The notes below the pieces were generated by a model that was not told the origin of the DNA, did not search any database, and saw only the letters and a program-made list of their open reading frames with translations. Shown piece by piece: positions 1-45,418 of a stretch of 45,418 nucleotides of DNA (positions within the stretch are counted from its first letter, which is position 1; each line of letters begins with the position of its first letter). Source of the DNA: Candidatus Methanoperedens sp. (GTDB lineage: Archaea > Halobacteriota > Methanosarcinia > Methanosarcinales > Methanoperedenaceae); the NCBI GenBank assembly GCA_012026795.1, contig VEPM01000035.1:1-45418 (forward strand), given 5' to 3'. The position numbers and the translations under genes were made by a program.

Positions 1-283
1 TAGAAAACTTATCAAGTTACCTAAATTATTTATTAAGGTAATCTGTTTTATACACGTTTAACCTGAATGGACGGGATAGATTTTTCATACGAAGTAATCG
101 AGCTCTTTTTTAACCATTAGAATTTATTTATAGTTGAAAAATGAGTATGTGTAGATGGTGTTGGTGGATATAGTTAATGCTATATTTAAAAATCAATATG
201 TGTAAACACACTATACTTTTATTGATATTGCTACCTGATAGCCGATAGTGGTTTTTAAGAACGAAAAAGAACAGTCTAAAATT

Positions 284-487
284 TGCTACGTGAAGCGGAA
301 GACATTGAAAAAAGTTTTTTCAGTAACAGCGAATTAAAAACCCCCTGCTACATATAGCTGTAGGCTTAAAATTCAACTGTATAAACAAAAAACCTAAAAA
401 TAGAAAAAATGAAAAATGAAAAAAAAGAAGGGTACCCCACCAAAAAACCAAAGAAACCCTAAAACAAGTCTGCGCCTTCACGTAGCA
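284..487. repeat. 12-bp inverted repeat pair in the left gene-free stretch
   Basis: The word TGCTACGTGAAG at 284-295 recurs as its exact reverse complement at 476-487. The core TGCTAC also recurs several times between about 230 and 620. Bases 1-1019 hold no gene I can support. They contain AT-rich sequence, this repeat pair, a small T/A hairpin (TGAAAAAA-G-TTTTTTCA at 306-322) and three of the 47-bp units. The repeat could be a protein-binding or recombination site of the neighbouring mobile island; that is a guess. Confidence 0.45.
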
Positions 488-645
488 TGGGTTTTGAATT
501 TGCTACCTCGGGTATTTTTCAACACACTCTATGGTTGTTGATTTCTAGGAAAATAATGATTGGATTGACGTGCTACTTTATACGACCTATGCTTAGTGTT
601 TTGTCTTGCTACTTGAATTATAAAAAGATTTAAAAAGATTTGATT

Positions 646-692
646 TTCTGTCCCGCTGCGCCCAAGGATCTCGACAGCTAGGAAGGACAGAA
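646..692. repeat. 47-bp inverted-repeat unit A
   Basis: Starts TTCTGTCC and ends GGACAGAA, perfect 8-bp inverted ends around a GC-rich 31-bp interior containing GATC and AGCT. It is surrounded by AT-rich, apparently non-coding DNA. Confidence 0.8.
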
Positions 693-756
693 TGTAAAAA
701 TAGGTCCACAAGGGAACTGGATCCAATATCATCACCCAAACACACGGATTTTTCTA

Positions 757-803
757 TTATGTCCTTCTGGAGAGCTGGCCAGGAATCCGGGATCAGGACA
801 GAA
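757..803. repeat. 47-bp inverted-repeat unit B
   Basis: Starts TTATGTCC (one mismatch to the family end) and ends GGACAGAA, again 47 bp with a 31-bp interior carrying AGCT, TGGCCA, CCGG and GATC. A lone left-end-like word (TTCTGTCA at 809-816) follows five bases later without a matching right end. Confidence 0.78.
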
Positions 804-851
804 ATAGATTCTGTCATCCGGGATCACACCCCCATTGCATTAATCCTTCAA

Positions 852-898
852 TTCTGTCCTATAGGATCGCAGATGCAGATCTCATTGAGGGGACAGAA
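852..898. repeat. 47-bp inverted-repeat unit C
   Basis: Perfect TTCTGTCC and GGACAGAA ends, 47 bp overall. The interior has two GATC words (GGATCG and AGATCT). It lies about 120 bp upstream of the first gene. Confidence 0.8.
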
Positions 899-1019
899 AA
901 AGTCCTTATTCTCGTTTAGAAATGTGTTCATGTTGTTGTTCATGAACAATAACTATAAATATAATAACATCATAATAGATATTTGCCTTTTTCGGAAGGT
1001 ATTAATGGAGTAATAAAAT

Positions 1020-1475
1020 TTGGTAGAATCTAAAAGAAAAATAATTGAAAAATTACTGAGTGAGGGCAAAAGCCCAGAAGATATCGCAAAAGAAGCAGGC
1101 TGCACAGTGAGATACGCCTATGAGATCAAGGCATTGAACGAGCAACCCAAATCCGAGGAACCGACTGTAAAAAATCATCTTGTTGGAATCGAGGATACTT
1201 TAAAGAAACTTTCCGGTGATATCAATATAATACGGAAAGTAGAGCAAGATCCGATAATAGTCTGCCCGTGCTGCAAAGATATGACAACTCTATCAAGTGC
1301 CGAGATCTGTGGGGAATGTGGAGTTATGCTTTGTACAGACTGCATTGAGAATCATAAGCAACCCGATACTGCAAGTACCTGGAATCCATTTGAAGACAAA
1401 TCGTTATGTCAAAAATACCAAGAACAAACTCAGCCAGCGATACAGAAAAAAGAGGATAAGAGGGAAAAGAATTGA
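1020..1475 (+). CDS. HTH and zinc-finger accessory protein
   Basis: 151-residue protein of unknown function. Residues 1-40 read as a small helix-turn-helix (KSPEDIAKEAGCTVRYAYEIK), and residues 80-115 carry paired cysteines (CPCC, CGECG, CTDC) typical of a zinc-binding B-box or RING-like finger. The tail is lysine/glutamate rich. The start is TTG, with GGAG about ten bases upstream and an AT-rich promoter-like stretch before that. It sits directly after three 47-bp repeat units in the recombinase-bearing island, so a DNA-binding role in maintaining or regulating a mobile element is reasonable but unproven. The next small frame overlaps its stop codon (TTGA), suggesting co-transcription. Confidence 0.65.
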   Translation: MVESKRKIIEKLLSEGKSPEDIAKEAGCTVRYAYEIKALNEQPKSEEPTVKNHLVGIEDTLKKLSGDINIIRKVEQDPIIVCPCCKDMTTLSSAEICGECGVMLCTDCIENHKQPDTASTWNPFEDKSLCQKYQEQTQPAIQKKEDKREKN

Positions 1476-1642
1476 AGATAGAAATGCATGATGCTTTTAG
1501 GCCAATACTCGAATCGATGATTGACGGTGTAGGGATAAAGAGTATTTCTGAAGCTCTCAACCTACACCTTTTAAGGACCTTGAAGCCCGTAAAATCAAAG
1601 AGAATACAGCAGAAAATAGGGGCTAAAGCAGAATCCACATAA
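1472..1642 (+). CDS. Small hypothetical protein overlapping the HTH/zinc gene
   Basis: A 56-codon frame begins at a TTG overlapping the preceding stop (TTGA) and ends at TAA 1640-1642. An ATG at 1484 would give 52 residues. The product is basic at its C-terminus and has a central stretch (IDGVGIKSISEALNLHLL) that could be a helix-turn-helix half. I recognise no family. Support comes from the translational-coupling overlap and the absence of any competing gene on either strand; it may equally be chance. Confidence 0.35.
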   Translation: MKIEMHDAFRPILESMIDGVGIKSISEALNLHLLRTLKPVKSKRIQQKIGAKAEST

Positions 1643-1724
1643 TCGAAGACTAATGCACCATCTTATAAATATTTGAGGTATTAAATTATATTGAATTCAG
1701 CACAATATCATGATTCAATTTTTA

Positions 1725-1757
1725 AGAGGGTATGGGTTTTTTCCCTCTCTCTTTTTT
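1725..1757 (+). terminator. Hairpin plus T-run terminator
   Basis: AGAGGG at 1725-1730 pairs with CCCTCT at 1743-1748 across a 12-base loop and is followed by CTCTTTTTTG. It lies about 80 bases after the small frame ending at 1642 and before the ATPase gene, so it probably ends the first transcription unit. Confidence 0.5.
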
Positions 1758-2009
1758 GATTATGCTATTTACCTTCAAAATCTCATTATATTTGGTATAG
1801 TTGGCATCCTTACCTATCACCATCGGATGGCTCAGAGCATTTGGTACTCAACCTTCAAAAAATAGAATTTGGGGCGTATATATAGAACGATCTCGGTATG
1901 CCTTGCGTATAACGATTTAGAAAAACTAAGCTTACTTTACCCCACAGAGTTGGTATAGGTTGCTAATAGCGAAAAGCATTTGAGAGAAAATGACAGTTAA
2001 TAAATAAAT

Positions 2010-3845
2010 ATGAAAGAAAGATCACAGCAAATAGATGAAGTGGATGAGGCTATCATTAAATGTATCCAAGCGCAGCCTCATAAACTAAATAATATCATTA
2101 CAATCACCAGATTAAATTATGAAACGGGGAGAAAACGATTAGAAAAACTGAAAAGGTATGGCTACATCACGAGTCCTAATTTTGGCTTTTATGCGATCAC
2201 AAAACCGGGCTTAAATCTGCTTGAAGTTAGATCACAGGGAATAGTTACTCCCGATCTCAGGGATGATAAGATCGAAGATCTAATCAAGCTTCTACCCACA
2301 GCACCACACCAAGCATTTTTTAGGCTGCTTGTAAGCGGAATTATAGCGAAATATTGCTTATTTGATCATTTCAACGATGGCTATCCATCCTTCATTATCG
2401 GAGGTAAAACAAAAGCTTTTAAGACCTCAATAGCGAAGTTGATATGTCTTTTATTTGGCTTCAATAATGGCCTCATACATAAGTTATTCTCTGCTACCGC
2501 TGGCGAGTTCGGGATACGGAGAGTATCGACAGGAAATGGACAATTCAGACCAGAGCCATCACAGTACTTCAATGAACCTTTCATATGCCTGGATGAGCTT
2601 GATAAGACCACATCAAATGATCTGAAAAGAGTATTGCTAAATTATGCAGACGGCGCCAGAGAGTTTCCTATCGAGGGCGAACAGGTCATTAATCATTGCA
2701 CGACATTAATCACGCTAAACACCAACGGCGATGTGAATGCAATAAAGTCTTTGGGAATTCATGAGGCTTACATTAGAAGGTCCGTTGTTTTGAACACTGA
2801 GCAGCTACTTGGCCAGTTAAAGGATGTTGATCTTATGGCTAAGGCTGTGTTCGATTATATGAACACAAAGACCGCGCCCAGGATAAGATTGGAGATATTA
2901 AACTCACGCCTTACCAGATTATCAGAATCCGATTATATTCTTATGCGAAATCTATTGATGGGGAATATTGCAGAAGGATATGAGAATCTTGTAGATACGC
3001 AGCCCCTGGAGCTTCTTAGTCTGGGCAGAGCCGTGTTGTTGAATGGAGACTGTCGAGAGGCCATATTCCAAACAACTTATGATAGATTGTGCTGCCTTGA
3101 AACCCTGGGCCTATCAAAAGAGGGCTGGCGTAAGAGAATGCAGGTTGAATGGGCGAGGTATCGAGCTATTGAGCAGCCGGGTATCATGGAGAAGCTGAAA
3201 GAGGCCTCGATAAAAGAGACAGAGAGAGCAACAACCTTAGAGGAAAGAAGAGCCGAACTTCAAAAACAAAGAGAAGAAAAGACAAATGAAAGACTTGAAT
3301 TTTTAGCAGAAAGGGGGAAGGTAGCTGGCAGGCTCGGTAAATTAATAGAAACCCTCAAAACAATCACAAAGAATCAATCATTTGAGCCTCAAGCAAAACT
3401 ACTGCTAGAGCAGTCCAGATATCTTAGAAGCAGGATCGAAAAGGCAAGCAACCAGGAAGAGTTAATGACTTACGTTAGACCTTTCAATGATCTTGCAGCA
3501 AGAGGAAAGGAAATAATTGATAGCTACAACTCCTGGGCTGCAAGTCAGAAAATAAAAGATTCCTTAGAAACCGATGGGGGGCCCTTTGAATTCTATTACG
3601 GTCAAATTAACAAACCCGTTTTTTTTGAAGTCAGCGAAGGCAATTATAAAGACAATAATGGGTGGCGTGTAAAGTTTGATTCACAAGTACTGGAAATAAT
3701 CAAAGGCAATCAACGCTGGGCATTTCTAGCAGAGGTAGGATCCTTTAAACTGGGAAATAAATATGCCTTACACATACAGTCAATAGTGCGCAGACCAGAA
3801 CCACGAATCCTTTTAGAAGTTGGAGGTGGATCAACCAAAATTTGA
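2010..3845 (+). CDS. Winged-helix plus AAA-like ATPase of the mobile island
   Basis: 611 residues. The N-terminus (1-75) looks like a winged helix (TGRKRLEKLKRYGYITSPNFGFYAIT). A nucleotide-binding domain follows with a degenerate Walker A (GGKTKAFKTS, 131-140, lacking the usual GK[ST] order) and a clear Walker B (FICLDELDK, 191-199). Residues 400-480 are strongly charged and probably coiled coil, and a 100-residue C-terminal domain follows. This layout recalls plasmid or virus replication ATPases and MCM/D5-like helicase loaders, but I cannot name the family. The gene stands alone between a terminator and two 47-bp repeats, convergent with the recombinase gene. A role in replicating or mobilising the island is inference. 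Confidence 0.65.
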   Translation: MKERSQQIDEVDEAIIKCIQAQPHKLNNIITITRLNYETGRKRLEKLKRYGYITSPNFGFYAITKPGLNLLEVRSQGIVTPDLRDDKIEDLIKLLPTAPHQAFFRLLVSGIIAKYCLFDHFNDGYPSFIIGGKTKAFKTSIAKLICLLFGFNNGLIHKLFSATAGEFGIRRVSTGNGQFRPEPSQYFNEPFICLDELDKTTSNDLKRVLLNYADGAREFPIEGEQVINHCTTLITLNTNGDVNAIKSLGIHEAYIRRSVVLNTEQLLGQLKDVDLMAKAVFDYMNTKTAPRIRLEILNSRLTRLSESDYILMRNLLMGNIAEGYENLVDTQPLELLSLGRAVLLNGDCREAIFQTTYDRLCCLETLGLSKEGWRKRMQVEWARYRAIEQPGIMEKLKEASIKETERATTLEERRAELQKQREEKTNERLEFLAERGKVAGRLGKLIETLKTITKNQSFEPQAKLLLEQSRYLRSRIEKASNQEELMTYVRPFNDLAARGKEIIDSYNSWAASQKIKDSLETDGGPFEFYYGQINKPVFFEVSEGNYKDNNGWRVKFDSQVLEIIKGNQRWAFLAEVGSFKLGNKYALHIQSIVRRPEPRILLEVGGGSTKI

Positions 3846-3885
3846 CTGGATGCAAAGAATCAGTCAGAAGCATCCATAATATAAA

Positions 3886-3932
3886 TTCTGTCTAGGTCCC
3901 GATCATAGGCCTGGGAAGCTTGGGGGACAGAA
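3886..3932. repeat. 47-bp inverted-repeat unit D
   Basis: TTCTGTCT ... GGACAGAA, 47 bp, one mismatch between the arms. The interior contains GATC, AGGCCT and AAGCTT. It lies 40 bp after the ATPase stop codon. Confidence 0.78.
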
Positions 3933-3938
3933 TAGATT

Positions 3939-3985
3939 TTCTGTCCGTGCTGCAGCTGAGATCTCCGGATCCATGGAAGACAGAA
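3939..3985. repeat. 47-bp inverted-repeat unit E
   Basis: TTCTGTCC ... AGACAGAA, 47 bp, six bases after unit D and ending one base before the recombinase stop codon. The interior carries CTGCAG, CAGCTG, GAGATCTC and GGATCC. A stretch resembling CAGCTG-AGATCTCCGGA recurs in inverted orientation in unit F, so at least these two interiors share ancestry. Confidence 0.78.
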
Positions 3986-3986
3986 A

Positions 3987-4922
3987 TCAATGAGGTTTTA
4001 TTAATATACCATCTTTCACTGTCTGAACTGCGTTATTAGATGTTGATAATTTAACCATCGCCATATCAAGGTCATCACCGCTCAGATGAACGTATATTCG
4101 AGGCATACCCGAACCCATGACCCACCCCAGATAGTTACACATTTGAGCTTCGGTTAAATGGGAAGCAAGGAAAGTTGCACGGGAATGTCTGAAAAGATGG
4201 GGGTATACTCTTTTCCTTATGTTCGCTTTAACGGCCGCCCTTTTCAATTTCATACTTAAGGCACCATAATCAAGTTCCCACACCCGTTTATCCCCGGCTC
4301 TTCCATCTATACACTCGTCCAGCGCAGGCGCAGAATCGATAAGCCTAACCCTTCTCATACCAGTTTTACCAGATACAATGATCTTTACGCCTATCGAATC
4401 AAAAAAACAGTTTTTTACCTGTAGGGTGAGTAGTTCGCCTATCCTACATCCAGATTCCCACATGCAATAAAACAAGGCGCGATCTTCTTGGCCTGATGCT
4501 GCACTTATGATTTCCTGAACTTCTTCGAAAGTGAGCAACTCCTCAGGGAGTTTTTCGCTATGGCTTTTCCCGGCTTTTATCCATGATATCATATCAGTTT
4601 TACCAGACCAGGTATAGAATTTTTTAAGGGTTACCCTGTAATCATGTTTTGTCCAGGAAGACCAATCCGACTTTTCAATCTTAGCAAGAAACCTTTTCAA
4701 GTCGTCTTTATCCGCATCGCCCAATGGTACACGAATCATTTCTGCAATAGTCTTGAGAGCATTCAAATATTTTTCAACTCTGCAAATACCAAGACCTGAA
4801 GCAAAACAATCCGTTTCAAACTTCCGGATCATGGACTTAGATTTTACAGGCATGGAACTTTTCTTAATCCTCTCTTGTATAGCACTTAACCGTTTGTCGA
4901 AATTGTAGATATCAGATTTCAT
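3987..4922 (-). CDS. Tyrosine recombinase/integrase
   Basis: 311-residue site-specific recombinase of the XerA/XerD and phage-integrase family. Residues 1-120 form an N-terminal SAM-like DNA-binding domain. The catalytic domain shows R160 (ESGCRIGEL), K186 (SGKTGMRR), H242 and R245 (HLFRHSRATF), W267 in the second His/Trp position (YLGW) and the nucleophile Y277 (RIYVHLS). All active-site positions are present, so the enzyme is probably functional. It is convergent with the ATPase gene and bordered by repeat units D and E. I see no tRNA gene or direct-repeat attachment site nearby. Its presence is the main reason to call 1-6.6 kb a mobile island. Confidence 0.88.
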   Translation of the reverse strand: MKSDIYNFDKRLSAIQERIKKSSMPVKSKSMIRKFETDCFASGLGICRVEKYLNALKTIAEMIRVPLGDADKDDLKRFLAKIEKSDWSSWTKHDYRVTLKKFYTWSGKTDMISWIKAGKSHSEKLPEELLTFEEVQEIISAASGQEDRALFYCMWESGCRIGELLTLQVKNCFFDSIGVKIIVSGKTGMRRVRLIDSAPALDECIDGRAGDKRVWELDYGALSMKLKRAAVKANIRKRVYPHLFRHSRATFLASHLTEAQMCNYLGWVMGSGMPRIYVHLSGDDLDMAMVKLSTSNNAVQTVKDGILIKPH

Positions 4923-5089
4923 ATTTTATCACTTATCGTTCATGGGAACCGCGAATGCTCACAGTTCCGGATACGCTCAAATATCCGGAACCTCACAATA
5001 GTACAATAGAACTTTAGTATATTTAACACTTGTGCTAAAGTTCTAAAATATCAAAAGTAATATATACCAATAGAATCAAAATAAACTCT

Positions 5090-5227
5090 ATGGTGGAACG
5101 TATAATAAAACCTATGACAACAGACGGAAAGATTACAATCCCCAAAGAATTAAGAGAGGAATACAACCTCAAAGACTATGTGGAGATTGTGAAGGCAAAA
5201 GATGGTATTCTCATAAAAGCACATTAA
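5090..5227 (+). CDS. Tiny AbrB/SpoVT-type DNA-binding protein
   Basis: 45 residues starting at ATG 5090. The sequence reads as one swapped-hairpin AbrB domain: IIKPMTTDGKITIPKELREE followed by a VEIVKAKDGILIKA strand. The upstream AT-rich stretch contains TATATACC, a plausible promoter. Such proteins act as dimers, either as antitoxins (MazE/VapB-like) or transition-state regulators. No toxin gene follows directly, so it may be a free-standing regulator of the island. Confidence 0.7.
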   Translation: MVERIIKPMTTDGKITIPKELREEYNLKDYVEIVKAKDGILIKAH

Positions 5228-5305
5228 TAAAAACCCACAGGATGCGATATGAGGCAGATCGCACATAGAATAGGTTATAAGTTTACATAACATATTATGC
5301 TAATC

Positions 5306-5449
5306 ATGAGTGAAAAAACTGCTGTTAAACAACCTAAGAAGATCGGAGGGAGTCTTATGCTGGCCTTGACTGGATATGTCAGGACAGACAAGTTTTACAA
5401 AGTCGAGCGCTCTGATAAGAAAATTATCATTTCCCCCATAGAACTCTAA
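5306..5449 (+). CDS. Tiny AbrB-like protein, divergent
   Basis: 47 residues from ATG 5306 to TAA 5449. The core KKIGGSLMLALTGYVRTDKF followed by YKVERSDKKIIISPIEL has the shape of the 'GGS-h-x-hxh' half of AbrB domains, like the C-terminal part of the antitoxin at 6188-6475, but lacks the usual IPKE helix start. It lies 78 bp after the other AbrB-like gene on the same strand; the two may be partners or a decayed duplicate. Confidence 0.5.
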   Translation: MSEKTAVKQPKKIGGSLMLALTGYVRTDKFYKVERSDKKIIISPIEL

Positions 5450-5554
5450 AACACTGTTCGTATTATTACGATTGTTTTAAAAATCCTTCTCAGGATGCGA
5501 TATGAGGCACGATTTTTGCACCCATGGGAACATATAAAAAATATTATACTGCTT

Positions 5555-5601
5555 TTCTGTCCTTCCGGAGATCTCTGCAGCTGAGGTCCTGGGGAACAGA
5601 A
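5555..5601. repeat. 47-bp inverted-repeat unit F
   Basis: TTCTGTCC ... GAACAGAA, 47 bp, first of three units within 183 bp. The interior holds TCCGGA, GAGATCTC, CTGCAG and CAGCTG. Confidence 0.78.
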
Positions 5602-5618
5602 ATTTTATGATTTTAATT

Positions 5619-5675
5619 TTCTGTCCTAAGCATTCCGGGATATCCGGCAGGATCTCGGAAAGCCCGCGGACAGAA
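5619..5675. repeat. 57-bp inverted-repeat unit G, the one length variant
   Basis: Perfect TTCTGTCC and GGACAGAA ends but 57 bp long, exactly ten more than every other unit. The interior contains CCGGGATATCCGG (a palindrome) and GATC. Confidence 0.72.
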
Positions 5676-5690
5676 TAGTCTATTTTAATA

Positions 5691-5737
5691 TTCTGTCTTT
5701 CCTGGCAAGAGCAGCTGCGATCAGGACCCGGACAGAA
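5691..5737. repeat. 47-bp inverted-repeat unit H
   Basis: TTCTGTCT ... GGACAGAA, 47 bp. The interior holds GCAGCTGC and GATC. A lone right end (GGACAGAA, 5863-5870) lies 126 bp further on with no matching left end; that one sits in a small hairpin TCCTATG/CATAGGA instead. Confidence 0.78.
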
Positions 5738-5897
5738 ATGAATAATACATGATGCAATGCCTTTTTATTTATATAACAAACCTTTATTTTAATTTAAGAG
5801 GCACAAACTAAAGAGGGGTGGAATGATCCATCCTATGATATTTCCAGTTTTCGGCAAGCATAGGACAGAAAACACCATAACCAATCGTCATGGATAA

Positions 5898-5938
5898 GTT
5901 TTATATCTATTCAGTATATATTAAGTATATACAGAGGT
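5898..5938 (+). promoter_or_regulatory. Toxin-antitoxin promoter, operator-like repeat and RBS
   Basis: A TATA-like stretch (TTTATATC near 5900) is followed by GTATATATTAAGTATATAC at 5914-5932, two copies of GTATATA eleven bases apart that also form a palindrome. GAGGT at 5934-5938 sits seven bases before the TTG start. The repeat lies where an AbrB-type antitoxin could bind to repress its own operon. Confidence 0.5.
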
Positions 5939-5945
5939 TAAAACC

Positions 5946-6191
5946 TTGCAGGACATCCACAGACTCCCCATTCATTTCAAGAAACATGCCGCATTGAGGC
6001 TTTTGCAGAGATTTGAGTTAAGCCTGGACGAAGTAAAGCACTGTATCAGGACAGCAAAAATCATCAAAGCGGTTGAAAAAGAGGGGAACACAGGGACCAT
6101 GCAAAGTTGCCTCGGAGACTCGAAAATAAAATTCGTATTCACGATAAGAGAAAAAGCATTATGGATAATAACAGTGGAGGAATGCAAATGA
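5946..6191 (+). CDS. DUF4258-type toxin
   Basis: 81 residues from a TTG start supported by GAGGT seven bases upstream; no ATG exists until deep in the frame. The pattern HFKKHAALRLLQRFELSLDEVKHCI, followed by two beta strands (KIKFVFTIREKALWIITVEE), matches the DUF4258 family, small BECR/RelE-like proteins often found as toxins beside YgiT-type zinc-finger antitoxins. The antitoxin start codon overlaps its stop (ATGA), the usual arrangement of such pairs. Presumed activity is ribonuclease-like; the catalytic residues of this family are not something I can assign from sequence. Confidence 0.72.
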   Translation: MQDIHRLPIHFKKHAALRLLQRFELSLDEVKHCIRTAKIIKAVEKEGNTGTMQSCLGDSKIKFVFTIREKALWIITVEECK

Positions 6192-6475
6192 GTAAATGCC
6201 CTATATGCAGCACGCCCATGCACAAAGAACGAAGAGAGATCCAGAAAGGTATCTTTGCCCAGGTTGAAGTTTGCCCTAATTGTGAAGATGAGTGGATCGA
6301 TGAAAAAGAGTATGAAACTTTATATCAACTATTCACTCGAAAAACATTCAAGATAGGTGGCAGCATTGCAGTCAGGATCCCAAAAGAGCTTGCAACCCTC
6401 ATAGGATTGAAAGAAGGCAGTGAAGTTAAGGTAGCTGTCAAAGATAAGAAATTGGTGATAGAGCCAGCAACATAA
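6188..6475 (+). CDS. YgiT zinc-finger/AbrB antitoxin
   Basis: 95 residues when started at the ATG overlapping the toxin stop codon, with GGAGG seven bases upstream at 6176-6180. Residues 1-45 are a YgiT/MqsA-type zinc finger (CPIC ... CPNC, then DEWIDEKEYE). The C-terminal half (KIGGSIAVRIPKELATLIGLKEGSEVKVAVKDKKLVIEP) is an AbrB/MazE swapped-hairpin DNA-binding domain. The classical MqsA antitoxin has a helix-turn-helix in that position instead. It should neutralise the DUF4258 protein and autoregulate the operon. Confidence 0.78.
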   Translation: MSKCPICSTPMHKERREIQKGIFAQVEVCPNCEDEWIDEKEYETLYQLFTRKTFKIGGSIAVRIPKELATLIGLKEGSEVKVAVKDKKLVIEPAT

Positions 6476-6478
6476 GTG

Positions 6479-6525
6479 TTCTGTCCCTCCTGGCCTGTGA
6501 GATCTCTGGCGCCATGTGGACAGAA
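6479..6525. repeat. 47-bp inverted-repeat unit I
   Basis: Perfect TTCTGTCC and GGACAGAA ends, 47 bp, starting three bases after the antitoxin stop codon. The interior contains GAGATCTC, GGCGCC and an inner TGGC/GCCA pair that would lengthen the hairpin. Confidence 0.8.
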
Positions 6526-6563
6526 TCATTAATTGGATTTATGTCAGGATATAAGATATCAGC

Positions 6564-6615
6564 TACTAGGCCAGCCCGGAGGATCCGCGAAGATCCGGGA
6601 AAGTTGGACTAGGTA
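6564..6615. repeat. Hairpin with different ends, possibly related to the 47-bp units
   Basis: TACTAGGCC at 6564-6572 and GGACTAGGTA at 6606-6615 are inverted with one bulge and one mismatch around a GC-rich 33-bp interior that has two GATC words and CCCGG/CCGGG. Size, composition and position resemble the TTCTGTCC family, but the ends differ. The rest of the gap up to 6804 is AT-rich with no gene. Confidence 0.4.
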
Positions 6616-6804
6616 ATTTTTACTAGTTTGTATTCATGCGAACTATCCAGATATGACCATTATTCCAAATCAGATAATTATAATATCATTTTTAAATATG
6701 TAATGACTAAAATAAAGAAATAAAATAAAAATCAAGAATCTTTCTTTTCAGTGGCCTATTTTCTAACATTGCTCTTATTGTTATTGAATAAAAAAAGACA
6801 TACT

Positions 6805-7080
6805 TTATTTAGTCTTCTTCGTAAAAAGATCTATAAACTCTCTGGATTCCTTGATCAGGTCCTTTGATGCTTTTTTTATCACATCTATGGGGTCTGCGCC
6901 ATCTGTCCTCACAAAAAGGATTGGTTCGCTGATCGTTGGATGCTTTATATCATATGTTGCTATTTCAACATGTTTGTTGTTGAGTAAAGCGGTTTTAAGC
7001 ATGTTGAGCAGGGTATGGGTTTCACCTGCTACTTTAATGTTAATTTCTTTGTCTGTTTTTTTAAGGATCGTAAGTTCCAT
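6805..7080 (-). CDS. rpoL: DNA-directed RNA polymerase subunit L
   Basis: 91-residue archaeal Rpo11/RpoL, the Rpb11-like partner of subunit D in the assembly platform of RNA polymerase. The signature THTLLNMLKTALLNNKHVEIATYDIKHPTISEPILFV is typical, and the length is normal for the family. It lies eight bases downstream of csl4 on the same strand, the usual archaeal neighbourhood, so it is probably the last gene of a csl4-rpoL transcription unit. It marks the start of core chromosome after the mobile island. Confidence 0.93.
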   Translation of the reverse strand: MELTILKKTDKEINIKVAGETHTLLNMLKTALLNNKHVEIATYDIKHPTISEPILFVRTDGADPIDVIKKASKDLIKESREFIDLFTKKTK

Positions 7081-7088
7081 AATATCAC

Positions 7089-7751
7089 CTAAATAATACC
7101 TGTCCCGTAATCAGAAGATAGTTTTCTCGTTTCTGTCCTTTCACATTTGGGACATTTAAGTTTGTTGTTATCCAGTTTCAGAACTGTCCTGCAATTCCCA
7201 CAATAAGCCTTCATAACGCCAAGTTCCTTATTGACGGTTGACAGGCGCATGTTCCGAAGGTCAAGTACTCTTGCCTTTACAATATCAAACGGGGCGAATT
7301 CATAATACAACTCCTTGACATAGGCGTCTTTTACATTTGATACATGAATTGCGGCCTGGTCCGCATTGACGATCTCGCGTTCGCCTTTGCCTTTAATCCC
7401 TGCTATCTCAACGAGCGCAACCGAATCTTTCACATCTGTGACCTGCCCGATAACGATATCTCCAACCACAAGATGCGGAGGTGTATTCGTGACAGGTTCA
7501 ACTGATATGGAACGCTCTTTATTGTTAATTTTTACAATACCGCTTGCTGATGCATAAATATTCCCCCCGTCCAGATATGCGCCACTTTTTGGGATGAATT
7601 CTTCCGAGGTTCCGATAAGGTCGCCCGGCAAAACATTTCTTGTTTCTTCTTTTTGTTCTTCCTCAACTGCTTCAACAGGTTCCCCGGCCTCAACAGGTTC
7701 TTCGGACTGGACGATTTCTTCCGTACTCTCTTCTGTAATTTCCGATTCCAT
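7089..7751 (-). CDS. csl4: Exosome complex RNA-binding protein Csl4
   Basis: Cap subunit of the archaeal RNA exosome. From about residue 40 come the N-terminal domain (VLPGDLIGTSEEFIPKSGAY), an S1 RNA-binding domain (VVGDIVIGQVTDVKDSVALVEIAGI) and a C-terminal zinc ribbon (YCGNC ... LKCPKCERTE). Residues 1-38 are an acidic Glu/Val-rich extension not usual in the family. The reading frame stays open upstream to about 7910 without ATG, GTG or TTG, and its predicted residues continue the charged character, so translation may start earlier at a non-standard codon. Downstream rpoL follows by eight bases; the upstream methyltransferase gene ends at 7874. Confidence 0.92.
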   Translation of the reverse strand: MESEITEESTEEIVQSEEPVEAGEPVEAVEEEQKEETRNVLPGDLIGTSEEFIPKSGAYLDGGNIYASASGIVKINNKERSISVEPVTNTPPHLVVGDIVIGQVTDVKDSVALVEIAGIKGKGEREIVNADQAAIHVSNVKDAYVKELYYEFAPFDIVKARVLDLRNMRLSTVNKELGVMKAYCGNCRTVLKLDNNKLKCPKCERTETRKLSSDYGTGII

Positions 7752-7873
7752 GGTTACATCTTCAACTTCTTCTTCCAGCTCAAGCTCACTTTCTTTTACT
7801 TCTTTGGGTTCTTTTTCATCACCCTTGCCAAGCTTTCTCCTGCTTGTTATTTTCTTTCGTTTGATTCTAATAA

Positions 7874-8473
7874 TTATCCCTCTGTTCTTTTCTCGATCCT
7901 GTATATCTCAACTTTTATGACCAGTCTTTCCTTCTTATGAAACCCGAATGTCCTTTTTATCGGGAAATCTATTAATTTATATTCTGTTATGACCGATGGG
8001 CTTATGAATTTTTTTATGAATTCTGCACTCTGGGCATTATGTATTGAATAAACCACGCTGCTTAATTCGAGGGCTTTCCTCAAAAAAGGGCGATCGCTTC
8101 CTTTCTTCTGCGCGCCAAAAGGCGGATTCATTACAACCGTATGCGCTTTTCCACTTATGTCGGAAATATTGCTGCATACGAACTCGACATCAACGTCAAG
8201 TTTATGTGCATTTGCCCGTGCAATCTCTAAAACTTCTTTATCATCATCAAAACCTATAACCTTTTCTGCCCCCAGGAGTTTAGCGCCAATAGCAAAAATA
8301 CCACTTCCGCATCCAAGATCATAAACCGTATCTGTGAGATCTCCTTTCATAAAGGCAAAATGCAACAGCTCCGAGGCAACAGTTGCTGGTGTTGCATATT
8401 GTTCCCTGTCAGCTTTAGGTGACCTGAAACCGTCCACTTTTTCCAGCATCATCTCAAGTTGTTTTTTCTTCAT
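7874..8473 (-). CDS. METTL5/COG2263-type RNA N6-adenine methyltransferase
   Basis: 199 residues from the ATG at 8473, one base after the preceding stop codon; a longer frame from 8521 would overlap that gene by 47 bases. It has a class I SAM-binding motif (VYDLGCGSGIFAIGA) and the NPPFG motif (VVMNPPFGAQKKGSDRPFL) diagnostic of base-amino methyltransferases. The closest theme is METTL5-like proteins, which methylate an adenine in small-subunit rRNA. Its place before csl4 and rpoL in the same direction fits an RNA-processing operon. Substrate assignment is by family only. Confidence 0.82.
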   Translation of the reverse strand: MKKKQLEMMLEKVDGFRSPKADREQYATPATVASELLHFAFMKGDLTDTVYDLGCGSGIFAIGAKLLGAEKVIGFDDDKEVLEIARANAHKLDVDVEFVCSNISDISGKAHTVVMNPPFGAQKKGSDRPFLRKALELSSVVYSIHNAQSAEFIKKFISPSVITEYKLIDFPIKRTFGFHKKERLVIKVEIYRIEKRTEG

Positions 8474-8474
8474 G

Positions 8475-9131
8475 TCATTTCTTCGCGATAAAATGTATAG
8501 CTGGCAGCATGGCTTCACCATGTTCTTTTACTTTGTGGAAATACTGCTTTACAAGCGCTTTTAAACCTTCCCCGCCCTGCGTTTTTTCTAATTTTACAAG
8601 ATTTCCCAGCATCAGAAGGTGCTCATTGACAAATTTCTCAGGAACCGTGATATCATGCCTGATGCTTTCAACTGTTATCTCTGCGAATCCGGCTTTATTT
8701 AGCTTGATGCTTATTTCTTCAAAATCATGCTGGTAAAGGGCTCCAACACTTTTCAGGATTTCATTAAATAGCAGATTTGACTTTTGCGCGTCATTGGTTG
8801 CAGCCCACTGCATTATCATGAATGAAAAACTTGCATCTTTATCAAGCACTCTTGCTGCCTCTTCAAACAGGAAATCAAGTTTTTCAGACGATACAAGGTC
8901 AAAATAATGATATGAAACAACTGATTTAAAGACAGAATTCTTAAATGGCAAGAGTAGCGGTTTTATAAGAACCGCATTTGAAAGTACTCTTTTTGAAGTT
9001 ATCCCGAAAACAGCTGAGTTGAGTTCTTCGGATAGCATTCCCCCAAAATCCAGAATTCTGGAATCGGGAATAAGATTTGAACGTTTGATGAATTCCTGTC
9101 TGTCTTTTGCTGCGTAGGGCATAATTATCAA
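8475..9131 (-). CDS. Class I SAM-dependent methyltransferase-like protein
   Basis: 218 residues with a Rossmann-like methyltransferase core: a degenerate glycine motif (SRILDFGGMLSEELN), the post-II/III strand pattern (FKSVVSYHYFDLVSSEKLDFLFEEAARVLDKDASFSFMI), and a helical C-terminal extension. The SAM motif is weaker than usual (DFGG in place of DxGxGxG), so it may have reduced or specialised activity. An ATG three codons in (9122) is an alternative start. It is the first gene of the minus-strand run into the METTL5-like gene, csl4 and rpoL. Substrate unknown. Confidence 0.65.
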   Translation of the reverse strand: MIIMPYAAKDRQEFIKRSNLIPDSRILDFGGMLSEELNSAVFGITSKRVLSNAVLIKPLLLPFKNSVFKSVVSYHYFDLVSSEKLDFLFEEAARVLDKDASFSFMIMQWAATNDAQKSNLLFNEILKSVGALYQHDFEEISIKLNKAGFAEITVESIRHDITVPEKFVNEHLLMLGNLVKLEKTQGGEGLKALVKQYFHKVKEHGEAMLPAIHFIAKK

Positions 9132-9210
9132 AATATCTCAGTTTTTATATATCCTCTGCAACTCTTATCGTGATAAGTTTTGCGACGAATAACAGAAATA
9201 GTGTTCAAAT

Positions 9211-9219
9211 TTTAAATAG
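9211..9219 (+). promoter_or_regulatory. TATA box of the surface-protein gene
   Basis: TTTAAATAG lies about 34 bases before the ATG at 9249, inside a very AT-rich stretch between two divergent genes. Transcription would start near 9240, giving a very short leader. Confidence 0.4.
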
Positions 9220-9266
9220 ATAACTTAATTATTATCTTAAATACAATTATGGATGGATGTGAACCA

Positions 9267-10403
9267 ATGAAAAACATAACAAAAATAATAATCTCAACAT
9301 TTTTGGTCATTTTATTGTCAAATAGTGCTTTAGGATATGCTTCATATGGCGGCAATTTAAATGCTACAAATACTACTAATGCTATAGATATCCCGCAAGA
9401 TACAGGGACAATCCCAACAATAGACCTTAACAACACAACAAGTTCAGACCAGAATGTCATTATAACCCAGCATCTGATAGAATTGGATGCAGTCAAATTA
9501 AAGGCAGAAAACAAATTATTTATCCGTGAAACCCTTATTTTCAAGAATATCGATACAAAGGATTTCTTTGGAGACCTGAGGACATGGGTGCCTGAAGGTT
9601 CGCAGAATTTGAAACTTGCCAGGTCGGAAATGATGACCGGCGGCGGTTTGGTGCCAATCGATCATTTGCAAAATGGGAATATAATCAGCTGGAAGGATTA
9701 TGTTCCGCAAAACAAGCTGCCATTCCTTTATGCCTTAGAATATGATGTTCAACAAAAGGCAGATGGAACAATGTCAGGTGGAGAAATATTTTCAAAAAAA
9801 TTAGCTGTTCCTACAATAGTTAATTATAAATATGTGGAAAATCCGACTATAGGTTCTGCTGTAGTATTAAAAATTACAAAACCGGAGGGTAATACAGTCA
9901 AATTCACTGATGAAAATGGCAACAAGGTAGCTGCGACTGAGGTGGAAGAAAAAGAGGGGATTTTCAGGTTTTCATCTCCGGAATTCAGGGAAATAAATGT
10001 TGAAATATCATCATCCTTATTACCCGCTTCCGGAAGCCAGAGCTATGCTATATATATTGTTATAGGGATATTGATAATTCTTGTTCTTTTATATCCCTAC
10101 ATAAAGAAAAAATTACAATCTGATAAGACCCCTGAAGATACATCAACAGAAAGTGAGACTGAAGCAACGGAAATAAACGAGGAAGAAGAAATCGAAGCTG
10201 ACAGTTCCGTATCATCCGGAAAATACGAAGGAAAAAATATGAACGAGCTTTCGGACCTCAAAAACCAATTGCTTTCCAGAATAACAGACCTTGAAAAGAA
10301 ATATGAATCCGGGGATCTTCTGGATGAAGATTATGAAGACAAAAGGAAATCGTACCAGGACGACCTTAAGGAAATTGATGAGATATTGAAAAAGATGGGA
10401 TGA
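9267..10403 (+). CDS. Membrane-anchored surface protein with cytoplasmic coiled coil
   Basis: 378 residues from ATG 9267 (MKNITK then a hydrophobic core IIISTFLVILLSNSALG, a signal peptide); ATG 9249 would add six residues. The exported part (about 25-260) is a beta-rich domain without a family I recognise and has several N-glycosylation-type NxT/S sites. A single transmembrane helix follows (IYIVIGILIILVLLYPYI), then an acidic linker and a charged helical C-terminus (ITDLEKKYESGDLLDEDYEDKR) resembling SHOCT-type short coiled domains. It ends two bases from convergent pdxT. Function unknown; the layout suggests an envelope protein with an intracellular assembly tail. Confidence 0.7.
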   Translation: MKNITKIIISTFLVILLSNSALGYASYGGNLNATNTTNAIDIPQDTGTIPTIDLNNTTSSDQNVIITQHLIELDAVKLKAENKLFIRETLIFKNIDTKDFFGDLRTWVPEGSQNLKLARSEMMTGGGLVPIDHLQNGNIISWKDYVPQNKLPFLYALEYDVQQKADGTMSGGEIFSKKLAVPTIVNYKYVENPTIGSAVVLKITKPEGNTVKFTDENGNKVAATEVEEKEGIFRFSSPEFREINVEISSSLLPASGSQSYAIYIVIGILIILVLLYPYIKKKLQSDKTPEDTSTESETEATEINEEEEIEADSSVSSGKYEGKNMNELSDLKNQLLSRITDLEKKYESGDLLDEDYEDKRKSYQDDLKEIDEILKKMG

Positions 10404-10404
10404 C

Positions 10405-10998
10405 CTATCCTATCATTTTCAAAAAATAATGGTGTATCCTGTAATCATCTGTCAGTTCAGGATGAAATGCAAGGGCAAGTATATTTTTCTGTCTTGCTGC
10501 CACAATTGAATCAGTGTACTTTGAAAGTATCTCCACTTCATCAGTACATCCCGTGATGCTGGGGGCCCGTATGAATATAGCATTAAAAGGCGTGTCGAAT
10601 CCATTAAAATCGATCAGGGTCTCAAATGATTCTCTCTGGCGCCCGAATGCGTTCCTGTTTACATGTATATCCATGATTCCAAGTAATGGTTGCCCCGTTT
10701 TTTCTACCTGATCATCTCCATATTTTGCAAGAAGAACAAGCCCTGCGCATGTTCCCATAATCGGGATTCCAGCGTTGGCGGCCCTCCTTATTTCCTCCGC
10801 AATGCCTTCCCGTTCCAGGAGCCTGCCAAGTGTTGTGCTTTCTCCTCCCGGCAGGATTAGAGCATCACATGAATCAACCAATCCTTTACGTTTTATTTTT
10901 ATTACCCCGGCTTGAAGACCAGCATGGCGCAGTGCATTTTCTAATGCATTGATATGTTCTTCTACATTTCCCTGGATGGCGATAACTCCGATACGCAT
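10405..10998 (-). CDS. pdxT: Pyridoxal 5'-phosphate synthase glutaminase subunit PdxT
   Basis: 197-residue class I glutamine amidotransferase that supplies ammonia to PdxS in vitamin B6 synthesis. Diagnostic segments are IGVIAIQGNVEEHI at the start, LILPGGESTTLGRLL, the nucleophile cysteine in MGTCAGLVLLAK, and the catalytic FHPELT near the end. Length is normal. The pdxS partner is not in this window. The gene stands alone, convergent with the surface-protein gene. Confidence 0.94.
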   Translation of the reverse strand: MRIGVIAIQGNVEEHINALENALRHAGLQAGVIKIKRKGLVDSCDALILPGGESTTLGRLLEREGIAEEIRRAANAGIPIMGTCAGLVLLAKYGDDQVEKTGQPLLGIMDIHVNRNAFGRQRESFETLIDFNGFDTPFNAIFIRAPSITGCTDEVEILSKYTDSIVAARQKNILALAFHPELTDDYRIHHYFLKMIG

Positions 10999-11185
10999 GC
11001 ATCTAACTTATTATTTCAGAATATAAAATTATTCATAAATGTTCAGGATTCAGGGACAGCATATTAGGCTCACATAAAATATCCTGGCGAAAAAAGGAGC
11101 CGAATGCAAATTATGAATGTAAATGATATTTTTTTATAGAATCATGATGTTTCTGAATAAGCTGGAGTAAGCCGGAGTAAATATC

Positions 11186-11473
11186 ATGGAAATAAAAACG
11201 CCACAGGGAATCCATAAATCAAAAGGCGGGCTAATAAGATCATTCGTTGCAACCGAGAACGGCAGGATAAAAGAAATAAACATCTCAGGAGATTTCTTCC
11301 TGTTTCCTGAAGAGTCTTTTTTCAAGATCGCCAAAGAACTGAAAGGAGTTAAGGCAAAACGTGAAGATATAGAACATAAGATCGAAGAAATTTACATACG
11401 TGAAAATATCCAGTCACCCGGAACGTCACCATCTGACTTTACTGAATCAATAATGAAAGCTCTGGAGGGATAA
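11186..11473 (+). CDS. lplB: Lipoate-protein ligase accessory subunit (C-terminal domain)
   Basis: 95 residues matching the separate C-terminal domain of bipartite archaeal lipoate ligases (the LplB/CTD first described in Thermoplasma): KGGLIRSFVATENGRIKEINISGDFFLFPEE is the usual core. The catalytic subunit starts one base after its stop codon. In this enzyme class the small subunit is needed for lipoate activation to lipoyl-AMP. Just upstream is a short direct repeat (GGAGTAA twice, 11164-11179) with no clear role. Confidence 0.82.
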   Translation: MEIKTPQGIHKSKGGLIRSFVATENGRIKEINISGDFFLFPEESFFKIAKELKGVKAKREDIEHKIEEIYIRENIQSPGTSPSDFTESIMKALEG

Positions 11474-11474
11474 T

Positions 11475-12218
11475 ATGGAAGAATGGCGCTTTATTGATTT
11501 CGGACTTGTGGATATTCGCGATATGATGGCCATGGATGAAGCCATCTTAAAATCCGATGGAGGTAATACCTTTTTTTTCTGGACACCTAATAAATCCATT
11601 ATCCTTGGTTTTTTCCAGAAGGCAGAGGTTGAACTGAATCTTTCAAACTGTAAAGACTATACTATCACAAGGCGCATAAGCGGTGGCGGTATTGCATTTT
11701 CAGATGACCGTCGCAGGCAGATAAATTATGGCGTTGTGGGAACTATCGATAATGAGCGGTTCCCAATGGACATTATAGGATCATATAAGCAGGTATGCGG
11801 CGTACTTATTGATACACTGATACATTACAAACTGAATGCAGCTTTTCGTCCGATAAACGATGTAGTTGTGGATAACAGGAAGATCTCAGGAAACGCCCAG
11901 ACACGCTGGGAAGGAAAACTGCTCCAGAATGGAACTCTACTTCTTGATTTTGATATAGATGAGATGCTCCGGATCTCAAATATCCCGAAAGAGAAATTCA
12001 TGGATAAGAAAATAGCGTCCGTAAGGGAAGGACTCACCTGGCTTGACAGGGAACTGGGGGAACAGCGTGATATGGAAGAGATAAAAAATGTTATGAAAAG
12101 TAAATTTGAAGAACGCTTTTCCATACGTCTAAAATCCGGGTCTCTTAGCCGCAAGGAAATAGAGCTTACACAAACTCTCTTGCCAAAGTATTACTCAGAT
12201 GAATGGGTTTATCGCTAA
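11475..12218 (+). CDS. lplA: Lipoate-protein ligase A, catalytic subunit
   Basis: 247 residues of the biotin/lipoate protein ligase fold. It attaches lipoate to carrier proteins such as GcvH or 2-oxoacid dehydrogenase E2. The lipoate/ATP-binding signature RRISGGGIAFSDD and the lysine motif DNRKISGNAQ are intact, with an N-terminal strand IDFGLVDIRDMMAMDEA. It is paired with the small subunit immediately upstream and overlaps the next gene by one base (TAATG), so the three genes form one operon. No lipoylated substrate gene is visible in the window. Confidence 0.88.
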   Translation: MEEWRFIDFGLVDIRDMMAMDEAILKSDGGNTFFFWTPNKSIILGFFQKAEVELNLSNCKDYTITRRISGGGIAFSDDRRRQINYGVVGTIDNERFPMDIIGSYKQVCGVLIDTLIHYKLNAAFRPINDVVVDNRKISGNAQTRWEGKLLQNGTLLLDFDIDEMLRISNIPKEKFMDKKIASVREGLTWLDRELGEQRDMEEIKNVMKSKFEERFSIRLKSGSLSRKEIELTQTLLPKYYSDEWVYR

Positions 12219-13249
12219 TGTATGATGCGATCATAGCAGGAGCAGGGCCTGCCGGGTCTGTTGCTGCAAGAACAGTAGCGCTGGCGGGTTATAGTGTCCT
12301 CATACTTGAAAAAAACGAAAGGTGCAGGTCGCCCTGTGCAGGGTATATCAGTAAAACCATAAATTTTGATGTACCTGATGAATCTGTTCTCCAGTCAGAT
12401 ATAAAACAAATGCGTACATATTTTCCTGACTATTCGTATCATGATTTTTCACTGAATGGGTATGTCGTGGATAGACCTTTGTTTGATATGAGTTTACTCT
12501 CAAAAGCAAAAGAATCAGGGGCGAAGATCATGTGGAATTCACCGCTGATCGATATAAGTTACGGTAAGGTGAAATTCCGTAACGGGAATGCGTCTGGAAA
12601 AATAATCGTTGGCGCAGATGGTGTTTTTTCAAAAACTGCGTCAATACTGGGATTGCAGCCGCAAAGATTTGCTGCCTGCGCCCAGTATCACATTCAAGGT
12701 ATCGAACTTCTTTCGCAAACATGTGAGATTTTTTTTGATTACGATTATGCCCCGGGCGGATATATCTGGGTATATCCGACAGGGGAAAATTCAGCTAAAG
12801 TAGGGCTGGGAATGATAAAGGGCAAAAGATCCCCGCGGGAGAACCTTGATGCATTTATAGAAGGATCAAAAATTACGAATCGGCTTTCAGGTAAAAGAAC
12901 AGGATATATTGCAGGTGCTTTGCCAATCGGAGGACTCCGGGAGAAACTTGTATCCGGCAATGTTCTTCTTGCAGGTGACAGCGCAGGAATGGCTGACCCG
13001 GTAACGGGCGCAGGCATCAACAATGCAATACTTGCGGGTGAATTAGCAGGAAAAACTATAATCAAAGCCCTGGAAAATGAAGACATAGCGCAACTTTGCG
13101 AATATGAAACAAAAATACGCAAATTGCTTGGCAGGCCGCTGGGCCGCGCTCTTGAAAAAAGAATAAAAATGGATGCCTGCTGTAATAATCAGTTATTACA
13201 GGAGCATCTTCCGAAAATTTGGGTTACTTTTAAGCAGTACCGGGTATGA
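12218..13249 (+). CDS. Geranylgeranyl-reductase-family FAD oxidoreductase
   Basis: 343 residues from the ATG overlapping the ligase stop codon. The N-terminal dinucleotide-binding motif is DAIIAGAGPAGSVAAR, followed by ILEKNERCRSPCAGYIS, the family motif PGGYIWVYPTGENSAKVGLG and the FAD-contacting GDSAGMADPVTGAGINNAI. In archaea this family saturates geranylgeranyl chains of membrane ether lipids or reduces related isoprenoids. Coupling to lipoate ligase genes is unusual, and the actual substrate cannot be told from sequence. Its 3' end overlaps the convergent rps8e gene by 20 bp. Confidence 0.84.
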   Translation: MYDAIIAGAGPAGSVAARTVALAGYSVLILEKNERCRSPCAGYISKTINFDVPDESVLQSDIKQMRTYFPDYSYHDFSLNGYVVDRPLFDMSLLSKAKESGAKIMWNSPLIDISYGKVKFRNGNASGKIIVGADGVFSKTASILGLQPQRFAACAQYHIQGIELLSQTCEIFFDYDYAPGGYIWVYPTGENSAKVGLGMIKGKRSPRENLDAFIEGSKITNRLSGKRTGYIAGALPIGGLREKLVSGNVLLAGDSAGMADPVTGAGINNAILAGELAGKTIIKALENEDIAQLCEYETKIRKLLGRPLGRALEKRIKMDACCNNQLLQEHLPKIWVTFKQYRV

Positions 13250-13616
13250 GAACAGCGTTGATGCTGCCTTCCTGCCCTGGCCTGTTCGTGACGCGGGCGC
13301 TTCCTATTTCAGTCCTGATTATGGAGCCTTTTGTCACAATGTTTCGCCTTACATAGTGTATATTTGCGGGATTTCCGGTTACAGTTTCTATTTTTACAGT
13401 CTTTGATGTCTTTGTTGCCGGATCTGTTACTGTTGCGGTCTGTGCCCTTAAAAGGCGTACTTTTAGCTGGCCACCCAATGTTTTCGCTGTTTTGCGAATG
13501 GGTTCGCCCAGATGAGTATTGGCCTGCTCTCCACCAAGCTCGTATTTTTTCTTACCTCTTTGCCGTATGAGTCTTCCGCCTGTATATTTCCGTACTGATT
13601 TTCCCTGGAACTTCAT
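13230..13616 (-). CDS. rps8e: 30S ribosomal protein S8e
   Basis: 128 residues, normal length for archaeal S8e. The family signature GGRLIRQRGKKKYELGG is present near the N-terminus, with further conserved parts TVKIETVTGNPANIHYVRRNIVTKG and ARVTNRPGQEGSINAVLI. It is monocistronic, with an AT-rich upstream region (13617-13835) that should hold its promoter. Its 3' end overlaps the convergent flavoprotein gene by 20 bp. Confidence 0.95.
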   Translation of the reverse strand: MKFQGKSVRKYTGGRLIRQRGKKKYELGGEQANTHLGEPIRKTAKTLGGQLKVRLLRAQTATVTDPATKTSKTVKIETVTGNPANIHYVRRNIVTKGSIIRTEIGSARVTNRPGQEGSINAVLIPGTA

Positions 13617-13835
13617 AATAATCCTCTTTAAACTTAAATTATAGAATAATTATTTTTCCGCTTTAACGTGGTAATGTAATAAAAAACTATCGGATAAGCT
13701 TTTATTATATTCTGTAATTATAATTTACCCTAATTTGATTTGAAACTATAAAAACAATCCTTATAGATTTTTATTTTATTTTTTAATAATAACACATATA
13801 TAATAATTGACCGTCAATATTAAGAGCTCGATTTT

Positions 13836-13997
13836 ATGAGGCATACGCACATTACAAAAATTATATGGAATTTCTCAATAATATCATATCAGGACAATAT
13901 TCAAACAATTGAAGCAACATTTATACCTACAAGAGAATATGTCTTGGGATATTGGGCGCTGTATGATCCGCTTTATGCAAGGAAAGAGGGTGGATAG
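13836..13997 (+). CDS. Small hypothetical frame, possibly a gene remnant
   Basis: A 53-codon frame in the 451-bp gap between rps8e and the TIR gene. It is rich in Ile, Tyr and Trp (YVLGYWALYDPLYARKEGG at the end) and has no recognisable domain. No good ribosome-binding site precedes it. It may be a fragment of a displaced gene at the edge of the defence-like island, or chance. Confidence 0.2.
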   Translation: MRHTHITKIIWNFSIISYQDNIQTIEATFIPTREYVLGYWALYDPLYARKEGG

Positions 13998-14067
13998 CCA
14001 AAGTACCTCACTATAATCCTTTTACTTGTGTTATTGTCTATCCCGCTCATACCACCTTATCGATCAC

Positions 14068-15432
14068 TTAATCAACCTTGGGGTAGAATCTGAGAATATC
14101 ATTGTCTGCTACCTTGAATTTTATATTACCCATTATGGTTATCTCAGTATTTTTGATTAAGCTTACAGTGTTCTCGTTAGAAAGCATTATCTCATCTCCA
14201 AGTGCGGTTCTTACTTCAAATATTCCGAATTTATCGGCGGCTTTTACTTCCATCGCTGTGCTTTCATCGATCAGCCATGCATACTTGAACTGTACCATGT
14301 CTGAGGTTGCACCTGAGAAGATCGAGTCCACATAAACGGCGAACAGCAGAGCATTCGATTCACCCAGAATTGTTTTTGTCTTGTAATATACAGCATTTTG
14401 TTTATCTGCAAAAGTACTTCCTGAAGGGGCTTGTCCTATTCCCTCATCAACTACTGCTCTGTTTTTCTTCAATGTGAACCATACATGTCCTGGAGTTGCT
14501 CTTGTATCTATGGCGTTTATGGTTATCTCATAACCGGAGCCGAGTGGCCATGTTTCACCGGTTGTGAGGGTCTTCATATCTTCTTGGCCCATTTCAAAGA
14601 CAAGTTTAACTAATTTGTTGGCCTTATCGTTGATAGCAATCCATTTCTCGGCCATCCAACCTACTAATGAATATGAAGATGAGCCAAGGACATTTAGACC
14701 TTCTTTCTCGAAGACCTTGAAATCAATAGGTGCTTTTTCGGTTTTGTACACAAGTTCTTCTTTATTGATAGTCCTTGAAGCTTGAAGATCGGACATTGTT
14801 CTTGTGATATACAACTTCTCCGGCTTTCTGTCATACTTTAAATCATAGAAAAATCCTGCAAAGGACTGGGCATCCCATGAAGGTTTAGCTTTTGGATTGT
14901 CTGGTGTAATAGATCCTCTAATCGCACCTGCTGGTGCTCTTGGTACTGTTGTTACTGTTGCTGTTGATGCTGTTACTTGCGTTGAGACATCAAAAATACC
15001 CTTGGCTAGTTTTTTTATGTCTTTTTTCTGTGCTGGAAACCGTCCCAAAATTCTTGCAATGGAATCCAGTAACAGGTTAAACTCTTCATGGTCGTCTGAT
15101 GTTCCATCCCAATCCATAAGCTTAGCTGCTTCTATCCTCCTGAAAGCAAGGGGGGGTGTCACTTCTTCAATAAGAATTGGGACGAGAATTCCTCTCCGAT
15201 CACCTTCTCCAGCTTCGGTTTTTACCCACTTTGATTTTACAGATTCTTTTGACCAGAGAACCACCAAACATTTTGAAGCATCCAGTTCTTCCTCAATAAC
15301 ATCATCATAGTTTTGCCCGATAGGGATGATTCGATCCCACCAGACCGAATACCCATGCCGCTCAAGCGCTTCTGCGATTATTCGTGCCTTTGTTCGTTCT
15401 TCACTTTTGTAACTAAGGAAGATGTCACTCAT
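14068..15432 (-). CDS. TIR domain fused to an S-layer-type domain
   Basis: 454 residues. The N-terminal 130 form a TIR domain (DIFLSYKSEERTKARIIAEAL, WWDRIIPIGQNYDDVIEEEL, LVVLWSKESVKSKWVKTEAG); the presumed NADase glutamate is E73. After a Thr/Ala/Pro-rich linker (140-180), residues 185-454 match the Methanosarcinales S-layer duplication domain (PF07752/DUF1608 type): FAGFFYDLKYD, GETWPLGSGYEITINAIDT, LLFAVYVDSIFSGATSDMVQFKYAWL, DKFGIFEV, and the end GNIKFKVADNDILRFYP. S-layer proteins are exported, but this one has no signal peptide or membrane helix. It is probably a cytosolic immune-type NAD+-cleaving protein with the S-layer fold as sensor or oligomerisation module (inference). The DUF4231/SLATT gene lies 111 bp upstream on the same strand. 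Confidence 0.85.
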   Translation of the reverse strand: MSDIFLSYKSEERTKARIIAEALERHGYSVWWDRIIPIGQNYDDVIEEELDASKCLVVLWSKESVKSKWVKTEAGEGDRRGILVPILIEEVTPPLAFRRIEAAKLMDWDGTSDDHEEFNLLLDSIARILGRFPAQKKDIKKLAKGIFDVSTQVTASTATVTTVPRAPAGAIRGSITPDNPKAKPSWDAQSFAGFFYDLKYDRKPEKLYITRTMSDLQASRTINKEELVYKTEKAPIDFKVFEKEGLNVLGSSSYSLVGWMAEKWIAINDKANKLVKLVFEMGQEDMKTLTTGETWPLGSGYEITINAIDTRATPGHVWFTLKKNRAVVDEGIGQAPSGSTFADKQNAVYYKTKTILGESNALLFAVYVDSIFSGATSDMVQFKYAWLIDESTAMEVKAADKFGIFEVRTALGDEIMLSNENTVSLIKNTEITIMGNIKFKVADNDILRFYPKVD

Positions 15433-15543
15433 TTCATTCCTACCTTTTCAAAAACATGGAAGAGCTTTTTGTTTACCACGAAATCATCCATATGTTGTTT
15501 TTATAATAATTTTTATGCTATAAATATCTATCCCATCTTCAAA

Positions 15544-15969
15544 TTACTTCTTTTGATCTCTCACTGTCTTTTCCATCGTTGCCTCCCATTTTGCATGCTC
15601 TCTTGAAATCAATGATTCAATCCGTTCAGCTAGCATCACTTCGGGGTTATTGATATCCTTGTAAGCTCCTGCTTTTGAAAGCCATAAATACTTCTCATGT
15701 TTTAATTGTTCAGCAGTTGAACGATACGATATCCAATTGTCATGATACTGGTTCAAACTTTGAATTCCTATGAATATGATGATGAGAATGCCAAGTATTC
15801 CCGTAAGAATACCAAGCCCATCAAAACCAGCTGCGAATGGAATAATAGCTGCTGCAATTATTTCAGCTACTTTTAGCCGTTTGTACCATTTCTGGTTCTC
15901 CATACTTTTGGTATCATACCAAGAAATTTGGTCTTCAAGCCTCTCAAATGCCGGATTAACTTCAGCCAT
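15544..15969 (-). CDS. DUF4231/SLATT-type two-helix membrane protein
   Basis: 141 residues from ATG 15969. The AT-rich TTTTTAATAC stretch about 30 bases upstream suggests a leaderless mRNA from that start; a longer start at 16023 would add a hydrophobic leader. Features are a short N-terminal helix (AFERLEDQISWYDTKSMENQKWYKRLK), two transmembrane segments (about 35-75) and the cytosolic pattern NQYHDNWISYRSTAEQLKHEKYLWLSKAGAY ending in AERIESLISREHAKW. This is the DUF4231 family, allied to SLATT domains, which occur as membrane effectors beside nucleotide-signalling sensors. Its neighbour is the TIR protein, so a signal-to-pore pairing is possible (inference). Confidence 0.75.
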   Translation of the reverse strand: MAEVNPAFERLEDQISWYDTKSMENQKWYKRLKVAEIIAAAIIPFAAGFDGLGILTGILGILIIIFIGIQSLNQYHDNWISYRSTAEQLKHEKYLWLSKAGAYKDINNPEVMLAERIESLISREHAKWEATMEKTVRDQKK

Positions 15970-16174
15970 GATTATTGCTATACTTTGGCTAAGTATTAAA
16001 AATATTCTAATGAATCCAAACAAAAGAACAATACATTTAGCTAATATAGAATAAAGCCGAAAGTGAAACGGCAGGCTTGAAAAAAAATCATGAATTTGAA
16101 ATTTATTTAGTATTCGTATTACAAAAAATTATACGATATTTTCATTATCAAATGTTGAACGAAGTAAAACATTT

Positions 16175-16882
16175 TTATATTTCTATGAACAAAGGCATAT
16201 GATCACTTTTCCATTCATTATATTGACCAACAGAAAAATTTTTTATTGTATTTATTTTATTTTTCTTTAAAAAAATGTAGTCTGTATGATAATGTCGCTT
16301 TTTATTATAGAGATCATATAGATGGTAATATGTTGGATTTTTTTCTTTCCCAAAATCTTCTTTTAAGTAATGATGATAAACACTTTCAATGTTGTACTTA
16401 TTTAGCATATCATTGACATGTTGAAAATCTCCCTCAAGAGAACACGATTCTTTTTTATCCCAGATTATATTCCAATTGAAGTCACCAAATATAATTATAT
16501 TATTATTATTATTATTATTTAATAGTTCTTCGTATTCTTTTAGAATATTCCAAACTTGAGCAATATAACGATTTTGAGGTTTTTCTTTGTCATTCATTGC
16601 CCATATGCCAATAAAAAAAATATCATTTACCTTAAAAGGAATATAAAACCGTGATGTTGGACTTTTTTTATTAAGTTCTATAATTTTATATTTAGAAAAT
16701 ACAGCTATTCCTTTGTTTTTGTCTTCACCTCCTTCCCAAACATAAAATGGAAATAATTTTTCTTTAAACTTATCAGGATGTTCGCACTCTTGTATGAAAG
16801 CAACATCTGGATCAAGTCGCTCCACTAAATTTTTTTGTTTATTTCTGAATGCCATGTGTGCATTCCAAGTTACTATTTTCAT
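16175..16882 (-). CDS. Endonuclease/exonuclease/phosphatase-fold protein
   Basis: 235 residues with the EEP metal-dependent hydrolase motifs: IVTWNAHMA at the start, FIQECEH (metal glutamate), IIFGDFNWN in the middle and the terminal SDHMPLFIEI (catalytic Asp-His). The gene is markedly AT-richer than its surroundings and contains an ATT/AAT triplet run near 16495-16520 that encodes seven consecutive asparagines, a sign of recent transfer. Relatives cleave DNA, RNA or phospho-sugars/lipids, so the substrate is open. It lies upstream of the DUF4231 and TIR genes on the same strand with a 205-bp gap and may be a separate unit. Confidence 0.8.
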   Translation of the reverse strand: MKIVTWNAHMAFRNKQKNLVERLDPDVAFIQECEHPDKFKEKLFPFYVWEGGEDKNKGIAVFSKYKIIELNKKSPTSRFYIPFKVNDIFFIGIWAMNDKEKPQNRYIAQVWNILKEYEELLNNNNNNNIIIFGDFNWNIIWDKKESCSLEGDFQHVNDMLNKYNIESVYHHYLKEDFGKEKNPTYYHLYDLYNKKRHYHTDYIFLKKNKINTIKNFSVGQYNEWKSDHMPLFIEI

Positions 16883-17000
16883 GGTTTTGAAAGAGAGATC
16901 AATTTACTTATATCTTAGATGGATTTGAAAAGTCTTTATAGTTATATTTATACCATTAATTAATTTAATCTTATTAGAATAATTGAAACCACATAAGTCT

Positions 17001-17741
17001 TTACACGATCATGAATTTCACACCCGCAATGACAAGAACTACCGCAAGCAGTTGGTAAATAGTTTCATTCGCAAATCTGCGGCTTCCCATGTATGAGCCT
17101 ATTGTTCCCCCAAGAACTGCCGCAAAACCCAGTATATAAATCGTATCAGGCAAAAATCTCACTCCCGTAAGATGTCCCGCTATCCCGGCTATTGAGTTCA
17201 CAAGAATGAATACGGCAGAAACGCCTGCTGCCTGCTTCGTCTCTGCCCAGCCCATGTACAGGACAAGAGGGGTGAGGAAGATACCGCCGCCCACACCCAC
17301 CATCCCGGAGAGCAGACCTATTCCGGCGCCGACCAATATAGCTGCCAGGACAGGAATTTGTTTGGATGTATCTGCGGTCGCTGATTGCTTTTTGCTAAAA
17401 AAATGGTAAGCTGCGAATAACAGCACAAGACCCACGATTTGTTTGTAAATATTACCAGGGATGGACATAGAACCGCCTATGAATGCAAACGGGATCGAAC
17501 TGACCGCAAAAGGCCAGAAAGTATTCCATGAAAAATAACCCGCCCTGTGGAATTGCATTGATGCGATTGCTGCAACAAGGATATTCAGGACAAGCGCTAT
17601 GGGTTTCATTGTATCGGGTGCAAGGCCGAAAAGTGCCATTACTGCCAGGTAGCCTGAAGCTCCGGCATGACCCACTGAGGAATATAATAATCCTGCCATA
17701 AATATGAGGCCGGAAAGAATGATTATGTTATCCATGATCAT
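17001..17741 (-). CDS. TauE/SafE-family sulfite/anion exporter permease
   Basis: 246 residues, about eight hydrophobic segments, with the family's repeated glycine-rich motif (GIGLLSGMVGVGGGIFLTPLVLYMGW and the mirrored LLYSSVGHAGASGYLAVMALFG). The family exports sulfite, sulfoacetate or related organosulfur anions; the substrate here is unknown. ATG 17741 has AGGA eight bases upstream and overlaps the preceding amidotransferase stop codon, so the two genes are coupled. ATG 17735 is an alternative. Confidence 0.82.
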   Translation of the reverse strand: MIMDNIIILSGLIFMAGLLYSSVGHAGASGYLAVMALFGLAPDTMKPIALVLNILVAAIASMQFHRAGYFSWNTFWPFAVSSIPFAFIGGSMSIPGNIYKQIVGLVLLFAAYHFFSKKQSATADTSKQIPVLAAILVGAGIGLLSGMVGVGGGIFLTPLVLYMGWAETKQAAGVSAVFILVNSIAGIAGHLTGVRFLPDTIYILGFAAVLGGTIGSYMGSRRFANETIYQLLAVVLVIAGVKFMIV

Positions 17742-18439
17742 TCAAATTTTCCTGCCATCCTGTCCAGAAGAAGATTTAATAATCGGTTTGTTTCCTGCAC
17801 ATTATTAATACTTTTCAGGATTTCATCAGGTTTCTGGATATATTTCCCTTCCGTGATATCCTCAAGGCAGTTCCTGAACATAAGATCAATGCTCTTAGCA
17901 TTATATTCAAGATGGAATTGAAGCCCTATTACCCTTCCATCATCATATTCAAAGGCCTGGTTCGCACAGGCCTGGCTCCTGGTGATCCATGTTGCGCCAT
18001 CCGGTATACTGAAAGTATCTCCATGCCAGTGGACTGGAATGAATTCCCGGGGAAAATCCTTGAAAATCGATGATTTCTTACCTTGCGGAGTTAAAAAAAC
18101 CGGGAACCAGCCGATCTCTTTATACGTGTTCGGGCTGACCTTCCCCCCAAGAACATCTGCAATAAGCTGGGAACCAAGACAGATACCTAATATTATTTTT
18201 TTCTTTGCGATTACATCGCCAATGAATCTCTTTTCAGGGATCAGCCATGGATATTTTTCTTCCTCATAGGTACTCATTGAGCCGCCCATGATTATTAACC
18301 AGTCAAAGTCATCGGTATCCGGGAATATTTCATTTTTATATATGCGTGTTCTTGTGATCGTATGACCTTTGATTTTTGCCCATGCTTCGATGTTTGCAAG
18401 TCCCTCGAAGGGTTCGTGTTCAAGTGAATGGATTCTCAT
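17738..18439 (-). CDS. Class I glutamine amidotransferase-like protein (GMP-synthase type)
   Basis: 233 residues from ATG 18439, which has GGAG seven bases upstream; an earlier ATG at 18460 lacks this. Catalytic elements are the oxyanion/nucleophile motif ILGICLGSQLIAD, the His in VIGLQFHLEYN, and the preceding strand DWLIIMGGSMSTYEEEKYPWL. Stand-alone proteins of this COG0518 type are often annotated GMP synthase-like, but no synthetase partner is present. It overlaps the 3' end of the helix-hairpin-helix gene upstream and the permease start downstream, forming a three-gene run. Confidence 0.82.
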   Translation of the reverse strand: MRIHSLEHEPFEGLANIEAWAKIKGHTITRTRIYKNEIFPDTDDFDWLIIMGGSMSTYEEEKYPWLIPEKRFIGDVIAKKKIILGICLGSQLIADVLGGKVSPNTYKEIGWFPVFLTPQGKKSSIFKDFPREFIPVHWHGDTFSIPDGATWITRSQACANQAFEYDDGRVIGLQFHLEYNAKSIDLMFRNCLEDITEGKYIQKPDEILKSINNVQETNRLLNLLLDRMAGKFE

Positions 18440-18734
18440 CTTTTTTCTCCAATTTATCATCTTTCCAGTTCCACCATTTCAGCAGTTCAGGATCATGTCT
18501 TTTGTTGGACGCATAGTAAACGGCACAACAAAACACATAAAGCATACACCTATCAACCTGAACGCACTGACTTTCACAAAGTTCACGGTAGAGTTTTTCA
18601 GGGTCATTTTCTTTCAGGTCTTCCACTGAACGCAAACTCATGCCCCACAAATCCAGAGATATCTTCTTTCCGACACCGGGGATCTGTTGAAACTTTTTCA
18701 AAACAGATTGTTTCATATTCTGTGACATATTCAA
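18420..18734 (-). CDS. Helix-hairpin-helix protein, 'pathogenicity locus' (Cdd1) family
   Basis: 104 residues. FQQIPGVGKKISLDLWGMSLRSVEDLKENDPEKLYRELCE is the helix-hairpin-helix core shared with the Cdd1/PF11731 family, followed by the conserved CVQVDRCMLYVFCCAVYYASNKRHDPELLKWWNW tail. These small proteins presumably bind DNA; their role is unknown. Several ATGs exist near the start (18734, 18728, 18716). Its 3' end overlaps the amidotransferase gene by 20 bases, and the TOPRIM-like gene ends 28 bases upstream of it. Confidence 0.75.
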   Translation of the reverse strand: MNMSQNMKQSVLKKFQQIPGVGKKISLDLWGMSLRSVEDLKENDPEKLYRELCESQCVQVDRCMLYVFCCAVYYASNKRHDPELLKWWNWKDDKLEKKDENPFT

Positions 18735-18761
18735 TCCAATAGATGTGGTGCAGTATCTGTT

Positions 18762-19280
18762 TCAAACATAATTTTCAACGAAATAACTGAATGATCCATT
18801 CTTCTTTTTTGCCGTATCTATACAAAATAATTTCAATATTTCGGACATAAAGTCTATTCGTGAACTGAATTTTTTGGGTTTCAAGTCATTAAAAGCGCTT
18901 TTATTAATGTGCTCCGTATTGTGAAATGATTTTATTCCAAATTTCTTGGAAGATCCATCATCAATTCCAGAAAGATACCAGCCCTCTATTTCTCTTACCA
19001 CAATTAATATTTTATTTTTATCAATATTTTTGAAATCATTTTCTATTCTTTGTTTTCTATCCGTTATGCATGGAGAGCCATTATTATCTGCCACAAAAAT
19101 ATAATCTGCATTCATTGCTTGAATGCTGTTGAGGAATTTGGAAATCTTCTCATTTGTTTCTTGTGCATATTTCCATAATTTAACTGTTTCATATTTATTT
19201 TCAAACATAGGTTTAATGATTCTATTGAAAAATCTCTCATCATCATCGCCTTCGATAAAGATGAATAATTTAGACCCCAT
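18762..19280 (-). CDS. TOPRIM-like partner of the AAA ATPase
   Basis: 172 residues. The N-terminal strand-acid motif KLFIFIEGDDDERFFNRII and the following YIFVADNNGSPC, with a later IVVREIEGWYLSGID, fit the TOPRIM-fold proteins (DUF4276, DUF3226, DUF4435 or RloB-like) that accompany ABC-type AAA ATPases in bacterial and archaeal defence loci. The usual DxD pair is reduced to D-N-N, so metal binding may be altered. It starts three bases after the ATPase stop codon, so the two are co-translated. A nuclease effector role, as in PARIS or Gabija-like systems, is inference. Confidence 0.62.
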   Translation of the reverse strand: MGSKLFIFIEGDDDERFFNRIIKPMFENKYETVKLWKYAQETNEKISKFLNSIQAMNADYIFVADNNGSPCITDRKQRIENDFKNIDKNKILIVVREIEGWYLSGIDDGSSKKFGIKSFHNTEHINKSAFNDLKPKKFSSRIDFMSEILKLFCIDTAKKKNGSFSYFVENYV

Positions 19281-19283
19281 CTC

Positions 19284-20537
19284 TCATATCTCCAATAAAT
19301 TCTGGACATAAAGTTCTTCTATTCCCATTTCATTTTCCAGAAATATTTTTATTTCCTCTTTATCAGATGGCTTTGAAATTGTGGAAAAGCCTTCTTCATT
19401 TCTTGATAAAAGATAGATATTATCTAATCCCGCATGTTTTATTACCTCTGGATTATGGGTTGTAATAATGATCTGTTTTTCTTCAGAGACTTCCCTCATC
19501 ATGTTTACTAATCTGGAAATCAGGTAAGGGTGTATATTCCTTTCTGGTTCTTCAATTATTATGATTGGTTTTCTGTCAAAATATAATGCGATAATTAAAG
19601 CAGTAATGTAGATTGTTCCATCAGATAAAAATGATGCAGGTAAGTATTGGTTTTTAGAATATATTTCACGTAATTTAAATAACAAGGATTTATCTGTTAA
19701 TTTTTCTACATCCATATCCTCAACAAATGGTAAAACATCTCTCACTAAATTCGAAAGTTTTCTTTTATTATCTTCATTTTCCAAAATGTTCTTTAGAACT
19801 ATGGCTAAATTACTCCCATCCTCTTCAAGATCAGCTTTTCCAGTTATTGGAGTAGCTTTTTTGGGGATCTTTGGATCGATATCATAAATTGAAAAATCAA
19901 TGAAAAAAGGTGACATTATAAAGAATAAATATTGGAGAAGAAGATTTTTAGATTCGAATTTGTCGTCTCTTAAGAACGGTGGAAGTATATCCTCTTCTCT
20001 TATATTCACTTCATCCGGTTGAATTGAACTGAACTTGATTTTCCCGTTAAGTCTTGAAATTAAAATTTTTCCTTTTCCAGGAATTTCCTTTTCATAAAAT
20101 TTATCCTCAGAGTTGATTCTCTCTAATTTTACAAAGTTACATTTCTGCGTTATTGTTTCTTCAATAATTTCATATCCTTCACCTTCATTTTTAAATTTTA
20201 TTGTAATTTTATAAATTGTTTCGTATCTATCAATTCTTATTCTTTCATTTTTACTTACTTCAGGCAAAAAACTCATAAATAGATCATCAGTAGTCACTTC
20301 TAATGAAAATTCTTCAGATTGATCAATATTTATATTTCTGAGATATTCAATACCCCCCTGTATAGATATTGCATTATCAAGACCAAGATTGGTCATATCT
20401 CGTATAAATCTGAAAATCTGAATAAAATTAGATTTCCCTGAAGCATTGGCGCCAACAAATACATTAAACTTGCCAAGTTGCACATCTAAATCCTTGAAAC
20501 TCTTAAAATTCGATAATCTAATTCTATTTATAGCCAT
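19284..20537 (-). CDS. AAA15/AAA21 (OLD-like, SMC-type) ATPase
   Basis: 417 residues. INRIRLSNFKSFKDLDVQLGKFNVFVGANASGKSN gives the typical N-terminus with Walker A at 29-36. The signature FLSDGTIYITALIIAL, Walker B PIIIIEEPERNIHPYL and switch histidine IIITTHNPEVI lie in the C-terminal third. The middle is a long, poorly conserved insert. This overcoming-lysogenization-defect-like class pairs with TOPRIM nucleases to sense phage. It lies between a 55-residue frame (three-base gap upstream) and the TOPRIM-like gene (three-base gap downstream), a tight three-gene operon. Confidence 0.88.
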   Translation of the reverse strand: MAINRIRLSNFKSFKDLDVQLGKFNVFVGANASGKSNFIQIFRFIRDMTNLGLDNAISIQGGIEYLRNINIDQSEEFSLEVTTDDLFMSFLPEVSKNERIRIDRYETIYKITIKFKNEGEGYEIIEETITQKCNFVKLERINSEDKFYEKEIPGKGKILISRLNGKIKFSSIQPDEVNIREEDILPPFLRDDKFESKNLLLQYLFFIMSPFFIDFSIYDIDPKIPKKATPITGKADLEEDGSNLAIVLKNILENEDNKRKLSNLVRDVLPFVEDMDVEKLTDKSLLFKLREIYSKNQYLPASFLSDGTIYITALIIALYFDRKPIIIIEEPERNIHPYLISRLVNMMREVSEEKQIIITTHNPEVIKHAGLDNIYLLSRNEEGFSTISKPSDKEEIKIFLENEMGIEELYVQNLLEI

Positions 20538-20540
20538 ATT

Positions 20541-20708
20541 TTATACCAGACCTTGCGCAAAGGATAATTCTGCAATGTTTTTATAATATACTACTTTCGT
20601 GGCATCTTCATAACCCAGAAAATCAACAAGTTCATCAAATGAAAGTTTTCCCTCAGTAAAGCTTTTTGCTGTAAGTTTCCAGATCGTTTCTTTAATCATC
20701 TCACTCAT
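20541..20708 (-). CDS. 55-residue small protein heading the AAA/TOPRIM operon
   Basis: Begins at ATG 20708 and ends three bases before the ATPase start codon. The residues (KLTAKSFTEGKLSFDELVDFLGYEDA) form a short amphipathic two-helix protein, similar in feel to UPF0175-type antitoxin tails but not clearly a member. The tight spacing and clean frame argue that it is real and co-transcribed. It could be an antitoxin-like inhibitor or a leader peptide for the operon. Confidence 0.55.
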   Translation of the reverse strand: MSEMIKETIWKLTAKSFTEGKLSFDELVDFLGYEDATKVVYYKNIAELSFAQGLV

Positions 20709-20867
20709 ATATATCAATTGTATTATATAGTTATATTCTTTAATATCCCGATCTTTTGCCAGTAATATTTTCTATCTCAATCTTAATAATTGTTACAGTA
20801 TCAATAATTTTTTTTAAATCTTTTATTTTTTTCAACGATATCTATCTCTTACATATCCTTGATTTCT

Positions 20868-21254
20868 TTATCTTTGCATCTCATTATTAAACCTGTACGT
20901 ATGCAACAAATCATCCGCTCTTATAATGCCTATTTTCTCTCCATTTTCGATCACTCCTAAGTATGATGCTTTACAGCGCTCAAACATTACGATCGCATCA
21001 AGGATCCATTTATCCGAGTCGATCGTTAGCTTAGGTGAGTGCATGACATAATCTACCGGAATGTCAAGTTTGGCTCTTTCTGCCGCGGTATTCATAATAT
21101 CTTCCACCGAGATAATGCCAGCAAGCCTGCCGTTTTTACTTACAAGTACACTTGCAACCTTTTTAATCTTCATGAGCTTTGCAGCCTCCCAGAGTTTAGT
21201 CCCGGTGGAAACTACCACCGGATGTGGGAGAAGGATGTGGCTGATTTTGGACAT
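20868..21254 (-). CDS. Tandem CBS-domain protein
   Basis: 128 residues made almost wholly of two CBS motifs: TKLWEAAKLMKIKKVASVLVSKNGRLAGIISVEDI and KWILDAIVMFERCKASYLGVIENGEKIGIIRADDLL. A CBS pair binds adenosyl ligands (AMP, ATP, SAM) and senses energy or metabolite state. It lies downstream of the nif cluster on the same strand, separated by an inverted repeat, so it may or may not share regulation with nitrogen fixation. Confidence 0.85.
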   Translation of the reverse strand: MSKISHILLPHPVVVSTGTKLWEAAKLMKIKKVASVLVSKNGRLAGIISVEDIMNTAAERAKLDIPVDYVMHSPKLTIDSDKWILDAIVMFERCKASYLGVIENGEKIGIIRADDLLHTYRFNNEMQR

Positions 21255-21287
21255 ATTTTATCGCTTTTCTAATTTTTATTCTCTTTT

Positions 21288-21358
21288 CACCGCAAAGAAC
21301 GCTAAGAACGCAAAGCGAAGCAACAATAATCTTTGCGTTCTTTGCGAACTTTGCGGTG
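21288..21358. repeat. Long imperfect inverted repeat after the nif cluster
   Basis: CACCGCAAAGAACGC at the left is mirrored by GCGAACTTTGCGGTG at the right, with AACGCAAAG and CTTTGCGTT forming a nested pair around a short spacer. The structure would fold into a hairpin of roughly 25-30 bp. It lies between the nif ferredoxin gene and the CBS gene and could end the nif transcript or be a dispersed repeat. Confidence 0.7.
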
Positions 21359-21380
21359 TTTTTCTTATATTAGCCGACTT

Positions 21381-21650
21381 TCACCTCACCTTCGGTTCGC
21401 ACACAATATTCTTCTTCGGGCACCCGCGCGCGCAGGCGCCGCAACCGATGCAGTCCCCAGGATGCGCCACTGCCATGACCTTTGCGCCGCACAGGTCATC
21501 GGCATTGGGATGCTCGATATACTCGAACACACCTCGTCCGCATATCTTGAAACATTTTCCGCAGCATCCGCAGTCGTTGATATTGCTTCTTACAACAAAG
21601 GCAGGAGTCCAGATCCCGCCCGATGCAGTTATTCCTGTTACGTAATCCAT
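21381..21650 (-). CDS. fdxB: nif-specific ferredoxin III
   Basis: 89 residues with two [4Fe-4S] cysteine clusters: CGCCGKCFKICGR and CIGCGACARGCPKK. The opening DYVTGITASGGIWTPAFV and the spacing of the two clusters match the nif-associated ferredoxin III (FdxB) of diazotrophs, unlike generic 2[4Fe-4S] ferredoxins. In the first cluster the usual CIGCG reads CGCCG. It lies 15 bases after nifK as the last gene of the nif run and should supply electrons for nitrogenase or cofactor assembly. It occupies the place where methanogens usually have nifE. Confidence 0.82.
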   Translation of the reverse strand: MDYVTGITASGGIWTPAFVVRSNINDCGCCGKCFKICGRGVFEYIEHPNADDLCGAKVMAVAHPGDCIGCGACARGCPKKNIVCEPKVR

Positions 21651-21665
21651 GATCTCACCTTATTC

Positions 21666-22985
21666 TTACTGATGCAGCTTATCCGGGTCATATTTGTGTC
21701 CCAGGATGGCATTCGTCATCTGGTCAAGCAGGTATATCGAACCATTGTAGCCCAGGATGGAATACCTGTACACACCAACCCGGTCATAAACAGGGAATCC
21801 AAAGCGCACAAGCGGAACACCCTCATCATCTGCAATATCCTTGCCCTTTGAGTTACCAAGTATCAGTTCTGTCCCCTGCGATTTTACAATTTCGTGGAAT
21901 TCATACAGGTCTGTACCTTCAAGGATCTGCGTATCTGTCTTAAATTCAGTATTTACTGCCTTTATATCAGGTGCAAAGTCCTTATGTTTCGTTGCAGTCA
22001 TCGCTACTGTGGGATTCATCCCTGCTTCAGCGCAGAACCTTACGATGGCTGACACAAGATCAGGGTCGCCGAAAATCGCGACTTTCCGCCCGTACATATA
22101 GTGATGTACGTCAACCATACTGTCTATCAGCCGCCCGCGGTCCCTCTTGATTTCATCCGGGATTGTAGCCCCGCTTAATTTGCTAATGTTCTTCACGAAC
22201 TTATCCGTGTTTGCAATGCCTACAGGCGTTTCTGCAAGGACGGCAGGGACTTTGAACTTGTTCTGGAGATACGTTGCAGCAGAACCTGCTGTCCTGCAAA
22301 CCGCGATAGTGCCCAGTGAATTTGCCGAGTCAATGATATCTGATGGTTCTGTTCCTCCATCGGGCAGCAAAGGCTTGTGACCGCCTGGCATGATAGGTGT
22401 ATCAAGAGTCTCTGAGATATCGGAAAGGAATATGTTTTTCACATTCATGATGCGAAGCATATTCTTTATCTCCCTGATATCTCCGGGATTAATTACGCCC
22501 GTGATGATGTTTATTTTATTATTGGGTTCACCTTTTACGGCGAGTGTTTCCACAAGAGCCCGCATGGCATTATCGTAGCCTGTAACATGAGTGCCTACAT
22601 AGCTGGGAGTGGATGCAGGAATTATCCTCACCGTATCATCGGGCACAACCGCCTTCTTTGATATCAGTTTCACATCATCCCCAATAGTCTCGCTCATGCA
22701 TGTCGTGCATATTCCGATAAGAGCAGGATTTATCCGCGACTTCACGTTCTTTATGGCTTCAGTCAGGTTCTTGGCTCCTCCATATACTGCTGCATCCTCA
22801 GCAAGCGAGGAAACCGCTACTTCTGCGGATTCCCTGAAATGGCGAGCGATATTATATCGGGGATATGTGCTGCATCCCTGGGAACCGTGCACAAGCGGCA
22901 CACAGCCGTGTACTCCCATATAAGCAAGTATGGCGCCCATGGGCTGGCACATCTTTGGAGGATTAATTGTTACACTTCGCGCCAT
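21666..22985 (-). CDS. nifK: Nitrogenase molybdenum-iron protein beta chain
   Basis: 439 residues, beta subunit of dinitrogenase. P-cluster cysteines are at C13 (KMCQPMGA), C38 (HGSQGCSTYPR) and C96 (TTCMSETIGDD). Other landmarks are the TPSYVGTHVTGYDNAM segment and the C-terminal FGFPVYDRVGVYRYSILGYNG. It lacks the N-terminal extension of Azotobacter-type NifK and so is short, like other archaeal NifK. It starts one base after nifD. No delta-subunit (anfG/vnfG) gene intervenes, arguing for a molybdenum-type enzyme. Confidence 0.93.
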   Translation of the reverse strand: MARSVTINPPKMCQPMGAILAYMGVHGCVPLVHGSQGCSTYPRYNIARHFRESAEVAVSSLAEDAAVYGGAKNLTEAIKNVKSRINPALIGICTTCMSETIGDDVKLISKKAVVPDDTVRIIPASTPSYVGTHVTGYDNAMRALVETLAVKGEPNNKINIITGVINPGDIREIKNMLRIMNVKNIFLSDISETLDTPIMPGGHKPLLPDGGTEPSDIIDSANSLGTIAVCRTAGSAATYLQNKFKVPAVLAETPVGIANTDKFVKNISKLSGATIPDEIKRDRGRLIDSMVDVHHYMYGRKVAIFGDPDLVSAIVRFCAEAGMNPTVAMTATKHKDFAPDIKAVNTEFKTDTQILEGTDLYEFHEIVKSQGTELILGNSKGKDIADDEGVPLVRFGFPVYDRVGVYRYSILGYNGSIYLLDQMTNAILGHKYDPDKLHQ

Positions 22986-22986
22986 T

Positions 22987-24357
22987 TTAATTCATCTCCA
23001 GAGGCTGGTTAATAAATTTCCAGACAGGGCTGTTCACTGCGACATCAATGTCCTTTGCGAAATTCACGAATCCCTTAAAGCCAGCATAAGGTCCTTCTTC
23101 GTAGGAATGGCCGTTGATAAATGGAATACCAAGCTTGTATGTAAGGTATTTCTCCTTCAATCCGCCGATAAAGAAGTCCGGCTTGAGCTTTAACAGATAT
23201 TCTTCTATCTCAAGGGCATTCGGATTGTCTATGCAGATATGGCCAGGCTTTGCCTTTTCCATTATTTTCTCATAATCGTCCTTATGACCGAACGTCGTTG
23301 CCGTGAGGATCGTTTCAATGCCAAGTTCGCGCATCGGTCCCATCCAGTGCCAGGCACGCGGAGCCCCCTGGTATATGAAACACTTCTTACCTTCAAGTTT
23401 CTTTCTATAGTGATTGATCCTGGACTGGTACAGTGCAAGCTCTTGTGCTATTACTTTTTCTGCATTTTCTTCTAAATGGAAGAACTTTCCCACATCTCGA
23501 AGTGCCTGTGCAGTTTGAGCCATGCCAAACAGGGATACATTAAGATATGGGATGCCGTACCTATCATGGATCATTTTTGCGATATATGTGGATGACCTCT
23601 GGCACTGCACGATATTCAGCTTTGCCCTGTGCATGGGTGGAATATCGCTATACGAGGCGTTGCCTGTAAATACCGAGAGAACCTTCACACCCATTCGTTC
23701 AAACAACGGCTTGATGATCCAGGCATCGCCGTCGATGTTGAATTCACCCACAATGCACATGTCGTAAGGTGTGGTCTCATGCGGTTCTTCTGTTCCAACT
23801 ACCTTTTCAAACAGCGTGCGGTTGGCGATGTGATGCCCCAGGGACTGGCTCACGCCCCTGAAACCCTCGCAATGGAAGGGTATCACGGGTATCCCGATCT
23901 TTTCCTGGGCCTGTTTGCATATCGAATCAGTATCATCGCCTATCAGCCCGACAACGCATGTTGAATATACGAACACCGCCTTTCCTTCAGGAAAGAGTTC
24001 ATGAGATTCAATAATAGAATTTAGTAGTTTTTTTCCACCGCCGTATATCACGCTTTCTTCTGTCAGGTCTGTACTGAAGCAGTACTTCCTGTGCAGCTTC
24101 GTGTCTGAAAGGTTCCTCCTTGTACCCCAGGTATAGTAGGCACATCCTATCGGTCCGTGCACAAGTTGTATTGCGTCCTTTACAGGCCCGCCAACTACTC
24201 CCCTGCATCCTGCGAATGTGCAGCCGCGCTCGGTCATGTCACCCGGAACTGTCTGGACATTGCATATGGGCAATACCATGTTGTCAGGGTCATGGCAAAT
24301 AATGTGTGGCTGACGCTGCGGTATGGGGATATCGCATTCAGGTAATATGGTTGTCAT
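22987..24357 (-). CDS. nifD: Nitrogenase molybdenum-iron protein alpha chain
   Basis: 456 residues, catalytic subunit holding the FeMo-cofactor. P-cluster cysteines are C46 (ERGCTFAGC), C72 (HGPIGCAYYTW) and C134 (YSTCVVGLIGDD). Cofactor ligands are C252 (NIVQCQRSSTYI) and H417 (INGHSYEEGPY). The Q171/S172/H175 active-site group sits in EGFRGVSQSLGHHIAN, and the arginine gate is in WGTRRN. All functional residues are present, unlike NflD or methanogenesis-cofactor homologues. The sequence style (GGP/GAPRAWHW, FGHKDDYEK) is that of methanogen group III NifD. It follows nifI2 by 51 bases, carrying the RBS, and precedes nifK by one base. Confidence 0.94.
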   Translation of the reverse strand: MTTILPECDIPIPQRQPHIICHDPDNMVLPICNVQTVPGDMTERGCTFAGCRGVVGGPVKDAIQLVHGPIGCAYYTWGTRRNLSDTKLHRKYCFSTDLTEESVIYGGGKKLLNSIIESHELFPEGKAVFVYSTCVVGLIGDDTDSICKQAQEKIGIPVIPFHCEGFRGVSQSLGHHIANRTLFEKVVGTEEPHETTPYDMCIVGEFNIDGDAWIIKPLFERMGVKVLSVFTGNASYSDIPPMHRAKLNIVQCQRSSTYIAKMIHDRYGIPYLNVSLFGMAQTAQALRDVGKFFHLEENAEKVIAQELALYQSRINHYRKKLEGKKCFIYQGAPRAWHWMGPMRELGIETILTATTFGHKDDYEKIMEKAKPGHICIDNPNALEIEEYLLKLKPDFFIGGLKEKYLTYKLGIPFINGHSYEEGPYAGFKGFVNFAKDIDVAVNSPVWKFINQPLEMN

Positions 24358-24408
24358 TTTTACTACTCCTATTTTTTGATATAATTTTTATTTCAACAGT
24401 TTTATGAT

Positions 24409-24786
24409 TTACTTCAAGGCCTGTTCTCCTCTTTCTCCAGTTCTCACTCTCACTGTATCCTCTATGGGGCAGACGAAAATTTTACCATCTCCAATGTGCC
24501 CGCTCTGGTTTGTCCTGATTATGGTTTCAACCACTTTCGGGACATCATCATCCTCGACCATAATTGAAATCATCCTTTTAGGGATAAAGCGCATGCTAAC
24601 CCCTAAGTTTTTTTCCTTTAACTCTGTGAGTGCGGGATCGAGCTCATAATTCCAGCCAGGCAGTCCTTTCTGTTTGCCCCTGCCTTCTACGCTTATCATC
24701 GTAAGCGCTGGCACTCCTATTCCCATAAGCCCGGCTTTTGTCTCCTGCAAATTATGCCTTCGGATTATAGCGATAACTTCCTTCAT
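24409..24786 (-). CDS. nifI2: Nitrogenase PII regulator NifI2
   Basis: 125-residue PII-family protein. The T-loop region is longer than in GlnB (GRGKQKGLPGWNYELDPALTELKEKNLGVSMRFIPKRM) and lacks the uridylylated tyrosine context. The C-terminal DGKIFVCPIEDTVRVRTGERG is the usual PII end. NifI1-NifI2 complexes bind 2-oxoglutarate and ATP and switch off dinitrogenase directly when ammonium is abundant. Position between nifI1 and nifD is the canonical archaeal order. Confidence 0.93.
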   Translation of the reverse strand: MKEVIAIIRRHNLQETKAGLMGIGVPALTMISVEGRGKQKGLPGWNYELDPALTELKEKNLGVSMRFIPKRMISIMVEDDDVPKVVETIIRTNQSGHIGDGKIFVCPIEDTVRVRTGERGEQALK

Positions 24787-24794
24787 ATTTTCAC

Positions 24795-25112
24795 CTATAG
24801 CCCTGATGCGCCTGTCCTCACAGTATAAACTTCTGAAACATCGGTCACGAATATCTTGCCGTCGCCGATATTCCCGGTGCGTGCACTGTTCTGGATGACG
24901 TTGACTGCTTTTGTTACTTCTTCATCATTCACAACAAGCATCAGCATCACTTTGGGCAGCTCGTCGTAGCATACCGTTCCTACCCTGATCCCTTTTTGCC
25001 TGCCGCGCCCGAACACGTTCATCTTGGTGAGGGACACAAATCCTTCTTTTTCCAGGTGCTCAACAACTTTTTCTTCCCTGTTTGGTCTTATTATTGCACG
25101 TATCATCTTCAT
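24795..25112 (-). CDS. nifI1: Nitrogenase PII regulator NifI1
   Basis: 105-residue PII-family protein ([60 protein letters not shown]). The T-loop is short and distinct, as in other NifI1. It is partner of NifI2 in post-translational control of nitrogenase. It starts four bases after nifH with GGAGAGGTGA-type ribosome-binding sequence lying at the nifH end, and nifI2 follows eight bases after it. Confidence 0.93.
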   Translation of the reverse strand: MKMIRAIIRPNREEKVVEHLEKEGFVSLTKMNVFGRGRQKGIRVGTVCYDELPKVMLMLVVNDEEVTKAVNVIQNSARTGNIGDGKIFVTDVSEVYTVRTGASGL

Positions 25113-25116
25113 ATTC

Positions 25117-27415
<2,299 letters not shown>

Positions 27416-27427
27416 GGAAGCGATGAG

Positions 27428-28170
<743 letters not shown>

Positions 28171-28614
28171 AAGAGCTGGAGGGCCGGATGGAGGTGGGTA
28201 TCTGGCTAACCGCCTTTACGACCCTCTCCATTAAAAAGACTCGATCAGCGATATGCAAATGTTTTCATGTCCCAGGAATTGCTTGGATTATATTAAGAGA
28301 GTCTGGATTAGAATAAAGACTAAAACATATATTTTAATTAATATTCAGCTTGCCATAAATATTTCGGAAGTTTGGGTAAAGTTCGGGAAAAATGATATGT
28401 ATAGATTCCTTTATACAAATAATATGCAAGTTAAATACAATGGTGGTCATGCAGGGCAGGTTGTGGATTGTGGAAATAAAGTCATCATGATATTGGCTGC
28501 TGTCCAATATTTCTAAAACAGTTTACATATCGATATATATATATATATTAAGAATATCAAATTATTAATTCGGATAGGGATAGGCATATATTAGACAGAA
28601 TTAATGAAAAGGAA
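28171..28614. other. AT-rich gap upstream of the PAS regulator
   Basis: No convincing gene. GGAGGG near 28190 and CCCTCTCC near 28222 may pair as part of a 3' hairpin after glnK. An alternating TA stretch around 28531-28550 is the likely promoter of the PAS gene. A 87-codon frame at 28253-28516 has no protein-like features. Confidence 0.4.
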
Positions 28615-29742
28615 ATGTTGCTCAGACGAATCGCTGAATTGGAAAAATTAGAAACAGAGCAGAGGCGGACAATAGAAATTTTGCAGGGGAGTGAGAACAA
28701 GTATAGGATATTGCTTGAAAATCTGCCCCAAAAAATATTCCATAAAGATTTAAACTCTGTCTATGTATCCTGTAACAATAACTATGCCCGTGATTTGAAA
28801 ATTCAGCCTGATGAAATTATTGGAAAGACAGACTATGATTTCTATAACAGGGAGCTGGCTGAAAAATATAGGGCAGACGACAAAAGGATTATGGAGTCTG
28901 GTAAGGCAGAAAACATAGAAGAAAAATATATTCAAAATGGACAGGAAGTCTTCGTTCAGACAGTAAAAACACCTCTTAAAGATGAGAAAGGCAACATAAT
29001 TGGTTTATTGGGTATTTTTTGGGATATTACTAAACATAGGCAGACTGAGGAGGCGCTGAAGGAGAGTGAAGAGCTTTACCGCACGATAATTGAAAATTCA
29101 AATGATATGATATGGACTTTAGATACCGAAGGGTATTATCAATTTGTCAATAAACGTATTGAGGAATTTAGTGGATTTAAACTGGATTACTTCCTGGGGA
29201 AATCATTTACTCAGTTTATCGATAAGAAGGATTTACCAAATGTTATCGATTGTTTTCACAAGGCATTAAATGGAGAACCTCAACAATATGAGGCATCAGT
29301 TTATAAAGAAGATGGAACCAACTTTTTTCTTTTAGTTAATACAGCTCCCATATATTCTAAAGGAAAAGTTGTGGGAACAGTGAGTTTTGGCCGGGATATA
29401 ACAGAACATAAAAAAACAGAAGAACAGGTTAAAGAATCTCTTAAACGAAAATTAAAGAACACCAGTAAACAAAATAGACTCCTATATTATCTGATCGAAG
29501 GAACACGTGGAGGAAAGACCCGCGCATTAATCTTGAAATACCTTACCAAAAAATCTTATAATGCCAATCAATTGGCAACCATTTTGAATATGGATTATAA
29601 AACTATCAGGCATCATCTTAAGGTTTTAGTAAAAAATGGAATTATTACGAAAAAACACAATGGGTACTTTAATTTATATTTCCTTTCAAATAATATCGCA
29701 GAAAATCTAAATAATTTTGATGATGAGAAATTAAAATTATGA
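28615..29742 (+). CDS. PAS-PAS-winged-helix sensor regulator
   Basis: 375 residues with no transmembrane helix and no histidine-kinase domain. A short coiled start (LRRIAELEKLETEQRR) leads to PAS domain 1 (about 25-145, ending GNIIGLLGIFWDITKHR) and PAS domain 2 (about 150-275, ending GKVVGTVSFGRDITEHK). A linker helix then leads to a C-terminal winged helix (ALILKYLTKKSYNANQLATILNMDYKTIRHHLKVLVKNGII). It is therefore a one-component regulator reading a small ligand or redox cofactor and binding DNA directly. Proximity to amt-glnK and nif suggests control of nitrogen genes, but it is 445 bp away and has its own promoter. Confidence 0.82.
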   Translation: MLLRRIAELEKLETEQRRTIEILQGSENKYRILLENLPQKIFHKDLNSVYVSCNNNYARDLKIQPDEIIGKTDYDFYNRELAEKYRADDKRIMESGKAENIEEKYIQNGQEVFVQTVKTPLKDEKGNIIGLLGIFWDITKHRQTEEALKESEELYRTIIENSNDMIWTLDTEGYYQFVNKRIEEFSGFKLDYFLGKSFTQFIDKKDLPNVIDCFHKALNGEPQQYEASVYKEDGTNFFLLVNTAPIYSKGKVVGTVSFGRDITEHKKTEEQVKESLKRKLKNTSKQNRLLYYLIEGTRGGKTRALILKYLTKKSYNANQLATILNMDYKTIRHHLKVLVKNGIITKKHNGYFNLYFLSNNIAENLNNFDDEKLKL

Positions 29743-29774
29743 TTTCTGCACAAATGAAAATTTAAAAAGCGAAA

Positions 29775-29848
29775 TGGGCCCGTTGCGATTTGAACGCAAG
29801 ACCTCTCGGTTATCAGCCGAGCGCTCCACCTGGCTAAGCTACGGGCCC
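29775..29848 (-). tRNA. tRNA-Ile (GAU anticodon)
   Basis: On the minus strand the acceptor GGGCCCG pairs with CGGGCCC, the anticodon loop reads CTGATAA (anticodon GAT), the T-arm contains GTTCAAATC, and the discriminator is A. No CCA is encoded. No intron is seen. Confidence 0.94.
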
Positions 29849-29976
29849 GAGACTACCGCCCATATTACGCCATCCAATTTAAACCTTATCTTTGTGGAAC
29901 AGGTATCGAGCCGCCAGAATTCAAAAATAATCGATACCTTTATCATTTATTAAGCACTATCCAACTCACCCTTTCA

Positions 29977-30048
29977 GGGCCGGTAGCTCAGGGGTAGATC
30001 GCTCCCTTGGCATGGGAGAGGCCTCGGGTTCAATTCCCGACCGGTCCA
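29977..30048 (+). tRNA. tRNA-Ala (GGC anticodon)
   Basis: Acceptor GGGCCGG pairs with CCGGTCC (one G-U), anticodon stem CTCCC/GGGAG surrounds loop TTGGCAT (anticodon GGC), T-arm GGTTCAATTCC, discriminator A. A short D-loop is present. It is divergent from the tRNA-Ile gene. Confidence 0.94.
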
Positions 30049-30171
30049 TAAAACAAGTTCAATACACTCTTTTATTTTCAATACTGCTCTAATGATAATA
30101 GTAATGCTGCCAGTTGTCCTCACGAAAAAACACTTTGCCCAATAAGTAGTTTACATAATACACAAAATCAA

Positions 30172-30441
30172 TCAAAGGTTTATCTTCCACTCTTGAAGTA
30201 TCTTCCCAAACAATGTAAATAATGCAAACAAGATGCCCACGGTCAAGATAAGTGTAATGAAGGTAACAGTATCAGTCAAAACTCCTGCAATTCCAGATTG
30301 AAGGATTCCAATGACTGCACCAAGAACAAGACCATATATGAACCCTACTTTCAAGAGATTTCCCTTGGCATCATTTTCTGGCCTTTTATAACCATATACT
30401 ATTCCTGCAATAAAAATCAGAATTTCTGATAGGCCTATCAT
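30172..30441 (-). CDS. Small membrane protein, unknown
   Basis: 89 residues with three hydrophobic segments: ILIFIAGIVYGY, VGFIYGLVLGAVIGILQSGIAGVL and FITLILTVGILFALFTLFG. No family recognised; the pattern resembles small archaeal membrane proteins of the DUF5518 kind. It is a single gene between tRNA-Ala and a hydrolase fragment. Confidence 0.6.
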   Translation of the reverse strand: MIGLSEILIFIAGIVYGYKRPENDAKGNLLKVGFIYGLVLGAVIGILQSGIAGVLTDTVTFITLILTVGILFALFTLFGKILQEWKINL

Positions 30442-30555
30442 TTATCTCTCACCAAGTGCCTTAATATACCTTTCCCTTATATAACCAGTCGATAATATTT
30501 TTAGGCCTGTGTATACATAATTATATGAACTTCTCTGTAAATACAAAAAATAAAT

Positions 30556-30762
30556 ATGAGTAAAGAACTGGAGAGGTTTAAAGAAAGAGAAATGAGTTTC
30601 CTCAAAGGAGGAGAAGGTGAACCTTTTTTACTTTTACATGGTATTCCGGGATCAGCTTTTACATGGGAATCTGCGGGTATGCTGCTTGCTGACCACTATC
30701 AGGTAATTATTCCAGACTTTCTGGGATTTGGACAATCTGATCCTCCAAAAGATGATTATTAA
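30556..30762 (+). pseudogene. Truncated alpha/beta hydrolase
   Basis: 68 residues matching only the N-terminal quarter of an alpha/beta-hydrolase (haloalkane dehalogenase/epoxide hydrolase-like): GEGEPFLLLHGIPGSAFTWESAGMLLADHYQVIIPDFLGFGQSDPPKDDY, with the oxyanion HG-x-P motif. The frame then stops; the nucleophile elbow and catalytic His are missing, and the following bases do not continue the fold in another frame. It is a degraded gene fragment. Confidence 0.75.
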
Positions 30763-30807
30763 TATCATGAATTTCATCGGAAATAAAAAGATAATGGAGA
30801 TGAAGTT

Positions 30808-31293
30808 ATGAAAACTTCTATTTCAAAAACACTTCTTGCAGGTCTGGCAGGAGGTGCAGCGCTGAATTTCATAATGTTGCTAACATTCCGTCTGCTTGGT
30901 TTTGGCTGGAATGGAGGAGGCATATTGCTTGACCCATCTATCCAGAGTCACAAACTTATCGCGGTATGGACTCAAATAGAGCCACTTCCTCTGATTGTAT
31001 CAAATCCGTCTCCAATCATCATTGGGTTAATCCTATTTGGAATAGGTCATGCCTTCATTTATCAATGGCTCGCACCTGCATGGCCCCCTAAGATAAAAGC
31101 AAGAGCATGGCGGATGGCTGCACTTATATTCTTTCTCTCTTTTCTCTTCTGGGAGTTCTTCACTCCATTTAACCAGTTCGGTGAGCCTCCCCAACTGATA
31201 GGTCTGGAATTAATTTTCTGGGCAACCATTGCTATTGGTGAATCGTTTGTCATTGCCATAGTGTCCGAATGGAAACCTGCTGCACCCAATTGA
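30808..31293 (+). CDS. Four-helix membrane protein, unknown
   Basis: 161 residues with four hydrophobic spans (LLAGLAGGAALNFIMLLTFRLLG, PSPIIIGLILFGIGHAFIYQWL, RMAALIFFLSFLFWEFF, LELIFWATIAIGESFVIAIV). GGAGATGAAG just upstream supplies a ribosome-binding site. No family name can be given. It converges with the ABC operon end. Confidence 0.6.
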   Translation: MKTSISKTLLAGLAGGAALNFIMLLTFRLLGFGWNGGGILLDPSIQSHKLIAVWTQIEPLPLIVSNPSPIIIGLILFGIGHAFIYQWLAPAWPPKIKARAWRMAALIFFLSFLFWEFFTPFNQFGEPPQLIGLELIFWATIAIGESFVIAIVSEWKPAAPN

Positions 31294-31301
31294 TTTTTCT
31301 C

Positions 31302-32093
31302 TTAAATATTGTCTGCCATCAATTCAAATGTTCCATTTACACCATTGACGTCCACGGTGTATTTTCCCGCTTTCAATCCATAAACGTCGAGCGAAATCGC
31401 TTCCTGGAAGGGTACAATAACCTGTGTGCAAAATGTATCCACAGGTCGAACTGTTTTGATGCGGACTGAAAAAGTGTTATCCTTTTTTTCTTTCGTGATT
31501 CCGTCAATCCTGGTGCAGCCATCAGGCAGATAGCCTCTGGCGTTGACTTTTATCTGAACAGGAAATGATTCAAGAACCATTATCTCAATACTTTCAACAG
31601 TGGCATTTCCATAACTGAATTTACCAGTGTTATTATTCTCCTTGTCCGGGGAATCAGATTCATTGCCCGATAATAATGTTTCAGTTGTTTTTAATTCTCC
31701 GTTTTCCACCCAATCGAACTGGACGGTAACGTTTACTACTGTTTTTGGAACTGTCTTCTCTCTTAAATATTCTGAATCAAATTCCATTACATTCCCTTTG
31801 TTCGCAAGTAAGTCCCCTCCGACCGGAACATTTTTCCTGACGACTTTATTGTGGGCAGCGTCTGCAAATATTATTGTGGCAGTCAAATTCTTAGCAACCA
31901 GATTCCCGTCATTCCAGAATGTCCCGTGTACTTTTATACTTTCAATTTCTGTATTATTTTCTACTGCCCCCTGCGAAATACCGACATCGCTAACAATGTG
32001 TACATATTTATTTTTTTGCAGAGGGGCAAACCATAACAGTATGATTATGGCAAAGACTGCCAATGCGATATAAAATATTGTTCTTTTCTTCAT
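31302..32093 (-). CDS. N-terminally anchored extracellular protein of the ABC operon
   Basis: 263 residues. One N-terminal membrane helix (TIFYIALAVFAIIILLWFAPL) anchors an exported beta-rich domain. Residues 50-130 (TFWNDGNLVAKNLTATIIFADAAHNKVV ... VNVTVQFDW) resemble FxLYD/CARDB-type sandwich domains that pair 'new' and 'old' substituents; several NxT/S glycosylation sites are present. It is the last gene of the run that includes an ATPase and FtsX-type permease, so it may be a periplasm-equivalent partner of that exporter. Function unknown. Confidence 0.65.
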   Translation of the reverse strand: MKKRTIFYIALAVFAIIILLWFAPLQKNKYVHIVSDVGISQGAVENNTEIESIKVHGTFWNDGNLVAKNLTATIIFADAAHNKVVRKNVPVGGDLLANKGNVMEFDSEYLREKTVPKTVVNVTVQFDWVENGELKTTETLLSGNESDSPDKENNNTGKFSYGNATVESIEIMVLESFPVQIKVNARGYLPDGCTRIDGITKEKKDNTFSVRIKTVRPVDTFCTQVIVPFQEAISLDVYGLKAGKYTVDVNGVNGTFELMADNI

Positions 32094-32115
32094 GGGATTG
32101 AAATCTTACTACTAC

Positions 32116-32823
32116 CTATTTAATAACTTCTGGTTTTATTTCTGTTGTGAGTTCTCCGTCATTGAGCAATACTACCCTGCTCACATATTTCATATCATCA
32201 GGTTCATGCGTTACCATCTGGATAGTCAGTTGCATATCTTTATTTAACTTCTGAAATAAATCAATAATCTGTTTTGATGAAGCAGTGTCAAGATTTGCAG
32301 TTGGCTCATCTGCAAACAATATATCAGGCTTGTTTATCAGCGCTCTTGCGATCGCTACACGCTGCTGCTCACCTCCTGACATCTCACGGGGACGGTGATT
32401 CAGCCTTGTCCCAAGTCCGACCTGTTCCAGCACTTGTATCCCGGCTTTTATATAGTCATCCTTACTCCTCCCCAGCGCCATTGCAGGAAGATAGACATTT
32501 TCAAGCGCAGTAAGCTCAGGCAAAAGTGCATACTCCTGGAAGACATAGCCAAATTTTTCAAGACGGAATCTCGCCTTATGGGATTCAGAAAGACCCAGAA
32601 TATTTTTTCCCCGGAAAATGATCTCGCCAGATGAGGGAGTATCGAGCAATCCGAGCTGGTGCAGCAGTGTTGATTTACCGCTACCGCTCTTACCCATTAT
32701 GGCAGCAAATTCACCTCGTTTGATGTCCAGCGTGACATTATTCAATGCTCTCACTTTCACCTCTCCCATAGTATAAATCCGGGAAAGGTTTTTTATTTCA
32801 ATGAGTTTTTCATCTCCGGTCAT
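32116..32823 (-). CDS. ABC transporter ATPase (MacB/LolD type)
   Basis: 235 residues from ATG 32823, which has GGGGTGA five bases upstream. Walker A is GKSGSGKSTLL, the Q-loop is in FGYVFQEYALLPELTALENV, the ABC signature is MSGGEQQRVAIARAL, Walker B is ILFADEPTANLD and the switch is VTHEP. This subfamily works with FtsX-like permeases in mechanotransmission or lipoprotein and peptide export. It follows the permease by one base. Confidence 0.92.
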   Translation of the reverse strand: MTGDEKLIEIKNLSRIYTMGEVKVRALNNVTLDIKRGEFAAIMGKSGSGKSTLLHQLGLLDTPSSGEIIFRGKNILGLSESHKARFRLEKFGYVFQEYALLPELTALENVYLPAMALGRSKDDYIKAGIQVLEQVGLGTRLNHRPREMSGGEQQRVAIARALINKPDILFADEPTANLDTASSKQIIDLFQKLNKDMQLTIQMVTHEPDDMKYVSRVVLLNDGELTTEIKPEVIK

Positions 32824-32824
32824 T

Positions 32825-34024
32825 TCATTCACCCCATATCGCATCTATTATCGTTTTACGGACAGCTAACCACGAAGGTATAAAACCAGCCGCAAGAGCT
32901 GCTATGATAAGGCTTATTGCATTCATCGAAACCTTTTCAGGAAGAATCATTAATGAAGCAAGGCCGATGGGAAATTTCAATGGATGTTCGATGAACCATG
33001 GTTTCAGGGCAAAAAATATTATTATCAGACCAATAAATATGCCGCTTACCACAATGAAAATCGCCTGGAAGATATACGATTGTATGATTATGGATTCTTC
33101 TATTCCAACAGCCCTTAAAATCCCTATCTGCCTTCGCTTGCTGATAGTACTGGTATAGACTATTATAAAAATAGTAATGACCGCAACGAACAGGCCGATA
33201 GCAGATATCATCATTGAGATCATATTAAAGCTGTTGGTTATGTTTTTTACCATGCCGGCATAGACAGTCCAGGGTTTGATCTCTTCTTTAATACCCATCT
33301 CTAAAAACTGTTTTATGTACCGGTCTTCATTTCCATTATCCCTGGTCTTGACCAGTATTTGTGAAGCTTTGTCTTCCAGGCCGATTACTGATTCCATCTC
33401 TTTCTGGCTGATGTATGCCATTGTATTGGTTTGTATGAAATTCGCATCATAAATTCCCTTTACCCTGTAGCTCTTTTTAACGCCATTATTGAACAGCACA
33501 TCTATATTATCACCAACTTTAACTCCAAGTGAAGTATATTCAAGATCACCTCCATACCCTCCTGCAATCTCTTTTCCAAGCAGGATCTCGTTCTCGTCAA
33601 GCCTGCTAAGGTATTTGCCAGCAATCAGATATTTATAATTTGTAGTAACTTTTATCTCATTATCCGGATTAATGGAACGAACTGTCCATGTCCCATGTTT
33701 ATCCTTATATGAAAGTGTCGCACCCGTTACATACTGTGATGAGATGCCCACTACACCTGGAACGCCTTTTATCTTTTGTTCCAGGGAATAAACATCGCTT
33801 ATATATTTCTCATCATTTGTGGGTTCGATCACTACGTTACTATATAGGGAGTTAATTACCTGATTGTTAGTTGCCTCAGTCACTCCAAGAAAAATTGAAC
33901 CTATAAATACTAAATTTACAAAGATCAAGGACATTATAAAGATTATTAAAAGTTGTGTGCTTTTACTTCCTTTCATCATTGATCTGGATGCCAGGAACAT
34001 CGATAGTTTAACGTTATTAAACAT
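32825..34024 (-). CDS. FtsX/MacB-type ABC permease
   Basis: 399 residues. An N-terminal helix (LIIFIMSLIFVNLVFIGSIFLG) is followed by a 200-residue extracellular MacB-like domain (GVVGISSQYVTGATLSYKDK ...), then three C-terminal helices of the FtsX domain (MISAIGLFVAVITIFIIVYTSTISKRRQIGILRAVG is its hallmark). It belongs with the ATPase one base downstream and the COG1361-type protein nine bases upstream. Confidence 0.88.
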   Translation of the reverse strand: MFNNVKLSMFLASRSMMKGSKSTQLLIIFIMSLIFVNLVFIGSIFLGVTEATNNQVINSLYSNVVIEPTNDEKYISDVYSLEQKIKGVPGVVGISSQYVTGATLSYKDKHGTWTVRSINPDNEIKVTTNYKYLIAGKYLSRLDENEILLGKEIAGGYGGDLEYTSLGVKVGDNIDVLFNNGVKKSYRVKGIYDANFIQTNTMAYISQKEMESVIGLEDKASQILVKTRDNGNEDRYIKQFLEMGIKEEIKPWTVYAGMVKNITNSFNMISMMISAIGLFVAVITIFIIVYTSTISKRRQIGILRAVGIEESIIIQSYIFQAIFIVVSGIFIGLIIIFFALKPWFIEHPLKFPIGLASLMILPEKVSMNAISLIIAALAAGFIPSWLAVRKTIIDAIWGE

Positions 34025-34033
34025 ATGCCCTCT

Positions 34034-35206
34034 TCATTTAGTATTATTAGAGTTTTTCTTTCTGCGGTGTAGATAATATGCCCCGCCCACTATGATCGGC
34101 AGAGTCACGATAACCGGTGCAGCCATGCCATTTTCATTCGGATTGCTCACATAGAGATTTAATGATTCAGTGACAGTCCGGACACCGAGATCGTCTTCGA
34201 ATTCGATATTAGCAGAATAAGGAATATCGCCTCCTTTCTCTGCAAAGAAGGTAAAAACGCCTGGTGCGTCGTCATCGGGTTTGATCTTGCCAAGGAAAGC
34301 GGTTCTTGTCCCTTTAAATGGGCCATCAAGGTTGACTTTCGCAGATTTCGCCTCACCGGTTCCTGAATTTTCAATGCGCATGTTCACAGTGACAAGGTCG
34401 CCTTCTGCCGGATTTTGCGGTTCGATTTTCAAGTCTGAAATCGCAAGTTCTGCTTTACCAAGTACCCGGATGCCTGCAAAGCTTTTAGAACTTATGTTTT
34501 TCCCATTCTCATCCCTGTAATCCAATTGGATGGGTATTGAGTATGATGAAATTTCAGTCTTGTCTTTAATCTGGATAGCATAGCTCAATTGAATTGATTC
34601 CCCGGGATCAAGTCTTTTTAGGACCTTTGTATCAGCATCCAGGGATACAAACGGAAGATTGCTCGTTGCTGCACTTACCTGTACTTCCCGCGCAATACCG
34701 GTTCCAGCATTTGAGACCGAAAAACCAATATCAAACGTATCCTTCGGGCTTATGCGGAGAGGATTTATTGTGATGTTAGAGACCACAAGTTGCGGTAGCC
34801 CACGAACCATTACCTTGAAAGTTTTGTTTATTTCAAGTTGCTGTTCATTGCTTATTCCGTGTTCCCGGAATTCAATCTCGTAGGCACCAGAAGCTGTATC
34901 AGGATCTACATGAAGCAGATAGGTTTCAACAATAGTGCCATATTTGACAATTTTTCCCTCATAGATAATACGGTCATTTTCATTTTTGAGTTTAATTGGC
35001 GAGTCCGGAAGAATCTCGATCCTTACATTTTCCGTATCTGCACCTTCATTTTGAATCCTTATGGAAAGCGTCAGGTCCTGCCCGGGTTCAACAGGCTGGG
35101 GGGAGATCTGGTCCAGTACGATATCAAGTTCAGCATTAGCAGGAGAAATTATGGTTATTAGAGCAAATGCTGCAACTATAGTTAATAGTTTTTGTTGTTT
35201 ATTCAT
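34034..35206 (-). CDS. COG1361/CARDB-repeat surface protein
   Basis: 390 residues with a signal peptide (LTIVAAFALITIISPANA), three tandem immunoglobulin-like repeats of the CARDB/NEW3 type (PQPVEPGQDLTLSIRIQNEGADTENV; DTFDIGFSVSNAGTGIAREV; EGDLVTVNMRIENSGTGEAKSA), and one C-terminal membrane helix followed by a basic tail (RRKKNSNN). Such proteins frequently accompany MacB-like exporters in archaea. It overlaps the 78-residue gene upstream by four bases, so the two are co-translated. Confidence 0.82.
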   Translation of the reverse strand: MNKQQKLLTIVAAFALITIISPANAELDIVLDQISPQPVEPGQDLTLSIRIQNEGADTENVRIEILPDSPIKLKNENDRIIYEGKIVKYGTIVETYLLHVDPDTASGAYEIEFREHGISNEQQLEINKTFKVMVRGLPQLVVSNITINPLRISPKDTFDIGFSVSNAGTGIAREVQVSAATSNLPFVSLDADTKVLKRLDPGESIQLSYAIQIKDKTEISSYSIPIQLDYRDENGKNISSKSFAGIRVLGKAELAISDLKIEPQNPAEGDLVTVNMRIENSGTGEAKSAKVNLDGPFKGTRTAFLGKIKPDDDAPGVFTFFAEKGGDIPYSANIEFEDDLGVRTVTESLNLYVSNPNENGMAAPVIVTLPIIVGGAYYLHRRKKNSNNTK

Positions 35207-35439
35207 TTATTTTCACCTCTTTTATTGATGATCGTCTTCAACTCAGACATTGATATGCCCAGGTCTATTACACCGAATTTGCCCGCAACCCTGAGGATTT
35301 CGCCCTCAACAATCTTGATCTCATCGATCTCCAGAGTGCCTCCGAACTCGAATTCCTCCTTGTAGTCGCATCTGATTTTGAGGTCTTTTATCATGTTTGG
35401 CTTCAGGGTCACATAGAATGTAAATTCGTTTCCGATCAT
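35203..35439 (-). CDS. Small protein heading the first ABC operon
   Basis: 78 residues, mixed alpha/beta (FTFYVTLKPNMIKDLKIRCDYKEEFEFGGTLEIDEIKIVEGEILRVAG). No family recognised. It overlaps the next gene (ATGA). The gene is divergent from the damaged FilR1-type regulator at 35554, the position expected of a regulated promoter. Confidence 0.6.
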   Translation of the reverse strand: MIGNEFTFYVTLKPNMIKDLKIRCDYKEEFEFGGTLEIDEIKIVEGEILRVAGKFGVIDLGISMSELKTIINKRGENK

Positions 35440-35473
35440 TGTTGTATCACAAATGAAAAAGGGACTTGGAAAA

Positions 35474-35553
35474 GCTTAAATAAAATCTGGCACGACTGTT
35501 GAGTTATACAACAAGCATATAACAAAGGTTACACAAATGTAACAAGGAAAACG
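35474..35553 (+). promoter_or_regulatory. Conserved promoter and palindromic operator, copy 1
   Basis: TATA box GCTTAAATAAAA at 35474-35485, then TCTGGCACGA and the palindrome GTTACACAAATGTAAC at 35528-35543, ten bases before the start codon. The same block stands before the regulators at 39215 and 41241. The palindrome falls in the predicted mRNA leader, a good place for repression. Confidence 0.7.
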
Positions 35554-35730
35554 ATGAAAGTCTACGAACTCTTCGCGGAACTGTCCCCAGAAAAAAGGAT
35601 CGATATACTCCAAACCCTGGATGAAAAATTGGGTGATGGTATAAAAAGCTATATGTGGTACATGTCAGATGATTTTCCCAGGCACCATCTGCCCAATATA
35701 GAAAAAAAACTGGAACAAGATAGAGAATAA
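35554..35730 (+). pseudogene. FilR1-type regulator reduced by an internal deletion
   Basis: A 58-codon frame. Residues 1-25 match the start of the regulators at 39215 and 41241 (MKVYELFAELS ... TLDEK); residues 26-53 jump directly to their middle (LGDGIKSYMWYMSDDFPRHHLPNIEKKLE), and the end is missing. The join sits at the word ATGAAAAA, which occurs at both borders in the intact gene at 41241 (in CTGGATGAAAAA and CCCATGAAAAA), so about 300 bp were lost between 8-bp direct repeats. The helix-turn-helix is gone. The fragment is closest to the 41241 copy. Confidence 0.85.
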
Positions 35731-35829
35731 AAGTATGATCCTAATTAGCCCAATGCTGTTCCTTTTGATCAGATCTATATTTTTTCTTTGTATTTGATTG
35801 TTCATAATTACTTCTTTTCCGATTTCCAC

Positions 35830-35958
35830 TTACTGCAAAAATTGTTGCAGATGCGGCGGGAGACCATTGACCATTACATGGGCTATCATTCCGAGCACCA
35901 GAAGTATAACCAGTATTGCAGCAATGGTGATAATCGATTTCATGTTAATTTTTATCAT
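35830..35958 (-). CDS. 42-residue single-span membrane protein
   Basis: Starts at ATG 35958 with a strong GGAGGTGA six bases upstream and reads MIKINMKS followed by one hydrophobic helix (IITIAAILVILLVLGMIAHVMV) and a short tail. It lies 22 bp after the stop codon of the large permease on the same strand, so it is probably the last gene of that ABC operon and may be a small regulatory subunit. The rest of the gap 35731-35980 holds nothing else. Confidence 0.6.
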   Translation of the reverse strand: MIKINMKSIITIAAILVILLVLGMIAHVMVNGLPPHLQQFLQ

Positions 35959-35980
35959 TTTGTGTCACCTCCTTTCATGT

Positions 35981-38380
35981 TCACCCGTAAGCCAGAACCT
36001 GCTGCACAGGCAATCGAGTTTCGCGCCATGCAGGGTAAGCACTTGCAAAAGTGCCAATGAATATAACAAGGATTAGCCATAGTGCCACTGCTATTGGAGG
36101 AAAGACATGCTCCAGATCGGTGTGGATGAAGATATTACCTGCAAAATTGCCGATGATCACACTGAGCGGTCGTGAGATCATGATAGCAGCAAGCCAGCTC
36201 AGGACACTTATAACAATCCCCTCGACAACAACGATCTGTAGCACATCATCAGAGCAAGCGCCTATGGCTCGCATAATACCGAATTCGCGCGCGCGTTCCA
36301 TCACGTTTATTCCCATTGTGGAAGCCAGAGCCAATCCGCCAACAGCAGCGACTAATGCCGCCATTAACAGCAGGAACACCTGGATGACCACCAGGTGATC
36401 TTTTAACACCTGCAATCGTTCTGTACTCGGACTGACTGAAATACGATCCAAACTGGCATCATCAAACTGTTCTTCAAGCTGCCGGGTCATTGCCTTCAAC
36501 GAAGCGTCACTGTGCCTGTCAGTCTTGATACGGATGTCTGCGGTCTTATCTTTCATACCCGTAATGTGAGACAGATAGTCGAGGTTGACATATGCGGAAG
36601 CTGCAATATTTTGTCCACGCCTGCGTGCGCCCAATTCACGTACGGCGCCAACCACAGTCCATTCCATTTCCTTATTACCGGTTTTAAACCTGATCCGGTC
36701 ACCAACTTTAATTCCCTGTGCCTCCAGCAGTTCATGGTTGATGACAAGAGCGTTCGTATCGTCCAGTCGCAGCCAGCGCCCCTCAATAACCGGGAAGGAG
36801 ATCATATCAGTATCAGGCGGCACTCCATTGAGTGTAAAAATGATAGAAGTGTCATCAGTATCATCTGAAAGTTTTCGTACCGCTACAGTTTGCACCCAGC
36901 TCTCCACACTTGATACACCCGGCACAGCACGAACCGTTTTTTCAACATACTCCGCAGGGTAGGGCTGGCTAAATTTCACCTCAATGTCATCGTGACGGGC
37001 AGCCATTGCTATATCGATTGTGTTTGTCCACGATGCCCCGACATTGATAGCGCTCATGAACGTTGCGCCTCCAACTGCCAGGATACCGATCGTCAGCAGC
37101 ATACGTGACCTCTGTCGGAAAGCATTACGCAGCGAAACCAACAACGGACGACCAATGCCGCGTATGCCGGAAATGAGTTTATCAATACGGTTTGTACCGA
37201 ATTGCCCATATCCAGTGCCATAATCACTAATAGCCTGCTTGACTGTTATCCGGCTGCCCCTGTATACCGGAAAGGCGGCAGCCAGAAGCGGCACAGACAG
37301 ACCCACGAAAATCTGGACAGCGTATACCCAGTACGGGATGTAGTTACTGGTGATGTTGAAATTCAGTACCTTAGCAGTAAATGCAGCAAATCCCCTGCCA
37401 GCCCAGATTCCTGCAGGAATACCAATGACAAGACCTGCAATACCAAGCAGCAGAACCGTGCCAAAATAGAGTCCGGCAATCTGGTAAGTCCTTGCCCCAA
37501 TGACCTTCATCACACCGATTTGTCTTATCTGCTGGGCGAGTAAAGCAGAGATTGTGCTTGTGACAAGTATGCTGCTAAGGATAAGAGCGAGTATGCCGAA
37601 CGCCTCTAATAAGAACAACAATGAATCCATCTGGCCGGCTTGCGGATGTTTTCCTGCATTTGGGATTTCCACAAGTGAAACATTATATCCGCGATCCTCC
37701 AGATCATCTTTTACCTGCAAAGCTATGTTGCTGGCATCCTTTGTATTTTTGGCAACTATAGTCAGCTCATTCAGGGAGCGTGTCTCGCCGAGCCATTCAA
37801 GGGTATTGATGGTTATGTAGCCGTAAGCTACATTATCTACCCAGCCAGGTGACTGGCCTGGGTCATGGACGATCCCGCTAATGCGCAGGTCGTGATCCTT
37901 TCCGTTATTCTGGGTCTGTATCACTACAATGTCACCGATATTTTTGTTAATAAGCGGCAAAGCAGAGCGTTCGATCAGTATTTCCCGGTCAGCAGGCGGC
38001 CAAGTGCCTCGCTCGAGCTTAAAAGTAGACACTCGCAGATCGTCAAAGTCATGTATCACAGATAGTAAGAGCCTGCGCCAATCATCTTGTCCGACAAGGA
38101 GGCGAGCCATGACAACACGCCGCGCCTGTGCATCTGCAACTCCGTTTAGTTTTTCTACATGTTCAGCCAGCTTCTCATCTGCATTATCTGTGTACAGGAT
38201 AATTGATGCGGGATTTGTGGCAAGGAAGTTTGCGTCTATTTCTTGGGTCAGGATAGCATAGCCTGCCAGGACGGAGCCAGCGCCGAAAATCCCGATAGCG
38301 ATAGCCAGTACTACCAGCAAGGTGCGCGACTTGTTAAGCCACATATCACGCAGCACTTTGCGCCAGCGTACACTGATCAC
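35981..38380 (-). CDS. Two-module FtsX-type ABC permease
   Basis: 799 residues built as two FtsX halves. Half one has helices at about 18-40 (TLLVVLAIAIGIFGAGSVLAGY), 265-390 (including the FtsX signature QIRQIGVMKVIGA) and an exported domain between. Half two repeats this (MLLTIGILAVGGATFMSAI; EFGIMRAIGACSDDVLQIV). This is the large-permease class of lipoprotein/macrolide or antimicrobial-peptide exporters. Its start overlaps the ATPase stop codon by four bases. A small membrane gene follows downstream. Confidence 0.9.
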   Translation of the reverse strand: MISVRWRKVLRDMWLNKSRTLLVVLAIAIGIFGAGSVLAGYAILTQEIDANFLATNPASIILYTDNADEKLAEHVEKLNGVADAQARRVVMARLLVGQDDWRRLLLSVIHDFDDLRVSTFKLERGTWPPADREILIERSALPLINKNIGDIVVIQTQNNGKDHDLRISGIVHDPGQSPGWVDNVAYGYITINTLEWLGETRSLNELTIVAKNTKDASNIALQVKDDLEDRGYNVSLVEIPNAGKHPQAGQMDSLLFLLEAFGILALILSSILVTSTISALLAQQIRQIGVMKVIGARTYQIAGLYFGTVLLLGIAGLVIGIPAGIWAGRGFAAFTAKVLNFNITSNYIPYWVYAVQIFVGLSVPLLAAAFPVYRGSRITVKQAISDYGTGYGQFGTNRIDKLISGIRGIGRPLLVSLRNAFRQRSRMLLTIGILAVGGATFMSAINVGASWTNTIDIAMAARHDDIEVKFSQPYPAEYVEKTVRAVPGVSSVESWVQTVAVRKLSDDTDDTSIIFTLNGVPPDTDMISFPVIEGRWLRLDDTNALVINHELLEAQGIKVGDRIRFKTGNKEMEWTVVGAVRELGARRRGQNIAASAYVNLDYLSHITGMKDKTADIRIKTDRHSDASLKAMTRQLEEQFDDASLDRISVSPSTERLQVLKDHLVVIQVFLLLMAALVAAVGGLALASTMGINVMERAREFGIMRAIGACSDDVLQIVVVEGIVISVLSWLAAIMISRPLSVIIGNFAGNIFIHTDLEHVFPPIAVALWLILVIFIGTFASAYPAWRETRLPVQQVLAYG

Positions 38381-39072
38381 AGGGTATCACTTCCGTTTAC
38401 AACCCGTCCGTCCGCTAATTTGATCACGCTTGAAACCCACGGAGTTATGTCACGTTCATGTGTCACCATCACGATGGTTTTGCCCGATGCTGAAAGTCCT
38501 TTGAAAAGCAGTAAAATTGCCTCTGCTGTGCGTGAATCAAGATTGCCGGTCGGCTCATCAGCCAGCAGCAGCGCCGGATCATTTGCCAGTGCCCTTGCAA
38601 TAGCGGCACGCTGCTGCTGACCGCCGGAAAGGAGGGAGGGCATCTTATCAGCCTGCTCCCTGATACCCACTAGTTCCAGAAGGCCAAACGCCCGTCCCAT
38701 TCTTTCGCGTGCCGGGATAGCATTGCTAAAATCCATTGGCAGCATCACATTTTCAAGGATGGTCAGTGTGGGTAGAAGCTGGAAGAACTGGAACACGAAA
38801 CCGACATTGTGCCCGCGCCATTTTGCAAGTTGATCCTGGTCAAGGGTATGGACTTGAGTATCGCCTATCCATATTTCCCCCGATGTCGGGCTGTCGATTC
38901 CACCCAGCATATTAAGCAGGGTCGATTTCCCACTGCCTGATTTGCCGATTACGGCAACAAACTCACCGGGCATCACCTGAAGATCAACTTCCCGAAGGGC
39001 ATGGAATGCACCTCCTGCACCTTCATGGGTCTTCGTGACCTTTTTCAGCCGGATCAGATTTTCACCATGCAT
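38377..39072 (-). CDS. ABC transporter ATPase of the second exporter
   Basis: 231 residues: Walker A GKSGSGKSTLLNMLGG, Q-loop FVFQFFQLLPTLTILENV, signature LLSGGQQQRAAIARAL, Walker B LLLADEPTGNLD, switch VTHERD. MacB/LolD subfamily. It is first in a two-gene unit with the 799-residue permease, and it is divergent from the intact FilR1-type regulator at 39215. Confidence 0.93.
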   Translation of the reverse strand: MHGENLIRLKKVTKTHEGAGGAFHALREVDLQVMPGEFVAVIGKSGSGKSTLLNMLGGIDSPTSGEIWIGDTQVHTLDQDQLAKWRGHNVGFVFQFFQLLPTLTILENVMLPMDFSNAIPARERMGRAFGLLELVGIREQADKMPSLLSGGQQQRAAIARALANDPALLLADEPTGNLDSRTAEAILLLFKGLSASGKTIVMVTHERDITPWVSSVIKLADGRVVNGSDTL

Positions 39073-39133
39073 GATTTATCACCTCTTTTTTGTGATCTTT
39101 TTTTATCATCAAGAGAAAAAAGGACTTGACAAT

Positions 39134-39214
39134 GCTTAAATAAAATCTGGCACGAATATGGAGTAAGACAACAGGCATGTAACAAAGGTTACACGGATGT
39201 AACCGGGAAACATT
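39134..39214 (+). promoter_or_regulatory. Conserved promoter and palindromic operator, copy 2
   Basis: TATA box GCTTAAATAAAA at 39134-39145 and palindrome GTTACACGGATGTAAC at 39188-39203. Arms are identical to the other copies while the centre differs (CGGA against CAAA), as expected for a protein-contacted inverted repeat. Confidence 0.7.
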
Positions 39215-39949
39215 ATGAAAGTCTATGAGCTTTTCACGGAACTGTCCTCAGAAAAAAGGCTGGGCATACTCCAGACCCTGGATGAAAAACCGATGACCTT
39301 TACAGGTTTGATCAAAAAAGTTGATATAAATTCGACAGAAGCAACAAGACAACTATCAAGATTAGCCCAAACGCGATTAATCGAGAAAAAAGGGGATGGG
39401 AATTATTATAATACACTTTTCGGAAAACTGGTCATATCCAGCATACAAGATCTGGCCTTCATATCCGAGAAATCAGGATACTTCCTGGAACACGACACTT
39501 CATATATCCCACTCCATCTTCTAAGACAAATAGATGCCCTATCTAAGGGTGAGATCGTAACAGGTGTCTATAATATTTTAAACACCCATGAAAAATTGAG
39601 CGAAGGTGTAAAAGGGTATTTCTGGAACATGTCGGATGATTTTCCCAGGCACCATTTGCCCAATGTCGAAAAGGCGTTGGAACAGGGAATGGAGATCAGG
39701 GTAATATTTCCGAAAAACCTGATCCCCACTTTAAAGCTTGGCGAAAAAATCAGGGAAAAAATACAGTTCAGGGCATTGGACGATGTCAAATTATCTGTTA
39801 TGACGACAAACAGGTTTTCCATGCTCAAACTACCAGGACCGGATGGAAAGATCGATCACAATACTGCCATATTCGGCCATGATGAAAGGTTCAGAGAGTG
39901 GTGCGAAAATCTCTTCCAGTACTACTGGGAAACAAAATGTTATCCTTGA
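39215..39949 (+). CDS. FilR1-type winged-helix regulator
   Basis: 244 residues. N-terminal winged helix (SSEKRLGILQTLDEKPMTFTGLIKKVDINSTEATRQLSRLAQTRLIEKKGDGNYYNTLFGKLV), then the FilR1 middle domain (PF08350/DUF1724 type) with the hallmark GYFWNMSDDFPRHHLPNVEKALEQGMEIRVIFP and DHNTAIFGHDERFREWCENLFQYYWE. The family occurs in methanogen lineages and acts as transcriptional regulators with unknown ligand. It is divergent from the second ABC exporter, which it probably controls, and has the palindrome in its own leader, suggesting autoregulation. Confidence 0.88.
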   Translation: MKVYELFTELSSEKRLGILQTLDEKPMTFTGLIKKVDINSTEATRQLSRLAQTRLIEKKGDGNYYNTLFGKLVISSIQDLAFISEKSGYFLEHDTSYIPLHLLRQIDALSKGEIVTGVYNILNTHEKLSEGVKGYFWNMSDDFPRHHLPNVEKALEQGMEIRVIFPKNLIPTLKLGEKIREKIQFRALDDVKLSVMTTNRFSMLKLPGPDGKIDHNTAIFGHDERFREWCENLFQYYWETKCYP

Positions 39950-40113
39950 ACAATAATTGAAAATTGGGATGAATCCATGGCACCGCCGTGTGCTCTTAGA
40001 AATACATTTGCTGCTTCACTTCCCCATCCGGCACTATTTATTATTATTCCCAGTCCTGCAATGAATGTTATTAAAGATACTTTAGGTAAAATTTGAAGTT
40101 TTAGTTTATCCAT
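39940..40113 (-). CDS. Small one-span protein, possibly truncated
   Basis: 57 codons from ATG 40113, overlapping the regulator's 3' end by ten bases. It reads MDKLKLQILP, one helix (VSLITFIAGLGIIINSAGWG) and SEAANVFLRAHGGAMDSSQF. This resembles the N-terminal part of small archaeal membrane proteins with an 'h-GG-x-MD' motif after the first helix; the expected second helix is missing. I see no other gene between 39950 and 40338. Confidence 0.35.
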   Translation of the reverse strand: MDKLKLQILPKVSLITFIAGLGIIINSAGWGSEAANVFLRAHGGAMDSSQFSIIVQG

Positions 40114-40338
40114 AATTATATACTCTTATTTCAGTATTCACTGATTTTTTTGCCTACAAATATAATTTATGCCCGTATTATCTTATTTTCTTTGAGTAAA
40201 ATCATCAGATGGCTGTGGTTCTCGTGGCTCGGATCATCTTGGCAATCCTCACTCTGCGTGGTCTGTTATCCCATTCGGTGTTCTTATCTGGAAGGGTTTT
40301 TCGATCACAAGCATTAAGGCAATATGCGGTTAGTTTGA

Positions 40339-40770
40339 TTGATGATACAAAAATCAGGATTTATCAGGGCATGCTATTATTTTGGCGCAGCAGCCGATCT
40401 AATTGCATCACTTCCTTTAATTTTCCCGGAAATTGCAAAATTTATGTTCGGATTGGCCAGTCTCAACGCCGATAACGGTTATCTATATGTTTCCAGGATT
40501 GGAGCTTCACTGATGCTTGGTTGGACATTATTGCTTGTCTGGGGTAGTTTTAAGCCAATAGAAAGAAAAGGGATTTTACTTTTGACTGTTTTTCCGGTCT
40601 TAACAGGTTTATTGGTATCTTCAATCCTGGTTTTAAATTCCGGGTTCATAGAAACAGAGTTCATGCTCCCATTATGGATATTTTATGCAATAATAATTCC
40701 ATTATATATATACGCATATATTCTTGCGGGCAAAATAGAGACATGGAACTTTATACAGAAATCGAAATAA
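40339..40770 (+). CDS. Four-helix membrane protein, unknown
   Basis: 143 residues with four spans (ACYYFGAAADLIASLPLIFP; SRIGASLMLGWTLLLVWGSF; ILLLTVFPVLTGLLVSSILVL; LPLWIFYAIIIPLYIYAYILAG). No recognised family. It overlaps the start of the following START/SRPBCC-like gene by 28 bases. Confidence 0.6.
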   Translation: MMIQKSGFIRACYYFGAAADLIASLPLIFPEIAKFMFGLASLNADNGYLYVSRIGASLMLGWTLLLVWGSFKPIERKGILLLTVFPVLTGLLVSSILVLNSGFIETEFMLPLWIFYAIIIPLYIYAYILAGKIETWNFIQKSK

Positions 40771-41170
40771 AGGCGTCACCGGAACGCGTGTGGCAAATCC
40801 TAACGGATTTTGCCAGTTACCCTCTGTGGAATCCATTCATACGCCGGGCAAGCGGCAAACCGGAAAAGGTAAACACCTTGAAGTTTATCTTCAGCCGGAA
40901 GGTGCTAAAGGAATGACCTTTCGGCCCCGTGTTCTCATATCAGAACCTGGTCGTGAACTGAGATGGCTTGGGCATTTAGTGATACCCGGCCTGTTCGACG
41001 GTGAGCACATTTTCATCATCGAGCCACTTGTTGCAGGAGGTGTGCAATTTATACAGCGAGAAATCATTACAGGCCTGTTAGTTCCCCTTTTTGCGCGCAG
41101 GCTGGATACTGAAACACGCAGGGGTTTTGAAGATATGAATCAAGCTCTCAAACTGGAAAAGCTTAAATAA
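40743..41170 (+). pseudogene. SRPBCC (START-like) protein with a frameshift
   Basis: The first 46 codons (MELYTEIEIKASPERVWQILTDFASYPLWNPFIRRASGKPEK) and a second frame from about 40868 (GKHLEVYLQPEGAKGMTFRPRVL ... GLFDGEHIFIIEPL ... QREIITGLLVPLFARRLD) together make one complete SRPBCC ligand-binding protein of about 142 residues. The frames meet in GGAAAAGG near 40861-40868; one more A would restore the frame. It is therefore either a recent one-base loss in an A-run or a sequencing error. Its 3' end runs into the conserved promoter block of the next gene. Confidence 0.8.
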
Positions 41171-41240
41171 AGTCTGGCACGAGTGTGGAGTTATACAACA
41201 AGCATATAACAAAGGTTACACAAATGTAACAAGGAAAACG
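41161..41240 (+). promoter_or_regulatory. Conserved promoter and palindromic operator, copy 3
   Basis: TATA box GCTTAAATAAA at 41161-41171 and palindrome GTTACACAAATGTAAC at 41215-41230, identical to copy 1. The block begins inside the last codons of the SRPBCC gene, showing that the promoter was duplicated with the regulator as one unit. Confidence 0.7.
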
Positions 41241-42023
41241 ATGAAAGTTTACGAACTCTTCGCGGAACTGTCCTCAGAAAATAGGCTGGCCATACTCCAT
41301 ACCCTGGATGAAAAACCGATGACATTCACCAGTCTGATCAAAGAAGTTGACATTACTTCGACAGAAGCATCAAGACAGCTATCAAGATTGACAGAAACAC
41401 AGCTTATCGAAAAAAAGGGGGATGGAATATATTATAATACGCTCCTGGGTAAACTGGTCGTATCTGCCATATCAGATATGAACTTCATTTCAGAGAAATC
41501 AGGATACTTCCTGAAACATGACACTGCACAGATTCCGCCAGATCTCCTGGGACAAATAGATGCACTCGCTGAAGGTGAAATATTAACGGGTGTTTATAAT
41601 ATTTTAAATACCCATGAAAAATTGGGTGATGGTATAAAAAGCTATATGTGGTACATGTCTGATGATTTCCCCAGGCATCATTTGCCCAATATAGAAAAAA
41701 AATTAGGAGAGGGATTGGAAATCAAAGTAATTCTTCCAGATGACTTATGCTCTCCTTCGGTACTTACCGAAAAAAGCAGGAATAAGATAAAGGTCAAAGT
41801 ATTGGACGAGATCAAAATATCAGTAATCGTAAGCGATAAATTTTGTATTCTCGAATTGCCCGGACAGGATGGAAAGATTGATCATAATACTGCCATTTTC
41901 GGTTATGACGACAGATTCAGGGAATGGTGCAAGAAGCTCTTCCAGTACTACTGGGAAGCAAAATGCTCTCCTTGCGTTGCTAATTTGAAGGAATGTCCAA
42001 AAGGCTTTTATCTTCATCCTTGA
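41241..42023 (+). CDS. FilR1-type winged-helix regulator, second intact copy
   Basis: 260 residues, clearly paralogous to the gene at 39215 over the full length (winged helix 1-75; SYMWYMSDDFPRHHLPNIEKKLGEGLEIKVILP; DHNTAIFGYDDRFREWCKKLFQYYWEAKC). It has a longer tail with extra cysteines (CSPCVANLKECPKGF) that could bind a metal. No ABC operon lies beside it; the aldehyde dehydrogenase gene follows after 96 bp on the same strand. It is the closest relative of the deleted copy at 35554 and probable source of that block. Confidence 0.88.
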   Translation: MKVYELFAELSSENRLAILHTLDEKPMTFTSLIKEVDITSTEASRQLSRLTETQLIEKKGDGIYYNTLLGKLVVSAISDMNFISEKSGYFLKHDTAQIPPDLLGQIDALAEGEILTGVYNILNTHEKLGDGIKSYMWYMSDDFPRHHLPNIEKKLGEGLEIKVILPDDLCSPSVLTEKSRNKIKVKVLDEIKISVIVSDKFCILELPGQDGKIDHNTAIFGYDDRFREWCKKLFQYYWEAKCSPCVANLKECPKGFYLHP

Positions 42024-42119
42024 AATATATACTTTGATGAGTGCATTCAGTCATATTATGTCCTCAGAAATATAATATGACTTAAAGTGATAGATAATTA
42101 ACGTTAATTTGGGGTATTT

Positions 42120-43589
42120 ATGCAAGAATACAAACTTTTCATTAACGGAGAATGGGTAGCATCAAGCAGTGGCGAGATGTTTGATGACATTAACCCTGCA
42201 ACTCTTGAATTGATAGGGAAGCTTCATAAAGCAAATGAAGATGATGTGAAAAATGCAGCTGATGCAGCAGAGGAGGCGTTTGATACCTGGAGCAGCACTC
42301 CTGCCCCCCGGCGCGCAAAGATATTATTCAGGGGGGCCCGGATGCTTGAAGAGAGAAAAGAAGAGCTTTCACGACTCATGACAATGGAAATGGGAAAAGT
42401 CCTTAAGGAAGCGCGGGGAGATGTCCAGGAGGCGATCGATATGGCATATTATGCAGCAGGAGAAGGTCGTCGTCTTCTGGGAGAAACTACGCCTTCTGAA
42501 CTTGCAGATAAATTCTGCATGACCGTCCGCCACCCCATAGGTGTAGTCGGGCTCATAACACCCTGGAATTTCCCGATAGCGATCCCTGCCTGGAAAATAA
42601 TGCCTGCGCTCATTGCTGGAAACACACTCGTTTTCAAACCTGCAAGCGATACACCCATCCTTTCTATTGAACTTGTAAAAATTCTCCAGGAAGCAGGTCT
42701 TCCCGATGGCGTTTTAAATCTTGTGACTGGTGAGGGAAAAACGGTCGGCAGCGAGATCGTTCATAACAGGAAGATCGGGGCGGTTTCATTCACAGGTTCT
42801 CTTGAAACAGGGAAATGGATATTGGGAGAAGCTGCAAGGGATATGAAAAAAGTATCCCTGGAACTGGGCGGGAAAAATCCCATCATTGTTATGGATGATG
42901 CAGACCTTAACCTTGCAACTGACGGGATTATATGGGGTGCATTCGGAACAACAGGACAGCGATGTACTGCGGCAAGCCGTGTGATTGCGCATGAGAAAAT
43001 CCTTCCTGAGCTTCTGAAAAAGCTTACCGAAAGAACGGAAAAACTTAAAACCGGGAACGGTCTTCTTGATAATATAGACGTGGGGCCGGTCATAAATAAT
43101 TCGCAGCTCCGGAAGATAGCAAGATATGTGGATATCGGAAAAAAAGAAGGCGCAAAACTTGTACTGGGCGGAAATGTTATCAACCCCCTTCCAGGCTACT
43201 TTTTTGAACCTACAATATTTACTGATGTATCACCTGACATGAGGATAGCGCAGGAAGAGATATTCGGCCCGGTTGTTTCTTTGATCAGGGCGCAGGATAT
43301 TGATGATGCGATACATATTGCCAACTCTGTTGAATATGGCCTTTCCTCTTCCATTTATAGTGCAGATTTAAAAAATGCTTTTAAGGCTATTGAAAAAATA
43401 GATGCCGGGATCACATACGTAAACGCATCTACCATCGGAGCAGAGATCCATTTGCCTTTTGGAGGCGTCAAATCCACAGGCAACGGGACCCGCGAAGGTG
43501 GAACGACTGCCATAGAAGAATTTACCGAGTTAAAGACTGTTTATTTTGATTACAGCGGAAAACTACAGAAAGCACAAATTGATATTTGA
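42120..43589 (+). CDS. NAD(P)-dependent aldehyde dehydrogenase (succinate-semialdehyde type)
   Basis: 489 residues of the ALDH superfamily. Landmarks are the cofactor segment GLITPWNFPIAIPAWKIMPALIAGNTLVFKPAS, the FTGS motif (SFTGSLETG), the general base E248 in LELGGKNP, the nucleophile C282 in TTGQRCTAASR, and the C-terminal LPFGGVKSTGNGTREGG. Resemblance is to succinate-semialdehyde and aminoadipate-semialdehyde dehydrogenases. The class III aminotransferase starts 12 bases after it, so the pair probably converts an omega-amino acid (for example GABA) to a semialdehyde and then to the acid. Confidence 0.88.
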   Translation: MQEYKLFINGEWVASSSGEMFDDINPATLELIGKLHKANEDDVKNAADAAEEAFDTWSSTPAPRRAKILFRGARMLEERKEELSRLMTMEMGKVLKEARGDVQEAIDMAYYAAGEGRRLLGETTPSELADKFCMTVRHPIGVVGLITPWNFPIAIPAWKIMPALIAGNTLVFKPASDTPILSIELVKILQEAGLPDGVLNLVTGEGKTVGSEIVHNRKIGAVSFTGSLETGKWILGEAARDMKKVSLELGGKNPIIVMDDADLNLATDGIIWGAFGTTGQRCTAASRVIAHEKILPELLKKLTERTEKLKTGNGLLDNIDVGPVINNSQLRKIARYVDIGKKEGAKLVLGGNVINPLPGYFFEPTIFTDVSPDMRIAQEEIFGPVVSLIRAQDIDDAIHIANSVEYGLSSSIYSADLKNAFKAIEKIDAGITYVNASTIGAEIHLPFGGVKSTGNGTREGGTTAIEEFTELKTVYFDYSGKLQKAQIDI

Positions 43590-43600
43590 TAGGAGAAATT

Positions 43601-44881
43601 ATGCAAGAGAAAAACCAAACATCAAGAGAGATAATAAACCGGGACCGTAAAGTCGCATCGCCATCCCTCACACGCGCTTTTGACCTTGTTGTTGACCATG
43701 CAGAAGGTTCAACGATATTCGATATTGAAGGAAATGCTTATATCGATTTTGCGTCAAGCGTTGCGGTAATGAATATCGGCTATAACTGCAAGAAGGTAAA
43801 GCAGGCGGTATGTGCCCAGATGGAAAAAATGGTGCATTGCGGATATTCGGATTTTTACGCAGAGGAACCAGTAAAACTGTGTGAAAAACTGTGCGAAATG
43901 ACTGGTTACGAAAAGGTTTTCCTTTCTAATTCAGGAACAGAAGCTGTTGAGGCTGCAATGAAACTTGCTTTCTGGTATACAGGAAAAACAAGCATGATCG
44001 CATTTTACCGCGCGTTTCATGGCAGGACCCTTGGCGCACTTTCTCTTACCAGTTCCAAAATAAAGCATAAAGAGCATTTTCCATCATTGCGGGTCTTACA
44101 TTCGGATTATGCTTACTGTTACCGTTGCCCTCTTAACCTTGAATATCCCGAATGCGGCATATCCTGCGCAAAAGAGATCGAGCGGACTATTTTTAAAAGG
44201 GAACTGTCCCCGAAGGATACGGCTGCCATCGTTGTTGAACCCATACAGGGAGAGGGAGGATTCATAGTCCCGCCGCCAGAGTTTCATAAAGAGATCAGGA
44301 GGATATGCGACGAAAACGATGTGTTGATGATAGCAGATGAGATCCAGAGCGGCGGATTCCGGACCGGGAAGTTCATGGCGCTTGAGAATTTTGATGTAAG
44401 GGCGGATATTGTCTGTATGTCCAAATCTATCGGTGGAGGCATACCACTGGGAGCAACGCTATCGAGCAGCAGGATAATGAACTGGCCACCGGGAACCCAT
44501 GCAAACACATTTGGCGGAAACCTGCTTGCTGCCGCAGGAGGGTTTGCAACACTTGATTTCATGGAGAGTGCAAAGCTTGGCGAAAAGGCAGTTCAAAAAG
44601 GGAATTATCTCATAAAACGATTGAATGAACTGAAAGAAAAATACCCGGTAATCGGGGATGTCCGGGGCATCGGGCTTATGACAGGTGTGGAATTTGTGGA
44701 AGAAAATAAAGCCCCGGCCATTGAAAAAAGAGATTTGGTCATTAAAAATTCGCTTGACGGGGGGCTGATATTATTGCCGGCAGGTGATTCCGTAATAAGG
44801 TTCGTACCTCCGCTGATAATTAAAAATAGTGAACTCGATAAAGGTCTTGAGATATTTGAGACTGCCCTTAGATCAATTTGA
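43601..44881 (+). CDS. Class III PLP aminotransferase (omega-amino acid/GABA type)
   Basis: 426 residues from ATG 43601 with AGGAG five bases upstream. Conserved points are FLSNSGTEAVEAAMKLA (phosphate binding), YRAFHGRTLGALSLT, the cofactor aspartate in MIADEIQSGGFRTGKF, the Schiff-base lysine in CMSKSIGGGIPLGA and the THANTFGGNLLAAAGG loop. A four-cysteine insert (YAYCYRCPLNLEYPECGISC, about 170-190) is found in some archaeal members and may hold a metal. The family includes 4-aminobutyrate, ornithine and lysine aminotransferases. Partner of the upstream dehydrogenase. Confidence 0.88.
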   Translation: MQEKNQTSREIINRDRKVASPSLTRAFDLVVDHAEGSTIFDIEGNAYIDFASSVAVMNIGYNCKKVKQAVCAQMEKMVHCGYSDFYAEEPVKLCEKLCEMTGYEKVFLSNSGTEAVEAAMKLAFWYTGKTSMIAFYRAFHGRTLGALSLTSSKIKHKEHFPSLRVLHSDYAYCYRCPLNLEYPECGISCAKEIERTIFKRELSPKDTAAIVVEPIQGEGGFIVPPPEFHKEIRRICDENDVLMIADEIQSGGFRTGKFMALENFDVRADIVCMSKSIGGGIPLGATLSSSRIMNWPPGTHANTFGGNLLAAAGGFATLDFMESAKLGEKAVQKGNYLIKRLNELKEKYPVIGDVRGIGLMTGVEFVEENKAPAIEKRDLVIKNSLDGGLILLPAGDSVIRFVPPLIIKNSELDKGLEIFETALRSI

Positions 44882-44916
44882 TCTACATTTGGTTTTCACA
44901 CAATTTTTTGTTTCCA

Positions 44917-44955
44917 ATCGTAAACTATATATACCATTGTTCGCGTATATACGAA
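44917..44955 (+). promoter_or_regulatory. TATA and 16-bp palindrome, small-RNA cassette 1
   Basis: ATCGTAAACTAT followed by the TATA stretch ATATATACC, then TTCGCGTATATACGAA at 44940-44955. The palindrome has one mismatch. The distance from ATCG to the palindrome is 23 bp in all three cassettes. Confidence 0.7.
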
Positions 44956-45018
44956 TTGAGTGGGCAGAAAATATTTTCATTGAATCACCACCGTAATCTA
45001 TTCTGCTCACACTTTTAT
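44955..45018 (+). ncRNA. Predicted small RNA 1 with C-rich hairpin loop
   Basis: Starting about 26 bases after the TATA centre, the transcript would begin at the end of the palindrome. GTGGGCAGAA (44960-44969) pairs with TTCTGCTCAC (45001-45010) with one G-U. The loop contains ATCACCACC, close to the archaeal 16S 3' tail ATCACCTCC. CTTTTATTC follows the hairpin. No start codon or usable frame is present, so a non-coding product is likely. Confidence 0.6.
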
Positions 45019-45065
45019 TCATATATTTCTAACACAATTGACAACAATTTAATTGGTTTACATAG

Positions 45066-45104
45066 ATCGTAAACTATAAATACTATTGTTCGTATATGTA
45101 CGAA
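45066..45104 (+). promoter_or_regulatory. TATA and 16-bp palindrome, small-RNA cassette 2
   Basis: ATCGTAAACTATAAATAC with TATA centre near 45078 and TTCGTATATGTACGAA at 45089-45104. The palindrome occupies the span between TATA box and transcription start, typical for a repressor operator. Confidence 0.7.
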
Positions 45105-45162
45105 TTGTAGTGAGCAGAATTTTTTTCCACCACCATAATCCTTTCTGCTCACTAACGCCTTT
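45104..45162 (+). ncRNA. Predicted small RNA 2 with C-rich hairpin loop
   Basis: AGTGAGCAGAA (45109-45119) and TTCTGCTCACT (45143-45153) form a perfect 11-bp stem around a 23-base loop carrying CCACCACCATAATCC. Stem changes against copy 1 keep pairing (GTGGG-U changed to GTGAG-C-U), which favours a functional RNA stem. Confidence 0.62.
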
Positions 45163-45209
45163 CCTCATGGTTATGACACAATCGGGAATAATTCAATCTG
45201 TTTACGCTA

Positions 45210-45248
45210 ATCGTAAACTATAAATACAATTGTTCGTATATATACGAA
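45210..45248 (+). promoter_or_regulatory. TATA and 16-bp palindrome, small-RNA cassette 3
   Basis: ATCGTAAACTATAAATAC with TATA centre near 45222 and a perfect TTCGTATATATACGAA at 45233-45248, same spacing as the other two. Confidence 0.7.
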
Positions 45249-45315
45249 TTGCAGTGGGCAGAAAAATAAACTTATCCATAGTACATATTCCCCCTCCTGC
45301 CCACTCGCTTTTATC
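45248..45315 (+). ncRNA. Predicted small RNA 3 with C-rich hairpin loop
   Basis: AGTGGGCAG (45253-45261) and CTGCCCACT (45297-45305) form a perfect 9-bp stem. Relative to copy 2 both arms changed together (A to G and T to C). The loop, otherwise unlike copies 1 and 2, ends in CCCCCTCC. CGCTTTTATCC follows. Confidence 0.62.
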
Positions 45316-45320
45316 CAAAT

Positions 45321-45334
45321 TAGGACTTACGCAT
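45321..45334. mobile_element. Possible insertion-sequence terminus
   Basis: TAGGACTTACGCAT resembles the GGACTTACGCA-type ends of common IS elements and abuts the end of the partial frame at 45327. The other end lies outside the window. Confidence 0.4.
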
Positions 45335-45416
45335 TTATCCTCAAATAATTATTTACAGCGTATCTATTGATAGTCGCCTTTTGCTCATACCACGATATAT
45401 GCTCCTTTAACCGTCT
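45327..45416 (-). CDS. Partial C-terminus of a possible transposase
   Basis: The minus-strand frame entering from the right edge encodes 29 residues (RRLKEHISWYEQKATINRY, then AVNNYLRINA) before its stop codon. The stop lies within the possible IS end, the usual layout of a transposase tail. No catalytic residue is in view. Confidence 0.45.
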   Translation of the reverse strand, partial: RRLKEHISWYEQKATINRYAVNNYLRINA

Positions 45417-45418
45417 AA

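Follow-up and report, generated by a model that had tools for sequence, protein, structure and literature searches.

The three tandem units at positions 44915-45316 of the window (the whole 45,418-nt stretch analysed, contig C35 of a 3.59-Mb archaeal genome of Candidatus Methanoperedens, ANME-2d) are best read as sibling small RNA (sRNA) genes of a family repressed by the redox sensor MsvR. Sequence analysis documents the gene family, its structure and conservation, the MsvR box, the presence of MsvR and a shared regulon. We consider it probable that these tandem, MsvR-repressed genes are induced by oxidation and that their sibling sRNAs act by pairing with mRNAs.

In each unit, an archaeal BRE/TATA box is followed by a palindrome where transcription is expected to start and by a hairpin of ~70 nt whose loop is C-rich and almost devoid of G. 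The array lies at the contig end, downstream of an aminotransferase gene (43586-44881), and copy 1 begins ~35 nt past the end of that gene. The original prediction described three units spaced 149 and 144 bp apart, each carrying ATCGTAAACTATA(A/T)ATA and, exactly 23 bp further on, a 16-bp palindrome. Positions and spacings agree with the sequence, as the promoter motifs start at 44917, 45066 and 45210 and the boxes at 44940, 45089 and 45233. The palindrome is perfect in copy 3 (TTCGTATATATACGAA), but copy 1 departs from this sequence at two bases and copy 2 at one, and the stem follows after 4-5 bases rather than the predicted five to six. The differences between stems are compensatory, as had been claimed, with the varying position read as G-U, A-U and G-C in copies 1, 2 and 3, and the C-rich loop words ATCACCACC, CCACCACC and CCCCCTCC are all present. 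At up to three mismatches, the palindrome occurs three times in the window versus 0.22 expected, and no shuffle reached three.

All elements of the array lie on the forward strand. In copy 1, the BRE/TATA promoter element ATCGTAAACTATATATAC (44917-44934) precedes a MsvR box, TTCGCGTATATACGAA (44940-44955), which fits the published motif TTCGN8CGAA (PMC3729527). Predicted sRNA 1 (44956-45025; covariance model match 44915-45022, 103.8 bits), with its start placed at the TATA centre +27 and its end uncertain, contains a hairpin with the stem AGTGGGCAGA ... TCTGCTCAC (44959-45010) and the loop word ATCACCACC (44984-44992). Copy 2 comprises the promoter element ATCGTAAACTATAAATAC (45066-45083), which is an archaeal BRE/TATA box, the MsvR box TTCGTATATGTACGAA (45089-45104) and predicted sRNA 2 (45105-45170, start estimated; match 45064-45164, 108.2 bits), whose hairpin has perfect 12-bp arms, TAGTGAGCAGAA / TTCTGCTCACTA (45108-45154), around the loop word CCACCACC (45127-45134). 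The same promoter element recurs in copy 3 (45210-45227), followed by a box identical to the MsvR consensus (45233-45248) and predicted sRNA 3 (45249-45320, start likewise estimated; match 45208-45316, 115.2 bits), with the stem AGTGGGCAG ... CTGCCCACT (45253-45305) and the loop word CCCCCTCC (45290-45297). The TATA centre lies ~27 nt ahead of the palindrome end, a spacing also reported between the TATA box and the start site of a Methanosarcina msvR gene (PMC3729527), and the RNAs are therefore predicted to start near 44956, 45105 and 45249. With these starts, the palindrome would sit between the TATA box and the start site, where a repressor blocks polymerase. No conserved open reading frame (ORF) is present, in line with the original prediction. 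An antisense-strand micro-ORF, considered because the reverse complement reads SD-ATG-GTG, was rejected, as its frames are interrupted from copy to copy. The contig stops ~100 nt beyond copy 3 (45320-45418), so further array units could follow. Elsewhere, the window holds a nitrogenase cluster (nifH, two P-II genes, nifD and nifK; 21666-26208, - strand) and a divergent ammonium transporter gene (26099-27415, + strand).

The genome contains six copies of the unit: three in the window, two in tandem on contig C29 and one on contig C11. A covariance model made from these six and searched against 34 Methanoperedenaceae genomes from three genera found the unit in all 34, with 1-9 copies per genome (median 4, counting matches at E up to 1e-6). 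Tandem copies occur in ~12 of the Methanoperedenaceae genomes, and 19 tandem neighbours were counted besides those of the window genome. Moreover, a scan of GTDB contigs with the stem-loop, leaving out the promoter, recovered Candidatus Methanoperedens nitroreducens, Methanoperedens BLZ2, Mnv1 and many other Methanoperedens, together with a few unrelated bacterial matches that we took as chance. From 80 fetched loci, 108 family members were aligned, and the BRE/TATA element is in register across all of them. The same sRNA loci recur across species, namely beside a UbiD-like gene and a tyrosine recombinase gene, beside the aminotransferase gene (the window locus) and beside an HdrB-like gene; apart from the aminotransferase, these names are our reading of the sequences. 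A plasmid origin was considered and dropped for want of any match. By their layout, with a TATA promoter of their own, a convergent downstream gene and no reading frame, the units are predicted to be stand-alone sRNA genes.

The hairpin is kept by compensatory change. Among the Methanoperedens members, 7 of the 10 stem pairs change on both sides (29 cells versus 9 in shuffles); when distant relatives are added, all 10 pairs carry compensatory changes (141 cells versus 42), and none of 500 shuffles reaches the score. Because members were aligned by fitting to the model, these figures are biased towards the structure; the outer six stem pairs are still recovered when the sequences are realigned independently with MAFFT. 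The loop of ~34 nt runs from an A-rich part through a U-run into a C-rich stretch. Runs of at least five U are found in 100 of 108 members, ACCACC in 94 and CCACCATAATC in 58; after the U-run, G makes up less than 2% of the loop, and the C-rich motif is unpaired with a mean probability of 0.97 across the family. Of the 108 members, 68 contain CCTCC (CCUCC in the RNA), for the most part in the tail 3' of the stem, but the tails of all three window copies lack it. A conserved T-run terminator right after the hairpin was rejected, since T4 runs are about as frequent there (61/108) as 100 nt further on (57/106). Loss of stem pairing and of C-rich loops at homologous loci would have counted against the original prediction; both features are retained.

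The "shared operator" of the original prediction is, letter for letter, the published MsvR box. In Methanothermobacter thermautotrophicus, MsvR boxes form TTCGTAN4TACGAA, the general motif being TTCGN7-9CGAA; the M. acetivorans protein binds DNA only when reduced and has been proposed to be a repressor, and MsvR boxes precede all known msvR genes (PMC3729527). TTCGN8CGAA is found in 105 of the 108 family members and in the three window copies. The stricter TTCGTAN4TACGAA occurs nine times in the window genome versus none for the reversed control pattern, and across six genomes the strict pattern gave 2-12 occurrences versus 0-1 for the control. The regulator itself is encoded in the genome: one protein combines an ArsR-type HTH (HTH_5) with a V4R domain (L288, 1489-2226, - strand) and is MsvR by the NCBIfam equivalog NF053755 (255.8 bits versus a cut-off of 220). 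Its gene carries the box TTCGTACATAAACGAA 33 nt before the ATG, and in all eight family genomes tested the distance from such a box to the downstream msvR is 33-34 nt. Judged by the presence of this box, msvR would be autoregulated through the same operator. The claim of a co-regulated sibling sRNA family under one repressor is thus well supported by the separate TATA promoters, the covarying stem, the occurrence in 34/34 genomes, the operator matching the MsvR consensus and the box at msvR.

The commonest MsvR-box targets that we found are the sRNA genes, alongside nifB-like genes and ahbC. A box at a fixed position, 27-33 nt before the start, precedes a NifB-like radical SAM gene in 26/30 family genomes; the best equivalog for this protein is NifB, at a score below that model's cut-off. 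In three genomes each, a box stands before ahbC (12,18-didecarboxysiroheme deacetylase, above cut-off), before a gene for a hybrid-cluster-protein-associated redox disulfide protein (DUF1858) and, as TTCGTACCNATACGAA, upstream of a gene for a small membrane protein of 96-98 aa with no known family. If the proposed control is correct, the sRNA network would be coordinated with genes for the synthesis of heme and of the nitrogenase cofactor. The small membrane protein gene adjoins the C29 sRNA pair (L009 3896-4192, - strand; also L271 2073-2363 and L279). Two further observations concern these promoters. A conserved block, GGGAAAATACCTAWATAGTAT, lies ~20 nt ahead of the MsvR box upstream of the NifB-like gene in most genomes (L164-L193); apart from the TATA box, it may contain another operator. 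Additionally, a MsvR-type box precedes a conserved 52-aa ORF (MTR..RK.TDRLHCTYSAIIDI.E...) in two species (L276 and L280, position 2001), and this ORF may encode a small protein under regulation.

What we infer from this arrangement is that the genes are transcribed, in which direction they are controlled and how they act on mRNAs. The three tandem genes would encode sibling trans-acting sRNAs of ~70 nt, each from its own TATA promoter. In a reduced cell, each sRNA gene would be kept off by a MsvR dimer bound to the box that immediately precedes the start site; upon oxidation, MsvR would release the box and the whole sRNA set would be transcribed. Each sRNA would form one hairpin presenting a G-free, C-rich loop, often with a CCUCC tail, and loop or tail would pair with purine-rich mRNA stretches, most likely ribosome-binding sites, lowering translation. 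The set would thereby parallel OxyS or LhrC of bacteria, with redox as its signal. That the loops are C-rich, G-free and single-stranded points to such pairing with ribosome-binding sites, as in LhrC (PMC4132741) and as has been proposed for sRNA154 and sRNA41 (PMC5867862).

The pairing was examined on 367 predicted gene starts, placed by a simple heuristic in ~445 kb of the window genome, with 12 shuffles. The tail ACUAUCCUCCUAUU favoured starts over coding sequence by -1.52 kcal/mol versus -1.06 +/- 0.18 for shuffles, none of the 12 being as good, whereas the loop consensus reached -1.18 versus -1.04 +/- 0.21 for shuffled loops. The loop as a general anti-Shine-Dalgarno element was therefore rejected, its start preference not exceeding that of composition-matched shuffles. 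A search of 34 genomes for the 14-nt loop complement gave no conserved start region, only sRNA copies and scattered coding matches. A unique mRNA target with such complementarity was likewise dismissed, because exact matches are sRNA copies and recurrent one-mismatch matches fall inside coding sequence. The original prediction had proposed translation control by anti-Shine-Dalgarno pairing, with target prediction on start regions as a check; its outcome is divided, as the CCUCC tail stands above shuffles, the loop stays within their range, and a search for a conserved mRNA target came up empty. Translation control by such pairing is plausible but unproven.

Pairing with mRNAs remains our leading inference, and its serious rival, to which we give a minor but real share of belief, is that the RNAs are MsvR-controlled but sequester, as decoys (sponges), an RNA-binding protein specific for single-stranded UACCACCAUAAUCCCC or the U-run. 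Such a role would suit a loop that is kept across species and copies and yet lacks a 14-nt complement at any gene start in the 34 genomes and a start-site preference beyond shuffles; titration suits multicopy RNAs, and the frequent U5+ runs could bind an archaeal Sm-like protein. However, relatives outside the family carry a different C-rich motif, CCCCCACUCCCC, which suggests that composition is kept and not one protein site, and no binding protein is known. It is less probable still that the RNAs are sRNAs of a Methanoperedens family whose operator is read by a factor other than MsvR. The link between MsvR and the site comes from sequence, the genome encodes two NrpR-domain proteins (G000:C40 and G000:C15; L052, L053), and nifB-like genes carry the box. 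The classic target of NrpR is nifH, and the nifH promoter of the nitrogenase cluster in the window has no MsvR box. Nitrogen regulation by NrpR, considered on account of the nif genes in the window and the box at nifB-like genes, was rejected on this ground and because the box is the MsvR consensus. MsvR binding does need promoter context, as TTCGN8CGAA by itself was insufficient at M. acetivorans rpoK (PMC3729527), but the identity of the box with the consensus and its constant distance from msvR, as in methanogens, argue for MsvR as the factor.

Two further readings are very improbable. A strong intergenic hairpin, with copy 1 so close behind the aminotransferase gene, might be a leader element (riboswitch or attenuator) or a terminator of an adjacent gene. 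Against this, 70/81 clusters are followed by a gene on the opposite strand, a separate TATA box and operator accompany every hairpin, and the hairpins occur as tandem copies and in several unrelated neighbourhoods. Multiple similar copies, partly in tandem, might equally mark a dispersed repeat or miniature mobile element, but orthologous positions are retained between species, stems change in a compensatory way while spacers drift, and relatives across the order are mostly single copies. Since no member (0/108) lies inside an ORF of at least 150 aa, the next gene is convergent and loci recur across species, we exclude leaders, and the same facts argue against a mobile repeat.

Sibling sRNAs under one regulator are a known kind; those of Methanoperedens are archaeal and probably under a redox repressor. 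E. coli OxyS has OxyR as its activator. As proposed for the Methanoperedens sRNAs, a redox-sensing transcription factor induces OxyS (mentioned in PMC5867862) upon oxidation, but OxyS is single copy and unrelated in sequence. The five LhrC sRNAs of Listeria monocytogenes (LhrC1-5) are multicopy siblings under one regulator whose single-stranded C-rich motifs pair with Shine-Dalgarno sequences (PMC4132741). The Methanoperedens sRNAs share the multicopy design, the single regulator and the C-rich single-stranded motifs, whereas LhrC1-5 are bacterial, activated (by LisR) rather than repressed, carry UCCC motifs in three places and have no sequence relation. Among archaea, sRNA154 (through its loop 2) and sRNA41 of Methanosarcina mazei, which are likewise intergenic and trans-acting, have been proposed to mask ribosome-binding sites (reviewed in PMC5867862); these are nitrogen-regulated, in contrast to a multicopy family with a redox-regulator operator. 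The MsvR regulon of the methanogens Methanothermobacter and Methanosarcina acetivorans (PMC3729527) has the same box, regulator family and promoter position, and probably the same autoregulation, but the targets discussed there are protein-coding genes, while in Methanoperedens the commonest ones found are sRNA genes. Over the three-unit region, no Rfam family scores above its cut-off, and none, LhrC included, is plausible at E up to 5. The open full-text literature, the scope of our search as distinct from subscription journals, holds no paper on Methanoperedens small RNAs or on a link between MsvR and sRNAs.

The family, present in every Methanoperedenaceae genome searched, would be the first tie of MsvR to small regulatory RNAs in archaea and a clear archaeal example of sibling sRNA genes that all carry one operator. 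It also offers a concrete, testable MsvR regulon that goes beyond the published descriptions we found. In anoxic sediments, Methanoperedens links the oxidation of methane to the reduction of nitrate and metals, and the finding bears on how such strict anaerobes may respond to oxidants at the RNA level; if our reading is true, an archaeal OxyS-like network would tune translation when anaerobic methane oxidisers meet oxidants.

A divergent hairpin RNA was found in several families across Methanosarcinales, usually one or two per genome and mostly single copy (L340-L369), with neighbours that are constant within a family. The first model gave only weak matches outside Methanoperedenaceae, and the 108-member model gave stronger ones for most of these relatives, e.g. 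7e-7 to 3.6e-8. As in the Methanoperedens units, a TATA box lies ~30 nt before the stem; the stem GUGAGCGGGU/ACCCGCUCAC aligns pair by pair with that of Methanoperedens, and U-run, a G-free C-rich loop of equal length (sequence AACCCCCACUCCCC) and a C/U-rich tail are shared. The loop motif is CCCCCACUCCCC, where Methanoperedens has ACCACCAUAAUCCCC, and the MsvR box is present in 0/32 of the order-wide RNAs. On the rough E-values and shared layout, homology is likely rather than convergence. Because the relatives share the design, are found in one or two copies and lack the MsvR box, the Methanoperedens genes appear to descend from an older sRNA, as a branch that was amplified and came under the control of MsvR. 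We lean slightly towards a scenario in which an ancestral Methanosarcinales hairpin sRNA was duplicated up to ~9 times in ANME-2d, gained the MsvR box and became the main MsvR output. The order-level relative can be tested in the genetically tractable Methanosarcina. In two Methanosarcinales genomes outside Methanoperedenaceae the hairpin RNA is itself in tandem, and in two others CCCCCACUCCCC is doubled within one hairpin (tandem or doubled loci: L348 1501-1859, L355 1501-1805, L361 and L363).
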